Shown piece after piece: positions 1 to 64,000 of a DNA stretch of 64,000 nucleotides. Source of the DNA: Furfurilactobacillus milii. GTDB lineage: Bacteria > Bacillota > Bacilli > Lactobacillales > Lactobacillaceae. The DNA lies in the NCBI RefSeq assembly GCF_009864005.1, contig NZ_WEZQ01000019.1:1-64000 (forward strand). Direction: 5' to 3'. Within the stretch, counting starts at the first letter, position 1. Every line of letters begins with the position of its first letter. The position numbers and the translations under genes are program-made. The notes under the pieces were generated by a model that was given only the letters and a program-made list of their open reading frames with translations, was not told the origin of the DNA and did not search any database.

Positions 1-216
1 GATATCCTTTTTTTCGTGTCAACATACATAGATTACAGAAAGAAAAATCTGTTGTCGATCATGTCTTGTGACATGACCAACAACAGATATGATAGAACCA
101 TTTTTTGTGTGAGGCACGCTTTTTTTTATTTATTTTGATTGATAAAGCCCGATGAACGGGCGACGTAAACAATATGAATGCGGTATACTTAACGTATATT
201 TGTGACTTTGGTCTAG
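1..216. other. Leading intergenic stretch
   Basis: I see no supported gene here. A 5-bp hairpin (147-151 with 157-161) is too weak to call a terminator. TATACT at 184-189 is a plausible -10 for the downstream mutase gene, with no good -35 at the right distance. Confidence 0.4.
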
Positions 217-234
217 ATGAATGGAGATGCAACT

Positions 235-1962
235 GTGGATTGGAAAGATACTTACCAGGTTTGGAATAATCAAGAAAATCTGGAAACAAGTTTGAAGACA
301 GAATTAACAGCTTTAAAGGGTAATGATGAGGCATTGGAAGATGCCTTCTATCAGCCAATGAGTTTTGGTACTGCGGGGATGCGTGGTGTCATGGGACCTG
401 GAATCAACCGAATGAACATCTATACGGTGCGTCAGGCTACAGAGGGTTTAGCTACATATATGGATACATTGGGCAATGACGTGAAGCAACGTGGTGTTGC
501 CATTAGTTTTGACTCTCGTCATCACTCAACTGAGTTTGCCCACGAGGCCGCGAAAGTTTTAGGCCAACATGGCATCAAGAGTTTTGTGTTCGAAGGCTTA
601 CGGCCAACACCAGAATTGTCCTTTACGGTTCGTCATTTAAAGACGTTTGCCGGCATTATGATTACTGCAAGTCATAACCCAAAGCAGTTCAACGGTTACA
701 AGATTTATGGTGAAGACGGTGCTCAAATGCCACCGAAGGACTCTGATTTAATCACGAGTTACATTCGTAAGGTAACTGATTTGTTTGCTATCCAAACTGC
801 CGATGAAGCTGAATTAAAAGCCAACGGGTTGGAAACGATTATCGGTGAAGACGTTGATAAAGCTTACTTGGATAACGTCGCCACTGTCACAGTTGATCAT
901 GATTTGGCCGCTGAAGAAGGCAAGGACATGACCTTCGTCTTCACACCACTTCACGGTACTGGACGGATGCCCGGTGAACGTGCGTTACGCAATGCTGGTT
1001 TTAAAAACTTCATCACGGTACCAGAACAGGCTGAGCCAGACGGTGACTTTCCAACGGTTAAGTTCCCCAACCCAGAATTTTCTGAAGCTTTCGATTTAGC
1101 AATAAAATTGGGTAGAGAAAAGAATGCGGATGTGCTGATTGCAACAGATCCAGATGCTGATCGTTTGGGAACCGCAGTGCGTTTGCCAAACGGCGACTAC
1201 CAATTATTGACTGGTAACCAAATCGCCGCATTGATGTTGCATTATATTTTGGAAGCAAACAAGAATGCCGGCACATTGCCTGCTAATGCGGTGGCTGTTA
1301 AGTCTATCGTCTCAACTGAGTTTGCCACCAAGATTGCCGAAAGCTACCACGTTGGCATGATCAATGTGCTGACTGGTTTCAAGTTTATTGCTGAACAGAT
1401 CCAAAACTTCCAGGACACAAACAGTCACACGTTTATGTTTGGTTTTGAAGAGAGTTACGGCTATCTGATTAAGCCATTTGTTCGTGATAAGGATGCTATT
1501 CAGGCCTTAACGTTGCTGGCTGAAATTGCTGCTTACTATCGTAAACAAGGAAAGACGTTATACGATGGCTTGGAAGGCTTATACAAGCAATACGGTTACT
1601 TCCGTGAACAAACGATTCAACAAACCTTTGAAGGTATTGAAGGACCAAAGAAGATCGAAGCAATCATTCAGAAGTTCCGTCAGGCTGCCCCCAAGAGTTT
1701 CGCTGGTTACGATGTGACAGCTGTCGATGACATTGCTAAGGGCACAAAGACCTTTACAGATGGTCACGTTGAACAACTAGACCTACCACATGCTGAAGTG
1801 TTGAAGTACTGGTTAACGGATGGTACGTGGATTGCTGTTCGTCCTTCAGGAACTGAACCAAAAATCAAGTTCTACATTGGTACGAACGGTACCACTTTGG
1901 ATGAAGCAAACGACAAATTAAAGAAGTTTGCCAATGACATCAATGCATTTGTTGCTGACTAG
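235..1962 (+). CDS. pgcA: Phospho-sugar mutase (phosphoglucomutase type)
   Basis: Alpha-D-phosphohexomutase family enzyme, expected to interconvert glucose-1-phosphate and glucose-6-phosphate in the cytoplasm, feeding cell-wall and UDP-sugar synthesis and, here, galactose breakdown. Visible motifs are the phospho-serine loop TASHNPKQFNGYK (Ser about 146), the metal loop DPDADR, the sugar loop GFEESYGY and the phosphate loop RPSGTEPKIK near the C-terminus. The length of 575 residues is normal for the PgcA/ManB-like branch. The frame opens at ATG 217, but GTG 235 is preferred: GGAG at 223-226 is spaced 8 nt from it, and the product then begins MDWKDTYQ, as relatives usually do. The gene stands alone with its own terminator at 1999-2052. 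Which sugar phosphate is preferred cannot be read from sequence. Confidence 0.93.
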   Translation: MDWKDTYQVWNNQENLETSLKTELTALKGNDEALEDAFYQPMSFGTAGMRGVMGPGINRMNIYTVRQATEGLATYMDTLGNDVKQRGVAISFDSRHHSTEFAHEAAKVLGQHGIKSFVFEGLRPTPELSFTVRHLKTFAGIMITASHNPKQFNGYKIYGEDGAQMPPKDSDLITSYIRKVTDLFAIQTADEAELKANGLETIIGEDVDKAYLDNVATVTVDHDLAAEEGKDMTFVFTPLHGTGRMPGERALRNAGFKNFITVPEQAEPDGDFPTVKFPNPEFSEAFDLAIKLGREKNADVLIATDPDADRLGTAVRLPNGDYQLLTGNQIAALMLHYILEANKNAGTLPANAVAVKSIVSTEFATKIAESYHVGMINVLTGFKFIAEQIQNFQDTNSHTFMFGFEESYGYLIKPFVRDKDAIQALTLLAEIAAYYRKQGKTLYDGLEGLYKQYGYFREQTIQQTFEGIEGPKKIEAIIQKFRQAAPKSFAGYDVTAVDDIAKGTKTFTDGHVEQLDLPHAEVLKYWLTDGTWIAVRPSGTEPKIKFYIGTNGTTLDEANDKLKKFANDINAFVAD

Positions 1963-1998
1963 TTTTGCTCGATACAAACTTTGACAATGAGTAAAAAG

Positions 1999-2052
1999 AA
2001 CGTGTGCACGATTGACGGGATAAGAGATCCTATTAACGTGGACGCGTTTTTT
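1999..2052 (+). terminator. Rho-independent terminator of pgcA
   Basis: AACGTGTGCACG (1999-2010) pairs with CGTGGACGCGTT (2037-2048) over 12 positions with one mismatch and one G-U. A smaller hairpin sits inside, and a run of six T (2047-2052) follows. Confidence 0.8.
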
Positions 2053-2096
2053 GTTATGAATGAATGCATGTTTTTAACCGAAAGTGTGCATATCTC

Positions 2097-2125
2097 GTGC
2101 GAAAGTATGTTCGGTATGCTAGAAT
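2097..2125 (+). promoter_or_regulatory. LexA (DinR) box and promoter of uvrBA
   Basis: CGAAAGTATGTTCG at 2100-2113 matches the Gram-positive LexA box CGAACNNNNGTTCG in all but one defined base. It lies just upstream of an extended -10, TG-C-TAGAAT (TG at 2117-2118, hexamer 2120-2125), so LexA would block polymerase. A similar half-site, CGAAAGTGTG, lies about 20 nt upstream (from 2079). uvrB is a classic SOS gene, which supports the call. Confidence 0.85.
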
Positions 2126-2140
2126 AGTTACGCTAAGTTG

Positions 2141-2256
2141 ACGGGTTCAGAACAGCAATATGGTCGCAATGAATTACCTAAGCGAATCAAGCCGACCAGT
2201 GCAGTCATGAACCTGTTTTTTAAATCGTGTTGATGATGGTTTAGCACTTGCCATCA
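2141..2256 (+). promoter_or_regulatory. Structured uvrB leader with an internal terminator-like hairpin
   Basis: ACGGGTTCA (2141-2149) can pair with TGAACCTGT (2208-2216; one G-U), enclosing an inner TGGTCG/CGACCA stem (2161-2166 with 2193-2198). The outer stem is followed at once by six T (2216-2221), the layout of an intrinsic terminator, about 80 nt before the uvrB start. A second hairpin, TGATGG/CCATCA, occupies 2234-2256. A leader attenuator or a short LexA-controlled RNA would both fit. Function is inferred only from structure. Confidence 0.5.
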
Positions 2257-2301
2257 CAATAATTAGACCATGTAAATGAACTAGGGGAGGTAACGTCTGG
2301 C

Positions 2302-4302
2302 ATGATTGAACGTCAAGCAGATCGAAAGTTTGATTTAGTTTCAAAATATAAGCCAACTGGTGATCAACCGGAGGCCATCAAAGCGTTGACAGATGGGATT
2401 GAAGACGGAAAAAAAGCGCAGATTTTGATGGGTGCTACGGGAACCGGTAAAACGTTCACAATCAGCAATGTGATTGCCAACGTTAACAAACCGACGCTGG
2501 TTTTATCGCATAACAAAACATTGGCAGGACAGCTCTATGGTGAATTTAAAGAGTTTTTCCCTAACAATGCGGTTGAATATTTTGTTTCCTACTATGATTA
2601 TTACCAACCGGAAGCCTATGTTCCCTCATCTGATACGTATATTGAAAAAGATTCATCGATCAATGATGAAATCGATAAATTACGTAATGCGGCCACTAGT
2701 TCGCTATTGGAACGGAATGATACGATTGTCGTGGCTTCAGTGTCATCAATCTTTGGTTTAGGAGATCCACGCCAGTATAAAGACCATGTTATTTCCTTAC
2801 GGGTCGGTCAGACAATCGAACGTAATGATTTCATGCGCAAGTTGGTTGACATTCAGTTTGAACGTAATGATATTGATTTCCAACGCGGCCGTTTTCGAGT
2901 GCACGGGGATGTTGTTGAAGTGTTCCCAGCATCTGAAGATCAACATGCGCTACGAATCGAGTTTTTCGGTGATGAAATTGATCGGATGCGGGAAGTCGAT
3001 GCACTGACTGGTGAAGTAGTTGGTGATCGTGATCATGTCACAATTTTCCCAGCTACTCATTTCATGACGAATGATGCCATTATGGATCATGCCATTACGA
3101 CGATCGGTGACGAGTTGGAAGACCGGCTGAAGGTGTTGAAGGATCAAGGCAAGTTGTTGGAAGCTCAACGTTTGCAGCAACGGACGACTTACGACATGGA
3201 AATGATGCGTGAAATGGGTTATACGAGTGGGATTGAAAACTATTCCCGTCACATGGATGGTCGTAAACCCGGTGAACCACCGTTTACGCTGCTAGACTTC
3301 TTCCCGAAAGACTTTTTGCTAGTTGTGGATGAAAGTCACGTTACGATGCCACAAGTGCGTGGTATGTACAAAGGTGACCGTTCTAGAAAGCAGATGCTAG
3401 TTGATTATGGTTTCCGTTTGCCAAGTGCGCTGGATAATCGACCGCTAAAAATTAATGAGTTTGAAAAACACATTAATCAAGTCGTCTACATGTCCGCAAC
3501 ACCTGGTGATTATGAGCATGAGCAAACGGACACAGTCGTTCAACAGATTATTCGGCCGACGGGTTTGCTCGATCCAACGATTGAAGTTCGACCAATTATG
3601 GGACAAATTGATGACCTCGTTGGTCAGATTAATAAGCGGATTGAAGCTCATGAGCGGACTTTTGTCACGACGATGACCAAGAAAATGGCGGAAGATTTGA
3701 CGGATTACCTGAAGGATCTGGGAATTCGGGTTCGTTACCTGCACAGTGACATTAAAACCTTGGAACGAACGCAAATTATCCGGGATCTACGTTTGGGCAA
3801 ATTTGACGTGTTGGTCGGCATCAACCTTCTACGTGAAGGAATTGATGTACCTGAGGTATCGTTGGTTGCCATCTTGGATGCTGATAAAGAAGGCTTCCTA
3901 AGAAATGAACGGTCATTGATTCAAACGATTGGTCGGGCTGCCCGTAATTCACACGGGGCGGTTATTATGTATGCGGATACCATTACGGGGTCAATGCAGG
4001 CGGCCATTGACGAGACCAAACGGCGTCGTGAGATTCAGGAAAAGTATAACGAAGAACATCACATAACGCCGACAACTATCGTTAAGCCAATTCGTGATAA
4101 CATCACGGTGACAGCGCCAACTGGTGATGGTCAGAAAGAATCAACACTTAATGAGGAAGACTTTGATAATCTGTCAAAATCCGATCAGAATGCAATGTTG
4201 GCTGGCTTAAACAAGCAAATGCAAGAAGCTGCCAAGAAACTCGACTTCGAAGAAGCAGCAACATTGCGTGATACAATCATGGAATTAAAAGCCAAACAGT
4301 AA
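2302..4302 (+). CDS. uvrB: Excinuclease ABC subunit B
   Basis: Helicase-like damage-verification subunit of nucleotide excision repair. It is loaded on DNA by UvrA and then recruits UvrC for incision. Walker A GATGTGKT is at residues 44-51, the damage-probing beta-hairpin [10 protein letters not shown] at 97-106, the DEAD-like motif is VVDESH, and helicase motif VI is QTIGRAARN. The C-terminal UVR coiled-coil domain that contacts UvrC is present. The length of 666 residues is typical. ATG 2302 has GGGGAGG at 2284-2290, 11 nt upstream. It is followed by uvrA after 19 bases, so the two form one operon under the upstream LexA box. Confidence 0.98.
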
Positions 4303-4321
4303 AGGGTGGCAAAGGTAACCA

Positions 4322-7189
4322 ATGGCAAATAACGACAAAATTGTAATACACGGGGCACGTGCCCATAATTTAAAGAATATTGATGTCACGATTCCACGTG
4401 ACAAGCTGGTAGTCATTACGGGGTTATCTGGTTCAGGAAAAAGCTCACTTGCATTTGATACGTTATATGCCGAGGGCCAGCGGCGTTATGTTGAAAGTTT
4501 GTCCGCATATGCGCGGCAATTTCTTGGGCAGATGGATAAACCGGATGTGGACTCCATTGATGGTCTGAGCCCGGCGATTTCTATCGATCAGAAAACAACC
4601 AGTAAAAATCCGCGGTCAACCGTTGGGACTGTCACGGAAATCAATGATTATTTGCGGTTATTGTGGGCGCGGGTTGGGACACCAATCTGTCCAAACGACG
4701 GCACAGTTATTACCAGTCAATCTGTTGAGCAGATGGTTGATGAGGTCCTTGCACTCCCTGAACGGACGCGGCTCCAAGTATTGTCACCGATTGTGCGGCG
4801 AAAAAAAGGACAGCATGCCAAAATCTTTGCGAAGATTAAGCGTGAAGGATTTGTGCGTGTTCAAGTAGACGGTGAAACTTATGATATCGATGAAGTGCCT
4901 GAACTAGATAAAAACAAATATCACAGCATCAATATTGTCATTGATCGGGTAATTGTGCATCCAGACGGTGATAGTCGGAGTCGTTTGTTTGACTCATTTG
5001 AAGCTGCTCTTCGTTTGAGTGATGGCTATGCAACTGCTGACATCATTGATGGTGAACCGATGCAGTTCTCAGAACATTATTCATGTCCTATTTGTGGGTT
5101 TACAGTTGGCGAATTGGAACCACGGTTGTTTTCATTTAATGCACCGCTTGGCGCCTGCCCCGATTGTGAAGGGTTAGGGGTTAAACTGGAAGTTGACGAA
5201 GATCTTGTCGTTCCAGATCCCAGTAAAACACTTCGTGAAGGTGCTTTGGAACCGTGGAATCCAATCAGTTCCATGTATTATCCAAGCATGTTGGAACAAT
5301 TTGCTGAACAAAACAAGATTGACATGGATACACCTTTCAATAAACTGCCTAAGAAACAACGTGATATGGTTCTTCATGGATCAAGCAAAAAGTTCCATTT
5401 CCACTACGAAAATGATTTTGGTGGTGTTCGTGATGTTGATGCCGATTTTGAAGGTGTCATGAACAATGTGTCACGTCGCTACAAGGAAACTAATTCTGAC
5501 TTTACGCGTGATCAAATGCGTCAATATATGACTGAACTGACATGTCAGACCTGTCATGGTTACCGGTTAAATCGCCAGGCACTATCCGTTAAAATTAACG
5601 GGAAGCATATTGGTGAAGTTTCCGAAATGGCGATTGATGATGAGTTGCCATTCTTTCAGGGTTTAACTTTGGGCGAACAAAATAAAGTGATTGCTGAACC
5701 AATCGTTAAGGAAATTCGCGATCGGTTATCCTTTTTGACGAGTGTCGGTGTGGGTTACCTTACCCTGAGTCGGTCCGCTAGAACATTGTCTGGTGGTGAG
5801 GCGCAACGAATTCGGTTAGCTACCCAAATAGGTTCAAATTTGTCTGGTGTATTGTATATCCTTGACGAGCCATCCATTGGGTTGCATCAACGTGATAACG
5901 ATCGTTTGATCAGTTCACTTAAGAAAATGCGAGATTTAGGTAATACCCTGATTGTGGTCGAACATGATGAGGATACAATGCGGGCAGCCGATTACTTAAT
6001 TGATATTGGTCCTGGTGCTGGTGAAAATGGTGGTCAGGTTATGGCCGCTGGAACGCCTAAACAAGTTGAACGTAGTACTAAGTCATTAACCGGTCGGTAT
6101 TTAGCTGGTAAGGACTTCATTCCGGTGCCGCTCAAGCGACGCAAGGGGAATGGTAAGGCCATCGTGTTAAAAGGGGCCGCAGAGAACAATTTGCAGAATG
6201 TTGATGTACGTTTTCCATTAGGGGAATTAACAGTTGTGACTGGTGTGTCAGGATCTGGTAAATCTACATTGGTTAACAGTATTCTTGAAAAGGTACTGGC
6301 TCAAAAGCTCAATCACAATTCGGCCAAGCCTGGTAAATACAAGAGCATTGCCGGCGTGAATAACATTGAAAAGATTGTGGACATCGATCAATCGCCGATT
6401 GGACGGACACCACGTTCCAACCCCGCTACCTATACGGGTGTGTTCGATGACATTCGTGATTTGTTTGCTCAAACGAATGAAGCAAAATTGCGTGGCTATC
6501 AAAAAGGCCGCTTCTCATTCAACACTAAAGGTGGTCGTTGTGAGGCATGTCATGGTGACGGAATTTTAAAGATTGAAATGAACTTTCTACCAGATGTTTA
6601 TGTGCCTTGTGAAGTTTGTCATGGGTCTCGTTACAATTCAGAAACACTTGAAGTGACGTACAAGGGGAAGAATATTTCAGATGTTTTGAACATGACAGTT
6701 TCCGAAGCCTTGGACTTCTTTGCTGCAATCCCTAAGATCACACGTAAATTGCAAACCATTGTTGATGTCGGTCTGGGCTATGTTCATTTGGGCCAGTCAG
6801 CAACCACGCTTTCAGGTGGTGAGGCTCAGCGGATGAAGTTAGCTTCTGAACTACACAAGAAGGCCAATGGTCGTAATTTCTACATCCTGGATGAACCAAC
6901 AACAGGATTGCATTCTGATGACATCAAACGGTTGATGGTTGTCTTACAGCGATTGGTTGATCATGGCAACACAGTTTTGATTATTGAACATAATTTGGAT
7001 GTGATTAAGACTGCTGATCATTTGATTGATCTTGGTCCAGAAGGTGGTGCTGGCGGTGGACAAATTATTGCGACTGGGACGCCGGAAGAGCTTGCTGAAG
7101 TTAAAGAAAGCTACACTGGTCAATACCTGAAACCAGTATTGGAACGAGATACGAAACGTACTGAAGAGGTTGCTGAACAAGCAAAATAA
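4322..7189 (+). CDS. uvrA: Excinuclease ABC subunit A
   Basis: DNA-damage recognition ATPase of nucleotide excision repair, acting as a dimer that delivers UvrB. It has two ABC ATPase modules. The first has Walker [10 protein letters not shown] (about 34-42), a zinc module with CPIC and CPDC, signature [12 protein letters not shown] and Walker [10 protein letters not shown]. The second has GVSGSGKST, a zinc module with CEAC and CEVC, signature [12 protein letters not shown] and ILDEPTTGL. The 955 residues match the family length. The start ATG at 4322 follows AAAGG. It is co-transcribed with uvrB and ends at the terminator at 7222-7267. Nothing is missing from the motif set. Confidence 0.98.
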
Positions 7190-7221
7190 TAACGGTACAA
7201 TTTTTAATGATTTAATAATAT

Positions 7222-7267
7222 GACTGATCAAATCCTAATCTGTAGGCGTTTTGGTCAGTCTTTTTTT
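7222..7267 (+). terminator. Rho-independent terminator of uvrBA
   Basis: GACTGATC (7222-7229) pairs with GGTCAGTC (7253-7260; one G-U), followed by seven T (7261-7267). Confidence 0.85.
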
Positions 7268-7308
7268 GTTTTAATACGATCGTTTTGAAGTTGAAGTTCT
7301 GCTTAAAG

Positions 7309-7338
7309 TTGGCCTACAAGATTAAAATTTGGTAAACT
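7309..7338 (+). promoter_or_regulatory. Probable promoter of the amino acid permease pair
   Basis: TTGGCC at 7309-7314 and TAAACT at 7333-7338 are separated by 18 nt, about 50 nt before the chosen start of the first permease. Confidence 0.45.
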
Positions 7339-7386
7339 AGCACAAACTTATCTAATAAATATGTGTGCAAGAAAGAATGTGACGAC

Positions 7387-8739
7387 ATGAAACAAAAAAC
7401 ACCAGTGGTAGAACTGAATCGTTCCTTAGGCATTTGGTCAGCCCTGTCCTTAGTAATTGGGACTATTATCGGCGCCGGCGTATTCGTGAGACAAGCGGCA
7501 GTACTTGATGACGCAGGCTCTACTACGGGTGCATTGTTTGCGTGGCTAGCAGGTGGGGTTCTGACATTAACAGCCGGGCTGACCATTGCTGAAATTGCCT
7601 CTCAAATGCCGCATACTGGCGGTTTGTATGTTTATATGGAACGAATGTATGGCCGTCTGTGGGGCTTTCTATCTGGTTGGATGCAGATCATTATTTATGG
7701 ACCGGCAATTATTGCAGCGCTTGCAGCATACTTAGGTATTTTAATGACTGACTTTTTTCACCTGTCAGGCGGATGGGGATTGGCTGTCTCACTCGGAACA
7801 TTGGTAGCGGTTGGCGCCCTTAATTTATTTTTCAATCGATATGGCGCAACGTTTGCGATTATAACGACGATTTGTAAATTGTTGCCAATCGTTGCAATTA
7901 TTGTATTCGGATTATTCTTTGGCGATGGCAATGCGCTGGGCCACAGTGTGTCGAGCGCGACTCAGCATGGTAGCAACTTTGGTGTCGCCATTTTGGCTAC
8001 GTTATTTGCGTTTGACGGGTGGATTCTGGTTGCTAATCTGGGTGACGAAATAAAAGAACCGCAGAAATTATTGCCCCGTGCGATTATCGGTGGGATTAGT
8101 ATCGTTATGGTTATTTATTTGTTGGTAGCATACGGCGTTTTTGCAAGTTTGCCAGCGTCAACGATTCATCGACTGGGAACGGGTGCAATTCCGTTTCTTG
8201 CTACAAAAGACTTTGGCGCAATTGGCGGTAAGCTGTTGAGCATCGGTGTCATTATTTCGATTATCGGTTGTATCAACGGTAAAATCATGACTTTTCCACG
8301 TATCATGTACGCAATGGCACGTGATCGGGAGTTACCATTTAGCCGCGTATTGGGTTATTTAAGTCCTAAAACGAGGACACCAATCTTTTCGACCATTGCA
8401 GTGTTGTTGATTGCTGCGTTGATGGTGTTGTTTGCAAATGCAGACCGGCTGTCAGAGCTATGTATCTTTACAGTTTATTGCTTTTACGTTATGGCATTTT
8501 TGGGATCATTTAAATTACGACGTCAACATAAGGAGCGGCCATTTTCGATGCCACTGTTCCCGTTAACGCCGATTGTAGCGATTGGTGGTTCGCTATTTGT
8601 GCTCATTAGTGAAGTCTTCTCAGATTTCACGGGTGTACTATTTTCTTTGGGAATGGTTGTCGTTGGTATCCCAGTTTATTACTATGAAATTAAACACAAT
8701 CATGCAGAAGATTTTGTTAAAGAAGATTCAGGAAAGTGA
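7387..8739 (+). CDS. APC-family amino acid permease (SteT-like), first copy
   Basis: Integral membrane amino acid transporter of the amino acid-polyamine-organocation superfamily. It resembles the L-amino acid exchanger branch typified by Bacillus SteT (serine/threonine exchange). The glycine-rich first segment SLVIGTIIGAGVF, typical of substrate binding in this fold, is near the N-terminus. About 12 hydrophobic segments follow, with the conserved cytoplasmic motif PRIMYAMARDRELP. The open frame starts at GTG 7363, but ATG 7387 (450 residues) is preferred because the product then begins MKQKTPVVELNRSLG, colinear with its neighbour. The second permease begins 9 bases downstream, so the two are co-transcribed. 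Substrate is not determinable from sequence. Confidence 0.85.
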   Translation: MKQKTPVVELNRSLGIWSALSLVIGTIIGAGVFVRQAAVLDDAGSTTGALFAWLAGGVLTLTAGLTIAEIASQMPHTGGLYVYMERMYGRLWGFLSGWMQIIIYGPAIIAALAAYLGILMTDFFHLSGGWGLAVSLGTLVAVGALNLFFNRYGATFAIITTICKLLPIVAIIVFGLFFGDGNALGHSVSSATQHGSNFGVAILATLFAFDGWILVANLGDEIKEPQKLLPRAIIGGISIVMVIYLLVAYGVFASLPASTIHRLGTGAIPFLATKDFGAIGGKLLSIGVIISIIGCINGKIMTFPRIMYAMARDRELPFSRVLGYLSPKTRTPIFSTIAVLLIAALMVLFANADRLSELCIFTVYCFYVMAFLGSFKLRRQHKERPFSMPLFPLTPIVAIGGSLFVLISEVFSDFTGVLFSLGMVVVGIPVYYYEIKHNHAEDFVKEDSGK

Positions 8740-8748
8740 GTATAGGCA

Positions 8749-10092
8749 ATGCAAGAGAGTCACGTTGAATTGAAACGTTCTCTAGGGCTGTGGTCTGCAC
8801 TAGCGATTGTAATTGGTACAGTCATTGGTTCCGGGATATTTTTTAAACAAGCATCCGTTTTACAAATGACAGGTTCTACCAACCTAGCGATGTTGGCCTG
8901 GCTATTAGGGGGCTTAATTACCCTAGCTGATGGGCTGACATTATCTGAAATTGGTTCTCAAATTCCGCATACTGGGGGTCTTTACCAATACATGACCCAT
9001 ATTTATGGTGAGTTTTGGGGCTTCATGTCAGGTTGGATGCAGGTTATCGTTTATGCACCGGCAATTGTCGGCTCAATCGCTGGGTATTTAGGCTTATTGG
9101 TCACTAACTTCTTTGGCCTCGGAGCAGTTTGGAAGGCACCAATTGCGATTGGCACCATTATTCTGATTGCGATGTTGAATATGTTGGAAAATCGCTATGG
9201 TGCTGCCTTTGCGATTGTGACCACCATTTGTAAATTGCTGCCGATTGCGGCGATCGTGATTTTTGGACTCTTCTTTGGTCGTGAGACCGGCTTCGGTGAG
9301 ACAGTAACGAGCATCCATCAGAGCGTTGGCAACTTTGGTGTTGCTGTGTTAGGCACCATCTTTGCCTATGATGGCTGGATTCTGGTTACTAATCTAGGTG
9401 GCGAAATTAAACGGCCCGAAAAGTTGTTACCGTTAGCTATCATTCTGGGAATCACCATCGTTATTGTGTTATACCTCGGGGTAACATTTGGCATTTTTCG
9501 GTCTTTGAGTGCAGCTAAAATTAATGAACTCGGCCAGAACGCGACGGCCTACTTTGCCTTAAATGCGTTTGGGGCATTCGGTGGGCGACTCGTGAATATT
9601 GGAATAATGATCTCCATTATTGGTGCGTTGAATGGTAAAATGATGTCTTTTCCACGAATTTATTATGCAATGGCTGCTAAACGCCATTTGCCGTTTGCCA
9701 AACAAATTAGTAGCCTGAACCGTCACACACAAACTCCGGTTGTTGCAACGACGATTTTACTGGCATTGACTAGTTTAATGATCCTGACTGTTGATACTGA
9801 CCGACTGTCTGAGCTCTGTATTTTTGCGATGTACAGTTTTTATATTGCTGCGTTTGTCGGTGTCTTTATCTTGCGTCGTCGAAATGGTGGCAAACCGGCA
9901 GGATTTAGCACGCCGGGGTATCCAGTAGTTCCAATTATTGCCATCATCGGAACTAGTTTTGTGGTTATCAGTGAACTGTTCTTCGATTTTGTTGGGGCGG
10001 CAACGTCACTGGTTATTATTGGACTAGGAATTCCACTTTATTATTGGTTGAAGCGGCATTATAAAAACGATGATTCTATTGATGTGATGTAA
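8749..10092 (+). CDS. APC-family amino acid permease (SteT-like), second copy
   Basis: Paralogue of the permease directly upstream. Both start with a [LV]ELKRSLG[IL]WSAL-type segment, share IGTVIGSGIFFKQA-like glycine-rich segment 1, the IPHTGGLY[QV]Y motif, the NRYGA(A/T)FAI(V/I)TTICKLLPI segment and PRI(Y/M)YAMA. The 447 residues form about 12 membrane segments. The start ATG at 8749 follows the first gene closely. The pair looks like a tandem duplication that has diverged, so the copies may differ in amino acid preference. The operon ends at the strong hairpin at 10441-10488, with a structured repeat in between. Confidence 0.85.
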   Translation: MQESHVELKRSLGLWSALAIVIGTVIGSGIFFKQASVLQMTGSTNLAMLAWLLGGLITLADGLTLSEIGSQIPHTGGLYQYMTHIYGEFWGFMSGWMQVIVYAPAIVGSIAGYLGLLVTNFFGLGAVWKAPIAIGTIILIAMLNMLENRYGAAFAIVTTICKLLPIAAIVIFGLFFGRETGFGETVTSIHQSVGNFGVAVLGTIFAYDGWILVTNLGGEIKRPEKLLPLAIILGITIVIVLYLGVTFGIFRSLSAAKINELGQNATAYFALNAFGAFGGRLVNIGIMISIIGALNGKMMSFPRIYYAMAAKRHLPFAKQISSLNRHTQTPVVATTILLALTSLMILTVDTDRLSELCIFAMYSFYIAAFVGVFILRRRNGGKPAGFSTPGYPVVPIIAIIGTSFVVISELFFDFVGAATSLVIIGLGIPLYYWLKRHYKNDDSIDVM

Positions 10093-10134
10093 TTGATTTA
10101 ACCTCAGAGGAGGTTGTGGGCGTGGTGAAAATGC

Positions 10135-10325
10135 CGCTTGCAGTTGCCAACATTGACACGCTCGCCGTGGGACCGGTTCAAGCCCGAAGTTCACGGTCTT
10201 TCAACTCGTCACAGAGCCTCGTGAAATTCCGAGTCTCCGTGACCGTCCGTGTTGTAAATTCGAGAAGTGCATTCGAATTAACAACACTTTCACGGCTCGG
10301 TATCAATGTTGGCGCCCTCCCGCTG
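10135..10325 (+). repeat. Structured intergenic repeat, family 1, copy 1
   Basis: One of four copies. The closing helix is GCCAACATTGA (10146-10156) with TCAATGTTGGC (10303-10313). Inside it, GCCGTG pairs with CACGGC. Three hairpins follow: CCG/CGG, then GTCAC...GTGAC enclosing CTCG/CGAG, then GTGTTGT-AATTCGA pairing with TCGAATT-ACAACAC. Conserved unpaired blocks are GGGACCGGTTCAAGCC and CCGTCCGT. The core length is 168 nt. It lies downstream of the permease pair, before their terminator. Confidence 0.85.
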
Positions 10326-10440
10326 ACCTAGTTAAGCGATCACATAAATGGCACTTATTAGTCCGCCAAGAGCGGTTTAATTCATCTTCACGGACAATGT
10401 TATTTAATATTGATTCACAATTTAGCCATCTATTTAAAAC

Positions 10441-10488
10441 AACAACACAACTGTTTTGGTCAATCGATCAAAACAGTTGTGTTGTTTT
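10441..10488 (+). terminator. Terminator after the permease pair
   Basis: A perfect 18-bp stem pairs AACAACACAACTGTTTTG (10441-10458) with its complement at 10469-10486 across a 10-nt loop, followed by a short T run. The rest of 10093-10658 holds the repeat and nothing else I can support. Confidence 0.8.
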
Positions 10489-10658
10489 AGACACAAAAAT
10501 TCTTACAATTATTAACTACTGTTAAAAAATCGTTGGCAAGTTTAGTTTTAGTTACGTTTTGAAAGACGTGTTAGTGCGGGTGGTAGAATGAAACGTAGAT
10601 TTATGAAAAAACGAGTTGGGTTAGAGTGCTTGCGTTATTGAAAGCGGGGAATCTTCAC

Positions 10659-11777
10659 ATGAATGTTAAACCAAAACACTCTGCAAACTGGTGGGTAACC
10701 CTGGTTTGTGTCTTGTTTGGCGGACTGTTGGTACTGGGTGTTGCTTATGACGCTCCAATTTATCAAAGACCAATCGCTAAAATTACTAATGTACGTAATG
10801 AACGCCCTGTCAAACAGCAAGATGAGTTTGAAAATCAAGATGCAACAGTCCATCAGCGAATCAATGCTGTTTTGATTAACACAATTCACAAGGGACAAAA
10901 GATTACTTTAAGCAATACATACAGTCGTTCCGGCGCAATGGATCAACCCTATCGCGCGGGCAACCAGGTATTCATTTCGAAGCTAACTCGAGGCCAGCAG
11001 TCAAACATTAAAGGACCAAAACGAGATACCGTGGTTGCTTTACTGACCTGGATTGTAATCAGTTTGCTGTTTGTTTTTATGCGCTCAGCTGGTTTTATGG
11101 CATTGTTATCCGTCGGGTTAAATGCAGTACTGTTCTTCTTAGCAATCAACATCGATTTGAGTTTAAAAAATGGCAATGTGTTTGTCATTTTTAGTCTAAT
11201 TAGTGTTGTTTTTGCAGCGTTAACATTGTGGTTGGTTCTAGGTTGGAGTCGACAAACGGTCATTACATTAACAGCAACATTATCCGGGACGGCGCTAGCA
11301 ATTATAATCAGCCTGATTGTGTTCGCACTTACCCATGAGCGAGGCATGCACTATGAGGGCCTTCAATATGTGACCACATTGCCACGCCCGTTGTTTTTAG
11401 CGGAGACGCTGATTGGGTCTTTGGGGGCAGTGATGGACGAGTCAACAGATATTGTGGCGACACTGTTTGAACTTCAGGCTGAACGGCCAGATGTCAGCAG
11501 GAATCAACTATTCTTATCAGGGCGAAACGTTGGTCGCTCCATTATGGGGCCTTTGATCAATGTGTTGTTTCTTATCTTTGTAGCAGACACGTTTCCGTTA
11601 ACACTCTTGTACTTAAAGAATGGCAATAACTGGGGGTATACCTACATGATGAATATGTCGATGGGGGTTATTCAAAGTTTAATCAGCGGTTTAGGAATTG
11701 TATTAGCTATTCCAGTGGCCAGCTTCGTTGCAAGTCGATTGATGAAAAAGAGGGTGATGACAGATGACAACCTTTAG
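10659..11777 (+). CDS. YibE/F family membrane protein, larger subunit
   Basis: Membrane protein of the YibE/F-like family, whose function is unknown and which usually occurs as two adjacent genes, as here. There is an N-terminal membrane anchor (about residues 10-30), a roughly 100-residue extracytoplasmic part, and then seven or so hydrophobic segments. The family-typical segment ETLIGSLGAVMDESTDIVATL sits in the second half. The open frame extends up to GTG 10626, but ATG 10659 has GGGGA 8 nt upstream and gives 372 residues. The stop overlaps the start of the next gene by 14 bases, suggesting translational coupling and a complex. Confidence 0.75.
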   Translation: MNVKPKHSANWWVTLVCVLFGGLLVLGVAYDAPIYQRPIAKITNVRNERPVKQQDEFENQDATVHQRINAVLINTIHKGQKITLSNTYSRSGAMDQPYRAGNQVFISKLTRGQQSNIKGPKRDTVVALLTWIVISLLFVFMRSAGFMALLSVGLNAVLFFLAINIDLSLKNGNVFVIFSLISVVFAALTLWLVLGWSRQTVITLTATLSGTALAIIISLIVFALTHERGMHYEGLQYVTTLPRPLFLAETLIGSLGAVMDESTDIVATLFELQAERPDVSRNQLFLSGRNVGRSIMGPLINVLFLIFVADTFPLTLLYLKNGNNWGYTYMMNMSMGVIQSLISGLGIVLAIPVASFVASRLMKKRVMTDDNL

Positions 11778-12564
11778 TGTGTTGGCTTTATTGCTTTTTT
11801 TTGCCATGTGGGCTGTTGGTGGTAAACAGGGTGCAATTGCGTTTGTCAGCCTCGGTGTGAACTTTGCGTTGTTGTTTTTAACCATCGTGTTAGTTCAGTT
11901 TCATTTGCCGCCACTGCCTGTCACTTTAGTTGCGGGGACGATCATATTGGCTGTGACGATTTTCTTTGGGAATGATGATGATAACAGTACGACGACAGCT
12001 TTTTACGCTTCCGTTATCGTGATGTTATTACTTTTGTTGTTTATTGTGCCCGTGGAGCACTGGGCGCAGGTCGCTGGATTCGGGGATGAGGACAGTGAAG
12101 ATTTGGAAGGCATGTCGCTGTATATCGGCATTTCTTTTTTGAAAGTCGAAATGTGCACCGTCGTGTTGAGCACATTAGGAGCTATTGCTGAAGCCGCCAT
12201 GGCCATTTCATCCGGCCTATCGGAGATTGAAACGCAACAGCCTACAATAACTGGAAAACGTTTGTTTGGTGATGGTCTGAACGTGGGTAAACAGATTATT
12301 GGGACCACGTTTAATACATTGTTCTTCGGCTTTTTTGGTGGTTTCTTATCGTTATTTATATGGTTCGTCGGCCTTCGTTACTCGATTGGTGAGGTTTTTA
12401 ATGACAAAGTGTTTGTCGCTGAGCTATTGATGGTGTTACTGTCGTTTATTGGCGTTCTCATTACGGTTCCAATGACTGCAGCAGTAGCTAGTTGGCGTTT
12501 GCATCGACAGCCACATCAATCGCAAAAAAAGACAGTAGAGACTAAAGTAGACGCAGATGAATAA
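11764..12564 (+). CDS. YibE/F family membrane protein, smaller subunit
   Basis: Partner of the preceding gene: 266 residues, almost entirely hydrophobic segments. It shares the family core seen upstream, in the form SFLKVEMCTVVLSTLGAIAEA followed by GLNVGKQIIGTTFN, which parallels SGRNVGRSIMGPLIN of the larger subunit. The ribosome site GAGGGTGATGACAG lies inside the upstream gene. The two proteins probably form one membrane assembly of unknown role. The C-terminus is charged and cytoplasmic in appearance. Confidence 0.75.
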   Translation: MTTFSVLALLLFFAMWAVGGKQGAIAFVSLGVNFALLFLTIVLVQFHLPPLPVTLVAGTIILAVTIFFGNDDDNSTTTAFYASVIVMLLLLLFIVPVEHWAQVAGFGDEDSEDLEGMSLYIGISFLKVEMCTVVLSTLGAIAEAAMAISSGLSEIETQQPTITGKRLFGDGLNVGKQIIGTTFNTLFFGFFGGFLSLFIWFVGLRYSIGEVFNDKVFVAELLMVLLSFIGVLITVPMTAAVASWRLHRQPHQSQKKTVETKVDADE

Positions 12565-12580
12565 AAAGACACACCCGGTA

Positions 12581-12639
12581 TGTTATACTGTTAGAAGTGA
12601 CGTCGTAAGCTGAGCAAAAAAAGCAACAAGCGGCGACGT
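12581..12639 (+). promoter_or_regulatory. Promoter and leader hairpin of rapZ-yvcK-whiA
   Basis: An extended -10, TG-T-TATACT, occupies 12581-12589 with no clear -35. The short leader holds ACGTCG (12600-12605) complementary to CGACGT (12634-12639), just before the AGGGGG ribosome site at 12641-12646. Confidence 0.6.
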
Positions 12640-12653
12640 AAGGGGGCAAAGAA

Positions 12654-13541
12654 GTGGCACAACAACTGAAATTGGTTATTATTACAGGGATGAGTGGTGC
12701 TGGCAAAACGGTTGCCATGCAAAGCTTTGAGGACTTGGGCTACTTTGTTATGGATAACATGCCACCCAAATTATTGCCTAAGTTTTGGCAGCTGGTCAGA
12801 CAGTCAGGCAATGTTAAAAAGGTTGCGCTGGTCGTAGATTTACGATCACGTGAATTTTTTGATGACCTGCAGGAAATGATCGCAATTTCCTTAAGCACTG
12901 GCACGGTAGATACATCGGTATTATTTCTCGATGCGTCGGATGCCGAATTGGTGGCAAGGTACAAGGAAACCCGGCGAGCACATCCACTAGCCATGGATGG
13001 CCGCGTTTTAGATGGTATTCATCAGGAGCGAAGCTTGCTGTCGGAAATGAAAGAACGGGCAGACTTGGTCATCAACACAGATCATTTGACGCCACGTCAG
13101 CTACGCGAAGATATTTTTGAACAATTTGAAAATCAAGATAAACAGTCGGAATTTCATATTGAAATTTTGTCGTTTGGATACAAATATGGTTTGCCGATCG
13201 ATGCGGACATCGTGATGGACGTTCGATTTTTACCAAATCCATATTATGTACCTGAATTAAAATCACTGACTGGCCGTGACCCTGCTGTGTATGATTACGT
13301 AATGAAACAGCCGGTTACGGAATCCTTTTACAAGCAGTTTTTAGAGCTTTTAAAACTGACCTTGCCTGGCTATCAAAAAGAGGGCAAACCCAGTTTGACC
13401 GTTGCAATTGGTTGTACTGGTGGTCAACACCGGTCAGTCGCTATCACAGAACGACTAGGTAAAGATTTAAGTCAGGACTATCGCGTTCATGTCAGTCATC
13501 GTGACGTAGAGAAACGAAAGGAAACGGTTAACCGCTCATGA
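12654..13541 (+). CDS. rapZ: RNase adapter / nucleotide-binding protein RapZ
   Basis: P-loop nucleotide-binding protein of the RapZ (YvcJ) family. In Proteobacteria it senses glucosamine-6-phosphate and guides RNase E. In Firmicutes it binds nucleotides and is linked to competence and cell-envelope functions. The Walker A motif [10 protein letters not shown] lies at the N-terminus. The C-terminal domain carries the family motif [10 protein letters not shown] (usually GCTGG[QR]HRSV). The 295 residues are full length. The start is GTG 12654 with AGGGGG 7 nt upstream. The stop codon overlaps the next start as ATGA, the normal coupling in the conserved rapZ-yvcK-whiA cluster. Confidence 0.96.
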
Positions 13542-14542
13542 AAGAAATCATGGAGAAGCGGCGGCCACGCGTAGTTGTCATTGGTGGAGGCACGGGTTTG
13601 CCTGTTGTCCTTAATTCCTTGCATAAGCAAGACGTCGATGTAACAGCCGTCGTGACGGTCGCAGATGACGGTGGTTCTTCGGGAATCATTCGGAATTATA
13701 TTAACGTAGTGCCGCCTGGTGATATTCGCAATGTCATGGCCGCCTTGTCGCGGTTGTCACCATTGGAATTGAAGGTTTTTCAGTATCGGTTTGAAGCTAA
13801 CGATAACTTCTTTTCCGGTCATGCGATTGGCAATCTAATTATCGCGGCGCTTACTGAAATGGAGCACGGCGTGTTTGGCGCTGTTCAGGAGCTGTCTGAA
13901 ATGATGCATGTAGACGGTCATGTTTATCCAGTTGCCAACGAACCGTTGGTACTTCATGCTGAGTTTACCGATGGCACGCAACTCGCGGGAGAGGCTGAAA
14001 TTACGGCTGCTCACAAACAGATTAAACGTGTGTGGGTCACACCACAGCCAGATTCTAACGATGAGATTGCTAAGGCGATGCCAGCCGTAATCGATGCTAT
14101 TTTAGGCGCCGATTTGATTGTGTTGGGACCTGGTAGTCTATTTACAAGCATTTTGCCAAACCTCATGGTGTCAAACGTGGGCGAGGCAATTATGCATACT
14201 CCTACGGAAGTTGTGTATATTTGTAACATTATGACGCAGAAGGGTGAAACGGATCACTTTACTGATGCCGATCACGTTCAGGTATTAAACAAGCATTTGG
14301 GTGCCAATTTCGTCGATACAGTCCTTGTGAATACTGAACGGGTTCCAGAGGATTACATGGATTGGAAACGCTGGAACGAGGTGTCAACGCAAGTAACGTC
14401 AGATACCGACGCATTGACCAGGATGGGTGTCCGGTCGATTCGAGCCAATTTACTCCAGTTACGGGATGCCGGTGCTTTTCATGACGGGACCAAAGTGGTT
14501 GCTGAGCTGATGAAGTTGCTTGCACATAAACATATTCAATAA
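13538..14542 (+). CDS. yvcK: Gluconeogenesis factor YvcK (CofD-like)
   Basis: CofD-like protein required in Bacillus for growth on gluconeogenic carbon and for normal cell shape, and known to bind UDP-sugars. The N-terminal glycine-rich motif [13 protein letters not shown], the DDGGSSG motif and the PPGDIRN segment are all present. The length of 334 residues is slightly longer than many homologues because of a short N-terminal extension. ATG 13538 overlaps the rapZ stop. ATG 13550 ([10 protein letters not shown]) is an alternative start. It is the middle gene of the rapZ-yvcK-whiA operon. Confidence 0.95.
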
Positions 14543-14582
14543 CTGCCTTGATCAATAAGGTGATAGAAAAGGAGGCAGCACG

Positions 14583-15527
14583 ATGTCCTATGCCAGTGAC
14601 GTAAAAAAAGAGCTGACTGGATTAAAGGTGCACGCTGCGAATGGAAAGGCTGAATTAATGGCCTTGATTCGCATGAATGGCGCGGTCAGCATTGTTAACC
14701 ACGCGTTTGTGTTAAACGTGCAAACGGAAAATCCGGCGATTGCTCGACGAATTTATGCATTATTAAAGCAGTTTTACCGTTTGGAGGCAGAACTGATTGT
14801 TCGTAAAAACGTCAAACTCAAGAAAAACAACATGTATGTCGTGCGGCTAAAGACCGGTACGCAACAAGTTTTAAACGATCTTCATGTGTTAGGTGACATG
14901 GGAATCGAAGAGGTGGTGCCACAAAATGTGCTTACCGAAGATAGCGAAGTTCGCTCTTATTTAAGAGGCGCGTTTTTGGCAGGTGGTTCGGTTAATAACC
15001 CGGACACCAGTCGTTACCATCTCGAGGTTTATTCTTTATATGAAGAACAGAATCAACAGATTTGTGAGTTAATGAATCAATATGACTTAAATGCCAGAAT
15101 GACCAATCGTCGAAGTGGCTACATTACTTACCTTAAGGAAGGCGAGAAAATTTCTGATTTTCTCACTTTAATTGGGGCGACTAATGCCATGTTAAAGTTT
15201 GAAGATGTGCGCATTATGCGTGACATGCGTAATTCAGTCAACCGGCTTGTTAACTGTGAGACGGCGAACATGGAGAAAGTTGCTTCTGCCAGCTCTCGTC
15301 AAATTGATAACATCGAGTACATCAAATCGCGTGTTGGATTAGGCCAGTTACCAGCTAAGCTTCAGGCCATGGCCGAGACTAGATTGGCCAATCGTGAAGT
15401 TAGTTTGAAAGAACTAGGTGACCTGATTCCGGGAGGACCAATTTCCAAGTCTGGTGTTAACCACCGTTTGCGGAAAATCAATGAATTCGCTGATAAACTG
15501 CGTGAGGATGATATAATTTCAGCGTAG
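14583..15527 (+). CDS. whiA: DNA-binding protein WhiA
   Basis: WhiA family, made of a degenerate LAGLIDADG homing-endonuclease-like domain and a C-terminal helix-turn-helix. In Actinobacteria it controls sporulation. In Bacillus it influences cell division and chromosome segregation. The N-terminal segment [14 protein letters not shown], the LAGLIDADG-like motif [16 protein letters not shown] and the C-terminal motif [16 protein letters not shown] are evident. It has 314 residues and the ribosome site AAAAGGAGG just upstream. Last gene of the rapZ operon, it ends at a bidirectional terminator shared with the convergent dehydrogenase-like gene. Confidence 0.97.
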
Positions 15528-15568
15528 TTGTCGTGTTTGTAGTTTGATTTGATTAATAGATAAAGGCT

Positions 15569-15616
15569 AAATAAAATGACCGATTTCCTTTAACTGGGAA
15601 ACCGGTCATTTTATTT
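15569..15616. terminator. Bidirectional terminator between whiA and the SDR gene
   Basis: AAATAAAATGACCG (15569-15582) pairs perfectly with CGGTCATTTTATTT (15603-15616), with an inner TTTCC/GGGAA stem. The A and T tracts serve both strands. Confidence 0.85.
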
Positions 15617-15625
15617 ATGCTCGAG

Positions 15626-16546
15626 TTAATTGCGTGGTTGTTGCAGTGCGGCGACATTAGCGGGATTGCTCAAACAAGTCTTTAAATCGTCAAGCAAACC
15701 TGTTTCGCGTGGATGCCAGTTCAACGCCTTTTGAGTCCATGTGCTGCTGGTGGGATTGCTGCCGACGATGGTAGGTTCAAACCAGCCAAAGTAGGCCTTA
15801 GCAGTCTCTTCATCAAAGTGTTCTACCGGCACATGCAATGTGTTGCCAATTGTTTCCACAATGGTCTTTACAGGAATGCCTTCTTCAGCAACCGCGTTAT
15901 AGGTCGCGCCGGCTTCGCCGTTTTCTAATGCAGCAACGAACAGCCGCGCTGCATCGTTACGATGAACGGATGGCCAAACATTGGCGCCATCACCAACGTA
16001 GCCAATCTTGCCTTGATTAACCGTCATTTGAGCCAGAATGCTACCAAATCCTTGACGCTGAACGTCATGAACTGTTGGTGCCAAACGAACAACGCTGGCG
16101 CGAACGCCCTGTTGTGCATAACTGAGCGCCAGTGCTTCGGAAGCTGCTCGACCAACGGGATGTGCCATATGGTCCTGTTCGGTAGCAGTGCGTCCCATGC
16201 CAACCGCCATTAAGGTGCCAGATGTATTAACTAGTGGCTTGCCGGTGTTAGCTAAAGTATCGCCTAGCACTTTGACAGCAGCCATGTCCTTAGCGACGGC
16301 TTCATCATAGTGGTTAAAATCATTAGTAAAGGCGAGGTGAATAACACCGTCACTGCTCTTTGCGGCCGTTGATAAGCTATCTAAATCGTCCAGTGAGCCT
16401 TTAACGGGTGTGGCGCCTGCCTGAGTTAATTGTTGAGCCGAATGATCTGAATGAGCCAGTGCAAGAACCTCATGACCATGTTCAATTAGCGTTTTAACAA
16501 CAACCTGACCAATGAAGCCATTACCACCTGTAACGAAAACTTTCAT
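15626..16546 (-). CDS. NAD(P)-binding SDR-family epimerase/reductase
   Basis: Atypical (extended-type) short-chain dehydrogenase family protein. The Rossmann motif MKVFVTGGNGFIGQ lies at the very N-terminus. The usual YxxxK pair is absent, as in atypical SDRs. The substrate is unknown. The frame extends to 16573, but ATG 16546 is chosen: AGAAGG sits about 8 nt upstream and the glycine motif then starts at residue 7. It has 306 residues. It is divergent from a TetR gene, and two 18-bp palindromes lie between them, so it is probably the target of that regulator. Confidence 0.82.
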   Translation of the reverse strand: MKVFVTGGNGFIGQVVVKTLIEHGHEVLALAHSDHSAQQLTQAGATPVKGSLDDLDSLSTAAKSSDGVIHLAFTNDFNHYDEAVAKDMAAVKVLGDTLANTGKPLVNTSGTLMAVGMGRTATEQDHMAHPVGRAASEALALSYAQQGVRASVVRLAPTVHDVQRQGFGSILAQMTVNQGKIGYVGDGANVWPSVHRNDAARLFVAALENGEAGATYNAVAEEGIPVKTIVETIGNTLHVPVEHFDEETAKAYFGWFEPTIVGSNPTSSTWTQKALNWHPRETGLLDDLKTCLSNPANVAALQQPRN

Positions 16547-16597
16547 AATAAGTGCCTTCTTTTTAAATTTCATTTATTTGATAAAGTTGATTTTATA

Positions 16598-16643
16598 AAT
16601 GATAGCTCTATCGGTAAAGATTATAACCGATAGACTTATCGGT
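16598..16643. promoter_or_regulatory. Double TetR operator between the SDR gene and tetR
   Basis: ACCGATA-gact-TATCGGT (16626-16643) is a perfect 18-bp palindrome. A degenerate copy, AATGATA-gctc-TATCGGT, lies at 16598-16615. The copies are 28 bp apart centre to centre, with the same 4-nt spacer. This placement between divergent genes is typical of autoregulating TetR proteins. Confidence 0.75.
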
Positions 16644-16694
16644 ATCAAGTGGTAAACTAAAATAAATTACTTTCAAAGAAATGGGATCAGAAGG

Positions 16695-17276
16695 ATGAAG
16701 AAAAAAGACGATCAAAAATATAATCGCATTCTTGATGTGGCTGGCGATCTGATTATTACCGATAGTGTCGGTGCGGTTTCAACAACAAAAATTGCTAAGC
16801 AGGTTGGCATTTCCCAGTCCAGTATCTACGTTTATTTCAAGAATCGTGAGGCACTGTTGCTTACTCTATATGTTCGTGAACTGAAGCGTTTGTATGCTCA
16901 GGACGACGGGGAAGATTTGCGTTCGCTGTCGTTTGAAACAGCGATGAAACAGTATCTTGAGCAACTGTTTCACTATGGTTTGACCTATCCTAAAAGTATG
17001 ACGATCATTCAAAAGTTAAAAGAGGATTACGTCTTTGACGAGCAGGCTGGTGAGCAAATTAATGTCATCGTTCATCAAAGCGCCGTACAACAGTTGTTAT
17101 TTAAGGGGCTTGCTGACAAAACATTACGGCAAGTGGATATTTCACTACTTAGAAACATCATTTTTTCGACGATCAAACTGCACACGGACAACTTGCGGCA
17201 AGGTGTGTACACTGAAGCAGACGTGCCGTTTGAAAGAATCCAACGCATGCTAATGAAGGCAGTTCAGAATAACTAA
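16695..17276 (+). CDS. TetR/AcrR family transcriptional regulator
   Basis: 193 residues. The N-terminal helix-turn-helix is ILDVAGDLI...STTKIAKQVGISQSSIYVYFKNREALL, the TetR_N signature. The C-terminal ligand domain is unspecific. It is divergent from the SDR gene across two palindromic operators, so it most likely represses that gene and itself. ATG 16695 follows an AGAAGG ribosome site. The ABC exporter gene 137 bases downstream may also be under its control, but that gene has its own leader. Confidence 0.88.
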   Translation: MKKKDDQKYNRILDVAGDLIITDSVGAVSTTKIAKQVGISQSSIYVYFKNREALLLTLYVRELKRLYAQDDGEDLRSLSFETAMKQYLEQLFHYGLTYPKSMTIIQKLKEDYVFDEQAGEQINVIVHQSAVQQLLFKGLADKTLRQVDISLLRNIIFSTIKLHTDNLRQGVYTEADVPFERIQRMLMKAVQNN

Positions 17277-17412
17277 TTTAAGCCGAAAGAAACAGTATGG
17301 TTAGTAGATAGAAATAAATTTGCATATACGCAAATATTAACGATAAGGTGTTGTTGCGGCCTCCCAAGCAGTGATAGGTTCGCTTTAATAAAGAGCGAAT
17401 GGGGGAGATTGC

Positions 17413-19011
17413 ATGACCAAAATAATTCATCGCGGTTGGTTCAACATCGCTATTATTGTGGCGCTGATCAATGGCTTAGAAGTTCCTTTTAACACGGCTA
17501 CCTATGCCTATATTTTTAAACTAATTACTACGCGTGACTTGGCCGGCGTCGGGATTTATCTGGTGATTGTTCTAGGCGGATATTTATTCTTTTCGACTTT
17601 GTCATACTGTCAAAGCTGGGTAGTCAATAAAAATGTGGCGTTTATCAATTTACGTCTGAAAACCCGTTATGTAGAAGCAAAGGTCGAGCGAGATGATCCC
17701 AGCCAGCAGGATTTCGAAGCAAACGGCCTGTCATTTTTAATGAACGATTTGAAGCTACTCGAGGATAATTATTGGCGCAACGTGTTTCGATTATTAGGAT
17801 ACGGCACGACCATTTTGGTCACCACGGGGTATGCACTACACAATAGTTTTCGGCTAACCGGAATTTTCTTAGCGTTTATGTTGGTGCCAATGGTCTTTCA
17901 GCGTTTGGCAAATAAAGGGACGACGACTAAAGCAACCGTTTGGTCACAAAAAAATGCACAGTTGGCAACACGCGTAAAGGACCTATTACACGGGGCAATG
18001 ACCATTCGTCGCTACCATGCTGAGGCTGGTTACAGAACTAAGCTAATCAGGGATGTCGGTAGTGTTGAAGAGGCGAATGCTGCGCTTAAGAATCACATTG
18101 CACTGGCCAACAGTCTGCTAATGTATTTGTTTTATCTATTTTCAGAAATGCCGATTGCCATCGGTATCTACCTGACTATTTCAGGAATGTTAACGTTACC
18201 GGAATTTGTCGCAGTCCAATATTCAACTAACATGATTTTAAACGGCGTCAATCAAATGCTGACCTGTATTAACCAGATTGGGAGTACTAAGACTGTTCGC
18301 CAACAGTTGCACAGAAGTATTTCCAAAGAAGATATAACGGCGGAGTTGCCCATGAAATCGATTCAGTTTCAGAAATTGACATTGACAAATATTAGCTTTA
18401 AACGTGAACATCGTGACATTTTAAATGTCATTAATTTGCGAGTCCAGAAAGGCGAAAAAGTGTTGATTCAAGGGCCATCCGGAGTGGGCAAATCAACATT
18501 GTTGTCGGTTATGTTAAAAGAGTTGCCAGTTACAAACGGTCAACTGTTACTCAACGGGCAAGACTATGACGAGGCGCAGGTAAAGACCCTGTTTAGCAAG
18601 GTTTCACAAACACCGATTATCTTTGCCGAGACTATCAGATTTAATCTAACGTTGGGGATGCCATTCCATGAGAGCGCGATTCTAGTTGCTGTCAAACAAG
18701 CGGGACTCAGTGACGTCATCAATGAATCCAAGCTGAATCAGCAAATAACAGAAGGTGGTAAAAATCTTTCTGGTGGTCAGTTAAAGCGCCTGGAAATTGC
18801 GCGGGCATTGCTGTTTAAAAGACAAGTATTGTTGATTGATGAGGGAACCGCTTCCCTTGATCTGGCAACGGCAAAACAGATTCATGACACACTGTTGTCG
18901 TTATCTAATTTGACAATGATTGAGGTAGACCACCATATTCCACATGAGTTGTTATCCAAGTATGATCATCGCTATCAACTGAACAATGGCCGTTTAGAAG
19001 TGCTCGACTAA
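17413..19011 (+). CDS. ABC transporter, fused permease and ATPase
   Basis: Type-IV exporter-like half transporter of 532 residues: a membrane domain of about six hydrophobic segments (1-300) followed by an ATPase domain. The ATPase has Walker A GPSGVGKSTLL, Q-loop SKVSQTP, signature LSGGQLKRLEIARALL, Walker B VLLIDEGTASLD and the switch histidine in EVDHH. The D-x-x-H pocket is unusual in having VDHH instead of the common TH. The start ATG at 17413 follows GGGGGAG. It stands alone, so it probably acts as a homodimer. The substrate cannot be predicted; a peptide or drug is possible. Confidence 0.85.
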   Translation: MTKIIHRGWFNIAIIVALINGLEVPFNTATYAYIFKLITTRDLAGVGIYLVIVLGGYLFFSTLSYCQSWVVNKNVAFINLRLKTRYVEAKVERDDPSQQDFEANGLSFLMNDLKLLEDNYWRNVFRLLGYGTTILVTTGYALHNSFRLTGIFLAFMLVPMVFQRLANKGTTTKATVWSQKNAQLATRVKDLLHGAMTIRRYHAEAGYRTKLIRDVGSVEEANAALKNHIALANSLLMYLFYLFSEMPIAIGIYLTISGMLTLPEFVAVQYSTNMILNGVNQMLTCINQIGSTKTVRQQLHRSISKEDITAELPMKSIQFQKLTLTNISFKREHRDILNVINLRVQKGEKVLIQGPSGVGKSTLLSVMLKELPVTNGQLLLNGQDYDEAQVKTLFSKVSQTPIIFAETIRFNLTLGMPFHESAILVAVKQAGLSDVINESKLNQQITEGGKNLSGGQLKRLEIARALLFKRQVLLIDEGTASLDLATAKQIHDTLLSLSNLTMIEVDHHIPHELLSKYDHRYQLNNGRLEVLD

Positions 19012-19116
19012 TAATTACCCATGACTGGTCGTCTGGATGATCCAGACCGCTATCATCAGAACGGTGTTAAAAATGGTCAATGAATAAATGTGGCCTCCTC
19101 AATTTACTGTAAACGC

Positions 19117-19149
19117 AAAAAAGACCCTCGTCATTTGACGAAGGTCTTT
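19117..19149 (-). terminator. Terminator of clpP
   Basis: GGTCTTT (19143-19149) and AAAGACC (19120-19126) form the stem with TCGTC/GACGA inside. On the minus strand the stem is followed by a T run (plus-strand A at 19117-19122). It may also serve the ABC gene. Confidence 0.85.
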
Positions 19150-19164
19150 GCTTGCTTATTATGA

Positions 19165-19761
19165 TTACTTTTGCATTTCGCTGGAGTTAGTCATAATGTG
19201 GTCAATCAAACCATAATCTAAGGCTTGCTCAGCGGTCATGTAGTTATCCCGTTCAGTATCCTTATTGATGGTTTCGATGTCTTGACCAGTCTTTTCAGCC
19301 AGCAAGTTGTTGATCATCTTCCGTGTCTTCAGAATTTCTTCAGCCACGATTTCGATTTCAGTTTGCTGACCTTGAGCACCACCAGAAGGTTGGTGAATCA
19401 AGATTTCTGAGTGTGGTAAGGCAAAACGTTTGCCCTTAGCACCAGAAGTTGCCAGAATGGAAGCCATTGAAGCAGCCATTCCCATGACAATCGTTTGAAC
19501 ATCAGACTTAACAAAGTTCATGGTGTCGTAGATTGCCATTCCGGAAGTGATAACACCACCGGGCGAGTTAATATACATGTAAATATCTTTATCAGAATCT
19601 TGGGCATCCAAGAAGAGCAATTGAGCGATGATGGCGTTGGCCATGTCATCTTCGATTGGTCCGGAAACCATAATGATCCGGTCTTTTAATAGTCGTGAGT
19701 AAATGTCGTAGGCACGTTCGCCACGGCTGGACTGTTCAATAACAGTTGGAATCAAAGCCAT
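19165..19761 (-). CDS. clpP: ATP-dependent Clp protease proteolytic subunit
   Basis: Serine protease core of Clp complexes, forming a double heptamer that degrades proteins fed by Clp ATPases. The catalytic triad is Ser98 (GMAASMAS), His123 (LIHQP) and Asp172. The start [20 protein letters not shown] is the family norm. The frame is open to 19824, but ATG 19761 has AAGGAGG 8 nt upstream. The product is 198 residues. The CtsR operator covers its promoter, so it is a class III heat-shock gene. It has its own terminator. Confidence 0.98.
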
Positions 19762-19833
19762 AATTGAGGCCTCCTTGTAATTTGCGTTGTCATTTAGCAC
19801 TTGTAATGGTGCTCTGCTAATCAACGTAATTGT

Positions 19834-19863
19834 AGTTTAACCCAAAGGTCAGAAAAGGTCAAA
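19834..19863 (-). promoter_or_regulatory. clpP promoter with CtsR operator
   Basis: Read on the minus strand, TTGACC (plus 19857-19862) and TAAACT (plus 19834-19839) are 17 nt apart. The plus strand shows the tandem heptads GGTCAGA-AAA-GGTCAAA at 19847-19863, which match the CtsR operator pattern and overlap the promoter. Confidence 0.88.
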
Positions 19864-19951
19864 CAAAATGGTGCGATTGTTTGAAAAAATGTGATAAAAA
19901 GTTGCGTACAATGTGATAGCCTTAGAGTATCATGGGGTTAGGGAGTTAGAG

Positions 19952-20869
19952 ATGAATAAAAAATGGTTAACGTGGCCAGTATTTGTCACGTTAAGTGAGA
20001 TTTATATCGCGCAGTTAAATATTATGTGGTTTATTTTGGGCTCTGCCATTGCCCAATATCAGTATGGTGTCGTCAACTGGATTAACGTTGTTTTGTGTTT
20101 AGTGGATGTGTTTATTTTTGATCTCGCAGTTAACGTGTCCGATAACTATTACGACTACGTACACGCTGCGGATCGTGAGGGGTACGCCGCCCATACAAAT
20201 CCAATTGGCCGGTTGCATTTGCCCAAACGTGGTGTGTGGTGGCTAGCAGTTGCCCTGTACGTTGTCTCTGCAATCCCTGGGGTAATTTTAGTTATGCGCA
20301 CCGGATGGCCGGTATTGCTGTTTGGGATTATTGGTTACTTGATTGGGATTCTCTATACCGCTGGTCCGTACCCATTAAATGCCATGCCAATTTGTGAAAC
20401 TGTGGTCGCTTTTTCCATTACATATTTAATTGAACTCGTCTGTGTTTACATCAGCATTTACGGTCAGCACCCGTTTACATGGGGCGTGGCAGGTACGACG
20501 TTTGCATTATGTCTGCCAATTACGCTGCTGTTCTTTACCGTTCAATTAGGGAATAATACGGCAGATCTTGACGAAGATGTCAAAAACAATCGTCATACAT
20601 TGGCTTATTTCATTGGCCGCAAACGGGCCGTCAAAGTGATGCAAGTCTTATTGATTGCTGGCAGTTTATGGCCAATTGTAAACTTGGTTTTTGGACTAGC
20701 CCCGTGGATTACTGTGCTAAGCGTGGTGTTGCTGCCGATTATGTGGCGGGGAATTAAATCGTTCTACGCAGTTCAGGACAAGCAGAAAACGTACATGAAA
20801 GTGATTAAAAATACATCTTTATTTTATATTGGGTACACCGCACTGTTTGCAATTGGCGCATGGCTGTAA
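19952..20869 (+). CDS. UbiA-family prenyltransferase (MenA-like)
   Basis: Membrane prenyltransferase with about eight hydrophobic segments. The first aspartate-rich motif is NVSDNYYDY, matching the NxxDxxxD pattern. The second is DLDEDVKNNRHT. The closest family is 1,4-dihydroxy-2-naphthoate prenyltransferase (MenA), which makes demethylmenaquinone, but no other quinone genes lie nearby. The frame opens at 19913. ATG 19952 has GGGAG upstream and gives 305 residues, so it is preferred. In many lactobacilli an orphan menA-like gene is kept, possibly to use exogenous naphthoate. That role is inference. Confidence 0.82.
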   Translation: MNKKWLTWPVFVTLSEIYIAQLNIMWFILGSAIAQYQYGVVNWINVVLCLVDVFIFDLAVNVSDNYYDYVHAADREGYAAHTNPIGRLHLPKRGVWWLAVALYVVSAIPGVILVMRTGWPVLLFGIIGYLIGILYTAGPYPLNAMPICETVVAFSITYLIELVCVYISIYGQHPFTWGVAGTTFALCLPITLLFFTVQLGNNTADLDEDVKNNRHTLAYFIGRKRAVKVMQVLLIAGSLWPIVNLVFGLAPWITVLSVVLLPIMWRGIKSFYAVQDKQKTYMKVIKNTSLFYIGYTALFAIGAWL

Positions 20870-20890
20870 AAGTAAAATCAGAAAAATCGT

Positions 20891-20919
20891 TTGACAAACG
20901 ATTAAAATGCTAGTATATT
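20891..20919 (+). promoter_or_regulatory. Promoter of the T-box-controlled transporter
   Basis: A perfect -35 TTGACA (20891-20896) and a -10 TATATT (20914-20919) are 17 nt apart, placing transcription start near 20926, just before the T-box leader. Confidence 0.85.
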
Positions 20920-20936
20920 TCTAATCAACATTTAAT

Positions 20937-21173
20937 CATTGTTTTCAAACCTAGTAGTGAATGATCTGTGTGTCAGGAAGTCGGTGGTTGCTGCGAACCG
21001 ATCAGGATCATCTCATCGAAATACCTGAAAACGAAAATGACCGGGCACCGCTGGACCGTTATCCCAGCGAGAGTGAATATGATGGGCGCTAGGCTCATTT
21101 TATTAAGCTGGGTGGTACCACGGTAAACTAATCGTCCCTGTTATGCATAATTGCATAGCAGGGACGATTTTTT
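20937..21173 (+). promoter_or_regulatory. T-box leader, specifier best read as Tyr (UAC)
   Basis: Stem I closes with TTGTTTTCA (from 20939) and TGAAAACGA (21026-21034). Next comes an ATGATC/GATCAT helix, and an AGTGA motif lies on the 5' side. The specifier-loop side reads CGAAATACC, giving UAC at 21022-21024. The T-box AGCTGGGTGGTACCACGG covers 21106-21123. The terminator ATCGTCCCTG/CAGGGACGAT (21131-21168) ends in T6. An Ile AUC reading at 21014-21016 is the main alternative. Confidence 0.9.
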
Positions 21174-21377
21174 GTATTTTAGAGTGTTGCATAACTTCGG
21201 ATTCAGAAGTTAGGTGCACGTTTAGGAAAATGGTGCCGCAGCCCGGCATTAAAAAGAGAGAAAAGGGGGCCAATGGAAAATGACAGAAAATTGTGGGGGC
21301 AATCCTCGATATAGAACCTCAATGAATGACACTCAACGTTTACAACAATCTGGACATTCAAAAAATGAGGTATTCAC

Positions 21378-22814
21378 ATGGAAAAACAAACATTTAAAGT
21401 TGGTCGTAACGAAGCACTAATTGTCTTACTAGGCATGTTGTTAATTATGGGATTTGGCGTGATTAAATTTGGTTTATCGCCTCAAGTTCCCGTTATGTTA
21501 GTTATGGGATTATTGATGGCATGGGGTGTTGCTCACCGCTTGCCATGGTCGTTAATTAACGAAGGAATCAAGGATGGGATTGAAACCGGGATTGTACCAA
21601 TTTTCATTTTCATTCTGGTTGGTGCGTTAATTAGTACATGGATTGCTGCTGGCATCATTCCATCCTTGATGGTTTTCGGTTTTCATTTAATCAGTGTTCA
21701 GTGGTTCGTTCCTTCTGTGTTTGTCGTCTGCGCACTGGTTGGTAGCGCCGTTGGTAGTGCCTTTACCGTTATTTCTACAGTCGGCATTGCGTTCTTCGGG
21801 ATGGGCGTTACGATGCACGTTAACCCAGCTTTAGTGGCAGGTGCGATTATCTCCGGCGCAGTTTTTGGTGATAAATCGTCACCGCTATCCGAATCAACCA
21901 ACTTAACTGCAGCGGTTGTTGACGCAGATTTATTCAAACACATTATGAACTTGATGTGGTCCACCATTCCCGCATTTATTATTGCGTTAGTTGTATTTAC
22001 CATTATGGGAAGCGGTGAAAAGGGTGCTAGTCTAGCCAGTATCAATCATGTCATCAATATTTTAGACAACAACTTTACTATTTCAGCTTGGGCGATTGTG
22101 CCGATTGCTTGCATGTTCATTTGTGCATGGCGGCGAGTACCAGCGATTCCAACATTGTTTTTAAACATTGGTGTTTCGCTGGTGATGTTACTGATCGAGC
22201 ATCCAGGCACTAAGTTAACTAAAATTGCTAGCATCATTGAAGCAGGATTTGTTTCTCACACTGGTAATAAAGAAGTTGATTTATTACTATCACGTGGCGG
22301 AATTGCAAGTATGATGGGAACGGTCTCACTGATCGTATTGACCTTATCACTTGGTGGTTTGTTGATGCAATTTGGGCTGATTGACGCTGTGATGACGCCG
22401 TTTGCGAAACATTTAAACTCCGATGGCAAACGGATCATTGCGGTCGTTCTCTCAAGTATTGGCGTTAACATCTTCATCGGTGAACAATTCTTATCCGTTA
22501 TCCTTCCAGGTAAGGCATTCAAGAAAACATTTGATGAATCCGGATTAGCTCCTGTCGCATTGGGACGGGCGCTTGAAGATGGCGGAACGGTTATTAACTA
22601 CTTGATTCCGTGGGGTGTTGCTGGCGTGTTCGCAGCTAACACGCTTGGTGTTCCAACGATGCAATACTTACCATTCGCATTATTTAGCTTATTGTCACCA
22701 GTATTTTCTATATTAAGTGGCTTGACTGGTATCGGTTTGAAGCATCAAGATGTTGCAAAAACGGAGTCAGAAAATTTTAAGCAGGTCACGGCTTCAACGG
22801 CTGTAGAAGAGTAA
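21378..22814 (+). CDS. NhaC-family transporter, probable tyrosine permease
   Basis: 478-residue membrane protein of the NhaC Na+/H+ antiporter superfamily with about 11-12 hydrophobic segments. Family hallmarks include GSAVGSAFTVISTVGIAF and the conserved SGAVFGDKSSPLSESTNL segment. Members controlled by T-boxes have been proposed as amino acid transporters (TyrT for tyrosine, LysW for lysine). The upstream T-box, read as tyrosine, points to TyrT, while the specifier remains the weak step. ATG 21378 has GAGG 7 nt upstream. The 204 bases between the T-box terminator and the start contain only a 13-codon frame at 21273. Confidence 0.85.
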   Translation: MEKQTFKVGRNEALIVLLGMLLIMGFGVIKFGLSPQVPVMLVMGLLMAWGVAHRLPWSLINEGIKDGIETGIVPIFIFILVGALISTWIAAGIIPSLMVFGFHLISVQWFVPSVFVVCALVGSAVGSAFTVISTVGIAFFGMGVTMHVNPALVAGAIISGAVFGDKSSPLSESTNLTAAVVDADLFKHIMNLMWSTIPAFIIALVVFTIMGSGEKGASLASINHVINILDNNFTISAWAIVPIACMFICAWRRVPAIPTLFLNIGVSLVMLLIEHPGTKLTKIASIIEAGFVSHTGNKEVDLLLSRGGIASMMGTVSLIVLTLSLGGLLMQFGLIDAVMTPFAKHLNSDGKRIIAVVLSSIGVNIFIGEQFLSVILPGKAFKKTFDESGLAPVALGRALEDGGTVINYLIPWGVAGVFAANTLGVPTMQYLPFALFSLLSPVFSILSGLTGIGLKHQDVAKTESENFKQVTASTAVEE

Positions 22815-22918
22815 TACGTCCGGTTAAAACGGTAGCGTGTGAACGAAGTCGTGACCAAAATAAAATAATTATTATGGCCGTTTGTGGTGCTGTTATTACA
22901 TTGATGACTAAACCGGAC

Positions 22919-22947
22919 TTGCTCACGTTGTCTAAAGCTGGTATAGT
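22919..22947 (+). promoter_or_regulatory. Promoter of the small basic protein gene
   Basis: TTGCTC (22919-22924) and TATAGT (22942-22947) are 17 nt apart, with an extended TGG just before the -10. Confidence 0.65.
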
Positions 22948-22987
22948 ATTACGTGTTATTAAACATAGTATTGAGAGGAGAAGCATC

Positions 22988-23140
22988 ATGGCAGAAAAGA
23001 AACCATTGAACTCATTCGCCGGCCAACGTCCCGTTGCTAAACGTCAACGTCGTATTCGCCGTGAAAAAGAAATTGCCGCAATCCAACGTTGGGCTGCTGG
23101 TAAGACTGACACGATCGAAGCAGCTCCAAAGGCTAAGTAA
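22988..23140 (+). CDS. Small basic protein, unknown function
   Basis: 50 residues, beginning MAEKKPLNSFAGQRPVAKRQ and rich in Arg and Lys through the centre, with an Ala/Lys-rich end. ATG 22988 is preceded by GAGAGGAGAAG, an excellent ribosome site, and by a good promoter. A terminator follows at 23199-23239, so this is a complete single-gene unit. I do not recognise the family. The charge and the small size would suit a nucleic-acid- or ribosome-associated protein, but nothing in the sequence proves it. Confidence 0.75.
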   Translation: MAEKKPLNSFAGQRPVAKRQRRIRREKEIAAIQRWAAGKTDTIEAAPKAK

Positions 23141-23198
23141 TTTCGGTTGGTAGGCTTTTCTGATCGTCTCTAATTCAGTACATCAAAAAGCATTTAGT

Positions 23199-23239
23199 CC
23201 CGCAATCTCGTCATGAAAATGATGGGGTTGCGGTTTTTT
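23199..23239 (+). terminator. Terminator of the small basic protein gene
   Basis: CCGCAA (23200-23205) pairs with TTGCGG (23228-23233), with additional inner pairs, and is followed by six T (23234-23239). Confidence 0.85.
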
Positions 23240-23283
23240 ATATAAGAGTGTGATCGCCCGCGGTTTGAAGTCGAGCAATAACG

Positions 23284-23332
23284 TAAATACGCCGTCATGA
23301 AGACGAATCTTGTCTTTATGGCGGCGTATTTG
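23284..23332. other. Strong unassigned hairpin
   Basis: AAATACGCCG pairs perfectly with CGGCGTATTT, and inside it CATGAAGAC pairs with GTCTTTATG. No T run follows on the plus strand, so it is not a typical terminator. Beyond it, 23333-23666 is AT-rich with no gene or element I can support. Confidence 0.6.
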
Positions 23333-23666
23333 TGTTATGCACAGACTTCAGTGGGTGAGAGCACGTTTGCGACAATGTAATAGGGAAAATATGATTATTT
23401 ACAGGGCCCTGGGGATCGGGCACGTTATGGTTAGGAAGTAGGAAAGTGGTCGGGTTCAGTAATTTTGTTAATCCTCAGTAAATCTGACTACATAATTGGA
23501 TATGTCCTACAATCAATTTTCTGAAATTATCACTATCATTTTTAACTTCTAATTTGACCGTCATTAAGTGATTTAGATCTGTAATCCAAATTAAATTGAA
23601 ATTTTTCAGCCTTCTGCGATGACATTTTAACTTAGAATGAATACAATGTACTCGGGAGGTGGAATT

Positions 23667-23837
23667 ATGGGAACTGGTTCTAAACCCATCACGATTTTTT
23701 TCGTGATTTTGTATGCGTTTCTGTTTTATTTAGTATTTGCTAACAAGAACATGCTGGCGATGGAGGTGATGGCTGTGGGGATGTTATTGCAAGCCATCAT
23801 TGATTGCTGGTGTGCTTTTCGCAAGTCAAAACCATGA
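23667..23837 (+). CDS. Small two-helix membrane protein, unknown function
   Basis: 56 residues with two hydrophobic segments separated by a short polar turn (KNM), ending in a cysteine-containing basic tail (DCWCAFRKSKP). The frame opens at 23637, but ATG 23667 has GGGAGG 7 nt upstream and is chosen. It lies 24 bases before the multicopper oxidase gene, which has its own AGGAGG site, so the two are probably co-transcribed. The WC-C pair could bind metal, but that is speculation. Confidence 0.65.
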   Translation: MGTGSKPITIFFVILYAFLFYLVFANKNMLAMEVMAVGMLLQAIIDCWCAFRKSKP

Positions 23838-23861
23838 TACATATTTATAGGAGGCGTTCGC

Positions 23862-25328
23862 ATGAGTGAACAGAAGGTTTACAACGATTATTTTTACGAT
23901 GAACCTGTTTATGATTTGCATGACGGGGGTTATGTGCCGTTGAAGGTACCGGATGTGCCGGAAAAGCCCTTAACAATTCCGAGTGTATTAAAACCAGATA
24001 AAGTGGATGGCAATGATGTTTGGTATACCATTCGTGCTCAAGCTGGTGAAACACAAATTTTACCCGGTGCTAAGACGAAGACATGGGGCTACAATGCATC
24101 CTTGTTGGGCCAAACGGTCGTGTTGAAGGATGGTGTCCATTATCACGTGCATATCGTCAATGAATTACCTGAAGTGACAACGTTGCACTGGCATGGACTT
24201 AATGTGCCTGGCCCTGTCACAGATGGTGGGCCACATGCGCCAATTTATCCTGGTGAATCTCGTGACATTGACTTCACCTTGAATCAACCGGCCCAAACGG
24301 ACTGGATTCACCCGCATCCATGTCCGAACACTGCTCGTCAGGTCTGGAACGGCTTGGCAGCGGCAGTTGTTGTGACTGACGACGTCGAGAGTAAGCTACC
24401 ATTCCCACGTAATTATGGTGTTGATGACATTCCGGTTATCTTGCAAGATCGTAGTTATCACGACAATCAATTGGATTATGATGCCGATTATGACGTGGAT
24501 GGTACGTTAGGCGACACGCCGCTAGTTAACGGCACTGTAAACGGTGTCTTTAAAGTCACGAAGCAACGGATTCGTTTACGAATTTTGAACGGTGCTGACA
24601 GGCGTGAATACCGTTTGCACTTTAGTGATGGTCACGAATTCACTCAAGTTGGCTCTGATGGCGGGATTTTACCAGCACCAGTTAAGTTGACTAAATTGAT
24701 GCTGACCTGTGCTGAACGGGCAGAAGTTATCGTCGACTTTGGCGATCACAAACCGGGTGACAGGGTTCAATTGATGTCTGATGATGTGCCGTTGATGACG
24801 TTTGAAATTGGCGACTTTGAACCAGATAACACACAACTGCCAGATCATTTGCTTGATTTGGCCGATTGGGAACCAACGCCAGGTTTGCCCGTTGAAAAGA
24901 CAGTTATGTCAGGTATGGACGACGAAGTCCGCCTAGACGGTAAGCTGTTTGATATGCAACGGATCGACCGCAAACAGAAGTTGGGCGATGTCGTCGACTG
25001 GGATGTGACTAACACAAATGACATGGGTAGTGGCATGATTCACCCGTTCCACATGCATGGCTGTCACTTCTTAGTCCTATCACGGAATGGTAAGGCACCT
25101 TATCCAAATGAACACGGTTACAAGGACGTTGTCGGTGTTAATGCTGGTGAGACTGTTAGAATTCGGGTTATGTTTGATGTGCCTGGGGTCTTCATGTATC
25201 ATTGCCACATTTTGGAACATGAGGATACAGGAATGATGGCTCAGATTGAAGCTTACGATCCAGACCACCCACAAACGTTCCACTTGCTAAGTATGGATGA
25301 TGTTAACAACCGAACGAACCAAAATTAA
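23862..25328 (+). CDS. Multicopper oxidase
   Basis: Laccase/CueO-like oxidase of 488 residues that couples substrate oxidation to four-electron reduction of oxygen. Copper ligands are HWHG at 109-112, HPHP at 150-153, HPFHMHGCHF from 394 and HCHILEHEDTGMM from 447 (His447-Cys448-His449). All three cupredoxin domains are present. The second ligand motif is HPHP where many relatives have HSH. There is no signal peptide, so the enzyme looks cytoplasmic. The start ATG at 23862 follows AGGAGG. It is preceded by a small membrane protein and ends at the terminator at 25351-25381. Substrate (phenolics, metals, bilirubin-like) is open. Confidence 0.93.
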   Translation: MSEQKVYNDYFYDEPVYDLHDGGYVPLKVPDVPEKPLTIPSVLKPDKVDGNDVWYTIRAQAGETQILPGAKTKTWGYNASLLGQTVVLKDGVHYHVHIVNELPEVTTLHWHGLNVPGPVTDGGPHAPIYPGESRDIDFTLNQPAQTDWIHPHPCPNTARQVWNGLAAAVVVTDDVESKLPFPRNYGVDDIPVILQDRSYHDNQLDYDADYDVDGTLGDTPLVNGTVNGVFKVTKQRIRLRILNGADRREYRLHFSDGHEFTQVGSDGGILPAPVKLTKLMLTCAERAEVIVDFGDHKPGDRVQLMSDDVPLMTFEIGDFEPDNTQLPDHLLDLADWEPTPGLPVEKTVMSGMDDEVRLDGKLFDMQRIDRKQKLGDVVDWDVTNTNDMGSGMIHPFHMHGCHFLVLSRNGKAPYPNEHGYKDVVGVNAGETVRIRVMFDVPGVFMYHCHILEHEDTGMMAQIEAYDPDHPQTFHLLSMDDVNNRTNQN

Positions 25329-25350
25329 ATTAATCGTTGGCTAATATGAG

Positions 25351-25381
25351 CGGCGTCTTGAATAATTCAGACGCCGTTTTT
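25351..25381 (+). terminator. Terminator of the multicopper oxidase gene
   Basis: CGGCGTCT (25351-25358) pairs with AGACGCCG (25369-25376), followed by five T. Confidence 0.85.
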
Positions 25382-25419
25382 ATGTGAGTCGGCGAACACA
25401 TAGAGAGAAGTGCATTGGT

Positions 25420-26844
25420 ATGAGTGAGAAAGAGGCAACAGCAAGTGTCGACAATAGGGGGCACGTTTATAATCGATTATGGTTCATTATTACGTTACTG
25501 ACGGGCACGTTCAGTATGTCCATCAGTCAATCGTCTTTATCGACTGCATATCCGACCTTGATGCGCACGTTTAATATCGGGGCACCACAAGTGCAGTGGA
25601 TGACGACCGGATTTATGTTGGTGATGAGTGTCATGATTCCAGTGAGTCCGTGGCTACTGGACAACGTTAAATTTACAACGCTATTTCGTTGGGTGACCGC
25701 CATGTTTGCATTTGGGACATTGCTGTGTATGACGGCGACGAGTTATCCAGTATTGTTAATTGGTCGTTTGATTGAGGCGCTTGGCGTTGGCATCATCTTT
25801 CCATCGTTTCAGACGGTGTTGTTGACGATTACGCCTGAAGCTCATCGGGGAGCAACGATGGGCACGGCAGGGCTAATCATGGGATCTGCCTTAGCAACCG
25901 GACCAATCGTTTCCGGGATTGTCCTTTCGTTTGCAAGTTGGCGTGGTCTGTTCGTATTGTTCTTCGTGCTCGTTACCGCTGTGTTTATTCTGTCTTTCTG
26001 GACGATTAAAGATGTTATGCCAGTTAATCGGTCGACGATGGACTGGTTGTCGATTATTTATTCGCTGGGATTCATCGGTGTCTTGTACGTCCTTAATCAA
26101 ATTGGGGTAAAGGGTGCTAACTGGTGGCTGACAACGCTGTTAATTATCAGTATCCTGGCACTGATTGGCTTTTGTTATCGTCAGTTACATCGTGACCAAC
26201 CGCTATTGGAATTACGAGTTTTCCACAGTCGTTTGTTCACGACCGGTGTGTTGCTAACGGGAGCCTCTTACATTGCACTGATTGTGACCACGATTGTGCT
26301 ACCGTTGTATTATCAAAATGTGCTCGGTTTATCAGCACTATTTTCTGGTTTGTCACTGGTTCCAGCGGCCGTGGGTCTCAGTCTGTTGAACCCACTATCC
26401 GGTCATTTGATGGATCGAGTCGGACCACGAAATGTTGTCCTTACAGGGATGATTTTGATTGTGCTTGGGTTTGGCTACCTGACTATCTTTGCACGTCATT
26501 TAAACGTGTTTAGCTTGATTTTGGCTTCAATTGTGACAGAAGGTGGGAATGCATTTGTGATGATGCCAGCCGTTACGTTGGGGGCAAACTCATTGCCGGA
26601 TAAACTGATTTCTCACGGAACCGCTGTAACAACGACTGCTCGTCAGATTCTGGGATCGGCAGGGGTTGCTGCCGCCACGATTATTTTGACGCGGGTGACA
26701 GATGCGCATAAGGCTGCTCAAGGTTTGCATCAGGCCACACTGACTGGCTATCAGATGACGTTCTTAACATTTCTGATTATCGGAATCTTAGGTCTGGCAT
26801 TAACGTTTACCTTACCGCGTGGTAAACAGGCGCCAACGAAGTAG
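25420..26844 (+). CDS. MFS drug-exporter-like transporter (DHA2 type)
   Basis: 474-residue major facilitator protein of the EmrB/QacA (DHA2, 14-segment) type. It has the N-terminal segment containing SQSSLSTAYPTLMRTF, the motif-A-like loop and LIGRLIEALGVGIIFP, and C-terminal segments with NPLSGHLMDRVGPRNV. The frame opens at 25384, but ATG 25420 is the natural start, with AGAGAGAAG upstream and a product beginning MSEKEATAS. It is a single gene between a terminator and a bidirectional terminator. The exported compound is unknown. Confidence 0.85.
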   Translation: MSEKEATASVDNRGHVYNRLWFIITLLTGTFSMSISQSSLSTAYPTLMRTFNIGAPQVQWMTTGFMLVMSVMIPVSPWLLDNVKFTTLFRWVTAMFAFGTLLCMTATSYPVLLIGRLIEALGVGIIFPSFQTVLLTITPEAHRGATMGTAGLIMGSALATGPIVSGIVLSFASWRGLFVLFFVLVTAVFILSFWTIKDVMPVNRSTMDWLSIIYSLGFIGVLYVLNQIGVKGANWWLTTLLIISILALIGFCYRQLHRDQPLLELRVFHSRLFTTGVLLTGASYIALIVTTIVLPLYYQNVLGLSALFSGLSLVPAAVGLSLLNPLSGHLMDRVGPRNVVLTGMILIVLGFGYLTIFARHLNVFSLILASIVTEGGNAFVMMPAVTLGANSLPDKLISHGTAVTTTARQILGSAGVAAATIILTRVTDAHKAAQGLHQATLTGYQMTFLTFLIIGILGLALTFTLPRGKQAPTK

Positions 26845-26851
26845 GGATAAG

Positions 26852-26892
26852 AAAAATCGCCGTTCACATTAATTGTGAGCGACGATTTTTTT
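26852..26892. terminator. Bidirectional terminator between the MFS gene and perR
   Basis: AAAAATCG (26852-26859) and CGATTTTT (26883-26890) enclose CGTTCAC/GTGAGCG. The A and T tracts serve both convergent genes. Confidence 0.85.
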
Positions 26893-26901
26893 ATATCTGA
26901 T

Positions 26902-27354
26902 TTATTTTGCATCTGGTGTTAGTCCCAGTTTGCGTTGGCAATCTGGACAATAACCATAGAGTTCGATGTGATCTTCGGTAATCATGTAACCGGACTGTTT
27001 AACCGCAGCGCTTTCCAGATTAGCGAAATCATCATAAAAGATGTCCGTAATCTTCCCACAGTTCTGACAAACGGCGTGAAAATGTGGCCGGCCAAAGTAG
27101 TCATAATGTGTTCCGGCATCACCGTTTTCTAGTTCAATCACAATCCCTGTTTCGACTAACGTATTTAACGTATTGTAAATCGTTGCCAAGCTTAGTCCTT
27201 GGTGAACGGGTTTCAGTTCGTCAAACATGGTGCCAACGTCAGGATGATTGTGGTGTGTCATGAGGTAATGGAGCACAATCTGCCGTTGCGGGGTAACCCG
27301 CAGACGTTTGTCCTTTAATACTTTTACCGCTGCTTCATCAATAACCTGTGCCAT
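26902..27354 (-). CDS. perR: Fur-family regulator, PerR-like
   Basis: 150-residue Fur-family metalloregulator with an N-terminal winged helix (RVTPQRQIVLHYL) and a C-terminal dimer domain. The structural zinc site is CQNC plus CPDC. The HYDYFGRPHFHAVC segment carries the Asp and His residues of the regulatory metal site, and the KITDIFYDD aspartate matches PerR, where Fur has Glu. PerR represses peroxide-defence genes until oxidised. The TTG at 27360 opens the frame, but ATG 27354 (MAQVIDE) is the true start with GGAAGGAG upstream. A PerR-type box lies in its own promoter region, suggesting autoregulation. Zur or Fur identity is less likely. Confidence 0.85.
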   Translation of the reverse strand: MAQVIDEAAVKVLKDKRLRVTPQRQIVLHYLMTHHNHPDVGTMFDELKPVHQGLSLATIYNTLNTLVETGIVIELENGDAGTHYDYFGRPHFHAVCQNCGKITDIFYDDFANLESAAVKQSGYMITEDHIELYGYCPDCQRKLGLTPDAK

Positions 27355-27368
27355 AGGCAACTCCTTCC

Positions 27369-27383
27369 TTAGACTTGTTCTAA
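27369..27383 (-). promoter_or_regulatory. PerR/Fur-type box upstream of perR
   Basis: Read on the minus strand, TTAGAACAAGTCTAA is a 15-bp imperfect palindrome close to the PerR box TTANAATNATTNTAA. It lies between the ribosome site and the probable promoter of perR. Confidence 0.65.
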
Positions 27384-27515
27384 CTTAATATTAAAACACT
27401 TTTCTATCTAAATACCAATTAGATGAATTGTCAAGGACTCATGTAATTGACGATATGTCTGAAATTACAACATTAAAATCAATTCCTCAAAATTTGAGTA
27501 GATTGATTTCGTTTC

Positions 27516-27588
27516 GCCGGTCGAGGACATCGTACCATGGGATCGATCTCAGCCCTTAAACCCCCAAGGGTCTTCAACCTCGACCGGC
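27516..27588. other. Compact three-stem inverted-repeat element
   Basis: GCCGGTCGAGG (27516-27526) pairs perfectly with CCTCGACCGGC (27578-27588). Inside, CCCTT/AAGGG and ATCG/CGAT form two small hairpins, giving a 73-nt cloverleaf-like shape. No T run follows on either strand. It is not similar to repeat family 1. I see no second copy in this window. Confidence 0.6.
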
Positions 27589-27671
27589 TTCACTCATGTT
27601 GTACTAGATTTAGCTAAATTTAAAGCTAAAAATAAGAAAATGGGTCGCAATTGAATCTGCTGTTACATGTA

Positions 27672-27860
27672 TGTGAGGGCGTCACCGTTGATACCGAGTC
27701 GTGAAGGTGGTGTTAATTCGAATGATTCTGTTGAATTTACAGCACGGACGGCTGGGAAGACTCGGGGTCTTGCGAGGCTTCCCAACGAGGTGAAAGACTG
27801 TGACTTTCAGGCTTGAACCGGTCCCACGACAAGTGTATCAACGGTGACAACCGGCAGTAA
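27672..27860 (-). repeat. Structured intergenic repeat, family 1, copy 4 (reversed)
   Basis: On the minus strand this has the same order of elements as the other three copies. The closing helix is GTCACCGTTGATAC/GTATCAACGGTGAC (plus 27681-27694 with 27835-27848). The second helix is GTCGTG/CACGAC where other copies have GCCGTG/CACGGC. The first hairpin is CTG/CAG, and the second is TGGGAAG/CTTCCCA where copy 3 has CGCCAAG/CTTGGCG. The 168-nt core is unchanged. Confidence 0.85.
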
Positions 27861-27894
27861 GGGCAGTAAGGTTCAATAGTTTAAAGGTAAAATC

Positions 27895-27924
27895 TTGCGC
27901 ATATTGAAGCGGTTGCACTATGAT
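27895..27924 (+). promoter_or_regulatory. Probable promoter of the GH65 gene with a degenerate cre-like site
   Basis: TTGCGC (27895-27900) and TATGAT (27919-27924) are 18 nt apart. Between them, TTGAAGCGGTTGCA (27904-27917) keeps the central CG and flanking bases of cre but mismatches three positions, so CcpA control is only possible. Confidence 0.45.
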
Positions 27925-27965
27925 GAACACGATGATAACGCTGATTTGTTGGAGATGTAATTCAT

Positions 27966-30290
27966 ATGGCAATAAGTGAGCAAAAACAGTCGTTTCAACT
28001 TCACTTACAGGATTTAACGAACCGTAATGCCTCATTCCTAGAGACCATCTACGCGTTGGCAAACGGACATCTAGGCGTGCGCGCCAGCAATCCATTACAA
28101 GGGAACCTGCGATTAGATGAGGGGATGCCTGGCCTATTTGTGAATGGCTTTTATGATTTGAGCCACATTACATATGGGGAATCATACGCGGGTTACCCAG
28201 AAAATAACCAAACCATCGCTCAGTTACCCGATCCACGATACCTCGTCATTGAGGTCGATGGAGAGCGATCGGATCAAACGACATTTGCCACTCGAGTTGT
28301 GGATAAAAACCTCGATATGGAAACGGGGTTACTTAATGAACTGTTTGAGATAACCACACCTTCTGGAAAAGTACTTCAGCTATCCTTATCGACATTTGCA
28401 TCACAGGCTGATGATGGTATTTACTGTGTCAGCTACACCATTCGGCCGATTAACTTTAGTGGGGCGGTGAAGTTGTACAAGCAGCACCCTTATATTGATC
28501 AGGTGTTTACCCGGGATGGCGATATTCGTGCGGTGTCGCGAAATAACATTTTGGATCGGCAGTTTTTGAATGCAGACTTTCCGGCTATGCAGATCACGAC
28601 GCAACGGAGTCAATTGGGGCTAGTCCTTATGTGGCGTTATTTGGGTGAAGACTCCTTGGTCAAGTTTGACCGTTCGGACGGTATGCCCAAATACGTAATG
28701 GACCTTGACCTCCAACAAGGTTTGGCAGAATCCTTTGACTTCGGTTATTCCGTCGGGCGTATTCACAGTCTGATGGATGTCGCGATGAACCACACGCAAT
28801 ACTTGAAAAACGCAAATGCACATCTGGAGCATCATTCGTTTTCAACATTGTTTACAGAATCTGCCCACAAGATGCAGGAGTTCTGGCACAATTCGGATAT
28901 TCGGATTGATGGTGATCCTGAAACGCAAAAGGGGATTCGCTTCAATCTCTTCCATCTGCATCAGTCTGCTGGTCACGATGGAAAGACCAGCATTCCGGCC
29001 AAAGGACTCACTGGGGCAGGTTATGAAGGACATTATTTCTGGGATACCGAAATGTTCATGCTACCAGCCTTCATTTATACAGATCCGCAAATGGCCCGGG
29101 CGTTGCTAACGTATCGTTACCATACGCTGGATGAGGCGCGACGTCAGGCCCGAGACTTTGGCTTGGACGGCGGGGCAATGTTTGCTTGGCGGACAATCAA
29201 CGGGATGGAGGCGTCGCCTTACTTTCCTGCTGGCTTGGCAGCTGTGCATATTAATGCTGATATTGCGTATGCGGTCGCTGAATACGTGCAGGTCACAGAT
29301 GATCAGGATTTCTTGGTAAAGATGGGATTTGAACTGATCTTGGAGACAGCGCGCTTCTGGCAACGTTTCGGTAGCTTCGGTATTGACGGACCACAGGGCG
29401 GTAAGTTTGTGATTAACAAAGTGACCGGACCCGATGAATATTCGGCAATGGTGAATAATAATTATTACACCAACCGGATGGCTCAACACAATCTCCGTCT
29501 AGCCGTTAGCTATGCCAAACAACTTAAGAAGAGTCATCCAAGTAAGTTAGAAGAACTTGGGGTGACCGAAAAAGAATTACAGTCCTTTACACACATTGCA
29601 GATAGCATGTACCTGCCGTTTGATAAGGAACTCGGTGTCAAGATGCAGGATGATGGTGCCTTTAACATGGAGATTTGGCCATTCGATCAGACACCACGGG
29701 ATAATTACCCATTGTTGCTTCATTACCATCCAATGCGTTTGTATCGCCATCAAGTCAACAAGCAAGCCGACACACTGATGAGTGATTTATTGTTCCCGGC
29801 AGATCAAGATATTGAACAGCTCAAACGTGATTTTGATTACTATGAGCCATTAACGACACAAGATTCATCGTTGTCGCGACCAATCTTTAGTATTCTGGCC
29901 CATCGAATTTTAGCGCATCACAAAGCGTACCGTTATATTGCAGAATCAATCCTAACCGATTTGAACAATAGTCAGGGCAATTCCCAAGACGGCGTGCATG
30001 TTGGCAACATGGGTGCTAGTTGGATGGAAATGACGTTAGGCGTAGCCGGCATGATTCGCGCTGACCGTGGCTTGGAGTTTCATCCACACTTACCAGTTCA
30101 GTGGTCGGCGTTGACGTTTAAGATTCGTTATCGTGGCAGTCAGTTTGAAATGCACATCACACGTAATCAAGCGCACTTTAGCCTGATTGAGGGTGATCAG
30201 GTGACGATTTACTGTGACGGACAGGAAGTGGCCTTAAGCAGCAAAGCACCAGTCAAACGGATGATGACCGTTAATTTAACGGAGAAATAG
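27966..30290 (+). CDS. Glycoside hydrolase family 65 disaccharide phosphorylase
   Basis: GH65 enzyme of 774 residues, most like maltose phosphorylase (maltose plus phosphate to beta-glucose-1-phosphate and glucose). Kojibiose, nigerose or trehalose specificity cannot be excluded. The catalytic acid is the Glu of GPDEY (residue 491). The (alpha/alpha)6 barrel motif GYEGHYFWDTEMFMLP and the phosphate-site segment HVGNMGASWMEM are present. ATG 27966 has GGAGATG 8 nt upstream. The usual partner beta-phosphoglucomutase is not adjacent and no sugar transporter neighbours it, so it is an orphan in this window. The downstream copy of a terminator-bearing repeat ends the unit. Confidence 0.9.
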   Translation: MAISEQKQSFQLHLQDLTNRNASFLETIYALANGHLGVRASNPLQGNLRLDEGMPGLFVNGFYDLSHITYGESYAGYPENNQTIAQLPDPRYLVIEVDGERSDQTTFATRVVDKNLDMETGLLNELFEITTPSGKVLQLSLSTFASQADDGIYCVSYTIRPINFSGAVKLYKQHPYIDQVFTRDGDIRAVSRNNILDRQFLNADFPAMQITTQRSQLGLVLMWRYLGEDSLVKFDRSDGMPKYVMDLDLQQGLAESFDFGYSVGRIHSLMDVAMNHTQYLKNANAHLEHHSFSTLFTESAHKMQEFWHNSDIRIDGDPETQKGIRFNLFHLHQSAGHDGKTSIPAKGLTGAGYEGHYFWDTEMFMLPAFIYTDPQMARALLTYRYHTLDEARRQARDFGLDGGAMFAWRTINGMEASPYFPAGLAAVHINADIAYAVAEYVQVTDDQDFLVKMGFELILETARFWQRFGSFGIDGPQGGKFVINKVTGPDEYSAMVNNNYYTNRMAQHNLRLAVSYAKQLKKSHPSKLEELGVTEKELQSFTHIADSMYLPFDKELGVKMQDDGAFNMEIWPFDQTPRDNYPLLLHYHPMRLYRHQVNKQADTLMSDLLFPADQDIEQLKRDFDYYEPLTTQDSSLSRPIFSILAHRILAHHKAYRYIAESILTDLNNSQGNSQDGVHVGNMGASWMEMTLGVAGMIRADRGLEFHPHLPVQWSALTFKIRYRGSQFEMHITRNQAHFSLIEGDQVTIYCDGQEVALSSKAPVKRMMTVNLTEK

Positions 30291-30312
30291 AATTGATATT
30301 AGGAGAGGGCGA

Positions 30313-30445
30313 TTGGCTTTCTCAGATAATTCAAATGCGACGTTTATGGGGCTTTCTCATGGACGTCGTATTTTATTTAAGTTAGATGAACAAAAGACAA
30401 TGCTATGTCTCGCAGTTACGGCAATTTCACCAAAATCAAACTGAG
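30313..30445 (+). repeat. Terminator-bearing repeat, family 2, copy A
   Basis: Similar over about 130 nt to 46760-46895. The core is a hairpin, AATGCGACG with CGTCGTATT (30334-30374), followed by TTTT, and it acts as the terminator of the GH65 gene. Flanks such as TTGGCTTTCT and GTTAGATG are shared with copy B. Confidence 0.75.
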
Positions 30446-30486
30446 GTCTCATGCCCCAAATTATAGAAATAGTGTAAATGGCACGA

Positions 30487-30519
30487 GAAAACCCCAACAA
30501 CTTCAAAATTGCCGGGGTT
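30487..30519 (-). terminator. Terminator of pnuC
   Basis: On the minus strand AACCCC (plus 30514-30519) pairs with GGGGTT (plus 30489-30494), with an inner CAA/TTG, and is followed by a T run. Confidence 0.75.
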
Positions 30520-30570
30520 CGTTCGATAAATTTAGCTGTGCGTTGCTCTATCTATGTGTTGATGCGGAAA

Positions 30571-31338
30571 TTAGTTCTGGTGAACAGCTTCCATTTGTTC
30601 GAAGTAAGCTGTTTCCTTCTTAGCTTCAGCAGCCTGGTTCTTTTTGTTGTACCAAGGTGAGATAGTGAAGGCTAAGAAGTCGTTCATCAAGTAGACAGAA
30701 CTGTTAACAAACATGGCAAACGTAGCATCACCTTGACGGAAGGAAACGGCCCACAAAACCATTTGTGCTAAACCGGAAGCAACCCACCAGATATACTGCT
30801 GTTTGAACCGCATGAAGCAGATGACACCGGCACATGCGGAGATACTGAATGAAATGGCATCAATCCAAGGACGTGGGTCGTTGGTAACTGCACCAATGAC
30901 GTAACCGGAGATCCCGTAAACAATTAATGTAGCAATAATAGCAACTGTGGTACTGCGCCATGTAAATGAACGAATTTTGCTGACCATGTTTTTGTTCCAG
31001 CTTGGGCTTAGCAAAACTGGCAGGTCAAGTGTTGCCATGTAAACAATCTGTTCACCGATGGACAGGTAGTTTTTGGCAGAAAAACCAACATAAATAAAGC
31101 AAAGTGCAGATAACACACCAAGTAAGCCGTTAACACTCTTAGCTTGGTTGATGGCCAAGATACAAAGTACCCCAAGTGTTGTTCCGATGAACGTAATCAG
31201 GCTAACCAAACTGAAGGGGTTTGAAACTAAGGTCATCACTTGTGCACCTAATGAAAAACCAAAGAGCCAGTATGAAGCCTTGTGCCAACCAGTTAGCTGG
31301 TGGCCGAGAAACTTAAAATAATTGGTAACGTGACGCAT
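30571..31338 (-). CDS. pnuC: Nicotinamide riboside transporter PnuC family
   Basis: 255-residue PnuC-family facilitator with about seven or eight hydrophobic segments. The family signature YIWWVASGLAQMVLWAV and the late YLMNDFLAF segment, which line the substrate site, are clear. It imports nicotinamide riboside (or nicotinamide) for NAD synthesis. ATG 31338 has GGAG 8 nt upstream. The region upstream (31339-31660) gives a leader of about 100 nt with an extended -10, TGCTAACAT, read on the minus strand. No known NAD riboswitch could be assigned by eye. It has its own terminator, convergent with the GH65 gene. Confidence 0.85.
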   Translation of the reverse strand: MRHVTNYFKFLGHQLTGWHKASYWLFGFSLGAQVMTLVSNPFSLVSLITFIGTTLGVLCILAINQAKSVNGLLGVLSALCFIYVGFSAKNYLSIGEQIVYMATLDLPVLLSPSWNKNMVSKIRSFTWRSTTVAIIATLIVYGISGYVIGAVTNDPRPWIDAISFSISACAGVICFMRFKQQYIWWVASGLAQMVLWAVSFRQGDATFAMFVNSSVYLMNDFLAFTISPWYNKKNQAAEAKKETAYFEQMEAVHQN

Positions 31339-31660
31339 GAAAAGATCTCCATTCTATGATTTGTATTTGTGGCCCGGTAGAAGTAAAAGATTCAGGCCCG
31401 CAACGCACTGATAGATATGTTAGCACCCAGACCGTGGAAAACAAAATGCCTGTCAAACGCTTATTGTATGTAGCATGAGTTAACGCTGCGTGGCGATTTG
31501 AGACCGTGATGGCGGCACTGAGAGCTATTTTGTGATGGACACAAGATGATGTGAAAACTTTTTTGAAAAATCTATATATTGTATGTAAAATTCATGAAAA
31601 TGAATGAAAATAATCCGCAGTAATTTTTGCATTTCAAGGTCAAAACCGTGTTAGAACAAG
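31339..31660. other. Gene-free stretch upstream of pnuC
   Basis: This region holds the probable pnuC promoter (extended -10 TGC-TAACAT on the minus strand) and otherwise AT-rich sequence. I see no other feature here. Confidence 0.4.
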
Positions 31661-31704
31661 AAAAGGCTCCACAAAATGGCTACGAAAGCCCATTTTATGG
31701 AGCC
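31661..31704 (-). terminator. Terminator of the 73-residue protein gene
   Basis: GGCTCCA (31665-31671) pairs with TGGAGCC (31698-31704), with AAAATGG/CCATTTT inside. The minus strand then runs into TTTT. Confidence 0.8.
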
Positions 31705-31742
31705 ACAACATCTAGATGCCTCATTGAGGGGGAGTGAGTCGA

Positions 31743-31964
31743 CTAGATGAGTTGGAAACTCAGTTGTTGGTCGCGCAGTTTGAAAATTTGACCGAGGTGG
31801 CTGAAACGTAATTGCAGGCGTTTAACGCCATCCAAGTTAGTGTCCAGAATTTCAATGCGGTACGCGGCAGTTGGCGCCGGGTGAATCAGGTTAAATGTGA
31901 TGTATTTACCTTTAGGGAAGTGAATGCTGTGATGGCCAAGTTCGTTATGGAAAATTGTAATCAT
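31743..31964 (-). CDS. Small protein of unknown function (73 residues)
   Basis: I do not recognise the family. The protein begins MITIFHNELGHHSIHFPKGK and alternates hydrophobic and charged residues, with no membrane segment, as expected for a small beta-rich cytoplasmic protein. AAGGAGG sits 7 nt upstream of ATG 31964, and a strong terminator follows, so it is a complete single-gene unit. The neighbours (pnuC and a lipoprotein) give no functional hint. Confidence 0.7.
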   Translation of the reverse strand: MITIFHNELGHHSIHFPKGKYITFNLIHPAPTAAYRIEILDTNLDGVKRLQLRFSHLGQIFKLRDQQLSFQLI

Positions 31965-32104
31965 AGTTATTCCTCCTTGTGTTTGCTAAGTATGAGTACG
32001 AGTTTAGCATGCGTTTTTGAGGAGAGGTAATTATGTGCCTGTGAGTTAAAAATATAAATGTTTGCTAGAGTGTTTTGTATCCAGAAATTTAATAGTTTTA
32101 ACGA

Positions 32105-32926
32105 TTAATCGTCATCCTGATTGGCATCGTCGTTTGTATCAACAGAGTTGTTGTCATCAGACTGGTTGCTTGAATCCGTATCATTTTGATCATTATTAGT
32201 GTCGTTATCATTGGACTGACTATCATCGTCATTAGAATCAGTGTCGGTATCCTGTTGATTATCAGAGTCACTGTCCTGACTATTACTATCCTCGCTGGAG
32301 CTATTACTTTCCTGTTCGGATTCTTCCTTTGCGTCTTGAGCGCCCAGACTTTCAGCACCAGCAGTTAAATTGGCGAGTGCATCTATGTCCGATTGTGAAT
32401 GAATCCATTCGTCAGCTAGGGCCTTTTTGGAATGAGTTTCGTTGGTAAAGGTGCTGCTTGCACCTTCGCCTGAAGATGGTGCAATTGTGACCGAATTAGC
32501 ATCAACAGAAATTAACTTGCAACTAGAATCCACCGTGCCTTGTGAGAGCATTTGTTGATGATTTTCAGTATCGGTATCTAAACTAAACGATGTTAAATTG
32601 GCTGCGCTGATGCTATCATTTGACGAATAATTCCAGTCCTTGATATAGGCTAGAACATACCACTCGTCGTCACTAAGTTTAGCAGCTAATTCCATACTAG
32701 AGTCCATGTTGGTGTTTTGATTACTTGAGCTGGAATTAGATGTTGCGGAAATGGCAGCGGACGAGCTATTTGAATTTGAGGCTTTTTCTGAACCAGCCTT
32801 ATCGCTTTGTTTTGCACTTGAATTTGTGCGAACAGAATTCGTATGATGATTAGTTGTGTTATTACTACAACTGGCTAGAATGAGTGTGCTTAAAACTGCA
32901 ATACTAAAGGTCAATGTCTTTTTCAT
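32105..32926 (-). CDS. Lipoprotein with a long acidic Ser/Asp/Asn tail
   Basis: 273 residues. Residues 1-20 form a lipoprotein signal, with the lipobox LASC putting the lipidated Cys at 20. A Ser/Asn-rich spacer (about 25-75) follows, then a folded region with LSDDEWYVLAYIKDW that resembles the lactobacillar Lreu_0056-type lipoproteins; this match is from memory and tentative. The last 70 or so residues are almost only Asp, Ser, Asn and Gln. The frame is open to 32977, but ATG 32926 with AAGGAG upstream starts exactly at MKKTLT. It is expected on the outer membrane face. The acidic tail could bind cations or act as a wall spacer. Confidence 0.75.
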   Translation of the reverse strand: MKKTLTFSIAVLSTLILASCSNNTTNHHTNSVRTNSSAKQSDKAGSEKASNSNSSSAAISATSNSSSSNQNTNMDSSMELAAKLSDDEWYVLAYIKDWNYSSNDSISAANLTSFSLDTDTENHQQMLSQGTVDSSCKLISVDANSVTIAPSSGEGASSTFTNETHSKKALADEWIHSQSDIDALANLTAGAESLGAQDAKEESEQESNSSSEDSNSQDSDSDNQQDTDTDSNDDDSQSNDNDTNNDQNDTDSSNQSDDNNSVDTNDDANQDDD

Positions 32927-33191
32927 TATGAATCTCCTTAAAAAAATTAAGGGGTTTTTGTGTGCTCCTATGATCACATAAATCTAATACTAATATGGTC
33001 TAAAGTAATGATTCGAGCAAGTTTTGATGTCAAAGAAGCGTAATGATTGATCAAAAGGGCATCTCGGAATTGAGCGTCGAGATCGAAAAATGAATTACAT
33101 AGTTTAAAAATATTTGTTAGCTAGTAGTCGAGACAGTTACGCCTGTTAGCTTTGCAAGTATGAAAGGTTGACCACATAAAAAAGTTAAAAC

Positions 33192-33227
33192 AAAAACCGA
33201 CATTCCAATGAGTCTGAAATGTCGGTT
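33192..33227 (-). terminator. Terminator of tRNA-Arg
   Basis: On the minus strand AACCGACATT (plus 33218-33227) pairs with AATGTCGGTT (plus 33195-33204), followed by a T run, about 30 nt after the tRNA 3' end. Confidence 0.85.
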
Positions 33228-33256
33228 AATTGTGTTTATTCTATTGAAGCTTCCGA

Positions 33257-33328
33257 TGCGCTTGGGGGGAATCGAACCCTCATCTCAAGAACCGGAATCT
33301 TACGTGCGATCCATTACACTACAAGCGC
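33257..33328 (-). tRNA. tRNA-Arg (anticodon CCG)
   Basis: On the minus strand the acceptor stem GCGCTTG pairs perfectly with CAAGCGC. The D arm runs GTG...CAC, the anticodon stem TAAGA/TCTTG encloses TTCCGGT (anticodon CCG), and the T arm GAGGG-TTCGATT-CCCCC has one A-C mismatch. Discriminator A. CCA is not encoded. It stands alone with its own terminator. Confidence 0.92.
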
Positions 33329-33507
33329 AAACCGTTTATACCGAACAGGTACCCTACTATATTAGCGAAAACGGTTCGGAAACACAAGTCTATTTAACCG
33401 ATTTTCAATGGAATTGGTTGGTTCCCGGTTGAAAGGGAAGTTAGGTGCTTACGAATGACCAACTATTTGTCAGTTTGTCTGCACTATAAACGACAGTGTG
33501 CATTGAG

Positions 33508-34542
33508 TTACTTAGAGTTAAATGAGGCTAAGAATCGTTCACGCCAACCGTCTGAAGCTTTTAGCCAATCCTGAACGATTTCATCAGTAGGTGAGACATT
33601 ATATAAATACACCATGGCTAAATCATGTTCAGGGGATAAGAAAAAGTCTGACCAGTAGCCAAGAATTTGACCGCTGTGCCAATACCAACTGTTAATTTTC
33701 ATCCAACCCATGCCGTATTTTTCGTGTTTTAAGTTAAAGCACAGCTGCTGGCTAGCGGGTGATAACAAAGTGTTTGTCATGGTCGCACAGGCCCATTTTT
33801 TAAGGTCGACTAAATTTGTTACCATGGCACCGTCACCAAGTTGGTGATTGCCTCGACCAAGGTTGACGACATTGCTGCCTTGGTAAAGATAACTGTCTGC
33901 CTGACTTTTCTCTGTGCCAACGTGGGTGTTGGAAAGGGTCAGTGGAGTCAAAATGTGCTCTTGAATATAGGCAGCATAGGAGGCACCTGTCACTTGTTCT
34001 AGAACTCCAGTTAGTAAAGTGTAATTAGTATTGCTGTACGCAAACTGTGAACCTGGTTTGAAATCCAACTGTTTGCCATTAATCATACTTACAATCGTTT
34101 TAAGTGAGAAATCCGTACCTAATGTTTTATTGATTATGACTTCTGTGACTTCTGGCGATAAGCCAGTATGTTGTGCTTTTTCTTCAGCCTTGGCAACAAT
34201 CAGATCTGTGTAATCTGGAATACCAGAGTCCATATTGAGCAGTTGTCGAATTGTGACCTTATCACCAAGCTGATAATCAGGTAAATATGTTTTAAGCGAT
34301 TGATCCAAACTGAGTTTACCAGATTCCACCGATTGAAGAATCGCAGTAGCGGTAAATTGCTTGGTAAGTGAACCAATGCCCATGGTTGTTTCATCCGTAA
34401 ATGGCGTGTGTCGTTCAAAACTGGCGTAACCAGAAGTATGCTGGTAGAGCGTTTGAGATGGCGTCAGCACTGCTAATGCACCATTGAAGTGGTAGTGTGC
34501 ATTGATGTCAGTAAGCTCATTGAAAAGACTATCAAATTTCAT
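33508..34542 (-). CDS. Serine hydrolase, beta-lactamase/PBP fold
   Basis: 344-residue penicillin-recognising serine hydrolase of the class C beta-lactamase-like family, usually esterases or D-peptide hydrolases and not true resistance enzymes. The SxxK motif is SLTK (Ser58), the second motif is YSN in AYSNTNY (about 168), and the third is HSG in YWHSGQIL. No signal peptide is apparent, so a cytoplasmic location is likely. The start ATG at 34542 is divergent from a MerR gene across 129 bases, so the regulator may control it. Substrate unknown. Confidence 0.85.
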   Translation of the reverse strand: MKFDSLFNELTDINAHYHFNGALAVLTPSQTLYQHTSGYASFERHTPFTDETTMGIGSLTKQFTATAILQSVESGKLSLDQSLKTYLPDYQLGDKVTIRQLLNMDSGIPDYTDLIVAKAEEKAQHTGLSPEVTEVIINKTLGTDFSLKTIVSMINGKQLDFKPGSQFAYSNTNYTLLTGVLEQVTGASYAAYIQEHILTPLTLSNTHVGTEKSQADSYLYQGSNVVNLGRGNHQLGDGAMVTNLVDLKKWACATMTNTLLSPASQQLCFNLKHEKYGMGWMKINSWYWHSGQILGYWSDFFLSPEHDLAMVYLYNVSPTDEIVQDWLKASDGWRERFLASFNSK

Positions 34543-34600
34543 AGTTATGTTTTTAACGCTTTCTGTTGTTAAATATCTAAAAAATGTTGCTGTAAATTGC

Positions 34601-34631
34601 TTGACCCTTGTCTGTACACTAATGTTATATT
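34601..34631 (+). promoter_or_regulatory. MerR-type promoter with 19-bp spacer
   Basis: TTGACC (34601-34606) and TATATT (34626-34631) are separated by 19 nt. This over-long spacer is characteristic of MerR-activated promoters. It lies just upstream of the merR-like gene and of the divergent hydrolase gene. Confidence 0.7.
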
Positions 34632-34671
34632 GAGCGCAATGTTAGCGCTGATGACTCGAAAGGCAAAGCAG

Positions 34672-35076
34672 ATGAATATTGCTCAATTTGCTAAGTTAGC
34701 AGGCTGCACTGTTGAAACGCTAAGATACTATGACCGGGCCGCACTGTTTCAACCGCTCCGCCGTGGAAATGGGTATCGTGAGTATGCTCAGACTGATTTA
34801 GATGTCGTCAAAATGATTATTAATCTTCGTAAAGCCGACGTTGACGTTAAGACGATTAAACAAATAATGGTCCTTTTCAAAACGCCGGTGACAACGGCAT
34901 GTTACGAAGACACACTTTCATTTATTGCCGGACAAAAACAATCTTTTAAAGAGAAGGCCGAATTGTTTACGCGGTTAGCAAAAATCACCAACACTTTGGA
35001 GTCACAGGTGATGAATGGCGAATCCTTAACTACGCTTCAAAAAACATTGAAAAAGGTAGGCGAGGGAAATGCTTAA
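34672..35076 (+). CDS. MerR-family transcriptional regulator
   Basis: 134 residues: an N-terminal MerR helix-turn-helix (MNIAQFAKLAGCTVETLRYYDRAALFQP), wing residues in NGYREY, then a long coiled-coil dimer helix. No cysteine-rich metal-binding end is seen, so it is likely a small-molecule or stress sensor. The frame opens at 34597, but ATG 34672 has AAAGG upstream and starts directly with the HTH. The next gene overlaps its end by 8 bases, so the two are coupled. It probably acts on the 19-bp-spacer promoter upstream. Confidence 0.88.
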   Translation: MNIAQFAKLAGCTVETLRYYDRAALFQPLRRGNGYREYAQTDLDVVKMIINLRKADVDVKTIKQIMVLFKTPVTTACYEDTLSFIAGQKQSFKEKAELFTRLAKITNTLESQVMNGESLTTLQKTLKKVGEGNA

Positions 35077-35395
35077 ACTGGCAAACGATGGTGTTCGTTT
35101 TGTATTCGAACAGGCCACACTGCTATTGATTGTTTGGAGTGGTTTCAGAGGCAATTTAGCGAGTAAATTGATAATTGGTATTTTAATCCCCATTGCTGCC
35201 ATCATCTTTTGGGCACGGTTTATGGCGCCGGCCTCTCCCAATCGTTTGACAGAAAGTCGTCGAATAATCGCCGAATGTGTTTTGTTTGGTGGCACAGGTG
35301 TTTTGGTCGCTCAAAAATTTAGTTCAAAATTGGCAATTATCTACTTGATCATGATTACGATTAATATAGTTTTGGACCATGCGTTAAATGCATAG
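35069..35395 (+). CDS. YrdB-like (DUF2568) membrane protein
   Basis: 108-residue membrane protein with three or four hydrophobic segments and the family-like stretch FWARFMAPASPNRL. It belongs to the YrdB/DUF2568 group, whose function is unknown. It starts at ATG 35069 inside the 3' end of the merR gene. It is therefore likely to be under the same regulator, and it is the most probable MerR target beside the hydrolase. Confidence 0.7.
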   Translation: MLKLANDGVRFVFEQATLLLIVWSGFRGNLASKLIIGILIPIAAIIFWARFMAPASPNRLTESRRIIAECVLFGGTGVLVAQKFSSKLAIIYLIMITINIVLDHALNA

Positions 35396-35400
35396 TCGGC

Positions 35401-35721
35401 TTAGTTGATGAAACGCGTATTTTTGGCTTTCCAGTCATTTAGTTTGATGCGAACCCAGAAGCTATAAATGCCTAGCGTAATAATTGACAGCAACAGCCAC
35501 TTAATCCAGTTGCCAAATAAACCAACGGCGGAACCGGTAAATTGCATTCGGTGACCATCAATGACCGTATGATTGATCCGCCAGCCGTAGAGCATCGTAA
35601 TCGACCATGGATAGCAAATGCCTAAAGTGAAAAAGGTGACAAGAAAGCCTAAAATTGACCAACCGATGTAAGCGAGTAAACCACCATCAAAGAAAGAATT
35701 GCGGCCATATTTCATTTCCAT
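35401..35721 (-). CDS. Small DUF898-like membrane protein
   Basis: 106 residues with two long hydrophobic hairpins (about 15-40 and 75-95) and the GYxG/LYGWRIN motif region typical of YjgN/DUF898-like proteins. The family has no known function. The open frame reaches 35790, but ATG 35721 has GAGG 8 nt upstream, so MEMKYGRNS is the start. It is convergent with the yrdB-like gene and divergent from the aldo/keto reductase. Confidence 0.65.
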   Translation of the reverse strand: MEMKYGRNSFFDGGLLAYIGWSILGFLVTFFTLGICYPWSITMLYGWRINHTVIDGHRMQFTGSAVGLFGNWIKWLLLSIITLGIYSFWVRIKLNDWKAKNTRFIN

Positions 35722-35884
35722 ACTAGAAACCTCGTGTTCATAATAATAGTTTAATAACTTGATTCTACTAATTCCAGATTGTGTTAGCAATGAGTTTCGC
35801 TGGATTCAGCCGACTTGACAGGTCGTAGGCAATCCGGTTTATGATAATCTTGTTTGAATGTGAAAACTAAGAAGAGGTGCGCAG

Positions 35885-36703
35885 ATGGGTCAAATAAAAT
35901 TTGAATTACCTAAAGTCGGTTTCGGTACGTATCAACTGACGGGCGAGACTGGTATGAACACGATTAAACAAGCTATTAATACAGGATACCGCCTAATCGA
36001 TACGGCGATTAGCTATGAAAACGAAGGCGCAGTGGGTGCCGCCATTAAGGCCAGCGATGTTGATCGTGATCAGTTGATTGTGAGTTCAAAGTTGCCCGGT
36101 CGCGACTATCATCATGACGATGCGATTAGTGCCGTTCAAGAATCCCTATATCGAAGTGGCTTAGATTACTTCGATTTGTTTCTATTACACTGGCCCAATC
36201 CTAAACAGAATTTGTATGTGGAAGCTTGGACGTCTTTGATCGAAGCGCAACGCCGTGGGTATGTTAAGTACATTGGTGTTTCAAACTTTACTGGTGAATA
36301 CATTGATCGTTTGCAAAATGAAACTGGCATTCAGCCGGTAGTCAATCAGATCGAACTTCATCCGTACTTTAATCAAGAAGCGCAACGTCGGTATGACTAC
36401 GTAAATGGCATCATCACCGAAGCGTGGAGTCCACTAGGGCGTGCCTCGGCGATGTTGAAAGATCCAGTGTTGCAACAAATCGCTAATAAACATCAATGTG
36501 GCGTTGGTCAAGTGATTTTGCGCTGGGAACAGTCGTTAAATGTCGTGCCATTACCTAAGGCAGCACATGTTGATCGGCAACGGGCAAGCTTGAATTTGGA
36601 TGCAATTGATTTAGACCAGGCAGACATCACTGCAATAAATCAGCTTACTAAGCCTGATGGACGGACATTCAATCAGGATCCCACTGTTTACGAAGAATTT
36701 TAA
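35885..36703 (+). CDS. Aldo/keto reductase
   Basis: 272-residue NADPH-dependent aldo/keto reductase. The catalytic tetrad is Asp39, Tyr44, Lys69 and His102 (DTAISYENE, SSKLPG, LLHWPNP). The NADP-binding end PLPKAAHVDR is present. Closest relatives include 2,5-diketo-D-gluconate reductase-like enzymes, with a broad range of aldehydes and ketones. ATG 35885 follows GAAGAGG. It stands alone with a very strong terminator hairpin. Confidence 0.93.
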   Translation: MGQIKFELPKVGFGTYQLTGETGMNTIKQAINTGYRLIDTAISYENEGAVGAAIKASDVDRDQLIVSSKLPGRDYHHDDAISAVQESLYRSGLDYFDLFLLHWPNPKQNLYVEAWTSLIEAQRRGYVKYIGVSNFTGEYIDRLQNETGIQPVVNQIELHPYFNQEAQRRYDYVNGIITEAWSPLGRASAMLKDPVLQQIANKHQCGVGQVILRWEQSLNVVPLPKAAHVDRQRASLNLDAIDLDQADITAINQLTKPDGRTFNQDPTVYEEF

Positions 36704-36760
36704 GTGCCTTGTGGCAAAATTTTGTAACACAAACGCAATAAACAAAAAATAATCCAAAAA

Positions 36761-36797
36761 AATGACAACCTGTTGTGCTGCACAACAGGTTGTCATT
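36761..36797. terminator. Terminator hairpin after the aldo/keto reductase gene
   Basis: A perfect 17-bp stem joins 36761-36777 and 36781-36797 across a 3-nt loop. The following TTTCG gives only a short T run, so it may also act as a strand-neutral barrier. Confidence 0.7.
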
Positions 36798-36837
36798 TCG
36801 TTATCTAGGCAATTTTGTCTTTGAATCATTTAATTGC

Positions 36838-36881
36838 ACACCATATATAGTTATCCACAGGATATACACATACTACATATT
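36838..36881 (+). promoter_or_regulatory. NrdR boxes flanking a DnaA box upstream of nrdDG
   Basis: ACACCATATATAGTTA (36838-36853) and ACACATACTACATATT (36866-36881) resemble the NrdR box ACACWATATWTWGTGT. Between them, TTATCCACA (36851-36859) is a perfect DnaA box. NrdR represses ribonucleotide reductase genes when dATP is plentiful. Confidence 0.65.
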
Positions 36882-36939
36882 GATTTAACGCTCGCAACCA
36901 GTATTATAAATACTATCATCAATAAAAGGTTGTGAGCGA

Positions 36940-39150
36940 ATGGAGAATGTTCAAATTACGAATCCCTTGGCAATATTAAAATTGTTGCCAGTTCAAAAAC
37001 GCGGCGGAGCAATGACTCAATTCTACCCCTATAAGATTGTGTTTGTCCTCCACAAATTGGTCAGTGATGAAGATTTAATTAACGAAATTGAACATGACCT
37101 TGTGAATGCACTGCACGATTTAGAGACTATTCCAACAGCAGAAATTCACCGAGTTTTACATAATAGCTTATTGAAACACGATCAAATGGAGGCTGCTGAT
37201 GCTTATGAGGCCTATTTTAAGCATGACCAGGATCAATTTGCAGCAGCGACCAGTGTTGAGGCTCGTATTCAAAGGTTGTTTAGTCGGGACGCGGACGTGG
37301 TTCATGAAAATGCGAATAAGGACAGTCATGTTTTTAACACGCAGCGTGACCTTGAGGCTGGTGCGGCGAGTCGAGCCATTGGTTTAAAAATGCTACCAGA
37401 TATTGTGGCTAAGGCCCATTTGCGTGGTGACATTCACTGGCATGATCTTGACTATTCACCAGTCACACCTGAGACAAACTGCTGCCTAATCGACTTCGAT
37501 GAAATGCTGGCGCATGGTTTTAAAATTGGTAACGCGTGGGTTTCATCGCCACATTCCATTCAAACAGCGACCGCTCAAATGTCACAAATCATTGCCAACG
37601 TTGCGTCACTTCAATATGGTGGGTGTTCGGCAAACCGAGTTGATCAGCTACTGGCACCATACGCGCAACTGAATTACGACAAGCACATGGCGGATGCTGA
37701 ACAGTGGGTCGCCGAAGACAAACGTGAAGATTACGCGCGTCAGAAGACGCAAAAAGATATTTACGATGCCATGCAGGCCTTGGAGTACGAAATCAACACG
37801 TTGTATTCGTCACAAGGGCAGACGCCATTTACAACGGTGAACTTTGGACTGGGAACCAACTGGATTGAGCGTGAAATTCAGCGGGCTATTTTACAGATTC
37901 GGATTAAAGGCTTGGGAAAAGAACACCGGACCGCAATTTTTCCGAAACTGATTTTTACTGTTAAACGCGGTCTCAACTTGAATCCACAAGATCCTAATTA
38001 TGATATTAAGCAATTAGCAATTGAGTGTTCAACCAAACGAATGTATCCAGATCTCTTGATGTATGACAAAATCAAAGCGCTCACTGGCAGTTTTAAGACG
38101 CCAATGGGGTGTCGTTCTTTTCTCCAAGGATGGAAAGACGAAAACGGCGTGGAGGTTAACTCTGGCCGCATGAACTTAGGTGTAGTGACCGTCAACTTGC
38201 CACGGATTGCGTTGTCAGCACACGGCGACAAGAAGCTGTTTTGGGATATTTTTGAAGAACGCATGGCCGTTTGTCATACGGCACTGGCTTACCGAATTGA
38301 GCGAACGAAAGAAGCTAAACCGGAGAATGCACCGTTACTCTACATGTATGGTGCGTTTGGCAAACGTCTTAAAGCGGACGACGACGTTGATGAGTTGTTC
38401 AAGAATGAACGGGCGACAATTTCACTTGGTTACATTGGTATCTATGAAGTGTGCACGACTTTCTATGGACCTAAATGGGAACATAATCCTGAAGCGCACG
38501 ATTTCGCTGAAAAGATTGTTGCCGCACTGCGCGAAAAATGTAATCAATGGGCAAAGGAAAGCGGGTATCACTATAGTTTGTATTCCACTCCAGCTGAATC
38601 GCTGACCGACACGTTTGCCAAGGATGACATTGAGAAATTTGGTAGGGTGGCTGACGTGACAGACAAAGAGTATTACACGAATAGCTTTCACTATGATGTT
38701 CGTAAACACCCGTCACCGTTTGAAAAACTGACGTTTGAAGAAGTCTTTCCAAAATATGCTTCAGGCGGTTTTATTCATTACTGTGAGTACCCGAACTTGA
38801 AGCAGAATCCTAAAGCTCTCGAAGTCGTTTGGGACTGGGCCTATGATCACGTCGGCTATCTAGGCACAAATACGTCTATTGACCAGTGCTTCAAATGTGG
38901 CTTTAAGGGTGAATTCAAAGCGACAGCTAAGGGCTTTGAGTGTCCACAATGTGGCAATCACGATCCGCAATATTGTGACGTGGTCAAACGGACGTGTGGT
39001 TATTTGGGCAACCCACAGCAACGTCCAATGGTTCACGGTCGTCACATTGAGATTACGTCACGAAAGAAAAACATGACTTCGGAGATGATTAAACATGCAG
39101 CAGCGTACGAAAGGACCAAACAATCCGACACCCAAAGAATGGCTCGCTAG
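36940..39150 (+). CDS. nrdD: Anaerobic ribonucleoside-triphosphate reductase
   Basis: 736-residue class III reductase that makes deoxynucleotides without oxygen by a glycyl radical. It has an N-terminal ATP-cone-like region and a catalytic barrel. The C-terminal zinc site has CFKC and CPQC. The radical Gly687 lies in RTCGYLGN. The start ATG at 36940 follows AAAGG. ATG 37012 is an alternative that would remove part of the N-terminal region. It overlaps nrdG by 56 bases and shares its NrdR-controlled promoter. The activase and formate-type chemistry are those of the family. Confidence 0.97.
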   Translation: MENVQITNPLAILKLLPVQKRGGAMTQFYPYKIVFVLHKLVSDEDLINEIEHDLVNALHDLETIPTAEIHRVLHNSLLKHDQMEAADAYEAYFKHDQDQFAAATSVEARIQRLFSRDADVVHENANKDSHVFNTQRDLEAGAASRAIGLKMLPDIVAKAHLRGDIHWHDLDYSPVTPETNCCLIDFDEMLAHGFKIGNAWVSSPHSIQTATAQMSQIIANVASLQYGGCSANRVDQLLAPYAQLNYDKHMADAEQWVAEDKREDYARQKTQKDIYDAMQALEYEINTLYSSQGQTPFTTVNFGLGTNWIEREIQRAILQIRIKGLGKEHRTAIFPKLIFTVKRGLNLNPQDPNYDIKQLAIECSTKRMYPDLLMYDKIKALTGSFKTPMGCRSFLQGWKDENGVEVNSGRMNLGVVTVNLPRIALSAHGDKKLFWDIFEERMAVCHTALAYRIERTKEAKPENAPLLYMYGAFGKRLKADDDVDELFKNERATISLGYIGIYEVCTTFYGPKWEHNPEAHDFAEKIVAALREKCNQWAKESGYHYSLYSTPAESLTDTFAKDDIEKFGRVADVTDKEYYTNSFHYDVRKHPSPFEKLTFEEVFPKYASGGFIHYCEYPNLKQNPKALEVVWDWAYDHVGYLGTNTSIDQCFKCGFKGEFKATAKGFECPQCGNHDPQYCDVVKRTCGYLGNPQQRPMVHGRHIEITSRKKNMTSEMIKHAAAYERTKQSDTQRMAR

Positions 39151-39676
39151 TGAGCACAGTTTGGATTATGTAGCGGACTATAAACCGTTTAACTTTGTTG
39201 ACGGGGAAGGGGTGCGTTGCAGCCTATATGTGAGCGGCTGCTTATTTCATTGTCCAGGCTGCTACAATGTGGCCGCACAGAACTTTCATTATGGGCATCC
39301 GTATACACAAGATCTAGAGGATCAAATTATCACGGATTTGAGTCAGGATTATGTCCAAGGCTTGACCCTGTTGGGTGGCGAACCATTTCTCAACACGCAT
39401 GTTTGCATTCAGCTGTGCAAACGAATTCGTCGGGAGTTTGGTCACAATAAGGATATTTGGTCATGGACCGGTTACAAGTGGGACGAGTTGCTGAAAGATT
39501 CTGATGACAAGCTTGAGTTATTGGCGTTGATTGATATTTTGGTTGATGGGCGGTTCCTTGAGTCAAAAAAGGACTTAACGCTGCAATTTCGTGGGAGTTC
39601 AAACCAACGAATTATTGATGTGCCGAAGTCGTTAGCTCAAGACAAGGTTGTGATTTGGGACAAACTCGTTCGTTAA
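39095..39676 (+). CDS. nrdG: Anaerobic ribonucleotide reductase activating protein
   Basis: 193-residue radical SAM activase that installs the glycyl radical on NrdD. The [4Fe-4S] motif is CLFHCPGC (Cys49, Cys53, Cys56). The NPTPKEWLA and ADYKPFNFVDGEGVR segments are family-typical, which supports the early start despite a 56-base overlap with nrdD. GGAG lies inside nrdD, 11 nt before ATG 39095. The unit ends at 39822-39873. Confidence 0.96.
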   Translation: MQQRTKGPNNPTPKEWLASEHSLDYVADYKPFNFVDGEGVRCSLYVSGCLFHCPGCYNVAAQNFHYGHPYTQDLEDQIITDLSQDYVQGLTLLGGEPFLNTHVCIQLCKRIRREFGHNKDIWSWTGYKWDELLKDSDDKLELLALIDILVDGRFLESKKDLTLQFRGSSNQRIIDVPKSLAQDKVVIWDKLVR

Positions 39677-39821
39677 TTGCTATGGTTATGTGCATGTTGA
39701 TTGGCAGCCGTGGTGGGCAAATATGCATATTTCTAGTGGAATCGGTTTATTGTTACCGTTTTGCAGTTTTTTCGACATACTTCACTTCAACGTTTGAGTT
39801 CCGTGAAAACGATTGGTCAAT

Positions 39822-39873
39822 AAAAACATTTCAAAAGCTAGAGGCTAAAATGGCTAGCTTTTGAAATGTTTTT
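39822..39873. terminator. Terminator of nrdDG
   Basis: A 19-bp perfect stem (39822-39840 with 39855-39873) begins with AAAAA and ends with TTTTT, so it may work on both strands. The 145 bases before it hold no gene I can support. Confidence 0.8.
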
Positions 39874-39916
39874 ATGTTTAAGAGGCCAGTTGGAAGAAGG
39901 AGTTAATTAAATGTCC

Positions 39917-39968
39917 TTGAAACCGCTTCCATCAAAAACTATAATGACTCTAGTAAAGTTTAGTAAAA
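39917..39968 (+). promoter_or_regulatory. galM promoter with cre and GalR operator
   Basis: TTGAAA (39917-39922) and TATAAT (39940-39945) are 17 nt apart. The cre TGAAACCGCTTCCA (39918-39931; one mismatch) covers the -35. GTTTAGTAAAA (39958-39968), like TTTTA-N-TAAAA sites below, is a probable GalR operator. Confidence 0.8.
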
Positions 39969-39986
39969 ATTGTGGAGGCGTCCTTT

Positions 39987-41030
39987 ATGAATTTTAGTCA
40001 GCAACCGTTTGGTAAATTAAGTGATGGTCGATCAGTCGACCAGTTAATTTTAAGTAATGATAATCAAGTGTCATTGCGTGTATTAACGTTAGGCGCCACG
40101 TGGCAAGGATTTGACGTGCCTGATGGTAACAATCGTAAGAATTTGTTGATCAGTTACGATCAACTCAAGGATTACGAAGCCACACCGTTTTATGTTTGTA
40201 AGACAGTAGGTCGGGTAGCTGGCCGGATCGGCCAAGCGACTTATGACATTGATGGGACGACTTATCACAGTGACCAAAACGAAAACAAAAACACGTTGCA
40301 CGGTGGTTTACATGGCTTTTCTGACCGTGTTTGGTGGGTTGTTGGTCACCAAGAGACGACTGATGCTGTTTCCGTCACGTTAGGAATTAGTGTTCAGGGT
40401 AGTGAAGATAATTTTCCTGGCGACATGGATGTTCTTGTGACCTATAGTTTGACGAACGCTAACCGGGCAACCTGGTCAATTACGGGTACGGCAACAGCTA
40501 AGACACTATTTAATCCTACGTTACACACATACTTTAATGTGACGGATAACGAAGCACTGACCACACAACAGTTGCACATTAATGGCAAGCAGCGCGTTTT
40601 GTTGAACAGCGAAAAAGTTCCTACTGGTGAACTCAGTGATGCTACCGGTACAGCCTATGATTTCAGTAAGACAGGGACTGTGACAGATCATTTGGCTCAG
40701 TTGAAAGAAGAAAACGGTGGCAAAGAATTCGACGATGCCTATCGTGTCAATGGGGATGAACATACCCCGATTGCAACGGTCAGTGACCCGGCTAGTGGCC
40801 GCGCTGTGGACCTATATTCTAGCCGGAATGGCTTAGTGATTTTTACGGCTGACCCACTAGCCTATGATAAGGACGAAGCTTATCAGGCTAGTCATCCTTA
40901 TACGGCCTTGGCCATGGAAGCACAGTGGCTACCAGATGCCATTCATCACGATGGCTTTGGCGATGTTGTGTTACCAGCAAATGCACCACAAACGTATAGT
41001 ATTAGTTATCAATATCGGGAAATGAAATAG
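39987..41030 (+). CDS. galM: Aldose 1-epimerase (mutarotase)
   Basis: 347-residue galactose mutarotase that converts beta-D-galactose to the alpha form used by galactokinase. The fold is a beta-sandwich. The catalytic His lies in NTLHGGLHGF and a second His in TLHTYFNV. The catalytic Glu region near the C-terminus, TALAMEAQWLPDAIHHDGF, is present. The frame opens at 39972, but ATG 39987 follows GGAGG 8 nt upstream. It is transcribed separately but next to the gal operon and under the same regulators. Its own terminator lies at 41047-41094. Confidence 0.95.
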   Translation: MNFSQQPFGKLSDGRSVDQLILSNDNQVSLRVLTLGATWQGFDVPDGNNRKNLLISYDQLKDYEATPFYVCKTVGRVAGRIGQATYDIDGTTYHSDQNENKNTLHGGLHGFSDRVWWVVGHQETTDAVSVTLGISVQGSEDNFPGDMDVLVTYSLTNANRATWSITGTATAKTLFNPTLHTYFNVTDNEALTTQQLHINGKQRVLLNSEKVPTGELSDATGTAYDFSKTGTVTDHLAQLKEENGGKEFDDAYRVNGDEHTPIATVSDPASGRAVDLYSSRNGLVIFTADPLAYDKDEAYQASHPYTALAMEAQWLPDAIHHDGFGDVVLPANAPQTYSISYQYREMK

Positions 41031-41046
41031 TTGAGTTAGGTTAAAT

Positions 41047-41094
41047 AACGTCCGTTTGATGTTCAGCAGTAGCTGATATCAAACGGACGTTTTG
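41047..41094 (+). terminator. Terminator of galM
   Basis: AACGTCCGTTTGAT pairs with ATCAAACGGACGTT around a CAGC/GCTG inner stem, followed by TTTT. Confidence 0.8.
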
Positions 41095-41123
41095 TTTGTC
41101 AGTTGAAAAAAGAGACTAAAAAA

Positions 41124-41257
41124 GTTTAGTAAAAATATTTATAAGCTATGAAACTGATTGGGCAGGCAAAACAACCGGTTGCATAGCATTTGTATACAAA
41201 ATCACATTGTTGAAACTTTTAGTAAAACTGTTATTATCGACTTTGAAATCGCTTACA
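41124..41257 (+). promoter_or_regulatory. gal operon control region: GalR operators, promoter and cre
   Basis: GTTTAGTAAAA (41124-41134) and TTTTAGTAAAA (41217-41227, a perfect TTTTA-N-TAAAA palindrome) are GalR-type sites. The second lies between TTGTTG (41207-41212) and TTATTA (41231-41236). A perfect cre, TGAAATCGCTTACA, follows at 41244-41257, where CcpA would block elongation. Confidence 0.8.
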
Positions 41258-41284
41258 TAACTATTTTATTTGGAGGTTAGCAAG

Positions 41285-41530
41285 ATGGCTGATAAGAATC
41301 AGAAAATCAAAATTGACCCTGATAAGTTTGCACGTGCGGTGCTGGGTGGCAATGCGCAACGCGAGGGCGAGGAAAACAAGTTGTACATCAAACGTCAATT
41401 GACGTTGTACCTTGAATCCGTTTTACTCGTGCAAGATTTCAACGGTTTGGAAGAAACATCATTCGACATGGCAAAAGAAAAGCAACGTAATGCCATTCTC
41501 GAAAAAGTCATTGAGCGTCGCTATAACTAA
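41285..41530 (+). CDS. Small protein at the head of the gal operon, unknown function
   Basis: 81 residues, soluble-looking, rich in Lys, Glu and Gln, with a predicted long helix in its second half (QRNAILEKVIERRYN). GGAGG sits 8 nt before ATG 41285. It is the first gene behind the GalR/cre promoter and 50 bases before galP, so it is co-regulated with galactose use. I recognise no family. A small accessory or regulatory partner of the permease or kinase would fit the position but is inference. Confidence 0.7.
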   Translation: MADKNQKIKIDPDKFARAVLGGNAQREGEENKLYIKRQLTLYLESVLLVQDFNGLEETSFDMAKEKQRNAILEKVIERRYN

Positions 41531-41580
41531 TTCGACAAACGAACGTTAAATTAGTCGAATGGAAAAAGGAGAACTTGAAA

Positions 41581-43014
41581 ATGAATCAAGTCAAACAATA
41601 TTTATCCTATGCGCTTGGGGCGTTTGGTCACGACGCATTCTATGCAACACTTAGCACTTATTTTGTTATTTTCGTTACTAGTCAATTATTTAGTTCAGGT
41701 AATCATGCAAATGATGCCAAGATGATCAGTGCTGTTACGCTTACCATGATGGTCATTCGGATTATCGAAATTGCATTTGATCCACTGATTGGTGGGATGG
41801 TTGATAACACGCGCACTAAATGGGGCAAATTTAAGCCTTGGTTAATGATTGGTGCGACCGTTAGTTCTTTGATGCTTATCCTGATCTTTACGGATTTTGG
41901 TGGCTTGACTGTTAACAAGCCAACGTTATATCTGATTCTCTTTGGAGTAGCGTTCGTGATATTGGATATCTTCTATTCGTTTAAAGATATTTCTTTCTGG
42001 TCAATGTTACCTGCCTTAACTGTTGATTCTGGTAAACGTGCTCGTTTTGGGACGATTGCCCGTTTCGGTTCTACTTTAGGTGCACAAGGTGTCGCTTTGG
42101 TTATCATGCCAACAGTCACTTTGGTATCTGGTTGGTTCGGTGGTGCAAGAGGTCAGCAAACCCAAATTGGTTGGGTTGGCTTCGCCGTTTTGATTGGTGC
42201 TGTTTCATTCTTAGGCGCTTTGGCAACCGCTTTGGGAACTAAAGAAGAAGATAACATCATTCGTGAAAACACTGAGAAGGTTGGGATTGTTGGAATCTTT
42301 AAGGTGCTCTTCAAGAATGACCAATTGATGTGGTTAGCATTGTCTTACTTTATGCTAGCATTCGGTTACGTTATCACTAGTTCATTATTCCTGTACTACT
42401 TCAAGTACGTTATGGGAAAGGCTGGATTATTCTCGCTAGAAGGTTTAGTAACTGCTATCTTAGGGATCATCTCGGTCATCCTGTTCCCATTCTTGGAATC
42501 ACTGATTAAACGGAAAGCAATTTATGTTGGCGGTATTTGCCTCATGTTAGTTGGCTACGTTGTCTTCATGTTTGCTGGCACTAATCTATTCTTAGTATTG
42601 CTTGCTATTTCGCTGATTTTCTTCCCTTACCCAATGATTTTCTTAGCTGCTTTAATGACAATTACTGATTGTGTTGAATATGGTCAATTACGTTTAGGAA
42701 CTCGTAACGAATCGGTTACTTTAGCGGTTCGCCCATTGTTAGACAAATTGGCCGGTGCATTTGCTAACGGTATTGTTGGTCTTGCTGCGGTTCACGCAGG
42801 AATGATTGGTAATGCTAAACCAAGTAGCATTACGGCTACCGAAATGCTTCATTTCAAGACTTACATTTTCTACGCACCAATGGCGATGCTTGTCATTGCC
42901 GCTGTTGTTTACTTAACAAAAGTTACCTTAACTGAAGCTAAACATGCTGAAGTTGTTAAGGAATTGGAAAAGAAGCTTGGTGCGGATTCAGAAGATATCG
43001 CCAAGATTAAGTAA
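41581..43014 (+). CDS. galP: GPH-family galactose/galactoside permease
   Basis: 477-residue glycoside-pentoside-hexuronide:cation symporter with 12 hydrophobic segments. The N-terminal MNQVKQYLSYALGAFGHDAFY and the loop DPLIGGMVDNTRTKWGKFKPW are characteristic of LacS/GalP. It ends after the membrane domain: the EIIA-like regulatory tail of LacS is absent, which favours a galactose-type permease. ATG 41581 has AAGGAG 8 nt upstream, and galK follows 44 bases after its stop. It is inferred to import galactose or a galactoside for the operon. Confidence 0.9.
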   Translation: MNQVKQYLSYALGAFGHDAFYATLSTYFVIFVTSQLFSSGNHANDAKMISAVTLTMMVIRIIEIAFDPLIGGMVDNTRTKWGKFKPWLMIGATVSSLMLILIFTDFGGLTVNKPTLYLILFGVAFVILDIFYSFKDISFWSMLPALTVDSGKRARFGTIARFGSTLGAQGVALVIMPTVTLVSGWFGGARGQQTQIGWVGFAVLIGAVSFLGALATALGTKEEDNIIRENTEKVGIVGIFKVLFKNDQLMWLALSYFMLAFGYVITSSLFLYYFKYVMGKAGLFSLEGLVTAILGIISVILFPFLESLIKRKAIYVGGICLMLVGYVVFMFAGTNLFLVLLAISLIFFPYPMIFLAALMTITDCVEYGQLRLGTRNESVTLAVRPLLDKLAGAFANGIVGLAAVHAGMIGNAKPSSITATEMLHFKTYIFYAPMAMLVIAAVVYLTKVTLTEAKHAEVVKELEKKLGADSEDIAKIK

Positions 43015-43058
43015 TTAAAATGCAGCAATAAAAAATGTTAAAAGGTGGTTTATACATT

Positions 43059-44228
43059 ATGGATGCAGCAAGTATTAAACAAGAATATCAAGATGCTTTT
43101 GATGTCGCACCACAGTCTGTTTTCTTCTCACCTGGCCGAATCAACCTGATTGGTGAACACACTGATTACAATGGTGGTCACGTATTTCCATGTGCGATTA
43201 CATTAGGCACATACGGCGCTGCTTCACCACGGACAGATACAACGGTTCGTTTGTACTCAGGCAACTTACCCAAGGATGGCGTGCTTACTTTTGATGTAAA
43301 CGACTTATCCTTCAACAAGGATTTTGGTTGGGGTAACTACCCAAAGGGGATGCTTTACGAACTAGCCAAGAAAGGTGCCAAGTTTGACCATGGCTTCGAT
43401 TTGTACGTTCATGGGAACTTGCCTGATGGCTCTGGTTTGTCGTCCTCAGCATCATTAGAATTATTGGTTGGTGTCATTGCCAAGAAACTTTACAACCTCG
43501 ACGTTGAACAGATGGACTTAGTTTATGCCGGTCAACAAGTCGAAAATGACTATATTGGGTTGAATTCCGGTATCATGGACCAGTTTGCAATTGGCATGGG
43601 TAAAAAAGACCAAGCCATGTTCCTAGACGTTAACACCATGAAATATGAATATTATCCGGTTGATTTAGGCGATAACGTTGTCTTAATCATGAACAGTAAC
43701 AAGTCTCATGATTTGGCTAGTTCGAAGTACAATGAACGTCGCTCACAGTGTGAAGAAGCATTGCGTCGCATTCAACAGGGGGTTGATGTGAAAACATTGG
43801 GTGATTTGACCAAAGAACAATTTGACCAAGCAACCTACCTAATTAACGATGCGACCTTGATCCGTCGGGCACGCCACGCTGTGTTTGAAAACCAGCGGAC
43901 AATTGATGCCAAACAAGCATTGGATAATCATGATTTAAAGACGTTTGGTCACCTTGTTAGCGCATCACACATCTCATTGCAGTATGATTATGAGGTGAGC
44001 GTCCCAGAACTCGACACGCTAGTTGATACTGCTTGGGCACAAGAAGGTGTTCTTGGTGCTCGGATCATCGGTGGTGGCTTCGGTGGTTGTGCAATTGCAA
44101 TCGTTAAACGCGACCAGGTTGATCATGTTAAGCAAGTTGTTGGCGACACGTACCTGAAGCGCTTTGGTTATGCAGCGGACTTTTACGTGGCTGAAATTGC
44201 CGATGGGACTCACGAAGTTACGGCATAA
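43059..44228 (+). CDS. galK: Galactokinase
   Basis: 389-residue GHMP kinase, the first step of the Leloir pathway, phosphorylating alpha-galactose at C1. Motif 1 is GRINLIGEHTDY (26-37), motif 2 is LPDGSGLSSSASLE, and motif 3 is GARIIGGGFGGCAIAI. ATG 43059 has AAAGGTGG 9 nt upstream; the earlier in-frame start at 43035 lacks a good site. galT starts 16 bases downstream. Confidence 0.97.
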   Translation: MDAASIKQEYQDAFDVAPQSVFFSPGRINLIGEHTDYNGGHVFPCAITLGTYGAASPRTDTTVRLYSGNLPKDGVLTFDVNDLSFNKDFGWGNYPKGMLYELAKKGAKFDHGFDLYVHGNLPDGSGLSSSASLELLVGVIAKKLYNLDVEQMDLVYAGQQVENDYIGLNSGIMDQFAIGMGKKDQAMFLDVNTMKYEYYPVDLGDNVVLIMNSNKSHDLASSKYNERRSQCEEALRRIQQGVDVKTLGDLTKEQFDQATYLINDATLIRRARHAVFENQRTIDAKQALDNHDLKTFGHLVSASHISLQYDYEVSVPELDTLVDTAWAQEGVLGARIIGGGFGGCAIAIVKRDQVDHVKQVVGDTYLKRFGYAADFYVAEIADGTHEVTA

Positions 44229-44244
44229 ACGTAGGAGTGACATT

Positions 44245-45711
44245 ATGGTAGAAGATGCAGTAGAGAATTTAATTAGCTTAGCTGTTCAGAATGGCGCAGC
44301 AGAACCGCTAGACCGGGTTTATTTGAGAAATCGGATTTTTGCCTTAATTGGTGATGAAATGGCTGTTGCCCTAGAGGGTGATGGGGTTGAAGCTATCAGT
44401 GAGGCACTGGTTAATGCGGCCGTGGAAAACGGTAAAATCGAAGATAACCAAACAGCCCGCGAACTATTGGATGCGCAGCTGATGGACTTGACAACGCCAC
44501 GACCAAGCCAGGTCAACGAACGTTTCTGGGAAGATTATCAGACTAGTCCTGAAGCAGCAACAAAGTATTTTTACGGCTTGAGTAAAGCCAATAACTACAT
44601 TAAAACAAAGGCAATTGCAAAAAACATTGTCTTCAATTCAGCAACAACGTTTGGTGACTTGGAAATCACGATCAACCTATCTAAACCGGAAAAAGATCCC
44701 AAAGCGATTGCGGCAGCCGCACACACAGTAGCGAGTGGCTATCCACTTTGTCAGTTGTGTTTGGAAAATGAAGGCTACCTAGGTCGCCTTGGTTATCCCG
44801 CACGAAGTAATCACCGGGTGATTCGACTTACGGTGGGGGGTGGTCCATGGGGCTTCCAATATTCACCATACGCATACTTCGGCGAACATGCGATTTTCCT
44901 CGATCAACAACATGTCCCAATGAAAATTAATCGGCAAACATTTACTAATTTGTTTGAGATTATTACGCAATTTCCACAGTATTTTGTTGGTAGCAATGCT
45001 GATTTACCAATTGTGGGCGGCTCTATGTTGAGCCATGAACATTATCAGGGTGGTCGGCACAACTTCCCAATGATGAAGGCGCCGATTGCTTCAACGTTTA
45101 AATTAGCTGATTATCCAGACGTTAAGTGTGGTGTTGTGAAATGGGCGATGTCGACAATTCGTTTGACTGGCACTAATCAGCAGAACGTCGCAGATGCCGC
45201 TGAACACATTCGTGAAGTTTGGAATCATTATGACGATCCAGCAGTTTCTGTAAAAGCATATGACGGTGAGACCCGACATCATACAGTTACGCCAATTGCT
45301 TATCGCGATGGTGATCAATTTGTTCTCGATATCGTGTTGCGGGACAACCAAACTTCCGCCGCTTATCCGGATGGCATTTTCCATCCCCACAAGGATGTGC
45401 AACACATTAAGAAAGAAAACATTGGTTTAATCGAAGTTATGGGCCGTGCAATTTTGCCTGCTCGTTTGAAGACCGAAATGCAAGAAGTTCAAAAATTCTT
45501 GTTGGATCAGCCAAACGACATGGCGGACTATCACCGTACTTGGGCAGAGGAGCTCAAGGAAAACAATACGGTTACGGATGATAATGTCGAACAAGTAGTC
45601 GACGATGCGATTGGTAAAGTCTTTGGTCGCGTTTTGGAGGATGCTGGTGTGTTCAAGTGGAATGCTGCTGGTCGTGAGGCACAATCTCGGTTTATTAAAG
45701 CGATTGAATAA
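44245..45711 (+). CDS. galT: UTP-hexose-1-phosphate uridylyltransferase, class II
   Basis: 488-residue Firmicute-type (class II, GalT2) galactose-1-phosphate uridylyltransferase, transferring UMP between UDP-glucose and galactose-1-phosphate. It lacks the HPHxQ motif of class I. Family stretches include CQLCLENEGYLGR, GGPWGFQYSPYAYFGEH and MLSHEHYQGG. The frame opens at 44164 inside galK, but ATG 44245 follows AGGAGTG. No galE is in the window, so UDP-glucose 4-epimerase must be elsewhere. Confidence 0.96.
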   Translation: MVEDAVENLISLAVQNGAAEPLDRVYLRNRIFALIGDEMAVALEGDGVEAISEALVNAAVENGKIEDNQTARELLDAQLMDLTTPRPSQVNERFWEDYQTSPEAATKYFYGLSKANNYIKTKAIAKNIVFNSATTFGDLEITINLSKPEKDPKAIAAAAHTVASGYPLCQLCLENEGYLGRLGYPARSNHRVIRLTVGGGPWGFQYSPYAYFGEHAIFLDQQHVPMKINRQTFTNLFEIITQFPQYFVGSNADLPIVGGSMLSHEHYQGGRHNFPMMKAPIASTFKLADYPDVKCGVVKWAMSTIRLTGTNQQNVADAAEHIREVWNHYDDPAVSVKAYDGETRHHTVTPIAYRDGDQFVLDIVLRDNQTSAAYPDGIFHPHKDVQHIKKENIGLIEVMGRAILPARLKTEMQEVQKFLLDQPNDMADYHRTWAEELKENNTVTDDNVEQVVDDAIGKVFGRVLEDAGVFKWNAAGREAQSRFIKAIE

Positions 45712-45735
45712 TATTTTGAATGTGTGGGAAGGTGA

Positions 45736-46734
<999 letters not shown>

Positions 46735-46759
46735 ACAGGACTAAAAGCAGATTTAACGC

Positions 46760-46895
46760 GGTTTGGCTTTCTTGGATAATACAAATGCGATGTTTATGGG
46801 TGGTTACCATGAGCATCGCATTTTTGTGTTAGATGGACAGATGTCAGTGTTATATTTCACGATTGCAGAAAAATTGTTTGTTGCGGTTTCACCGA
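46760..46895 (+). repeat. Terminator-bearing repeat, family 2, copy B
   Basis: It aligns with 30313-30445. The hairpin AATGCGATG (46784-46792) with CATCGCATT (46814-46822) is followed by T and terminates the gal operon. In copy A the same stem reads AATGCGACG/CGTCGTATT, so pairing is kept while bases change. Shared flanks include GGCTTTCT, GTTAGATG and TTTCACC. Confidence 0.75.
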
Positions 46896-46962
46896 ACTTT
46901 AAGTTGAAATATTATGTTCCAAACTCATTTTTATTTACCTGATGAATGTAAAACGAAAGTAA

Positions 46963-46991
46963 TAGACAGTTGTTATGAGGGCGCTTACAAT
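46963..46991 (+). promoter_or_regulatory. Promoter and cre of the acetoin reductase gene
   Basis: TAGACA (46963-46968) and TACAAT (46986-46991) are 17 nt apart. TGAGGGCGCTTACA (46976-46989; two mismatches to cre) overlaps the -10. Confidence 0.6.
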
Positions 46992-47039
46992 AACAATGTC
47001 TCAGTCACTTTAGACAAATCAGAAAATGAGGTATTTTTT

Positions 47040-47816
47040 ATGAGTAAGAAAGTTGCAATTGTTACTGGTGGCGGTCAGGGCATCGGTGCCGGAATTGCTT
47101 TGCGATTAGCGCAGGATGGCTTGGCTGTTGTAGTCAATGGGCGAACTGAATCAAAGCTAACTTCTATTGTTGATAAGATTAAAGCTAATGGTGGCGAAGC
47201 CTCAGCATTTGCTGGTGACGTTCAATTCAAGAAAACCAATACAGATTTAGTTCAATTTGCACTGGATAAATATGGACGTCTCGATTCTTTTGTCGCTAAC
47301 GCTGGGATTGATTGGGTGGACACCATTGAAGATACCCCTGAAGAACAGGTTGACAATATTTTAAACATCAATCTCAAATCCCAAGTATGGGCTCTACAAA
47401 CGGCACCAAAGGCATTGCGTAAGAATGGCGATGCTGGTGGGTCCATTATCTTGGCATCATCAATTGCTGGAATGCAGGGCTTTGAAATGCTAGGCCTGTA
47501 CTCTTCAACAAAGTTTGCCACACGCGGACTAGTTCAGGCAGCAGCAAAGGAACTTGGTCCAGATAAGATTAGGGTTAACGCATATAATCCTGGTATTGTT
47601 TTAACACCGATGTGGGACGAAATTGATGCGCGTTTTGCAGAGCGTACTGGTGCGGCTATTGGCGAGACACGTCAAAAGTTTGTCGATTCAATTTTGCTTG
47701 GCCGTGGTGAGGAACCTGAAGATATTGCGAACTACGTATCCTTCTTAGTTTCTGATCAGGCCAACTATATTACTGGACAATCCTTAGCAGTTGATGGTGG
47801 CATAATGTTCCAGTGA
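47040..47816 (+). CDS. Short-chain dehydrogenase, diacetyl/acetoin reductase type
   Basis: 258-residue classical SDR. The cofactor motif TGGGQGIG is near the N-terminus, NAG follows, the catalytic Ser is in ILASSIAG and Tyr-x-x-x-Lys is YSSTK. The C-terminal LVSDQANYITGQSLAVDGGIMFQ is typical of (S)-acetoin-forming diacetyl reductase (ButA/BudC). The frame runs from 46914, but ATG 47040 with GAGG upstream gives the normal N-terminus. It would reduce diacetyl or acetoin to recycle NADH. Exact substrate not provable. Confidence 0.88.
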   Translation: MSKKVAIVTGGGQGIGAGIALRLAQDGLAVVVNGRTESKLTSIVDKIKANGGEASAFAGDVQFKKTNTDLVQFALDKYGRLDSFVANAGIDWVDTIEDTPEEQVDNILNINLKSQVWALQTAPKALRKNGDAGGSIILASSIAGMQGFEMLGLYSSTKFATRGLVQAAAKELGPDKIRVNAYNPGIVLTPMWDEIDARFAERTGAAIGETRQKFVDSILLGRGEEPEDIANYVSFLVSDQANYITGQSLAVDGGIMFQ

Positions 47817-47848
47817 TTGGGTTGATTTAAAGCAGCTAATAAAAGATG

Positions 47849-47894
47849 GACGGATTAACGTTTATATTTTGACGTTTATGTTCCGTCTTTTTTT
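47849..47894 (+). terminator. Terminator of the acetoin reductase gene
   Basis: GACGGA (47849-47854) pairs with TCCGTC (47882-47887), with AACGT/ACGTT inside, followed by seven T. Confidence 0.85.
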
Positions 47895-48039
47895 ATGGGT
47901 AATTAGGAAGAATCTTGACCCGTCAAACATGCTTTTTTTGCCTAAAGTGTGTACGCTAGAATAGGTGTGCAGAAGACCGTCATCCTAGTGGGATGATAGT
48001 GAACACATTTAGATTTACGGAAGGAATGACACTTAAGAT

Positions 48040-48540
48040 ATGAATAACGCATCATTTAAATACCCAGATCAGGCTGCTTATAAACTAGTAACTGCCCAGT
48101 TAGCAGCAAAGAACATTACTTACAAAGAAATTGCTGCGATTACGCAGGACATGCAACGCGACTATTTGCCAGACGTTCCGCTCAGCGAGTTTGAAACGGA
48201 AACTGAGGATGTACTCCACAAACGCGAAGTGATGAACAACGTGATGGTGGCGCTTGAGTTGGATCGACTGGCAACTGAGAATCAACTGAAAGAACCGTTG
48301 GAATCGATTATCAGAAATGATGCCGGCGTGTTTGGTGTCGATGAGGGGCTGGCGCTCAACATCGCAAATATCTATGGCACGATCGGTGTAACCAACTATG
48401 GCTATGTGGATAAGGTTAAAGAAGGCGTGATCAAACGGCTGGATGAAGAAAAAACCGACCAGGTCAATACCTTTATTGACGATATCATTGGTGCGATTGC
48501 GGCAGCGGTGGCTGCAAAAATGGCACACAAATACGCTTAG
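48040..48540 (+). CDS. Phosphatidylglycerophosphatase A family (YutG-like)
   Basis: 166-residue protein of the PgpA/YutG family, expected to dephosphorylate phosphatidylglycerol phosphate in phospholipid synthesis. The stretch GTIGVTNYGYVDKVKEGVIKRLDE and the acidic pair in NTFIDDIIGAIAAAVAAK are typical. Unlike E. coli PgpA it has only one short hydrophobic C-terminal helix, as in the Bacillus YutG group, so it may be partly soluble. ATG 48040 follows GGAAGGA. It occupies the place upstream of gap where cggR stands in many lactobacilli. Confidence 0.8.
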   Translation: MNNASFKYPDQAAYKLVTAQLAAKNITYKEIAAITQDMQRDYLPDVPLSEFETETEDVLHKREVMNNVMVALELDRLATENQLKEPLESIIRNDAGVFGVDEGLALNIANIYGTIGVTNYGYVDKVKEGVIKRLDEEKTDQVNTFIDDIIGAIAAAVAAKMAHKYA

Positions 48541-48639
48541 AGTTTGGTAAGAATTTGAACTTTTAGCAAACGGAAGAATCTTCTGCTAAGTCGCGTCACG
48601 CTTATGAAACAATCAAATGTAAGCGAATGAAAGCACTTG

Positions 48640-48686
48640 TGAAAACGATCCTAACGTTTGCAGGATTTGGTCGATTGTCATATAAT
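48640..48686 (+). promoter_or_regulatory. gap promoter with upstream cre-like site
   Basis: TTGCAG (48658-48663) and TATAAT (48681-48686) are 17 nt apart. TGAAAACGATCCTA (48640-48653; two mismatches to cre) lies just upstream of the -35, a position where CcpA can activate. Confidence 0.7.
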
Positions 48687-48733
48687 TACATCTGTGTTAA
48701 ACATATATTTTCCTTAAGGGAGGAAGTTCACCA

Positions 48734-49750
48734 ATGACTGTTAAAATTGGTATCAACGGATTTGGCCGTATCGGTCGTTTAGCTTTAAAGCGGATCCACG
48801 AATTGAACACTAACGACATCGAAGTTGTTGCAATCAATGATTTGACTACACCTTCAATGTTGGCTTACTTACTCAAGTATGACTCCACTCATGGCAAGTT
48901 CCCTGGTGAAGTTAGTTCAACGGACAAGGGCATTGTCGTTGACGGTAAGGAAATCCCTGTATACGCAGAACGCGATGCAAAGAACATTCCTTGGGTTAAG
49001 AACGACGGTGTTGACTACGTGCTTGAATGTACTGGTTTCTACACTTCAGCAGAAAAGTCACAAGCCCACTTGGATGCCGGCGCAAAGCGTGTTCTGATCT
49101 CAGCACCTGCTGGTAAGATCACAACTGTTGTTCCTGGCGTTAACTTGGACGTTTTGAGCAACGACGATAAGATCGTTTCCGCTGGTTCATGCACGACCAA
49201 CTGTCTTGCACCACTGGCTTACTTCATGAACGAAGAATTCGGTATCAAGGTTGGTACGATGACGACGGTTCACGCCTTCACATCAACCCAATCAATCCTT
49301 GATGGCCCTCGTGGTTCAAAGCCTCGTAACAACCGTACTGCTTCTGTTAACACGATTCCTCACTCAACTGGTGCTGCTAAGGCCCTTGGTTTGGTTATCC
49401 CAGACTTGAACGGCAAATTACAAGGACACGCACAACGTGTTGCTGTTGTTGATGGTTCATTAACTGAATTAGTAACTGTTCTGGACAAGAAAGTTACTGC
49501 TGACGAAGTTAACGCAGCTATCAAGAAGCACACTGAAGGCAACGAAGCCTTTGGTTACAACGACGACGAAATCGTTTCAAGCGATATCATCGACGATTCA
49601 CACGGTTCCGTATTTGACCCAACTCAAACGGAAGTTACAACTGCCGGTGACAGCCAATTAGTTAAGACTGTTGCTTGGTACGACAACGAATGGGGCTTCA
49701 CTTGCAACATGATCCGTACGTTGTTGAAGTTCGCCACTTTGGAAGCTTAA
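48734..49750 (+). CDS. gap: Glyceraldehyde-3-phosphate dehydrogenase
   Basis: 338-residue NAD-dependent glycolytic enzyme. The Rossmann motif is [10 protein letters not shown] (8-17), the catalytic Cys152 lies in SCTTNC, and the C-terminal [14 protein letters not shown] closes the domain. Codons are strongly biased, as in highly expressed genes. The start ATG at 48734 follows GGGAGG. It has its own promoter and terminator, so it is not co-transcribed with pgk. Confidence 0.98.
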
Positions 49751-49782
49751 TTTAAATCATTACGTTTTTGATTAAATGTGGC

Positions 49783-49817
49783 AAAGGCGGGAGGAGGAAG
49801 ACTCCGCCCGCCTTTTT
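49783..49817 (+). terminator. Terminator of gap
   Basis: AAAGGCGGG (49783-49791) pairs with CCCGCCTTT, with GGAG/CTCC inside, followed by five T. Confidence 0.9.
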
Positions 49818-49948
49818 CTTTGAATGATTTAGTGGAATGGTTCACAAATAGTCACGTTTGTTTTCAGAAAATTGGGCTGTGAGTGGCTTTTACCATTAAA
49901 AATCGTTAAAATATATGCGTACGCAAAAATCGTTGGGAGGAAACTACC

Positions 49949-51148
49949 TTGGCTAAATTAACTGTTTCTGATTTAGATTTAACTGGAAAAAAAGTTTTAA
50001 TGCGTGTTGACTTTAATGTGCCGATTAAAAACGGCGTGATTGGTAACGACAACCGAATCGTGGCTGCATTACCTACGATTAACTATGTTCTGGATCATGG
50101 TGGCCGTGCCATCTTATTCAGTCATTTAGGTCGTGTTAAGACTGAAGAGGACAAAAAGGAATTGTCCATGCGTCCTGTTGCAGAACGTTTGAGCAACTTA
50201 TTGGGCAAACCTGTAACGTTTGTTCCAACTACCCGTGGTCCTCAGCTCGAAGACGCCATCAACAACTTGAAAGACGGCGAAGTTCTGTTATTCGAAAACA
50301 CTCGTTTTGAAGATTTGGATGGCAAGAAGGAATCCGGTAACAACCCTGAATTGGGTCAATACTGGGCTTCACTTGGCGATGTTTTCGTTAACGACGCCTT
50401 TGGTACTGCTCACCGTGAACATGCCTCAAACGTTGGTATCGCAACGGCCATGAAAGCAGCCGGCAAGTCAGTTGCTGCTGGTTTCTTAATGGAAAAGGAA
50501 ATCAAGTTCTTAGGTAACGCTGTTGATAACCCTGTTCACCCATTCGTTGCTATCTTGGGTGGTGCTAAGGTTTCTGACAAGATCGGCGTCATCGACAACT
50601 TGTTGAGCAAAGCTGACAAGGTTATCGTTGGTGGTGGGATGGCTTACACCTTCTTCGCTGCCCAAGGCCTTTCAGTTGGTAACTCATTGCTTGAAAAGGA
50701 CAAGATCGACACAGCCAAGGCAATCATTGAAAAGGCTGGCGACAAGCTTGTGTTGCCAATCGACTCTGTTGTTGCTAAGGAATTCAAGAATGACTCACCT
50801 GCAGAAACTGTTGATGGTTCAATTCCTGATGGCTACATGGCTCTTGACATCGGTCCAAAGTCTGTTGAATTATTTGAAAACACTTTGCGTGACGCTAAGA
50901 CTGTTGTTTGGAACGGACCAATGGGTGTCTTCGAAATGCCTAACTTTGCTAAGGGTACCTTAGCTGTTGGTAAGTTCTTGGGTGACTTGGATGCTACGAC
51001 AATTGTTGGTGGTGGTGACTCAACTGCTGCCGTTCAACAATTGGGTGTTGCAGATAAATTGACTCACATCTCCACTGGTGGTGGTGCTTCCCTTGAATAC
51101 CTTGAAGGTAAGACTTTACCTGGGATCGCAGCAATCAGCGACAAGTAA
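49949..51148 (+). CDS. pgk: Phosphoglycerate kinase
   Basis: 399-residue glycolytic kinase. The N-terminal RVDFNVP, the basic substrate patch and the nucleotide motif GGGDSTAAV are all present. The start is TTG 49949 with GGGAGG 8 nt upstream, an uncommon start codon for such a highly expressed gene. It has its own leader and the terminator at 51173-51215. The following 670 bases separate it from tpiA, where most relatives have tpiA directly behind. Confidence 0.98.
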
Positions 51149-51172
51149 TTTAGTTTAATACCGTTCTACATT

Positions 51173-51215
51173 AACGTCCTTCAGTCTGTTTCTTAACGGG
51201 TTGACGGGCGTTTTT
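51173..51215 (+). terminator. Terminator of pgk
   Basis: AACGTCC (51173-51179) pairs with GGGCGTT (one G-U), followed by five T (51211-51215). Confidence 0.8.
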
Positions 51216-51234
51216 GTGTTTTGAGTGGTTAAGG

Positions 51235-51426
51235 ACGCTTGCGGTTGTCAACATTGAAATGCGTCGTGGGACCGGTTCAAGCCTCCTGAAATTCGGAGTC
51301 TTTCACCTCGCCGTGAAGCCTCATGAGAACCTGAGTCTCCACGACCGTCCGTGCTGTAAATTCGGTACAAAACAACCGAATTAACACCACTTGCACGTCT
51401 TGATTTCAATGTTGACGCCCTTCAGC
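51235..51426 (+). repeat. Structured intergenic repeat, family 1, copy 2
   Basis: The closing helix GTCAACATTGAAAT (51247-51260) pairs perfectly with 51403-51416. CGTG/CACG forms the second helix. The first hairpin is CTCC/GGAG, the second CGTG...CACG around CTCA/TGAG, the third AATTCGGT/ACCGAATT with flanking TGT/ACA and GTG/CAC. The core is 170 nt. It sits between pgk and tpiA, and its 3' arm supplies the -35 of the next promoter. Confidence 0.85.
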
Positions 51427-51441
51427 TCATATTCATATAAC
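51412..51441 (+). promoter_or_regulatory. Promoter reading into the structured region before tpiA
   Basis: TTGACG (51412-51417) and TATAAC (51436-51441) are 18 nt apart. The -35 lies inside the 3' arm of repeat copy 2. Confidence 0.55.
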
Positions 51442-51447
51442 CTTGAA

Positions 51448-51776
51448 AAGCCCAAGAAGTGGTCGAGCAGCGAATTTAAATGTGCACTAATATATCTGTT
51501 GAAGGTCCTGACGACTTATATGTGAGTGGAGATGACCGAAGACAGAGTTTCGTGTCGACAATACTTGATGGCGGGTTCTGCCATTTAGTATTGCGGGACG
51601 AGTTCTGAAACGTGGTGTTCGGTTCAGAATCGAGTTTGAAGACCGTGTACTTCAGCGGGCTGAAACGTTCCCCACGAAACGGCGTCTTCGGCCATCGCAA
51701 CGGCATGACGCTGTTTAGCAAGGTAGTAAGTCGATCAGCAAACAGGTGAAACTAGCTTTTTAGGACTGACTTCACT
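51448..51776 (+). ncRNA. Candidate structured RNA between pgk and tpiA
   Basis: No protein-like frame exists on either strand, but hairpins follow one another. CACT-ATATA pairs with TATAT-AGTG around 51485-51528. CAATACT-ATGGC pairs with GCCAT-AGTATTG (51558-51592). CGA-TTCTGAA pairs with TTCAGAA-TCG (51599-51632). GAAGAC...GTCTTC (51638-51689) encloses TTCAGC/GCTGAA. CTGTTT-GC pairs with GC-AAACAG (51711-51746), and GTGAA with TTCAC (51747-51774). A promoter precedes it and no clear terminator ends it. I cannot match it to RNase P, tmRNA, 6S or SRP RNA. Confidence 0.5.
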
Positions 51777-51829
51777 ACAATGCATGTGTAGGAGAAAGAG
51801 TTGTGAGTGTTCGTTTGGCAACGAGTACT

Positions 51830-51858
51830 TTGACAGATTAAAAGAGTAATGCTAAGAC
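51830..51858 (+). promoter_or_regulatory. tpiA promoter
   Basis: A perfect TTGACA (51830-51835) and a weaker TAAGAC (51853-51858) are 17 nt apart, just before the tpiA ribosome site AGAGGGGG. Confidence 0.6.
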
Positions 51859-51882
51859 CCATTATGAAGAGGGGGCTAACCC

Positions 51883-52644
51883 ATGCGGATTCCAATGATT
51901 GTTGGAAATTGGAAGATGAATAAGACTGCGGACTCAGTAGAATCGTTTGTAAATGGTATTAGAGGCAATTTGCCTAATGCGATACAGTTAGAAACAGCTA
52001 TTTGTGCACCTGCCCTGTTTTTAGAACAAATGGTTGATCAGACTCGCGACATGCCTTTAGAAGTTGGTGCGGAAAATTGTTACTTTGAGGACAATGGTCC
52101 GTTTACCGGTGAAACCAGTCCATATGCGTTAAGCAAAGCTGGCGTTGATTTTGTTATTTTAGGACATTCTGAGCGTCGGAAGATTTTCCGTGAAACCGAC
52201 GAGATGATTAATTTAAAAGTTCAAGCCGTTTTTCGGAACCATATGCGACCGATTATCTGTTGTGATGAAACGATGGGGCAGCGAGAATCTAATGATGCTG
52301 TTCACTGGGTTGTTGCTCAGGTAATTGAGGCGTTAAAGGGCGTTGATGAGGAGCAGGCAAGAACTGCGATTATTGCGTATGAGCCAAGCTGGGCGATTGG
52401 CGTTGGTACACCCGCGTCACCTGATCAAATTGAGGAAGGCTGTTATCTGATTCGTCAAACGGTCGCAGACGTTTATGATGATGAAATTGCTGACGAAGTG
52501 CGGGTATTATATGGCGGTTCTGTTAAGCCTGCAAATATAAACACGATCATGCAGAAACAGGATGTCGATGGGGTTTTGGTCGGCAACGCTAGCCTTCAAC
52601 CTGAATCGTTTCTGGAACTTATTAGCAATGATCCTGGAAAATAA
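51883..52644 (+). CDS. tpiA: Triosephosphate isomerase
   Basis: 253-residue glycolytic isomerase. Catalytic residues are Lys11 (GNWKMNK), His95 (ILGHSERR) and Glu167 (AYEPSWAIGVG). The phosphate loop GGSVKPAN is present. ATG 51883 has AGAGGGGG upstream and a private promoter. Codon bias is weaker than in gap, pgk and eno. Confidence 0.97.
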   Translation: MRIPMIVGNWKMNKTADSVESFVNGIRGNLPNAIQLETAICAPALFLEQMVDQTRDMPLEVGAENCYFEDNGPFTGETSPYALSKAGVDFVILGHSERRKIFRETDEMINLKVQAVFRNHMRPIICCDETMGQRESNDAVHWVVAQVIEALKGVDEEQARTAIIAYEPSWAIGVGTPASPDQIEEGCYLIRQTVADVYDDEIADEVRVLYGGSVKPANINTIMQKQDVDGVLVGNASLQPESFLELISNDPGK

Positions 52645-52656
52645 TTGCTCATAATC

Positions 52657-52685
52657 TTGATAGTGAAACGCGTAACACATATAAT
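52657..52685 (+). promoter_or_regulatory. eno promoter
   Basis: TTGATA (52657-52662) and a perfect TATAAT (52680-52685) are 17 nt apart. TGAAACGCGTAACA (52664-52677) between them resembles cre but swaps the central CG. Confidence 0.75.
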
Positions 52686-52722
52686 AGTAGGGAAGTCATT
52701 GCGACTACATTTACCCATATAA

Positions 52723-54054
<1,332 letters not shown>

Positions 54055-54088
54055 TTTCGTCTTGAAATAGGTTGTTATGATAATAAAA

Positions 54089-54119
54089 TTCCTCACTTTT
54101 CGAAGTGGGGAGTTTTTTT
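54089..54119 (+). terminator. Terminator of eno
   Basis: CCTCACTT pairs with AAGTGGGG across a TTCG loop, followed by seven T (54113-54119). Confidence 0.85.
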
Positions 54120-54258
54120 GTCGCCAAGTTTTGATAGATTATGAATTTCTAAAGATTTAAAAGAAAAACTGAAATATACATGAAGCCCTTAATGTGTTTA
54201 CTTTGTTCACCTATACTAAATTTGAATGTTTTTGGCAACAATGAAACGGGGGAGCTAA

Positions 54259-54921
54259 ATGGCAACACAACATGAGGTGGCAAAACGGCACGCGCTATTA
54301 GAACGCATGGCCGTTGTTTTCATGCGGGAAGGCTTTAATCAGCTAACAATGAACGACCTGATTAAAGTAATGGGGGTTTCGCGAAGAACGGCTTATAAAT
54401 ACTTCAGCTCGAAAGAAGACATCGTGCACGCCGTTGTTAAGCTGTACTTAGACTACATAGAGGATCTTGACATTCCTCAGCTTGATGGGGATGTGGCAAA
54501 TTTCTTTCGTCAGTTTCAAATGCTGTTCGATCAATCTTTGACAATTTCACGAACAATTTCTGATGAATTCTTGACTGACCTGAAGTCAGCCAATGATTCA
54601 GATTATCGCAATTTGCAAGATGCGCTTAATCAGCAACAGCAGCAAGCAATTATTTACTTCGAGACCGGCGTAAAACGCGGCCTCTTTCGCACGTATCAGT
54701 GGGATGTTTTATTACTGCAAGATCGCGTGATGGTACGCGGCCTAATTGACCGTCACTTTTTATTGCGCCATAGTTTGAACCTCACGAAGGTATTGACTGA
54801 TTACTATAATTTAAAGAAGACGCAGCTGCTTTTACCTGAGCAGTTAAACGTAATTGATGATCAGCCTGTTCGGTTGATTATTGAATATTTTGTGAATGAG
54901 TATAATCGAACGTTCTTATAA
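54259..54921 (+). CDS. TetR/AcrR family transcriptional regulator
   Basis: 220 residues with an N-terminal TetR HTH (GFNQLTMNDLIKVMGVSRRTAYKYFSSKEDIV). The C-terminal domain is unlike well-known groups. Its end lies within 30 bases of the ClC gene downstream, so the two are probably one unit and the regulator may respond to pH or ion stress. GGGGGAG precedes ATG 54259. Confidence 0.85.
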   Translation: MATQHEVAKRHALLERMAVVFMREGFNQLTMNDLIKVMGVSRRTAYKYFSSKEDIVHAVVKLYLDYIEDLDIPQLDGDVANFFRQFQMLFDQSLTISRTISDEFLTDLKSANDSDYRNLQDALNQQQQQAIIYFETGVKRGLFRTYQWDVLLLQDRVMVRGLIDRHFLLRHSLNLTKVLTDYYNLKKTQLLLPEQLNVIDDQPVRLIIEYFVNEYNRTFL

Positions 54922-54949
54922 AAAATGTCCTAAAAAGAGAGATGATCAT

Positions 54950-56512
54950 TTGAAGAAAAAAAGTAAACGCCGACTTTCGCTCGATTTAACGCGAGTTGGA
55001 ACTGTCATCACAGGCTTAGCAGTTGGCTTAATGACGGGACTTATCGTTAGTTTGTTTCGCCTGGCAATTGAGCATGGCCTTGATTTGGTGAAAATGGGTT
55101 ATGCGGTGATGCATCATCAACCCTGGTTAATTTTACCGTGGCTTTTGGGCATGATTATTTTGGGCATTTTAGTGGGGCTGCTGGTTAAGACCAGTCCACA
55201 AATTAGTGGGTCTGGGATTCCCCAGGTTGAGGGCCAATTGGCTGGGGAGTTTGACGAACCATGGTGGCCAACGCTCTGGAAAAAGTTTGTTGGTGGCATT
55301 GCAGCGATTGGTTCTGGTCTGATGCTGGGTCGGGAAGGTCCTTCGATTCAACTTGGGGCTGCTGTGGGGCAAGGCTACGCCACGCTTCGTGGCCATCAAG
55401 GGACTAATCGTCGGGTCGCAATCGCTAGTGGGGCAGCGGCAGGTTTGTCAGCGGCATTCAATGCACCGATTGCCAGTACACTGTTTGTTTTGGAAGAAAT
55501 TTATCATAACTTTTCACCGTTAGTTTGGCTGACTTCGTTGACCAGTGCCGTCGTAGCAAACTTTGTGTCACTGGGATTTTTCGGGCAAACACCGGTCTTA
55601 CATATTCCCTACTCCAGTGGACTACCATTACGTGATTACGGTCATTTGATTGTACTGGGAATCATTTTGGGCTTATTAGGGCGTTTGTATCAAACCGTTC
55701 TGCTGCGTTTGCCAAGTTGGTACGCTAAATTAAGACTACCGCGTTATTTAGACGGCATTGTGGCACTGCTACTGACCGTTCCTGTTGGTTGGTGGTGGAC
55801 GTCCAGTTTGGGTGGCGGTAATAGCGTTATTTTGGATTTGGCGCGCATCCATCCAGGCATTTGGGTGCTCATCGGGCTGTTTGTGGTTCGGTTCGTATTC
55901 TCGATGGTGGCGTATGGCTCCGGATTACCCGGTGGGATCTTCTTACCGATTTTAACGTTAGGTGCCGTCATCGGTGCAATTTATGGCCGGGCGATGGTCA
56001 TGATGGGCTTACTGCCCAGTATTTACGTGGTTAACTTAGTTATTTTTGCAATGGCGGGATATTTCGCCGGAATTGGGAAAGCACCGTTCACGGCGATTCT
56101 ATTGATTACGGAAATGGTCGGGTCCCTGCAGCATTTGATGCCATTAGCCGTGGTTTGTCTAGTTGCCTATATTACAGTAGATGTGTGCGGCGGCGCGCCA
56201 ATTTATGAATCCCTATTGGGACGAATGCTGTCACCGACGGCGGAACGAGCTGCTGGTTTTACGGACCGAATTGAAGTACCCGTGTTCGATGGCTCGTTTT
56301 TAGTTGGCCATCAGGTACGGGAATTTAGATGGCCGGCAAATGCTCTATTAATTGGTGTTCATCGTGGCGAACGGCAGATTATTCCGCACGGCGATACGAT
56401 TTTGCGTGCCGGGGATACCTTGATTGTGGAAACACAACATGATAATCGTGCCTTTATTCGTGAACGAATTGCCGGGATGGCAGAGCAAATTAGTGTGCGT
56501 GGTGAAGACTGA
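54950..56512 (+). CDS. ClC-family chloride channel/antiporter with C-terminal TrkA-C-like domain
   Basis: Membrane transporter of about 520 residues. The three selectivity motifs GSGIPQ, GREGPSIQ and GSGLPGGIF are present, and the glutamate of GREGP, needed for Cl-/H+ exchange, is retained. The last 80 or so residues form an RCK-C/TrkA-C-like domain ending in GDTLIVET, a cytosolic ligand sensor. The frame is open from ATG 54896, which overlaps the tetR gene and lacks a ribosome site. TTG 54950, with an AGAGAG site, is my choice, though it is uncertain. It may serve acid resistance or osmotic balance. Confidence 0.85.
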   Translation: MKKKSKRRLSLDLTRVGTVITGLAVGLMTGLIVSLFRLAIEHGLDLVKMGYAVMHHQPWLILPWLLGMIILGILVGLLVKTSPQISGSGIPQVEGQLAGEFDEPWWPTLWKKFVGGIAAIGSGLMLGREGPSIQLGAAVGQGYATLRGHQGTNRRVAIASGAAAGLSAAFNAPIASTLFVLEEIYHNFSPLVWLTSLTSAVVANFVSLGFFGQTPVLHIPYSSGLPLRDYGHLIVLGIILGLLGRLYQTVLLRLPSWYAKLRLPRYLDGIVALLLTVPVGWWWTSSLGGGNSVILDLARIHPGIWVLIGLFVVRFVFSMVAYGSGLPGGIFLPILTLGAVIGAIYGRAMVMMGLLPSIYVVNLVIFAMAGYFAGIGKAPFTAILLITEMVGSLQHLMPLAVVCLVAYITVDVCGGAPIYESLLGRMLSPTAERAAGFTDRIEVPVFDGSFLVGHQVREFRWPANALLIGVHRGERQIIPHGDTILRAGDTLIVETQHDNRAFIRERIAGMAEQISVRGED

Positions 56513-56621
56513 AGGATTACCTGTTTGCGTACGTTTAGTAGCATGCTCACACTAGCAATCCCCACCATTTTATGTTAAATTAGTTGAGACATACCGCGAA
56601 GTTTGAATGGGAGGAACCACT

Positions 56622-56864
56622 TTGTATAATTTTTTGTTAACTGCACTGATTGTGATCGCAATCTTAATCGTTATTGCAGTCATGATGCAACCCACGAAAA
56701 CAGATGATGCATTAGGTGCCTTGTCTGGCGGCGGTGCAAACGACTTATTTGCTCAACAAAAGTCACGGGGCTTTGAAGGCTTTATGCAACGGGTTACAGT
56801 AATCCTTGGCATTTTGTTCTTTGCTATTGCCTTGGCGTTAGTGTACTTGTCCTCGCATAAGTAG
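56622..56864 (+). CDS. secG: Preprotein translocase subunit SecG
   Basis: 80-residue component of the SecYEG channel with two membrane helices and the conserved middle segment GGGANDLFAQQKSRGFEGFM. The frame begins at ATG 56607, but GGGAGG inside it is the ribosome site for TTG 56622, so the product starts (M)YNFLLTAL. It heads the secG-esterase-rnr-smpB cluster, as in other lactobacilli. A terminator lies before the esterase gene, so linkage is partial. Confidence 0.92.
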   Translation: MYNFLLTALIVIAILIVIAVMMQPTKTDDALGALSGGGANDLFAQQKSRGFEGFMQRVTVILGILFFAIALALVYLSSHK

Positions 56865-56932
56865 GCTTGTTTTTTGACGACTAACGTTTACAAATTGGTG
56901 ATGGCCTCGTGCCATCTTCATTGATGTATGAC

Positions 56933-56960
56933 AAAGCTGGGCTTAGTCCCGGCTTTTTTT
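56933..56960 (+). terminator. Terminator between secG and the esterase gene
   Basis: AAAGCTGGG (56933-56941) pairs with CCCGGCTTT, followed by a long T run. A smaller hairpin, GATGGC/GCCATC, lies just upstream. Confidence 0.8.
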
Positions 56961-56991
56961 CATGCAATTTTTCAGTGAAAGGATGGAAAGA

Positions 56992-57753
56992 ATGACAATT
57001 CATTTTCGTCAACCAGAACCACTGTTTATTGAGGCGGGTGCAAACGCAGTCTTGTTGCTGCATGCGTACTCTGGCAGTAGCAATGACATGGGGATGATTG
57101 GGCGTGGCTTGGCGCGTGACGGTTATACAGTCTATGCCCCAATGTTCGCTGGTCATGGCACCATGGAGCCCAAAGATATTATCACAAAGGGCGGCGTGGC
57201 CGCTTGGCTGAAGAACGCGCAAGATGCAGTGACCTTTTTAAAAGCACACGGCTATCAACAAATTGCAGTCTTTGGTCTATCTATGGGCGGTTTGTTTGCC
57301 ACACGCTTATTGGAAATTGATAACACGTTAGTCGGTGGTGGGACGTTTGCATCGCCAGTTATTCGGGTTGGTCAAACGAACGTGCCACAAAGCTTTTTAA
57401 GTTTGAGCAACAAAATTTATTCACGTACACAAATGTCAACGGATGAAAAGCAACAAAGTCTCGACTGGTTAGCTCAGCACAATCCAGAACAGTTGAGCGA
57501 CATTGAGACCTTTGTCCAAACACAAGTGGCAGCAAATTTACAAATGATTAATAAGCCATTCTTTATCGCCCAGGGTGATGCGGATCAAATGATTGATCCT
57601 GGCAGTGGGGCGGCTTTTAATGAACGAATGGAGAGTTTAAATAAAGATGTCACGTTTAAGCTGTATCCGAACGCGGGCCATGTTTTAACAGTAAATAACG
57701 CGCATCACCAATTGCAAACAGACGTTGAAGCATTTCTTGGACGACTGTTTTAA
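56992..57753 (+). CDS. Carboxylesterase, alpha/beta hydrolase
   Basis: 253-residue Est30-type carboxylesterase. The catalytic triad is Ser97 in GLSMGG, Asp198 in GDADQM and His230 in NAGHVL. The oxyanion loop HAYSGSSND is at the N-terminus. The frame opens at 56962, but ATG 56992 has AAAGG upstream and gives MTIHFRQPEP. It lies 29 bases before rnr, in the conserved secG-est-rnr-smpB order. Natural substrate unknown. Confidence 0.88.
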   Translation: MTIHFRQPEPLFIEAGANAVLLLHAYSGSSNDMGMIGRGLARDGYTVYAPMFAGHGTMEPKDIITKGGVAAWLKNAQDAVTFLKAHGYQQIAVFGLSMGGLFATRLLEIDNTLVGGGTFASPVIRVGQTNVPQSFLSLSNKIYSRTQMSTDEKQQSLDWLAQHNPEQLSDIETFVQTQVAANLQMINKPFFIAQGDADQMIDPGSGAAFNERMESLNKDVTFKLYPNAGHVLTVNNAHHQLQTDVEAFLGRLF

Positions 57754-57782
57754 CCTAACGCGAAAGTAAAAATGAGGTAATT

Positions 57783-60149
57783 ATGACAGAAAGCAATTTA
57801 CAACAACAAATTTTGACGTTTTTAAACGCCAATCAGGAGGGCTCGTTTACAGCGGCCGAAATCGGCACTGCACTTAAACAACCAGAAGCTGAATTCACGC
57901 TAAGTGTGCAGGCACTTGCTGGGTTGGAACGTGCTGGCAAAGTGGCTGTTACGGACACCGGTAAGTGGGCCATTGTTAAAGTGGCAGCTGGGTTATCAGG
58001 AACTTTCCATGGTAACGACAAGGGGTTTGGTTTCGTCGCATATGATGATGAACAACCTGATGCTTACATCAATCCAGATCATACCAAGCATGCCATGACA
58101 GGTGACACGGTTGAGATGAAGATTTTACGCCCATCTAAACCGGGATCTGATCGTGGACCTGAAGGTGAAGTAACAAAAGTGACTGAGCGCCACTACACAC
58201 AAATCGTCGGTGAGTTTAGGTCCAAACGTGACGCCAAGTTGCCTAGTGTTATTGGTGAAGTGCTCCTTAAAGATAAGAAACTCGGCAGTTATACGTTTGA
58301 TGTACTCGACGGCGGTATTCATCCAGTTGATGGTGAAGTTGTCACGGCCGATGTTACCGGTTATCCAACGGATCTCAATCCACAGTTGTTAAGTGGTGTG
58401 GCCACGAAGGTGATTGGGAACGCCGACGAACCAGGTATCGATATTCTCCAAATCGTTTACGCTCATGATGTGCCTTCCGAATTCCCACAGGAAGTATTGG
58501 ATGAAGCCAATGCAATTCCTGATACGGTGCAAGAAGCTGACAAGGCCGGTCGAGTTGATATTACTGATCAACCGTTAGTTACCATCGATAGTATTGAAAG
58601 TAAGGATTTGGATGATGCGGTCGTTGCGTGGAAACTGCCAAATGGTAATTATCATCTGGGCGTATCCATTGCCGACGTTAGTTACTACGTGAAGGAAGGT
58701 TCTGCGCTCGACAAAGAAGCTTACAAACGTGGAACTTCTGTTTATTTGACTGACCGCGTTATTCCAATGTTGCCAAAACGCTTATCAAACGGCATTTGTT
58801 CACTGAACGAGGGCGTTGAACGTTTATCAATGACCTGTGACATGGAAATTGATGGTACTGGTAAGGTCGTTAGCCATAAGATTTATCCTAGCTTGATGAA
58901 GAGTCATGCCCGGATGACTTATAAGGGTGTTAATAAGATTTTGGAAGCTCATGATGCCAAAACCATGGAACGTTATGACAGTCTTGTTGGCATGTTTGAA
59001 ACGATGGCAGAATTACACAAGATTCTGGTTAAGAAACGTCACCAGCGTGGTGCAATTGACTTCGATGCTCCAGAAGCAAAGATCATTGTTGACGCAGAAG
59101 GGCATCCGACTGACATTGAGTTACGTGAACGTGGCCTGGCAGAACGGATGATTGAATCCTTTATGCTGGCTGCTAATGAAACCGTGGCTGAACATTATGA
59201 CCGGATGCATGTTCCGTTCTTATACCGTGTCCATGAAACACCAGATGGTGATCGGGTAAAGAGCTTCTTTGATTTGTTGAATGTCTTTGGCATTAATGCC
59301 AAGGGTGATCCAAACAACCTGAAACCGAAGATGTTACAGTCTGTGTTGAAGGAAGTTGCCGGAACACCTGAAGAGCAGATGGTTCAAACCATGATGCTTC
59401 GTTCCATGAAACAGGCGAAATATTCAGATCAGCCATTAGGACACTTTGGTCTTGGTGCTGAATACTACACACACTTCACGTCACCAATTCGTCGTTATCC
59501 AGATGACATGGTTCACCGGATGATTCGCTGGTATGCGGCAAACGGTGACAGTGATGCTGCTAAGGCAAAATATGCAGATAAGCTACCACAGATTGCCCAA
59601 GATACTTCTGAACGCGAGCGTCGTTCAATCGACACTGAGCGGGCTACCGACGACATGAAGAAGGCCGAATACATGGCTGATCATGTTGGCGAGGACTTTG
59701 ACGCAGTTGTCAGTTCTGTTCTGAAGTTTGGGATGTTTGTGGAATTGCCAAACACGGTTGAAGGACTCATTCACATTTCTAACATGAAAGATGACTTTTA
59801 CGATTACGATGAAAGTCATTTAGCATTGATCGGTGAACGGCATCATCACATCTTCCAAATTGGCCAGCCAATCAAGGTTCATTTGGAGAAGGTCGATAAG
59901 GATGCTGCTGCAGTGGACTTTACCATTGTGGACCCGCGGACTGCGCCAACGACAGACATTCGTGTGGCCCATGATAATCATGGCAATGGCGGCCGTCGTG
60001 GAAACAGCAACCGTGGTAACCGTAACTTTCATAACAATGCCAAACGTGATGAGAAGAATGGTGGCAAGAAATTTAACCACTATCAAAGTAATCGCAATAA
60101 GGCTGGTCGTAGTGGTAAAACCAATTTTCACGGTGACCGGAAAAAGTAA
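57783..60149 (+). CDS. rnr: Ribonuclease R
   Basis: 788-residue 3'-5' exoribonuclease that can degrade structured RNA and assists tmRNA quality control. Order of domains: N-terminal helix-turn-helix (about 1-70), cold-shock OB domains (70-220), the RNB catalytic domain with the acidic cluster in DSIESKDLDDAV, an S1 domain (about 640-725), and a Gly/Asn/Arg/Lys-rich tail. ATG 57783 follows GAGG. smpB follows 39 bases after, matching their joint role on stalled ribosomes. Confidence 0.97.
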   Translation: MTESNLQQQILTFLNANQEGSFTAAEIGTALKQPEAEFTLSVQALAGLERAGKVAVTDTGKWAIVKVAAGLSGTFHGNDKGFGFVAYDDEQPDAYINPDHTKHAMTGDTVEMKILRPSKPGSDRGPEGEVTKVTERHYTQIVGEFRSKRDAKLPSVIGEVLLKDKKLGSYTFDVLDGGIHPVDGEVVTADVTGYPTDLNPQLLSGVATKVIGNADEPGIDILQIVYAHDVPSEFPQEVLDEANAIPDTVQEADKAGRVDITDQPLVTIDSIESKDLDDAVVAWKLPNGNYHLGVSIADVSYYVKEGSALDKEAYKRGTSVYLTDRVIPMLPKRLSNGICSLNEGVERLSMTCDMEIDGTGKVVSHKIYPSLMKSHARMTYKGVNKILEAHDAKTMERYDSLVGMFETMAELHKILVKKRHQRGAIDFDAPEAKIIVDAEGHPTDIELRERGLAERMIESFMLAANETVAEHYDRMHVPFLYRVHETPDGDRVKSFFDLLNVFGINAKGDPNNLKPKMLQSVLKEVAGTPEEQMVQTMMLRSMKQAKYSDQPLGHFGLGAEYYTHFTSPIRRYPDDMVHRMIRWYAANGDSDAAKAKYADKLPQIAQDTSERERRSIDTERATDDMKKAEYMADHVGEDFDAVVSSVLKFGMFVELPNTVEGLIHISNMKDDFYDYDESHLALIGERHHHIFQIGQPIKVHLEKVDKDAAAVDFTIVDPRTAPTTDIRVAHDNHGNGGRRGNSNRGNRNFHNNAKRDEKNGGKKFNHYQSNRNKAGRSGKTNFHGDRKK

Positions 60150-60188
60150 GTTTAAGACCAAAATGCTGAACGAAAGGCAGGCGTGAAC

Positions 60189-60659
60189 ATGGCCAAACGA
60201 AAACAAACTGGCAACGACGCGCTGGCAAATAATCGTAAGGCGCGTCATGAATATTCGATTCTCGACACATATGAAGCTGGTATTTCACTGACCGGTACGG
60301 AAATTAAATCCGTTCGGGCGGCCCGAATCACGATCGGTGACGGGTTTGTGTCGATTAAAGATGGGGAAGCTTACCTCATGAATGTCAATATTGCCGAGTT
60401 TACGCAGGGGAATCGTTTCAACCACGATCCGTTGCGTACACGAAAGCTATTGCTACATCAAAAAGAAATTAGCAAGTTACAGTCGGCAGTGTCCCAAAAG
60501 GGGATGACCATTGTGCCATTAAAGGTTTACATCAAGCATGGTTTTGCGAAGGTGCTGATTGGTGTGGCGCAAGGAAAGCATTCTTATGACAAACGTGAGA
60601 CACTGAAAAAACGCGACCAACAACGTGATATCGATCGTGCATTGTCGCGCCGACGATAA
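60189..60659 (+). CDS. smpB: SsrA-binding protein
   Basis: 156-residue tmRNA partner in trans-translation. It has the beta-barrel segment [23 protein letters not shown], the [14 protein letters not shown]-like motif (here [14 protein letters not shown]) and the basic tail RALSRRR. GTG 60183 opens the frame, but ATG 60189 with AAAGGCAGG upstream is normal. It is downstream of rnr. The window holds no tmRNA gene. Confidence 0.97.
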
Positions 60660-60696
60660 TTACTTTACTTTTGTAGTATTTGTACCTATTTTACTG

Positions 60697-60890
60697 TCGC
60701 TTACGGTTGTCAACAGTGATACGCCCGCCGTGGGACCGGTTCAAGCCTCCTAAAATTCGGAGTCTTTCACCTCGCCGCCAAGCCTCGTGAAAAGCCGAGT
60801 CTTGGCGACCGTCCGTAACCTAAATTCGAGCAAACCGCTCGAATTTAGGTTACCTTCACGGCTCGGTATCACTGTTGACGTCCTCCAGCT
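60697..60890 (+). repeat. Structured intergenic repeat, family 1, copy 3
   Basis: The closing helix GTCAACAGTGATAC (60709-60722) pairs perfectly with 60866-60879. GCCGTG/CACGGC is the second helix. The first hairpin is CTCC/GGAG, the second CGCCAAG/CTTGGCG around CTCG/CGAG, the third a 17-bp GTAACCTAAATTCGAGC stem with its perfect complement. The core is 171 nt. It lies between smpB and its terminator. Confidence 0.87.
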
Positions 60891-60912
60891 ACGTAGAGTG
60901 TTTGGTCCGCAT

Positions 60913-60943
60913 CGATTCTGTGTAATTACAGGATCGTTTTTTT
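60913..60943 (+). terminator. Terminator after smpB and repeat copy 3
   Basis: CGATTCTGT pairs with ACAGGATCG (one mismatch), followed by seven T (60937-60943). Confidence 0.8.
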
Positions 60944-60966
60944 GTTTAAGAATTTAAAAGAGGTCA

Positions 60967-60996
60967 CAAAAAAAGACCCATCCGAAGATGAGTCTT
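60967..60996 (-). terminator. Terminator of the LysM/apf-like gene
   Basis: On the minus strand AAGACTCATC pairs with GATGGGTCTT (one G-U) across a stable TTCG loop (plus 60973-60982 with 60987-60996), followed by seven T. Confidence 0.85.
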
Positions 60997-61029
60997 AAGT
61001 CAGAGCATAGTTGTTAGATTAACAGTAGA

Positions 61030-61716
61030 TTACCAACCGCGGTATGCAGCCCAGTGGGCAGCAGCGGCTGACCATGAACCGTAACGTGAAACAGCGTAAG
61101 CAGATGCAACACGTTCTTGGTTAGCAGCGGAGTAGTCACCGTTCAACTTGTCAGCACTCAATTGGTATTTACCAATGTACTGACCGTTACGGGCAGTGTA
61201 GCTACCACCAGATTCACCGGCAGCAATATAAGCCATGGCAGCTTCGTCAGATGATGAAGCTGTTGAAGTTGAGGCAGCCTGTGTAGTTGATGCTTGTGTA
61301 TTTTGCGTAGTGGAGGCCTGTGTTGTTTGTGTAGTTGCTTGAGTCTGTTGTGCAGACGCAGCTTGTGTAGTAGTTGTTTGGGCTACTGGAGCTTGTGTCT
61401 TAGCAACAGTCTGTGTTTGTACAACTGGTGCAGCTTGTTGTAAAGGGGCTGCAGCTTGTGTCGTCGTAGTTGTTGTAGTGTTGGAAGTGCCGTCAGGGAT
61501 AATCAAGTTTTGACCAACGTAGATTAAGTCTCCCTGGTTTTGCAACTGGTTAGCGTTGATGATTGCATCAATGCTTGTGTTGTTGGCATGTGCCAATGCG
61601 GAAACAGTGTCTCCGCTCTTAACAGTAACGTTTGAGTCTGCGTTTGCGGCAACAGTTCCAGCGGCTAATAAAGCACCGGCGCTTAAAGTAGTTAACAAAA
61701 TTTGTTTGATCTTCAT
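61030..61716 (-). CDS. LysM-containing, aggregation-promoting-factor-like surface protein
   Basis: 228 residues. A signal peptide (cut after ANA, about residue 26) is followed by one LysM domain (30-74) that binds peptidoglycan, a Thr/Gln/Ala-rich linker (79-160), and a C-terminal domain with IAAGESGGSYTARNGQYIGKYQLS and SRYGSWSAAAAHW. That domain is typical of Apf proteins, related to lytic transglycosylases, and has the catalytic-like Glu in AAGESGGS. The frame is open to 61842, but ATG 61716 starts with MKIKQILLTT after an AGGAG site. It is secreted and wall-bound. A 110-nt structured leader precedes it. Confidence 0.85.
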   Translation of the reverse strand: MKIKQILLTTLSAGALLAAGTVAANADSNVTVKSGDTVSALAHANNTSIDAIINANQLQNQGDLIYVGQNLIIPDGTSNTTTTTTTQAAAPLQQAAPVVQTQTVAKTQAPVAQTTTTQAASAQQTQATTQTTQASTTQNTQASTTQAASTSTASSSDEAAMAYIAAGESGGSYTARNGQYIGKYQLSADKLNGDYSAANQERVASAYAVSRYGSWSAAAAHWAAYRGW

Positions 61717-61839
61717 GTAGAAATTTTCACTCCTATATTGTGTATGGCGTCGCATCTTAATTGGCGACGCGCTTGGCAACCCCTCACGAGGATTCGTGGC
61801 TGGGGTGTTGTTCTCTTCCAAACAACGATGCCTACTATA
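61717..61839 (-). promoter_or_regulatory. Promoter and structured leader of the LysM/apf-like gene
   Basis: A -10, TATAGT (plus 61834-61839), places the transcript start near 61827. On the minus strand the leader then folds as GTTGTT/AACAAC, CCCC...GGGG enclosing CACG/CGTG, and GCGTCGC/GCGACGC shortly before the ribosome site. The ATCC-and-GGGG layout recalls the c-di-AMP (ydaO) class, but key segments are missing, so I do not assign it. Confidence 0.5.
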
Positions 61840-62097
61840 CATGGTGTAAATAACAACGAAATACCGTAGACATTACAAAATCAGAGTGTTTTGTCACATA
61901 AAGATGCTTTTGAAATATTTTGTAACATGATAATGTTTATAACTCGAAAATTATTGAAGTGTTGCCGCACTGACGGCAATGGGCATGATTACAAACATGT
62001 AACTATCCCTAGAAACGCTGATTTGACGGCATTTATCGCACATGAAAACGCCGTGAAGCATCAAATAATGATACTCGCAGCGCATTTCTTTACTAAT

Positions 62098-62652
62098 TCA
62101 TTCCTTTTCTCGATACTCGGGTCCAAGTGTTTTTGGTTCTTGGCCCAAACGAAGGGCCTGATTATGAACGAGGCGCCGCCGCCCATTTTGTTTGGACCAA
62201 CGATCCATGATTGCCGCAATCAGCAAGCAGACAGGTTCGGCCGAATGGTTAGCTACACTGAGTTGATCATAGCCACCGTCTGAACCGTCAACTGGGCGCA
62301 TACTGGCAATAATATGGGTGCCATGGTAGATTTTGTATTTTCCAGACATGAGGTTACCCATAACGACCCAGTTAAGACCGTGAATATAAATAACCTCGCG
62401 CCAAAAACCAAATGTGCGTCGAACCGAGCCAACTTCTTTACCATTAAAGTAAATTGCAAACTTTGGCATAATGCCTAAAGAGAGTTGTTTTGCTTCCGCC
62501 AGAGCTTCACCTGAGGCAGAAGAAGCAATTAATTGTGCCCGTGACCAGCCGAACTGACCGGAGATTAGGTAGAGTGTTTGTCGATGAACATCTAATACGG
62601 GGCGGACACCGTTTAAAACGCCCGGGGTTTGTCTAATGTATAACTGACGCAT
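62098..62652 (-). CDS. LURP-one-related family protein (YxjI-like)
   Basis: 184 residues with a Tubby-like beta-barrel, assigned to the LURP-one/YxjI family from the pattern of short beta strands with YIHGLNWVVMGN and GKYKIYHGTHIIASMRP. Function unknown; membrane-lipid or scramblase-related roles are proposed for plant relatives. GGAG precedes ATG 62652. It lies between the apf-like gene and ung, transcribed away from ung. The C-terminus ends in a basic, glutamine-rich tail. Confidence 0.7.
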   Translation of the reverse strand: MRQLYIRQTPGVLNGVRPVLDVHRQTLYLISGQFGWSRAQLIASSASGEALAEAKQLSLGIMPKFAIYFNGKEVGSVRRTFGFWREVIYIHGLNWVVMGNLMSGKYKIYHGTHIIASMRPVDGSDGGYDQLSVANHSAEPVCLLIAAIMDRWSKQNGRRRLVHNQALRLGQEPKTLGPEYREKE

Positions 62653-62841
62653 GATTAGTCTCCATTATAAGGACGAGTGATTTAGTAAACTGTTGTCTAC
62701 GTTTGATTGTAACACGGTCAACGCTCTGAACCGCGGGAAACTCGTTGTTTCTCTCGACTAACTTTTAGATCGATGAAGACAGTTAGTTGATAATGTATTT
62801 TACGCTAGAGGTCTGCTACAATAAACGTTGAGGTGCAGGGA

Positions 62842-63546
62842 ATGAAACCGTTTATTCATAATGACTGGTGGGATATTTTACAGCCTGAATTTGAACAGGC
62901 TTACTACCAAGAATTACACAACTTTTTGAAACAGGAATATCGCACGCAAACGATTTATCCTGAGATGAACCACATCTTCACGGCTTTCGAATGGACGCCG
63001 TTTCAAGATGTTAAAGTGGTTATTTTAGGCCAGGATCCGTATCATGGACCGCATCAGGCATTTGGTCTGAGTTTTGCTGTGATGCCCGGTGTGCAAGTGC
63101 CACCGTCGCTTCAAAATATTTATAAGGAATTGCAGGATGACCTTGGGATTGCGCCAGTGAATCACGGTTTTCTAAAATCATGGGCTCAGCAGGGCGTGTT
63201 GCTACTCAACTCCGTTCTGACGGTTCGGGATGGCAGGGCATTCTCTCATGCTGGTAAAGGCTGGGAGCGCCTGACCGATACGGCCATCAAACGATTGTCG
63301 GAACGTGAGACACCGGTTGTCTTCATTCTTTGGGGTCGTGCTGCTCGAGACAAGATTAAACTGATTGATACGCATACTAACATTGTGTTGCAGTCAGCAC
63401 ATCCGAGTCCACTCTCTGCATATCGTGGCTTTTTTGGTTCCAAACCGTTTTCGAAAACAAATGAGGCGTTGGTTGCGATGGGGGAAGCCCCCATTAATTG
63501 GCAATTGCCAGCTTCAGTTTCGATGGCGGATTTAAAAAATGGGTAA
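62842..63546 (+). CDS. ung: Uracil-DNA glycosylase
   Basis: 234-residue family 1 enzyme that removes uracil from DNA. The catalytic Asp65 is in GQDPYH and His187 in HPSPLS. GTG 62833 opens the frame, but it is part of the ribosome site GAGGTGCAGGG. ATG 62842 starts [10 protein letters not shown], as in the family. pta follows 28 bases downstream, the usual arrangement in lactobacilli. Confidence 0.97.
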
Positions 63547-63574
63547 TTAGACTAAATTATTGGAGGAATCACGC

Positions 63575-64000
63575 ATGGATTTATTTGATAGTTTAAAGGA
63601 TAAAATTGGTGGTCAAGACAAAACCATTGTCTTTCCAGAAGGTCAGGATCCGCGGATCTTGGGTGCTGCGATTCGGTTGGCCAAGGATGGCTTGGTAAAG
63701 CCAATTATTTTGGGACACGAGGCTGATATCGAAAAGACCGCAGCTGACAACAACTTGGATGCCAGCGGCGTATTATTGATTGACCCAGAAACATATCCTG
63801 AAGATAAGAAAAAGGACATGCTTGATGCCCTCGCTGAGCGTCGTGCTGGTAAGAACACGCGCGAACAGTTGGCAGATTGGTTAAAGGATGTTAATTACTT
63901 CGGCACGATGCTGGTTTATATGGACCAAGCTGATGGGATGGTTTCCGGGGCTGTTCACCCAACTGGTGATACGGTTCGCCCAGCACTTCAAATCATTAAA
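63575..64000 (+). CDS. pta: Phosphate acetyltransferase (partial, runs off the window)
   Basis: The first 142 codons are present, ending at the window edge. They begin MDLFDSLKDKIGGQDKTIVFPEGQDPRILG-like sequence with the Pta motif MVSGAVHPTGDTVRPALQIIK. The enzyme interconverts acetyl-CoA and acetyl-phosphate in the acetate/heterolactic pathway. GGAGG precedes ATG 63575. It is downstream of ung, with which it is probably co-transcribed. Confidence 0.92.
   Translation, partial: MDLFDSLKDKIGGQDKTIVFPEGQDPRILGAAIRLAKDGLVKPIILGHEADIEKTAADNNLDASGVLLIDPETYPEDKKKDMLDALAERRAGKNTREQLADWLKDVNYFGTMLVYMDQADGMVSGAVHPTGDTVRPALQIIK

Follow-up and report, generated by a model that had tools for sequence, protein, structure and literature searches.

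A structured repeat of lactobacilli, four copies of which lie in a 64,000-nt stretch of Furfurilactobacillus milii DNA (the window), is built as a unit of two homologous arms inverted around a spacer. The arms share a conserved fold, are present in high copy number and are distributed over part of the Lactobacillaceae; in Furfurilactobacillus they are oriented with replication, and at fixed sites both arms of the unit are constrained. As an explanation we tentatively prefer, with a confidence that falls just short of even, a non-coding, non-autonomous interspersed element of the Lactobacillaceae that is organised like an oversized REPIN and is now retained. An earlier note on the window had called the repeat an unnamed, structured and selected family, either an RNA or an element whose folded nucleic acid is recognised, and this description stands, with no match in Rfam 15. 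That note had no view of the two-armed, inverted unit, of how many copies there are, of their spread through the Lactobacillaceae, of the replication-linked orientation or of the signature on the complementary strand.

The two-armed unit and its distribution

The four copies proposed in the window are real, lying on the strands first given and within 1-3 nt of the first coordinates. Each of them, however, is one arm of a two-armed unit and not a whole element, and the count of four gives way to 125 arm sites genome-wide. The features in the window are listed below.

10133-10324, plus strand: left arm (LA) alone, flanked by an amino acid permease gene on one side and a YibE/F-like gene on the other
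27510-27583, minus strand: right-arm remnant (28 bits) of the 27670-27861 copy
27670-27861, minus strand: left arm (LA)
51234-51427, plus strand: left arm (LA) of the sole full unit in the window, which spans 51234-51705
51428-51524, unstranded: AT-rich spacer of the full unit, 98 nt
51525-51705, plus strand: right arm (RA) completing the full unit; its homology is to LA in reverse complement, and model R1 matches it on the minus strand
60696-60890, plus strand: left arm (LA) alone, with smpB (60183-60659) on one side and a LysM-domain gene (61030-61842, minus strand) on the other

A full unit consists of LA (~190 nt), an AT-rich spacer and the inverted, homologous RA (~182 nt), and is mostly 430-480 bp long, with CGCTT.CGGTT at its start and GCGTAACGG at its finish. 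The second conserved block was revealed by the flanks of copies. Its homology to the reverse complement of LA is seen in many loci, where RA profiles match LA on the opposite strand, and R1, a covariance model based on the 36 arms of alignment A2, likewise matches RA on the opposite strand, other genera included; in some units the second arm is more LA-like. The spacer measures 58-119 nt in 22 of 23 units and 276 nt in one. A central spacer hairpin was considered as a constant part of the unit and rejected, as 6 of the 23 spacers fold below z -1. Among the 125 sites, 62 form pairs less than 320 bp apart, and all 31 pairs share one inverted arrangement.

Many copies are reduced to one arm. RA is found beside 23 of the 44 LA copies examined with their flanks and is absent beside 21; the window copies that the earlier note began at 10135 and 60697 have no right arm. 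At the 60697 site, which comes after smpB, the relatives G001, G002 and G003 retain RA, so the LA-only state there represents a loss. Arms from doublets are somewhat more alike than singlets (82.0% versus 78.2% identity; 23 and 21 arms; one-sided permutation p 0.026), a weak difference of the kind that would arise if it is the doublet that moves as a unit. The full unit of the window sits between the genes for phosphoglycerate kinase (pgk, 49949-51148) and triosephosphate isomerase (tpi, 51883-52644), which share one reading direction on either side of the interval 51148-51883.

The earlier note had proposed a covariance-model search of the complete genome and of other lactobacilli. In the own genome of 2.73 Mb, R1 gave 127 matches at E<=0.001, corresponding to the 125 non-overlapping arm sites. 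Their density is uneven, with many on the 127-kb contig C5 and two on the 358-kb contig C1. Across the family, R1 matches were found in at least 66 of 301 Lactobacillaceae genomes (E<=0.01) and in 11 of 40 genera, a lower bound given that at most eight candidates per genome were scored under stricter filters. Carriers include Furfurilactobacillus rossiae, F. milii, Lactiplantibacillus herbarum, daoliensis, pingfangensis and xiangfangensis, and an uncultured Lactobacillus sp.; the model search found no copy in the congener G004. In a survey of the class (398 genomes of 146 genera, few of which need be Lactobacillaceae), the own genome alone matched (E<=1e-4, six candidates scored each).

Outside the chromosomes, one copy occurs on plasmids associated with beer, in Pediococcus damnosus and Loigolactobacillus backii; 5 of the 72,556 records searched for plasmids matched. 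Here a single LA copy adjoins a MerR-type regulator and a predicted SMR efflux gene in a chromosome-like segment, the ORFs of which are identical or nearly so on plasmids of the two genera (loci L145, L146) and in two further genomes (L151 in G175 and L152 in G099). The segment is apparently a case of recent horizontal spread, with the repeat carried as a passenger. Phage records gave 0 matches in 50,697. One IMG/VR contig was set aside for having little beyond an 18-base match, and exact 18-base matches in Arthrobacter, Streptomyces, alphaproteobacterial, Gemmataceae and two other MAGs and in Schleiferilactobacillus look like chance, since the model finds no arm there.

Catalogues were searched as well, the comparison with Rfam being another proposal of the earlier note. 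None of the 4227 families of Rfam 15 matched the repeat in the window at gathering score, and none matched an arm in five loci at E<=1, where one miRNA hit (0.34) fell outside the arms. The sole Rfam match within the window is a tRNA at 33257-33328 (minus strand). The open-licence literature that was searched held no description of this repeat family.

Two loci show denser arrangements. In L162 (G274), a stretch of 1.4 kb (positions 2-1400) holds one ORF together with several partial arms, which overlap or adjoin it and occur in both orientations. In L161 (G020), arms at 476-660 and 1501-1690 flank one ORF, and one arm lies between that ORF and the next; we take the arm-flanked ORF to be ruvA-like and its neighbour to be ruvB-like.

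Fold, covariation and the working strand

The fold of each arm comprises a 16-pair outer helix, a second helix, a further helix around two hairpins, and one long hairpin; this junction layout is conserved across genera. The covariation that supports the fold is overwhelming. It was examined in an alignment of 120 arms (118 distinct rows) drawn from 69 chosen sources. Changes on both sides are seen in 51 of 53 pairs, and the covariation score is 0.605 against 0.182 for shuffled alignments; none of 500 shuffles reached any of five measures. When the structure is slid by 1-3 columns, pairing drops to 33-41%. Fitting the rows to R1 biases the result towards the structure of that model, but the margin is larger than that bias explains, and a separate MAFFT alignment of 44 own arms gave the identical fold. 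The 60697 copy, folded as DNA, reaches z -9.1, and the right arm at 51524-51705 reaches z -6.2. The compensatory change first reported from four copies is thus real and far above chance, with 93.6% of 5911 cells paired versus 69.0% when shuffled (0 of 500 shuffles as high). The blocks described as unpaired need some revision: in the consensus, most of GGGACCGGTTCAAGCC takes part in pairs (GGAC/GTCC, GGT/ACC, AAG/CTT).

The two strands of an arm were compared by wobble pairs and loop composition, with class B RNase P RNA, handled identically, as the reference (found in 30 of 41 genomes). On the outward strand of each arm, which reads away from the spacer, covarying pairs give G-T:A-C ratios of 37:12 for LA, 19:8 for RA and 42:28 for LA of other genera, with 88:9 for RNase P RNA. 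For all predicted pairs the ratios are 120:46, 76:11 and 101:49, with 414:42 for RNase P RNA. On the strand first described, LA gives the reverse count of 12:37, and the RA counts come from the plus strand. Conserved unpaired columns are purine on the outward strand in 24 of 27 cases for LA, 20 of 26 for RA and 12 of 17 for other genera (RNase P RNA, 68 of 85). Taken together, wobble counts and loop composition indicate that the outward strand is probably the working strand of each arm, and hence that the strand on which the earlier note described the repeat probably is not. On the outward strand, the loops appear RNA-like and the wobble preference appears weaker than in proven RNA. A DNA yardstick was sought in the REP stems of E. 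coli K-12 and discarded: 24 REPs in 300 kb gave 167 Watson-Crick pairs, 0 G-T and 1 A-C, too invariant for a ratio.

These data bear on a second explanation, in which each arm is read outward into a structured non-coding RNA of ~190 nt, a full unit thereby giving two divergent homologous RNAs that spread by duplication or in a SINE-like manner and are kept for the RNA. This is possible, if on the doubtful side. Its conserved loops are purine-rich, as in RNase P RNA, and the G-T excess leans to the same strand throughout, but the preference for wobble pairs is much weaker than in RNase P RNA, and the better folding of the G-rich outward strand is mostly an effect of composition. A weak TATA-like stretch lies beside both arms, with no conserved -35 box there, and a simple scan of the full unit gave no promoter-like or terminator-like site. 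The constraint on arms at fixed sites, described below, would fit an RNA well, while the patchy distribution of the family would not. A single RNA over the whole unit was rejected, as the strand signature falls on opposite strands in the two arms. The REPIN-like and RNA readings may also both hold: an element with RNA-acting arms can disperse as well.

Orientation, constraint and mobility

In the own genome, 51 of the 57 LA copies tested, which are spread over nine contigs, are oriented in line with the sign of the GC skew, compared with 171 of 228 genes in the same slices (Fisher p 0.02). This test used LA copies of at least 155 bits and left out six further copies on other contigs; the threshold was set after seeing the list, and other thresholds agree (55 of 62, 58 of 66). 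In the relative G001, 42 of 44 LA copies among those listed agree with the skew on five contigs, compared with 62 of 91 genes (p 0.0003), although the two counts are not independent because many G001 copies are orthologous to those of the own genome. The bias of LA persists where local genes are unbiased, for instance at 80-100 kb of contig C7 of G000 (5 of 14 genes) and on contig C24 of G001 (3 of 9 genes). In Furfurilactobacillus, LA follows the replication strand. No orientation bias was seen in the genus g16, with agreement in 23 of 42 (G200) and 21 of 43 (G233) copies among the matches listed at 80 bits or more. With regard to neighbouring genes, 42 copies comprise 16 co-directed with LA, 7 counter-directed, 13 convergent and 6 divergent cases, in an analysis that excluded ORFs overlapping the element beforehand and so assumed an intergenic position. 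When neighbour proteins of loci L151-L176 were compared with those of L045 onwards, the two groups common to most loci (15 each) were LysM-domain proteins.

Comparison of orthologous sites can reveal whether a copy is maintained where it sits. Orthologous Furfurilactobacillus arms were compared in 33 groups with one pair each, using the most divergent pair up to 8% and leaving out identical pairs. Differences were found at 146 of 3892 paired positions versus 143 of 1682 unpaired positions. Double changes numbered 15 against 2.7 expected, and 10 of them led from one Watson-Crick pair to another; with 116 single changes at paired positions, the earlier statement that every helix is kept by paired changes was nevertheless too strong. 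Full units were compared in 15 groups, leaving out pairs with identical LA or with LA more than 15% different. LA differed at 162 of 2698 positions (6.0%) and RA at 114 of 2705 (4.2%), while the spacer differed at 243 of 1471 (16.5%) and the flanks, which are partly coding, at about 10% (left 197 of 1957, right 203 of 1978). The arms therefore change 2.8-3.9 times less than the spacer, a contrast that gapped spacer alignments may inflate and that varies between groups, the spacer differing less than LA in 5 of 15. This slower pace of change indicates that both arms are constrained at their fixed sites, which argues against a dead selfish repeat, where no constraint is predicted.

Two further explanations are touched by these counts. 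The excess of double changes could also arise without any function if inverted repeats were kept paired by template-switch mutation at replication, one side of a stem being copied onto the other, a mechanism treated in PMC8794818. This we regard as very improbable, as template switching would leave unexplained the conserved unpaired bases with their strand signature, the junction layout conserved across genera and the slower change of arms than spacer. Alternatively, the arms could be host chromosomal sites, that is, oriented folded signals in DNA or mRNA for replication, segregation, nucleoid structure or transcript ends, with mobility confined to the past. Orientation with the replication strand, constraint at fixed sites and the housekeeping neighbours in the window (pgk-tpi, smpB) are what such sites might show; presence in only 66 of 301 genomes (a lower bound), the lack of any copy found in the congener G004, the unbiased orientation in g16 and the uneven density over contigs make this quite unlikely.

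A mobile element should have a partner enzyme, and one was sought. Y1 transposases (PF01797) are lacking in G000, G001 and G002, with two weak matches in G003 and one clear match in G005. Across the 301 genomes PF01797 occurs in 30 of 66 carriers versus 63 of 235 non-carriers, and no arms were found at the 12 Y1 loci examined; a Y1 transposase as the partner is unsupported by presence and absence across genomes. Where arms are widely spaced (L060, L116, L229, L230, L231), the ORFs between them include no mobility gene recognised by eye, and among the copies inspected, which are part of all copies, there was no parent element with a transposase and the same ends. In L229 (G000:C2, 1865-2848), an ORF with an alpha/beta hydrolase match in Pfam ends within a right arm, as if truncated by it. 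The 61 full units show no consistent target-site duplication (best scanned offset z 3.3 among many). Two candidates for insertion polymorphism were rejected: at the G004 site the element is absent and the flanks are too diverged to show a target, and L027 (versus L115 and L117) is more readily explained by a deletion. The close relatives compared thus yielded no case of insertion polymorphism.

For the REPIN-like reading, organisation, dispersal, the decay of singlets, the absence of target duplication and, in one genus, the fork-linked orientation are what a single-strand-transposed element of that kind would leave. Its proposed mechanism would begin with two homologous branched domains of 180-190 nt, LA and RA, inverted around a short AT-rich spacer. 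Each arm would fold when single-stranded and be recognised by a putative protein encoded elsewhere, which may have copied the unit into single-stranded DNA at replication forks with no target duplication. In Furfurilactobacillus such copying appears to have ceased; the copies left, many of them reduced to LA, would be retained because their folded arms now serve the host. In favour of this reading we count that LA tracks the GC skew better than genes do, that the distribution is patchy, with none found in the congener G004 and one copy on beer plasmids, and that the preference for wobble pairs falls far below that of RNase P RNA. Counted against it are the enzyme that was not found, the lack of insertion polymorphism among the relatives compared, the constraint on arms at fixed sites, the unbiased genus g16 and the RNA-like loops.

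A bolder formulation can also be considered: a host-maintained bacterial short interspersed element, composed of two divergently read homologous structured domains (RNA or single-stranded DNA), deposited along with replication, maintained by selection on each copy with no dedicated transposase, and present family-wide in food bacteria. In this full form it is rather unlikely, although it should not be dismissed.

Comparison with known systems

REPINs and BIMEs, as characterised in parts of PMC3116915, are the closest parallel. They are high-copy dispersed repeats in which two homologous palindromic units are inverted around a spacer, with compensatory changes and with singlets that are more diverged than doublets. 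REPINs are thought to be moved in trans by RAYT (TnpA-REP). There are differences as well. REP palindromes measure 20-40 nt, whereas the lactobacillar arms are 180-190 nt and multi-branched. REPs carry a tag, GTAG (or GTGG, CGTC), and none is seen on the lactobacillar unit, where the end consensus CGCTT.CGGTT and GCGTAACGG holds no GTAG-type tag and the arms are 182-190 nt. In REP and REPIN systems, the RAYT (Y1) gene is flanked by the repeats; the lactobacillar repeat occurs with no RAYT-type gene in 3 of 4 copy-rich Furfurilactobacillus genomes. By analogy, the unit would work like a giant REPIN but would fall outside the REPs.

MITEs, such as BOX, RUP and SPRITE of Streptococcus pneumoniae, are also small, non-coding, dispersed elements with inverted ends, and some of them are described in sections of PMC10969869 as transcribed or structured. 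The lactobacillar repeat is not a typical MITE: it has no target duplication, no parent insertion sequence was found among the copies inspected, and its ends are large folded domains that differ in sequence. The ends of IS200/IS605 and of other single-strand-transposed elements offer a different likeness, as they are recognised as folded single strands, leave no target duplication and have a replication-tied orientation; these features, and the targeting of the lagging strand by Y1 transposases, are covered in portions of PMC6006769. The lactobacillar arms differ in being inverted relative to each other and in lacking a transposase gene, with no PF01797 in G000-G002. With the structured RNAs of Rfam, the repeat shares a conserved junction fold with covariation, but no family matches.

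It is an open question by what means scattered structured repeats spread and why they last, and REPs, the best-studied kind, are described mostly from Proteobacteria in the parts of PMC3733652 and PMC6006769 that treat them. The family presented here adds a large and clean example from food bacteria, with a far bigger multi-branched candidate recognition domain, heavy covariation and constraint copy by copy. RNA versus DNA function, and mobility versus host use, can be tested directly in this family. The repeat also deserves annotation, as a single genome carries about 125 sites and the glycolytic genes pgk and tpi are separated by one of these. With more than 100 folded, non-coding arm copies that are aligned with replication, many carriers among relatives and no match to a catalogued RNA, it looks like a kind of scattered structured element that has not been recorded before.
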